Assembly (NCBI GenBank): GCA_003153935.1
Contig: PMCA01000025.1
Coordinates: 1-11,508 of the forward strand
DNA length: 11,508 bases
Reading direction: 5' to 3'
From: Elusimicrobiota bacterium
GTDB taxonomy: Bacteria > CAYTYR01 > UBA6262
How positions within the stretch are numbered: the stretch's first letter is position 1; each line of letters begins with the position of its first letter. The position numbers and the translations under genes are program-made. The notes under the pieces are model-generated. The model was not told where the DNA came from, searched no databases, and saw only the letters and a program-made list of their open reading frames with translations. Of this stretch, positions 1 to 11,508 are shown one piece after another.

Positions 1-988
1 CGCACGCGGTAGCCCTGATCGCTCCATCCATATCCTGCGGCCATCCAGGTACCATGCTGATCGTATTTATGTTAATAGCATAAAAATAGCTATTGTCCGC
101 GCCGATATATAGAACTCCGGCATCCGTATCTATGGTCGGGGAAGAATAGACCACTATATTGTTGCCGATCACATATGGCCAGCCGGATATGATAGCGCCG
201 GTCAGATAATTAAAAGCATAGACCCGGCCGTCATTGCAGGCGGTGAAGATCATGTCGTTATATGGGCAGGGTGATGCCTGCCAGGCCTGCAGGTTAGTAG
301 GATTGCGGTAGCGCCAGACCAGGCTGCCGTCGATCAAGTTCAGGCAATAAAAATAACCATCGTTTGAGCCAACATAAACATAATTTTTATAGATACAGGG
401 CGAAGAGACAACATCATTGCCGGTAGTGTAGCTCCAGATCAGACCTCCATCGGAGGCGCGAATACAATAAACCTTATTGTCATTACAACCGAATACCACC
501 CGGCTCTTGTCTATCGCCGGCGAGGAATCTATCGCATCCCCGGTAGTGAAATACCATTTCTCCGTCATCTGCCGGGCCACAATATGCTGGGGGAAGCTAT
601 AACTTGTTCTCTCCGGGCAGTACTTGAACATTGGCCAGTTCCCCAGCAGTATCCTGACTTTGAGGGTCCTTTGCGCTCCTTTATAGGTACCCACGGATTT
701 TAACTGTACCGTACCGCCATCGCCGTCTACCAGAGTAACGGTAAAACTGCCGCCGTTAAAACTCATGGTCGTCCCGCTGCGCCAGCTGGAATCATAATCC
801 AATTGCGGCAGGGACCAGCTGATGCCGGCCTCCGCCATATATAGTGCGGCCAGTGAATTCTCCGAACTACCAGCCGACCGGACATCGGTAGTCAGGATAT
901 TAATGAACAACAGTCCCAACAACAGTACAAAAACAATTATGCCGATGGCCATTATTAGTATTGCGCCGCGTTGTTCTCTCAATTTCAT
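1..988 (-). CDS. PilX-like minor pilin fused to a PQQ-type beta-propeller (3' end outside window)
   Basis: The frame is open from the ATG at 988 to the window edge (329 codons), so the C-terminus is missing. Residues 1-8 form a short basic leader ending in Gly8. A hydrophobic helix follows (about 9-33), then the A-L-Y-M-A-E-A-G-I stretch (48-56) typical of PilX N-terminal domains. Position +5 of the mature protein is Met13, not Glu, as in PilX/GspK-type tip minor pilins. A small beta-rich pilin part runs to about 115. From about 146 there are at least four repeats of about 40 residues with the pattern S-S-P-x-I, V-Y-x-G, D/N-G, Y-x-(L/F), G-x-x-x-W, as in PQQ/BamB-like propellers. The start lies 9 nt after the PilW-like stop, with AGGGG upstream. 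The likely role is a tip minor pilin carrying a propeller, comparable to PilX plus PilY1. The repeats alone do not show that PQQ is bound. Confidence 0.85.
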   Translation of the reverse strand, partial: MKLREQRGAILIMAIGIIVFVLLLGLLFINILTTDVRSAGSSENSLAALYMAEAGISWSLPQLDYDSSWRSGTTMSFNGGSFTVTLVDGDGGTVQLKSVGTYKGAQRTLKVRILLGNWPMFKYCPERTSYSFPQHIVARQMTEKWYFTTGDAIDSSPAIDKSRVVFGCNDNKVYCIRASDGGLIWSYTTGNDVVSSPCIYKNYVYVGSNDGYFYCLNLIDGSLVWRYRNPTNLQAWQASPCPYNDMIFTACNDGRVYAFNYLTGAIISGWPYVIGNNIVVYSSPTIDTDAGVLYIGADNSYFYAININTISMVPGWPQDMDGAIRATAC

Positions 989-997
989 TCTCAGCCC

Positions 998-1516
998 CTA
1001 TTGATCCTGAGGTTTATTCCGGGGGAATATTTTAGTCGCCATGTTGACACTCTGATTGCTATTGGTCACGCGCAGCCGGATGGCTACTTCCCCTTCGTAC
1101 TCCGGATTAAAATAAAGTTTAGTTACCCCGGTCGCCACGATATTTACATCCGTACCGCCGGCCGTGTAGGTTATCGTGCGCTGCAGGTCACCGTTCACTT
1201 GAGGTTCATAGCGAATAGTCTGCAGGTCATCGGGATTCTCCAACTCCAAGGGAGCCTTGAAATCAATGCGGTCCCGGTTGGCATCAAGAGTAGTTACCAC
1301 TATAGTAGAAATATCCGCCTGCCGGATTTCCCGGACCATCTTCTCCATGGCGTTGCGCGCCTGTTGCACGGAATTGGTTTGCACGTCCTGATATTTATAG
1401 GTATTGGTAGTTTCGCGCAGGACGTCATAAAGCACCAGCACGATCATGCTGACGATAACAGTCGCCACGACGAATTCCACCCCGCTCATACCCTTTTTAT
1501 TTCTTAATAATTTCAT
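998..1516 (-). CDS. PilW-like minor pilin
   Basis: A 172-residue protein with a type III (prepilin) signal. The leader ends K-K-G9, followed by M-S-G-V-E, so Glu sits at +5 (Glu14), and a hydrophobic helix runs to about residue 30. The next segment (Q-Q-A-R-N-A-M-E-K-M-V-R-E-I-R-Q-A, about 46-64) is the conserved alpha1-C region of PilW/GspJ-type minor pilins. The C-terminal half is beta-rich and includes the segment V-A-I-R-L-R-V-T. The start is supported by AAGGA placed 5 nt before the ATG. The gene sits third in a minor pilin series and is separated from the PilV-like gene by a 69-nt spacer with a hairpin and short repeats. It probably joins the inner-membrane minor pilin complex that primes pilus assembly. 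GspJ of a type II secretion system is the alternative, but a PilX-like rather than GspK-like partner favours T4P. Confidence 0.82.
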   Translation of the reverse strand: MKLLRNKKGMSGVEFVVATVIVSMIVLVLYDVLRETTNTYKYQDVQTNSVQQARNAMEKMVREIRQADISTIVVTTLDANRDRIDFKAPLELENPDDLQTIRYEPQVNGDLQRTITYTAGGTDVNIVATGVTKLYFNPEYEGEVAIRLRVTNSNQSVNMATKIFPRNKPQDQ

Positions 1517-1524
1517 CTTTATCC

Positions 1525-1577
1525 TTCAACTCGCTTACTCGTTAACTCGCCTGCCTGCCGGTAGGCAGGTAACTCGC
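1525..1577 (-). repeat. Intercistronic near-palindrome with flanking degenerate 8-nt repeats
   Basis: In the transcribed sense, CCTGCCTACCGGCAGGCAGG (1550-1569) is a 20-nt palindrome broken only by one mismatched pair, able to form a GC-rich hairpin. Immediately downstream are three adjoining 8-mers, GAGTTAAC, GAGTAAGC and GAGTTGAA (1525-1548). A fourth related copy, GAGTTACC (1568-1575), lies on the other side of the palindrome. The element fills most of the gap between the PilV-like stop and the PilW-like Shine-Dalgarno site. No T-run follows, so it is not a terminator. It looks like a dispersed REP-type element or an mRNA processing or stability structure. Its copy number cannot be judged here. 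Confidence 0.6.
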
Positions 1578-1585
1578 AACCTTTT

Positions 1586-2104
1586 TTAATAATTCCCTTT
1601 GAGTGCCCTGAGAACCACGCTTTGGGCGACGCCGCCACTGGTCCAGGATACTGTCACGGAGACACGCTTGAACCTGGTTATTGCCGTAGATACCAGGTCC
1701 AGGTTAGTTTCACTGACATAATCCACTACCACGCTCCTGGTATAACCGGTATAATCCGTCATCACTGTCCCGTCCACTTCCTTCGGCGGTGTTTCCGTGT
1801 AACCGTCGTAATCATCGACGTCATCATAATTCCGGGTGGTAGGATTACCTGACCGGGTTTCACCGCTATCCGGACCTAAATTAACAGTTGTATCTGGATT
1901 GGTGGGGTCCTCGTCAAACTTTTTGCACATTATTTCTTCCATCAGGTCCTGAGCCAGAAAATTAGCCACGGTTATTTTTTGCGGGTCCTTGCCCCTTTTC
2001 ACGCCCTGTCCCAGAACCGTGATCAATGGGACCAGGGCGATGACGATGACTACCACCGCTACTAACACCTCCGCTAAAGTGAAACCCGCACTCTTTTTTT
2101 TCAT
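1586..2104 (-). CDS. PilV-like minor pilin
   Basis: A 172-residue prepilin. The seven-residue leader M-K-K-K-S-A-G precedes F-T-L-A-E-V, giving Phe at +1 and Glu at +5 (Glu12). A Val/Ile-rich helix follows to about residue 30. The segment L-A-Q-D-L-M-E-E-I (about 48-56) is typical of PilV/GspI-type minor pilins. The middle holds an acidic, aromatic loop (Y-D-D-V-D-D-Y-D-G-Y, about 93-102), a form often seen in PilV-like proteins of uncultured bacteria. The C-terminus is beta-rich (V-S-V-T-V-S-W). The ATG overlaps the TGA of the preceding FimT-like gene (ATGA), so translation is probably coupled; GGA lies 7 nt upstream. It is probably a component of the pilus-tip minor pilin complex. It is distinguished from GspI by neighbours rather than by sequence. 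Confidence 0.82.
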   Translation of the reverse strand: MKKKSAGFTLAEVLVAVVVIVIALVPLITVLGQGVKRGKDPQKITVANFLAQDLMEEIMCKKFDEDPTNPDTTVNLGPDSGETRSGNPTTRNYDDVDDYDGYTETPPKEVDGTVMTDYTGYTRSVVVDYVSETNLDLVSTAITRFKRVSVTVSWTSGGVAQSVVLRALKGNY

Positions 2105-2583
2105 GGTTTTGTCCAGTAGGTCCGGCCGGTATTATCTTCCACCCAGACTGTGTATTGCTCACTGCCATAAGTAAAGACCACCGAGCCTCCGGTATTGTTC
2201 CGTCCGATAGGATCGAATTCTATATAAGGGTTCCCGCCAAAAGAGGCTGACACGATATTCACCTTATGCAGGTCACCGGCGTTAAAATCCCTGATCATGG
2301 GCTTACGGTTCACCGGATCAGTAATTGCCGTTGCCGTAGAACTGCTATAGACCACGTACTTTTCCTGCGCGGGATAAAAATATACGCCGCAGTTAACATT
2401 GGTGATCTCCGCCTGTTTTTTAGCGTAAACTATATCCGAAACCAGGAGACGCGCCGCGGCTTTGGCTTTAAAGGCAAAAACGCCATTCATGTTGTACAGG
2501 ACCACCGCTGTCAAAAAACCGATGATCGCCAGCATGATCATTGTTTCGATCAGGGTGAATCCCGCTTTACTTTTAGTTTTCAT
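2101..2583 (-). CDS. FimT/FimU (GspH-like) minor pilin
   Basis: A 160-residue prepilin. The eight-residue leader ends A-G8 and is followed by F-T-L-I-E (Glu13 at +5) and a hydrophobic helix to about residue 30. The segment A-A-A-R-L-L-V-S-D-I-V-Y-A-K-K-Q-A (about 42-58) matches the conserved FimT/GspH region that carries a helix with S-D-I/L and A. The later F-D-P-I-G-R and V-V-F-T-Y strands fit the GspH C-terminal beta-sheet. It is the first of four minor pilin genes, corresponding to the FimU position of the Pseudomonas fimU-pilV-pilW-pilX-pilY1 cluster. The ATG has no clear Shine-Dalgarno site. A weak TGATACTAA element sits at -15 to -7, so the gene may be read leaderless or from the upstream operon. 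It overlaps the PilV-like gene by 4 nt. Confidence 0.82.
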   Translation of the reverse strand: MKTKSKAGFTLIETMIMLAIIGFLTAVVLYNMNGVFAFKAKAAARLLVSDIVYAKKQAEITNVNCGVYFYPAQEKYVVYSSSTATAITDPVNRKPMIRDFNAGDLHKVNIVSASFGGNPYIEFDPIGRNNTGGSVVFTYGSEQYTVWVEDNTGRTYWTKP

Positions 2584-2589
2584 AATTAT

Positions 2590-2598
2590 TTAGTATCA
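2590..2598 (-). promoter_or_regulatory. Candidate extended -10 of the minor pilin operon (weak)
   Basis: In the transcribed sense the element reads TGATACTAA and occupies -15 to -7 relative to the FimT-like ATG. That is the same placement as the strong TGCTATAAT upstream of the first YfhO-family gene. A transcript from it would start at or near the ATG, which fits the lack of a Shine-Dalgarno site. The hexamer TACTAA matches the consensus only partly and lacks the final T. TTGAGT lies 17 nt further upstream. This is inference from two short matches. Confidence 0.3.
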
Positions 2599-2630
2599 CA
2601 ATCAGGCGGTAAACTCAAGAAAATTACTGC

Positions 2631-3374
2631 CTATTTTTTTATAAAGATCCGGAACTTGGCCAGGCCCATTTTTTGCAGCAGGAATTTACCCAGCGTGGCG
2701 AGGGTGGCCAGCCCGTAAATACTGGAGTTAACGAAATTTATCGATGAGGCCTCTTTGAAGTAGCGCGCCGGGACCGGGGTTTCTCCCAGGCGGAAGCCGA
2801 AATAAACCGCGGACACCAGGAATTCCGTGTCAAAGACGAAATTATCCGAATTGTTCCGCCAGGGAATGGTCTCCAGCACTTCGCGCCGGTAAGCCCGGAA
2901 CCCGGTGTGGAATTCGCTGAGATTCTGACCGAGAAAAATATTTTCCAGCAGGGTCAGGAAACGGTTACTGATATATTTATATAAGGGCATGCCGCCGGCC
3001 AGGGCCTCGGCGCGGGTCCTGATACGCGAGCCCAGCATGACGTCATAGCGGCCTTCGGTTATCGGTCTGATCATATTAGGTATCAGCGTGGCGTCATACT
3101 GGTAATCCGGGTGCAGCATGACCACGATATCCGCGCCTTGTTCCAGGGCTTTCTCGTAGCAGGTTTTCTGGTTGCCGCCATAGCCCTTATTTTTTTCATG
3201 GGTATAAACCTGCAATCCCAACTCCCTGGCCACCTGCACGGTGTTATCCCGGCTGGCGTCATCCACCACGATGATCGTGTCCACTGTACCAGATGGAATA
3301 TCCAGTACTGTTTTTTTGATGGTTTTTTCCGCGTGATAAGCCGGCATGACCACTATTACCTTCTTTTTTGCCAA
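2631..3374 (-). CDS. GT2 family glycosyltransferase, polyprenyl-phosphate sugar synthase type
   Basis: A 247-residue GT-A fold protein. It starts with a basic N-terminus and the first strand V-I-V-V-M-P-A-Y (6-13). D-D-A-S (38-41) binds the nucleotide-sugar. N-K-G-Y-G-G-N (62-68) follows. H-P-D-Y-Q-Y-D (88-94) stands where the metal-binding D-x-D usually is, and L-S-E-F-H-T-G-F-R-A-Y (152-162) is a subfamily signature near the catalytic region. The C-terminal tail is hydrophobic and basic but lacks clear paired membrane helices, unlike CsbB-type enzymes. The likely reaction is transfer of a sugar from a nucleotide donor to a polyprenyl phosphate at the cytoplasmic membrane. The start is TTG; an in-frame TAA lies three codons upstream, and the next ATG (residue 10) would remove the first strand. 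AGGGGAT upstream lies in the end of the preceding gene. It is in an operon with three YfhO-family genes that could use its product. The sugar is unknown. Confidence 0.85.
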   Translation of the reverse strand: MAKKKVIVVMPAYHAEKTIKKTVLDIPSGTVDTIIVVDDASRDNTVQVARELGLQVYTHEKNKGYGGNQKTCYEKALEQGADIVVMLHPDYQYDATLIPNMIRPITEGRYDVMLGSRIRTRAEALAGGMPLYKYISNRFLTLLENIFLGQNLSEFHTGFRAYRREVLETIPWRNNSDNFVFDTEFLVSAVYFGFRLGETPVPARYFKEASSINFVNSSIYGLATLATLGKFLLQKMGLAKFRIFIKK

Positions 3375-3380
3375 TTTGAT

Positions 3381-5711
3381 TTATCCCCTTTCGCTTGTTT
3401 TGAGCGCCCTGGCCAGGACCAGGGTTAAAGATATCATTAACACCAGGAAAGCCCCCAGGCTCCAGGCTAATCCCGTCGGCCGATAGGTAAAAATTATCTC
3501 TGACGGCCCGGCTGGTATGGGTACCATCCGGAAAATATAATCCGCATCGTTAATAACGGCGTTCACGCCGTTGACCGTAGCCCGCCAACCGGGATAATTA
3601 TAATCGTACAAGACCAGGAATCCAGGTTGGGCGGCGGCAGTCTGCAGTACCACCCTGTTCGTATCATAGGAAGTTATCCGGACCGGTTTGGGGACCGGTT
3701 GGACATCCGTGCTGTTCGCTTCTTCCTGCGCCTCGGGCAGGTCGGCAACCATCTCCACCTCCGGCCTAAAATCCCTGGACGCTATCTGCGTAAGCGTCCC
3801 TTCAGTCGAACTACGGCGCAGAATGCGCCGTATGACCGCTGCTCGTGGCTGAACCCTCTTATTTTCATAAACATTCAGTGAACCCATGCGGGCCACCAGT
3901 CCCATATTATTCTCCCGGAGCTCTCTCCGGGTAAAAATGTAGCGTATGCCCAGCATATCGGCCAGACGGCTGTCCGAAAAATTATTCTGCGTCATTAAAA
4001 TACTGTGGAAATTATCAATTTTCTTCAAGACGATGGAATCGTAAGCTTCAGCGTCAAAGAAATGATAAGGCAATCCCATCTGGGTCAATAGCGGCAGTTT
4101 CTCGCTGATCAAGTCCGCAATGGTAAGAGAGTTTTTATCAGCTTCTTCGGGGTGGAACCCGATCCTATTATTAAAGAGATAGCGCTGGTAACCAAGATTC
4201 TTCGCCAGGAAAGACACAACCTGAGGGCGATCACGATAAAAACCGGTTTGCAATACAGGCTCAGCGCCAAAGCTGACATAAGCGGCATTGCATCCTATCA
4301 ACAAGCAGATTAAACCCTGTCCCCAATGACCCGCCAGGCGTTTTCTTAGCAGTAAAACCACCAATAAGCCAAGCAAGGATAACCACTGCCAGAAACAATC
4401 CGTCAATATTTTCGGCAAATATAAATCGTATAATTTTTGCCGGCCAGCCGGGTCCAGGTGCGGCAAATAGGATTGGGCCAGCCAGGGTAACCAATGACCC
4501 CGCGCCAGGAAAACCGCTAAAAACCCGGCTCCCAACGCCAACAATAACGCGACTATTTTGCGCTTATTCATATTACTCTGCTGGCCGTCCTGCCAAACTG
4601 CTTCCAGTCCCAGCGCCGCCAGCACCGCCACGGCTAATTGCACCAGCAAATAGAATTTAATCGGATAACGGATCAGGTTGAACACCGGGAAGATCTTAAA
4701 GAACCAGTAATGTACCGGCGTAAAGTTGCCCAGGGACCAGAATAAACCCATCCCGCCGAGCAGCACAAAAAAACCCGCCCAACTTCGCCGTTGCTTATTC
4801 TGGAACGAGAATAGCATTAAAACTAACGGCAAGGCGCCGAGGTATACATCACGCAGCCAGGGTTGCCTGAACCAGGTTTTCGCGGCCGTAAATTCCCAGC
4901 GAAAGTGCGGCAGTAAGGTTCCCACCAATTCCAGCGGGTGCATGGACCACATGGCGATATTAGCATAGGCCGGGGAGGTGTCCCTGACCGACAGGTTGAG
5001 CAGCTCCCGCAACGGGATAAGTTGCGGCAAGATCAGCAGGCTGGTTACGAACAACCCGGCGGCCAAGCGGGAAAAACCGGCTACGTATCCGGACGGACGG
5101 CGCCATAGACAAAACAGGACCAGGACCAGTACATTCATATACATTATTTCCGGTTGGCCGCCGTAGAACTCAAAAGCCAGTACGACCCCCACCAAACCGG
5201 TCCAGAGATAATTGCTTTTCAGGCTATACTGGAAAAACAACACCACAAAACCCACCCAGACTGCCGCCGTCAGAGTAGTTAATAAATTTATGGTTGAAGG
5301 CAAATAACCGCTGTAACAAAACAGTAAGGCGCCGGCCAGGCAGTTCCAGGGCTTAATGTCCATACTCTTTAGCAGTAAATATATCCCCACCCCGCCGAGC
5401 AAAAAATGCAGCAGGAAAAAATACTTAAAGGCGGGAAAGAACGGGAAAAGGAACGTTATCAGGTTGACCGGGTACAGCAGAGCATGCTGCGAGGTCGCCC
5501 AAAACGGGGCCCCGGCGGAGACATAAGGATTCCAAAAAGGGAAAATCCCCCTCTGCAAATTCTCCGCGGCGAAGAAATGCAACGGCTGGTAGTAACGGAT
5601 TATATCACGATAGAAAAACAGCACATCCTGGGAAATCAGCTCATAGAAAAAAACCATCCAGGCCAGCAACAATCCCAGCAGATAATAGCCGTCTTCCTTT
5701 TTAAGTTTCAT
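3381..5711 (-). CDS. YfhO-family GT-C-like membrane protein (third of three)
   Basis: A 776-residue polytopic protein. Helix 1 (about 9-26) is followed by an outer loop with R-D-I-I-R-Y-Y-Q-P (35-43; Asp36 is the candidate GT-C catalytic acid) and F-P-F-W-N-P (57-62). Further family motifs are N-L-L-T-T-L (142-147), G-Q-P-E-I (185-189) and, later, I-R-Y-P-I-K-F. After roughly a dozen membrane helices there is a soluble domain from about 478 to 745. It holds Y-D-S-I, L-G-I-R-Y, Y-P-G-W and an A-G-P-S-E-I-I-F-T-Y-R-P strand, and a final membrane helix closes the protein. Characterised YfhO proteins (Bacillus, Listeria homologues) move sugars from undecaprenyl-phosphate carriers to teichoic acids outside the membrane. 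Here the acceptor is unknown. The ATG overlaps the stop of the preceding paralogue (ATGA), and the next gene, a GT2, begins 6 nt after the stop. It is closer to the first paralogue than to the second around the first loop. Confidence 0.83.
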   Translation of the reverse strand: MKLKKEDGYYLLGLLLAWMVFFYELISQDVLFFYRDIIRYYQPLHFFAAENLQRGIFPFWNPYVSAGAPFWATSQHALLYPVNLITFLFPFFPAFKYFFLLHFLLGGVGIYLLLKSMDIKPWNCLAGALLFCYSGYLPSTINLLTTLTAAVWVGFVVLFFQYSLKSNYLWTGLVGVVLAFEFYGGQPEIMYMNVLVLVLFCLWRRPSGYVAGFSRLAAGLFVTSLLILPQLIPLRELLNLSVRDTSPAYANIAMWSMHPLELVGTLLPHFRWEFTAAKTWFRQPWLRDVYLGALPLVLMLFSFQNKQRRSWAGFFVLLGGMGLFWSLGNFTPVHYWFFKIFPVFNLIRYPIKFYLLVQLAVAVLAALGLEAVWQDGQQSNMNKRKIVALLLALGAGFLAVFLARGHWLPWLAQSYLPHLDPAGRQKLYDLYLPKILTDCFWQWLSLLGLLVVLLLRKRLAGHWGQGLICLLIGCNAAYVSFGAEPVLQTGFYRDRPQVVSFLAKNLGYQRYLFNNRIGFHPEEADKNSLTIADLISEKLPLLTQMGLPYHFFDAEAYDSIVLKKIDNFHSILMTQNNFSDSRLADMLGIRYIFTRRELRENNMGLVARMGSLNVYENKRVQPRAAVIRRILRRSSTEGTLTQIASRDFRPEVEMVADLPEAQEEANSTDVQPVPKPVRITSYDTNRVVLQTAAAQPGFLVLYDYNYPGWRATVNGVNAVINDADYIFRMVPIPAGPSEIIFTYRPTGLAWSLGAFLVLMISLTLVLARALKTSERG

Positions 5712-7882
5712 TTATCCTGGCTCCAGGCTTTCAACTCCCTTAGGAAGTAACCGATACTTGTTAATATCGCTAGCAGCGTTACCAACAATGCGGGGTAGAA
5801 ATAATCGGGCCGGTAAGTGAATATTATTTCGTGCTTCCCTGCCGGCAGATCTATCCCCCTGAACATATAAAAGGCAGGGAAGATACGCGCCGGCCCGCCG
5901 TCAACGCTGGCGCGCCAACCCGAATAAAAAGTATCGGTTAGCACCAGGGTTGAATCAGGCCCGCTCTCCGCCTCGATCGTTACCCGGTTGAGGTCATAGT
6001 GGATAATCCTGGCCGTCGTGCCATAAGATATATGCTCCTGCATCCTGTGCATGGTGCCGGCCAGATCAGCCGTGACCACCTCTTTATTGACCAGGAAAAC
6101 CCTGGGGAAAGCGTTATTATTTTTATAAATTTGCCAAACGTTCTGCTTCACCAGGTCAAAACCCGGGCTGGAAACCGGCCATAAGCTAACTAAATATTTA
6201 ACCCCTAACAAGTCCAGAATATGGCTGGAGGCCGGTCCAGGCTGGAAACTGGTCAGCCAGTAGAAAGAATAAAAATTATTCAAATAAATTGATTCATAGC
6301 CGCGCGCCACAAATTCATGTCCGACCATGGCCATGTTAGGCACGGACTCCCAGAGAGATTGGTCCAGCACTGTGTATTCTACCTGATAATCCCTGGTATC
6401 CTGGGCATTGCCGGTCAGGACTGCATAGGTTTTCGGAGTGAAAGCGTAGCGGTTGTAGGAGAGTGTATCCAGCTGTTGCTTGAAGTCCCCCCTATGTTCT
6501 ACGAATGATAACAGCGCCAGTTTCTGAGTGTTAAAGGTATGGACCGCGCTGCCGCAGAATAAAATAGCGATCAAGCCGGCCTGTCCGTAGCCCTGCCACC
6601 GTGATGGCAGACGGCACAACGCCATCCCCCCTAAAAACAGGGAAAATATGCCAAGGTCTAAAAATATTACCGGCCAGGACAAAAATCCATATCCGGCCAG
6701 CATAAACATTCCTGCCGCCAATAACAATATACCGCTTTTTTTATATTGTTCCTGATACTGGAACCAATGATGCCAGCCGGCGGCCGCCAGTAAAGCCAAA
6801 CCCCAGTTAAAAAGGAAGAAAAATTTGACGGGGTAACGAATAGCTTTTAACCCGGGTAATACCCAGGACAGGGCCCGATAAGCAAAAGTATATTTCCCGA
6901 ACGAAAGCAATAATCCCAGGACCGCCACCGCCAGGATAGCCAGCCAGGTTTTTTTCGTTTTACCGGAAAGCAATCCGCAACCCGCCAGGAAAACACCGCT
7001 GCCGCCGAAAAAAATATTCTTCAACCATTCCTGGTTATCCGCGGCGGCTGGCTGGCTGAACCAGGAACTAAATAGGCTCTTGAGTTGGCCAGGATATAAG
7101 GACCAAAAAGTTTGCGATTCCCAGGTGCTATAAGCTTCTCGGTTGGAATGTTTAAGCAATTGCCAGAAAGGCAGTAATTCGAACAATATAAATAACACCA
7201 CCAGGATCACTGTGGTGCCCAGGATCTTGAAGGTAGCCGCATATCGCCCGGGGCTGGCCAGCAAACCATAGATCAGCAAGACTAATATGGAGAGATACAA
7301 TATTTCCGGCTGGCCTGCGAAAAATTCCAGGGACAAGCAACACGCTGTCAATAATGCCCAGCCCCACCACTTGTCTTTTTGCTCAAGGGCCTTTATAAAG
7401 AACAGGCAAACAAAACTCAGCCAGGCCGAAGCGGCCAGAGTCGTTAGCAGGTTAACCAATGAGCTCATGACCCCGCCAAAACAGTAGAGCACGGACGCCG
7501 CCAGGCAGGCCAATGGCGGTAAGCGGAAGCCGCGTAATAATAAATACAGCCCCAGACCGGCCAGGAAAAAAGGAATAAGGAAAACGATTTTAAAAGCGGC
7601 TTCAAAGGGAAATAAAAAAGTTATCAAGGAAACCGGATACAACATACCGTTCTGGAGGGCTGCCAGGAAAGGTTGCCCGCAGGATATAAACGGGTTCCAG
7701 AACGGGAATGTGCCCCGCTGGAGGCTGGTAGCCGCCAGCTGGTAAGCTGGACGATAATAATGAGATATATCCCGGGAATACAAGGTAGGTTCCGGGAGCA
7801 AAACAGGCGAGAAGAATAATACCAGTAACACCGCCAGCGCCAATAAAGCGCGCAGGTCTCTTATGGTGAGTTTACCGTTCAT
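5708..7882 (-). CDS. YfhO-family GT-C-like membrane protein (second of three)
   Basis: A 724-residue polytopic protein, the shortest of the three paralogues. Helix 1 (about 11-29) leads to Y-S-R-D-I-S-H-Y-Y-R-P (35-45; Asp38 in the catalytic-acid position) and then F-P-F-W-N-P-F. The family motifs N-L-L-T-T-L, G-Q-P-E-I-L and I-R-Y-P-V-K-F are all present. The outer domain carries G-Y-E-S-I-Y-L-N-N, L-G-V-K-Y-L and a Y-S-G-W variant of Y-P-G-W. It ends in A-G-K-H-E-I-I-F-T-Y-R-P and one last helix. It differs from its neighbours in the loop after F-W-N-P (Q-N-G-M-L-Y-P instead of Q-H-A-L-L-Y-P) and in a shorter outer domain, so it may recognise another sugar or acceptor. The ATG comes 2 nt after the preceding stop, with AAGG 7 nt upstream, and translation is probably coupled. 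Confidence 0.83.
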   Translation of the reverse strand: MNGKLTIRDLRALLALAVLLVLFFSPVLLPEPTLYSRDISHYYRPAYQLAATSLQRGTFPFWNPFISCGQPFLAALQNGMLYPVSLITFLFPFEAAFKIVFLIPFFLAGLGLYLLLRGFRLPPLACLAASVLYCFGGVMSSLVNLLTTLAASAWLSFVCLFFIKALEQKDKWWGWALLTACCLSLEFFAGQPEILYLSILVLLIYGLLASPGRYAATFKILGTTVILVVLFILFELLPFWQLLKHSNREAYSTWESQTFWSLYPGQLKSLFSSWFSQPAAADNQEWLKNIFFGGSGVFLAGCGLLSGKTKKTWLAILAVAVLGLLLSFGKYTFAYRALSWVLPGLKAIRYPVKFFFLFNWGLALLAAAGWHHWFQYQEQYKKSGILLLAAGMFMLAGYGFLSWPVIFLDLGIFSLFLGGMALCRLPSRWQGYGQAGLIAILFCGSAVHTFNTQKLALLSFVEHRGDFKQQLDTLSYNRYAFTPKTYAVLTGNAQDTRDYQVEYTVLDQSLWESVPNMAMVGHEFVARGYESIYLNNFYSFYWLTSFQPGPASSHILDLLGVKYLVSLWPVSSPGFDLVKQNVWQIYKNNNAFPRVFLVNKEVVTADLAGTMHRMQEHISYGTTARIIHYDLNRVTIEAESGPDSTLVLTDTFYSGWRASVDGGPARIFPAFYMFRGIDLPAGKHEIIFTYRPDYFYPALLVTLLAILTSIGYFLRELKAWSQDK

Positions 7883-7884
7883 AG

Positions 7885-10218
7885 TTAAACCTTTTTACCA
7901 AAATAAATTATCAGCGCCAAATAGCTTAGTATGCTTATGGCCAAAACCAGGCTGAAATTAGTGGGCCAGTATCGGAATTCAACTTCCCTGGTCCCCGCCG
8001 GCAAGTGAACCGCCCTCAACATATAGTCGGCCCGGTACAGCCGGCCCGGTACCTTATCAATACATACCTGCCAACCGGGATAATAAGTATCAGCCAGCAA
8101 TAACCAGGCCGGAGCGGTAACTTGCGTAAGCAAAGTTAAAGAGTTGGTATTATCCGTGACCTGAGTCACCTGGGTCACCTCCCCTTCACGGTTGCCGGTT
8201 CGTTCGTTATCTGCCCCGGTAGCGGCTCCGTTGATCACCAATTCGCTTAAAGGATCAAAATCTTTTGCCAGGAATCGTTCATCAACCTGCGTCTGGTCCG
8301 GCAGGAAAGATACCTGGTCATAAAAGCGAGCCCGCTTAAGCGGATGTTCATTGCCGTAGGTATCGATATAATCCGCCCTTACTTTGGTAAATTGTTTTAT
8401 TGGTAAGGGATAAAAAGATAACAGATATTTTACTCCCAGCAGGTCCAACACGGGCAGAGATTGCTTCAGGGGATGGGAAGCCAGAAAATTGGTCAAGTGC
8501 TCATTGTTTATCAATTTAATTGATTCATACCCGTCCAAATTGTAGAAATGATAGATATTGCCTAAATTAGGTAACAGTGATTTTTGCCTTTTATAAAATT
8601 CCTCACGGAAATCGATCTCCGGGTATACCGCTATATCTCTTACTACATCCTGCCCGCTCTTAGGACTGAGGTACATCCGCTGACTCCCTAAATTTGCCAT
8701 CATGAACTCGGCGTTACCGGTCGGAAGACGGTACAGATCCGGTTCGACGGTCGGTTCCAAACGGTAACTGCCGTAAAATAAACACAGCAACATTAGCAGG
8801 AGAAATAAAGATTTGAACAACCAGGCCGCAAGGAATCCCCTGTTCCTGGCCCAGAAAAGTACCGCCGCGCTGGTCGTCAGCAAAATAGCGTAAAACAGGT
8901 CATGGAAAAGCTGCGGTACCTTATGGTAGATCAAATATTTCTCAAAAGTCGAGGCCGAGGGTAAATACCGTTTAAGGAAATAAATTACGCTTGGGCTTTT
9001 CTCGGCAGCAAAAAGCCAGTACGCCAGCAGCAGCAGGCCGGCCCAGCCAAACATTAACAGCGGCCGGACTTTGCCGGCATTTCGCCGGGCCAGGGTTTCC
9101 ACCCCCATCGCCACCAGTGGCGCCACCGCGAAGAAAAACAGAGCCAGGTATTTAACCGGATAACGTATCAGGTTAAATCCCGGGAGGTATTGAAAAACAA
9201 AATTCAGCGCTGGAATATGACGCCCAAAAGACAGCAGCAAGCCCGAAATAAGCAGTAAAAGAAAATATTTTTTGGCCGGGTGCGGACTGGTAAAGCCGAA
9301 ACCCAGCAAGAGTATGGGCACTGAACCCAAATATGCGGAACGCAACCAGCCCTGTCCGAACCAGTTGTTCGAACCGGCCATGAAATCAAATGTGAAGCTT
9401 GGCAGCAGGAAATTCAGCGTCTCCAAAGGGTGAAAGGACCAAACCAGTATATTAGCGGTAGTCGTGGTTTCACGTATGGAATTCTTCACCAACTCGATAA
9501 AGGGGATGATCTGGGCGCTGACCAGTATCAAACTGAAAATAAAAGACGCCAGCAGCCACCCGGCCCGGGAGGGGAATAACGTCAGGGCGCGATTACGTAT
9601 GGAGTCATATAACAGATAGGACAGTAATAATAAAAAGCTCAGGAACATTATTTCCGGCTGGCCGCTGAGTAACTGCAATCCCAATACCAGGCTTATTAAC
9701 AGCAGGTATTTCCAATCCCGGCTCTCCAGGGCTCTGTCGTATAGTAATAATAGGAAAGGGAACCAGACCACGGCCGATAAGGTGGTCACCAGGTTAAGCA
9801 TTGATACCAGGTAGCCGCTGAAAACGAAAACCAGCGTGCCCACGGTTACGGAAAAACGCGCTAAACCCAGGCGGCGCAGAAGTAAATACATACCCAGGCC
9901 GGCCAATAAAAAATGTACGATAAAATAATAACTAAAACCGGAATAAAAGGGGAAAAGATAGCATAAGATGCTAGCCGGGTAGAGTAGCGCGTGTTGCAGG
10001 GAAGCAAAGAACGGGTAACCGCTGAACATATATGGGTTCCAGAACGGGAATCGGCCCGACAGCAAACTTTCCGTGGCAAAAAAATGGGCCGGATAGTAAT
10101 ACCGGCCGATGTCCCGGAAACAAAATAATTTACCGCCGAAAATATTATCGTTAAAAAAAACGATCACGCTCAAGAAGATAGCGCCGATAAACAGCAGGTC
10201 CCGCCGATTGATTTTCAT
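7885..10218 (-). CDS. YfhO-family GT-C-like membrane protein (first of three)
   Basis: A 777-residue polytopic protein and the first gene of the middle transcription unit. Helix 1 (about 8-22) precedes C-F-R-D-I-G-R-Y-Y-Y-P (33-43; Asp36 in the GT-C catalytic position), then F-P-F-W-N-P, N-L-V-T-T-L, G-Q-P-E-I-M and I-R-Y-P-V-K-Y. The outer domain has G-Y-E-S-I-K-L-I-N-N, L-G-V-K-Y-L-L and Y-Y-P-G-W, and a final membrane helix precedes the basic C-terminus. Residues 681-688 are V-T-Q-V-T-Q-V-T, with a third L-T-Q-V-T copy shortly after, where the paralogues have an ordinary strand. There is no Shine-Dalgarno site; an extended -10 element ends 6 nt before the ATG, so a leaderless mRNA is likely. 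Function by family: transfer of a lipid-carried sugar outside the membrane. The acceptor is unknown, but pilin genes lie on both sides of the block. Confidence 0.83.
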   Translation of the reverse strand: MKINRRDLLFIGAIFLSVIVFFNDNIFGGKLFCFRDIGRYYYPAHFFATESLLSGRFPFWNPYMFSGYPFFASLQHALLYPASILCYLFPFYSGFSYYFIVHFLLAGLGMYLLLRRLGLARFSVTVGTLVFVFSGYLVSMLNLVTTLSAVVWFPFLLLLYDRALESRDWKYLLLISLVLGLQLLSGQPEIMFLSFLLLLSYLLYDSIRNRALTLFPSRAGWLLASFIFSLILVSAQIIPFIELVKNSIRETTTTANILVWSFHPLETLNFLLPSFTFDFMAGSNNWFGQGWLRSAYLGSVPILLLGFGFTSPHPAKKYFLLLLISGLLLSFGRHIPALNFVFQYLPGFNLIRYPVKYLALFFFAVAPLVAMGVETLARRNAGKVRPLLMFGWAGLLLLAYWLFAAEKSPSVIYFLKRYLPSASTFEKYLIYHKVPQLFHDLFYAILLTTSAAVLFWARNRGFLAAWLFKSLFLLLMLLCLFYGSYRLEPTVEPDLYRLPTGNAEFMMANLGSQRMYLSPKSGQDVVRDIAVYPEIDFREEFYKRQKSLLPNLGNIYHFYNLDGYESIKLINNEHLTNFLASHPLKQSLPVLDLLGVKYLLSFYPLPIKQFTKVRADYIDTYGNEHPLKRARFYDQVSFLPDQTQVDERFLAKDFDPLSELVINGAATGADNERTGNREGEVTQVTQVTDNTNSLTLLTQVTAPAWLLLADTYYPGWQVCIDKVPGRLYRADYMLRAVHLPAGTREVEFRYWPTNFSLVLAISILSYLALIIYFGKKV

Positions 10219-10224
10219 GTCTTA

Positions 10225-10233
10225 ATTATAGCA
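10225..10233 (-). promoter_or_regulatory. Extended -10 promoter, probably leaderless start of the YfhO/GT2 operon
   Basis: In the transcribed sense the element reads TGCTATAAT: a perfect TATAAT hexamer with the TGn extension. TAAGAC separates it from the ATG, which puts the expected start point on the A of the ATG. No -35 hexamer is recognisable; an 8-nt palindrome, TCCGCGGA (10245-10252), lies near that position. The gene has no Shine-Dalgarno site, which agrees with leaderless initiation. The pilin terminator lies just upstream, so this promoter is needed to express the genes below it. Confidence 0.7.
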
Positions 10234-10255
10234 TATTTACCGACTCCGCGGACAT

Positions 10256-10292
10256 AAAAAAAAGAGGGTAGAGATTTCTCTCTACCCTCTTT
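10256..10292 (-). terminator. Rho-independent terminator after the pilin genes
   Basis: A perfect 14-bp stem (arms 10279-10292 and 10261-10274) closes on a GAAA tetraloop in the transcribed sense. A run of T continues from the last stem pairs to 10256. It lies 19 nt after the stop of the last pilin gene and upstream of the promoter of the first YfhO-family gene. It therefore separates a probably highly expressed pilin unit from the glycosyltransferase unit. Confidence 0.92.
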
Positions 10293-10311
10293 AAGTACTG
10301 CGGTAATCAGA

Positions 10312-10809
10312 TTACCACAGGTTATAGCATGTGCCCCAGCTGGTATCGGAAGGAGCGCCTGCAGTTGTGTCTGCAACCTTGTAGTTCGCGCATACACGGC
10401 CAGTCTTGGAATCATAAGCCCAACCGCCACCGCCGGAAATCAAAGCATCGCGAGCAGCTCCGTTATCAGACGGACTCATTGAGCCACTGACAGGATCTTG
10501 AGCTTTACTGCGATAGAACGGGTCGATAGGAATACGTTCCAGGAATGTCTTGCTATCTACGTCAGCAGCGGTCCCCTGCCACAGATCGTCCAGGGTCGTA
10601 GGATAGCTGTTGCTCTTGGAGTTCGCTTTGTAGGTCTCCAGCGAAGCTCTGATGGTACGCAGGTTACCTTTCAGGTTTGATTCTTTGCTTTCCTTGGTGG
10701 CACCGGCAAATCTGGCGATAACGATAGCTGCCAAAATACCTAAGATGACGATAACGATTAACAATTCCACCAGGGTAAAGCCCTTCTTACTTCTTAACTT
10801 ACTAATCAT
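10312..10809 (-). CDS. Type IV pilin, GspG-like (third of three tandem copies)
   Basis: A 165-residue prepilin. The leader M-I-S-K-L-R-S-K-K-G is cut before Phe11, followed by F-T-L-V-E-L (Glu15 at +5) and the classic I-V-I-L-G-I-L-A-A-I helix. The alpha1-C part has N-L-R-T-I-R-A-S-L-E-T-Y, and a GspG-like loop has Y-P-T-T-L-D-D-L-W and L-E-R-I-P-I-D-P-F. The C-terminal G-G-W-A-Y-D, G-R-V-C-A-N-Y and D-T-S-W-G motifs are shared with the neighbouring copies. Cys140 and Cys161 could close a disulfide loop of 20 residues. AAAGGAG lies 9 nt before the ATG. The gap of 39 nt to the upstream pilin holds no convincing promoter, so the gene is probably cotranscribed with that copy and ends at the strong terminator. 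It is a major pilin candidate; a GspG pseudopilin is less likely given the PilV/W/X set. Confidence 0.9.
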   Translation of the reverse strand: MISKLRSKKGFTLVELLIVIVILGILAAIVIARFAGATKESKESNLKGNLRTIRASLETYKANSKSNSYPTTLDDLWQGTAADVDSKTFLERIPIDPFYRSKAQDPVSGSMSPSDNGAARDALISGGGGWAYDSKTGRVCANYKVADTTAGAPSDTSWGTCYNLW

Positions 10810-10848
10810 GATGTATATCTCCTTTCCTTCAAGTGTACAACTTTGGGG

Positions 10849-11349
10849 TTACCAAATGTTGTATTCTGACCCCCAGCTGGTATCCAGCGGGTGGCCACAA
10901 GTCGTATCAGTAGAGTAATAGTTGGCGCAAACGCGACCGGTTATGCTGTCATAAGCCCAGCCGCCGCCCGTACCGCTGATCTTCGCGTCCCTTTGCAGAG
11001 CCGTATCAATCGGGCTAAAATCGGTAGTAGCCAAAAATACGGATTTGCTGCGATAGAACGGGTCGATAGGAATACGTTCCAGGAATGTCTTGCTATCCAC
11101 GTCCGAATTGGTCCCGTTCCAGAGATCATTCAGGGTCGGAGGATAGCTGTTGCTCTTGGAGTTCGCTTTGTAGGTCTCCAGCGAAGCCCTGATGGTACGC
11201 AGGTTGCCCTTCAGGTTTGATTCCTTGCTTTCCTTGGTGGCACCGGCGAACCTGGCAATAACGATGGCTGCCAAAATACCTAAGATGACGATAACGATTA
11301 ATAATTCCACCAGGGTAAAGCCCTTTTTGCTTCTCAGCTTTGCTAACAT
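10849..11349 (-). CDS. Type IV pilin, GspG-like (second of three tandem copies)
   Basis: A 166-residue prepilin. Residues 4-70 are identical to the next copy, including the K-K-G cleavage site, F-T-L-V-E-L with Glu15 at +5, and the Y-P loop. The proteins diverge after about residue 95, in the surface-exposed C-terminal part. Here that part carries S-V-F-L-A-T-T-D-F-S-P and a different end, S-E-Y-N-I-W. Cys141 (G-R-V-C-A-N-Y) and Cys151 (T-T-C-G) leave only nine residues between them, a much smaller possible disulfide loop than in the sister copies. The Shine-Dalgarno GGGAGGTGA, 6 nt before the ATG, is near perfect, and a strong promoter lies upstream. It is probably the best expressed gene in the window and a major pilin candidate. 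Confidence 0.9.
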   Translation of the reverse strand: MLAKLRSKKGFTLVELLIVIVILGILAAIVIARFAGATKESKESNLKGNLRTIRASLETYKANSKSNSYPPTLNDLWNGTNSDVDSKTFLERIPIDPFYRSKSVFLATTDFSPIDTALQRDAKISGTGGGWAYDSITGRVCANYYSTDTTCGHPLDTSWGSEYNIW

Positions 11350-11374
11350 TTGTTTTCACCTCCCTTCCTTTTGA

Positions 11375-11403
11375 ATTCTACTCTTTTACCCTTATTTTGT
11401 CAA
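11375..11403 (-). promoter_or_regulatory. Sigma70-type promoter of the pilin genes
   Basis: In the transcribed sense TTGACA (11398-11403, perfect -35) is followed by a 17-nt spacer and TAGAAT (11375-11380, five of six matches to TATAAT). The expected start is near 11368, just before the strong Shine-Dalgarno at 11356-11364. It lies between two tandem pilin genes and would drive the second and third copies. Confidence 0.8.
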
Positions 11404-11421
11404 CAAAGAAAATAAAAGAGT
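11380..11421 (-). repeat. 9-bp inverted repeat straddling the pilin promoter -35
   Basis: ACTCTTTTA (11413-11421) and its exact reverse complement TAAAAGAGT (11380-11388), both given in the transcribed sense, are separated by 24 nt that contain the -35 hexamer. The inner arm touches the first base of the -10. The layout would suit an operator for a dimeric regulator. The arms are AT-rich, so chance or a weak hairpin at the end of the upstream pilin transcript are alternatives. Confidence 0.4.
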
Positions 11422-11424
11422 TCC

Positions 11425-11508
11425 TTACCATAAACAATAGGCCGCGCCCCAACTGGTGTCGATCGGCGCTCCTGTCGTAGAGTCGGTAGACTTGTAGTCG
11501 GCGCAAAC
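11425..11508 (-). CDS. Type IV pilin, GspG-like, C-terminal fragment (first of three tandem copies, cut by window edge)
   Basis: Only the last 27 codons and the TAA stop are in the window. The peptide begins V-C-A-D-Y and ends G-A-A-Y-C-L-W, with D-T-S-W-G between. It aligns directly with the C-termini of the two complete pilins, so this is a third tandem paralogue and not a broken gene. Its two cysteines are 22 residues apart. The peptide resembles the third copy (T-T-G-A-P-I-D against T-A-G-A-P-S-D) more than the second. The 75-nt gap to the next pilin holds that gene's promoter. Confidence 0.88.
   Translation of the reverse strand, partial: VCADYKSTDSTTGAPIDTSWGAAYCLW

Follow-up and report, generated by a model that had tools for sequence, protein, structure and literature searches.

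A capping minor pilin of the PilX/GspK type from a poorly studied bacterial lineage, encoded at one end of the window (the whole contig G000:C30, 11508 bases), carries an eight-bladed propeller of the PQQ/BamB type in the same polypeptide chain. The fusion is conserved, and the protein is a new variation on modular pilins whose nearest known counterpart is ComZ of Thermus thermophilus. No description of a propeller inside a minor pilin was found in the open-access literature that was searched. The reading preferred here, with a probability of about 0.72, is that the propeller is placed between the last two strands of the pilin sheet, so that a tip domain is fastened to the capping pilin in cis.

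The propeller pilin gene and its surroundings

The gene is found at positions 2 to 988 on the minus strand, where a frame of 329 amino acids runs from 988 to 2 without reaching a stop codon before the contig ends. It begins with the class III (prepilin) leader MKLREQRG (965-988, minus strand) followed by the mature start AILIM, which lacks Glu at position 5. Thereafter comes a pilin module in which a long helix at the N-terminus is followed by three predicted strands (residues approximately 9-116; 641-964, minus strand), and then the first four blades of the propeller including a WPMFK...PERT lead-in (2-640, minus strand). The last 148 codons were recovered from the same genome on another contig (G000:C29:1-447, plus strand) and encode the remaining blades (5-8) and the final SWRD tail. 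The two contigs do not overlap at the break in the gene, and about 31 codons are lost between them. The estimate in the earlier note of at least four propeller repeats agrees with four blades in the window part and eight in the complete orthologue. The PilX_N profile (PF14341) matches residues 7-56 with an E value of 2.7e-4 and 21.3 bits, which is below the curated cut-off of 25.5, and a profile built from the pilin part retrieves PF14341 proteins in other genomes. Both propeller profiles in the frame after the pilin part are above cut-off (PF13570, E 2.2e-40; PF13360, E 9.2e-16).

A gene that is cut by a contig end might be suspected of being two genes joined by a sequencing or assembly error, but the same in-frame fusion is intact as a single open reading frame on long contigs of G001 (504 amino acids) and G003 (508 amino acids), which belong to the family of the window genome, and on a contig of G004 (487 amino acids, about 37% identical), which belongs to another family of the same class. 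These genomes are metagenome-assembled. The pilin and the propeller are therefore one gene; the intact orthologues, found in three genomes that represent two families, rule out an artefact, and the fusion noticed earlier is real. The copy in a fifth genome of the class, G002, is also broken at a contig end and is not counted as a full copy because its two pieces differ where they overlap. In that genome an additional gene for a 526-amino-acid multi-pass membrane protein is located between the propeller-pilin tail and pilM (G002:C48; L035:710-2290).

Upstream of the propeller-pilin gene are genes for a FimT/GspH-like (2101-2583), a PilV/GspI-like (1586-2104) and a PilW/GspJ-like (998-1516) minor pilin, in that order and all on the minus strand. 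Gene calls and profile matches thus bear out the FimT/PilV/PilW/PilX-like order that had been read from the letters, with the propeller within the protein at the PilX position, fourth in the H-I-J-K series. The order of these four genes followed by pilM is the same in G001, G003 and G004 and also holds across the gap between the two contigs of the window genome.

The window contains further pilin-related genes. Two major-pilin-like genes of the GspG/PilA type are found in tandem (10312-10809 and 10849-11349, minus strand); their first approximately 70 residues are near-identical with divergence past residue 102 or so, and the pair appears to be the result of a recent duplication or gene conversion. 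Between the major and the minor pilin genes (2631-10218, minus strand) there are three consecutive YfhO-family membrane proteins (776, 724 and 777 amino acids) and a family 2 glycosyltransferase, possibly a cassette for glycosylation of pilins or of the surface. A second minor-pilin cluster is present elsewhere in the same genome (G000:C18, about 94.3-98.1 kb; L038:4275-8138) and includes two PilX-like pilins with other modules and with the C-termini ITWQEVK and VSWQEVR.

The class III leader and the N-terminal hydrophobic helix are present in the propeller pilin of all five genomes of this class. Position 5 of the mature protein is Glu in the H, I and J pilins and Met or Leu in the K/X pilin in all five, and it is Met in the window protein. 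Absence of Glu5 is the mark of the capping pilin (PMC12040237, PMC10191384, PMC7541494). The earlier description of a PilX-like minor pilin without Glu at +5 was accurate, given the leader, the PF14341 match below cut-off and the Met at that position, and the gene product is the PilX/GspK-type capping minor pilin of its set. The propeller pilin would consequently be expected at the tip of the filament.

The propeller and a probable closing strand

Structure prediction had been suggested as a check, and AlphaFold models of two orthologues consist of a pilin part with a long helix and three strands followed by an eight-bladed propeller, with pLDDT mostly 80-95. In structure comparisons, which barely covered the pilin part and had no PilY1 entry among the matches listed, the designed eight-bladed propeller Cake8 (Z 46.3, rmsd 1.4 Å over 315 residues) and BamB (Z approximately 37) were similar to the model. 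The PilY1 profile (PF05567, T4P_PilY1) gave no match in the window protein at E 0.1. In hhalign comparisons the probability was 71% against a PilY1 alignment and 100% (E 2.6e-45) against a secreted PQQ propeller from the same lineage. The domain is a confident eight-bladed propeller of the PQQ/BamB type and does not belong to the family of PilY1. The secreted propeller is a standalone protein in the window genome (G000:C25:21680-22862; L037:5681-6862) with orthologues in G001-G003. It shares the WPMF...HTG lead-in with the inserted domain, and its family is a possible source of the insert.

After the last blade the protein continues in a strand-like tail, …TMTVLTESWRDTF, which in G004 reads GPVNLVNFSWYDRY. 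The alignment with the standalone propeller spans residues 116-488 only; it covers neither the pilin part nor roughly 16 residues at the C-terminus, hence these final residues are not propeller. A tail with W-x-[E/D/Q], a motif that was chosen after the sequences had been viewed, is found in 16 of 34 other PilX-like proteins compared with 0.9% of random 14-mers, and about half of the PilX-like set is without it. In minimal PilX-like pilins (L068, L090, L091 and L094) strand 3 is followed by a short turn and a WRE strand, for example AKRTVKATVRRQDSSLVITSWREVR, and a W/Y-x-E/D tail also closes PilX-like pilins that bear solenoids. Because the minimal pilins pass directly from strand 3 through a turn to the closing strand, the propeller appears to be situated within the last hairpin of the pilin and is probably inserted, not appended. 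Such an insertion may have been easy since the two termini of a closed propeller ring are close to each other.

When 386 genomes were searched with a profile spanning the pilin and the first blade, the full architecture came up in the five genomes of this class and in no others. Partial hits across the border in G192, G302, G008 and others had no propeller repeats when the sequences were read. One genome of another phylum, G367, encodes a PilX-like pilin with an NHL-repeat propeller and the C-terminus LRLVRWEE (L067:1414-2892). As in the window genome, PilV and PilW precede the propeller-bearing PilX-like pilin and PilM, which was assigned by reading the sequence, follows it, but the propeller is of the NHL instead of the PQQ/BamB type. 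This architecture was not seen in the other four genomes of that phylum that were examined, thus it is apparently an independent case in a single genome. Other PilX-like relatives carry bactofilin-like, DUF4900 and further modules, and this variety suggests that the insertion site accepts many modules. The closest published parallel is ComZ, a GspK-like tip pilin whose sheet holds a large solenoid between its last two strands and for which a location at the tip has been proposed (PMC6561018). ComZ binds DNA and carries a solenoid where the window protein has a propeller, and the corresponding insertion in the window protein is deduced from its sequence.

Other readings of the protein

The window protein combines a pilin module and a domain that is not specific to pili in one chain, which is what defines a modular pilin, and modular pilins with an appended domain occur widely (PMC8179133). 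In Streptococcus sanguinis, PilB and PilC likewise display at the tip a functional domain joined to a minor pilin, but the domains are vWA and lectin and not propellers, and they are appended after the pilin module whereas the propeller is presumably inserted before a closing strand (PMC8179133). It is conceivable, if doubtful, that the window protein is a plain bimodular pilin of that kind with a short tail that is merely an unrelated end. The tail has pLDDT values of only 25-33 or thereabouts in both models and is a strand in one and unstructured in the other, while three strands precede the propeller in both; its pairing with the pilin sheet is therefore proposed from sequence together with published models. 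However, the tail lies outside the propeller homology and is missing from the end of the lineage's standalone propeller. It is conserved in G001, G003 and G004, even where identity falls to 37%, and it resembles the strand with which other PilX-like pilins and PilY1 end. These features argue for a closing strand that would pair with the pilin sheet, and for an inserted propeller.

The machinery to which the pilin belongs and the activity of the propeller can also be read differently. The H-I-J-K order and the matches to GspH, GspI and GspJ profiles suit a type II secretion system no less than type IV pili, and secretins and pilus-type ATPases occur in more than one set per genome. The protein would then be a minor pseudopilin (GspK) and its propeller would handle secretion substrates and have no part in surface adhesion. 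This is unlikely because the gene lies directly before genes of the type IV pilus alignment complex, which on C29 are a fused PilM-PilN gene and PilO, and because all five genomes of the class have PilT homologues above cut-off. Secretins are present too, and together with the PilT homologues they make it likely, as far as gene content can tell, that these organisms produce retractile type IV pili. That the propeller is a quinoprotein-like enzyme or sensor displayed at the pilus tip is quite improbable. The PQQ/BamB group is broad, and there is a weak score to PQQ dehydrogenases (TIGR03075, E 6.6e-10, far below cut-off), but no dehydrogenase family reaches its cut-off and the proteins that it matches best are designed propellers, YxaL and BamB instead of dehydrogenases. 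The preferred reading thus remains a capping type IV pilin with an inserted propeller, for which a role as adhesin or sensor may be suggested.

Relation to PilX-PilY1 and meaning for pilus tips

The PilX-PilY1 pair of Pseudomonas and Myxococcus (PMC7541494, PMC11046646, PMC13190605) resembles the window system in several ways. Both have the FimU/PilV/PilW/PilX set and a PilX without Glu5, a propeller is located at the tip (a probable location in the present case), and a C-terminal strand follows the propeller, which completes PilX in the published models and has a putative counterpart here, proposed from a matching tail sequence. PilY1 is, however, a separate secreted protein with a type I signal peptide and a seven-bladed propeller of the PF05567 family, whereas the window protein has a prepilin leader and a pilin helix and is a single chain with an eight-bladed PQQ/BamB propeller in which PF05567 was not found. 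The gene after the propeller pilin is pilM and not pilY1. A profile search for PF05567 found none in the window genome and its four relatives in the class, while seven of the other genomes had matches above cut-off; since the genomes of the class are 88-95% complete, absence of PilY1 is likely but not certain for each genome.

In predicted complexes a strand of PilY1 is added to PilX (PMC11046646, PMC13190605). A C-terminus of the same kind as the tail of the window protein (…MTVRSWQENY) was found in 28 of 30 distinct PilY1 proteins, compared with 2.6% by chance, but in none of 14 PilX proteins encoded directly upstream of PilY1, all of which end after strand 3 and thus one strand earlier. The proteins counted belong to a single phylum in which PilY1 is frequent, and for the most part to one family, and are not independent events. 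In other phyla PilY1 has the C-terminal variants YWNEVY, NIYELP and LSWGEG. The second of these resembles LQNVYELP of Myxococcus PilY1.3, a stretch that joins the PilX sheet as an extra strand in the published model (PMC11046646). Since the tail motif is shared with PilY1 and missing from the neighbouring PilX, the window protein would unite the shares of PilX and PilY1 on one chain. It does not follow that PilY1 adjoins each short PilX that lacks a closing strand; that generalisation was ruled out by some short PilX-like pilins without the motif for which no PilY1 was found downstream.

The idea of a one-piece PilX-PilY1 put forward in the earlier note holds as an analogy of build and position but not for the propeller itself, which is of the PQQ/BamB type and not that of PilY1. 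A strict homologous fusion of PilX and PilY1 is ruled out by the wrong propeller family, with no PF05567 match and an hhalign probability of 71%. The Rosetta-stone support for a PilX-PilY1 contact that had been claimed is lost, in its strict form, for the same reason, given that both halves of such a fusion must have homologues in the pair. Furthermore, solenoids and an NHL propeller are also accommodated at this site, and the fusion therefore indicates a site of insertion at the tip and not a contact specific to PilY1. There is somewhat better than an even chance that the protein is a natural one-chain replacement of the PilX-PilY1 pair, in which an unrelated propeller took the role at the tip and the closing strand is supplied in cis.

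In the mechanism proposed, FimT, PilV, PilW and PilX would form a tip or priming complex of four minor pilins, in which the propeller pilin, lacking Glu5, is the PilX-type cap, and the eight-bladed propeller at the outermost tip would be the surface-contacting and probably adhesive part. In the arrangement with two proteins PilX would be one strand short and the C-terminal strand of PilY1 would complete the sheet in trans. The equivalent strand in the window protein would be found behind the propeller on the same chain, and a tip domain fastened in cis in this way might make PilY1 unnecessary.

What is known of the joint between tip pilin and adhesin comes for the most part from predicted complexes, and in these PilX receives a strand from PilY1. 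Both sides of the joint on one natural chain would give it evolutionary support, and would also provide a single polypeptide that can be crystallised. If the proposal is true, what stays constant in the joint at the tip is the closing strand, and solenoids, NHL propellers, PQQ propellers and PilY1 can replace one another as the tip module that it holds. This suggests one rule, a module before a closing W/Y-x-E/D strand, common to PilY1, ComZ-like solenoid pilins and propeller pilins, and the rule could reveal tip proteins in genomes without PilY1. The fusion suggests how tip domains are attached to pili.
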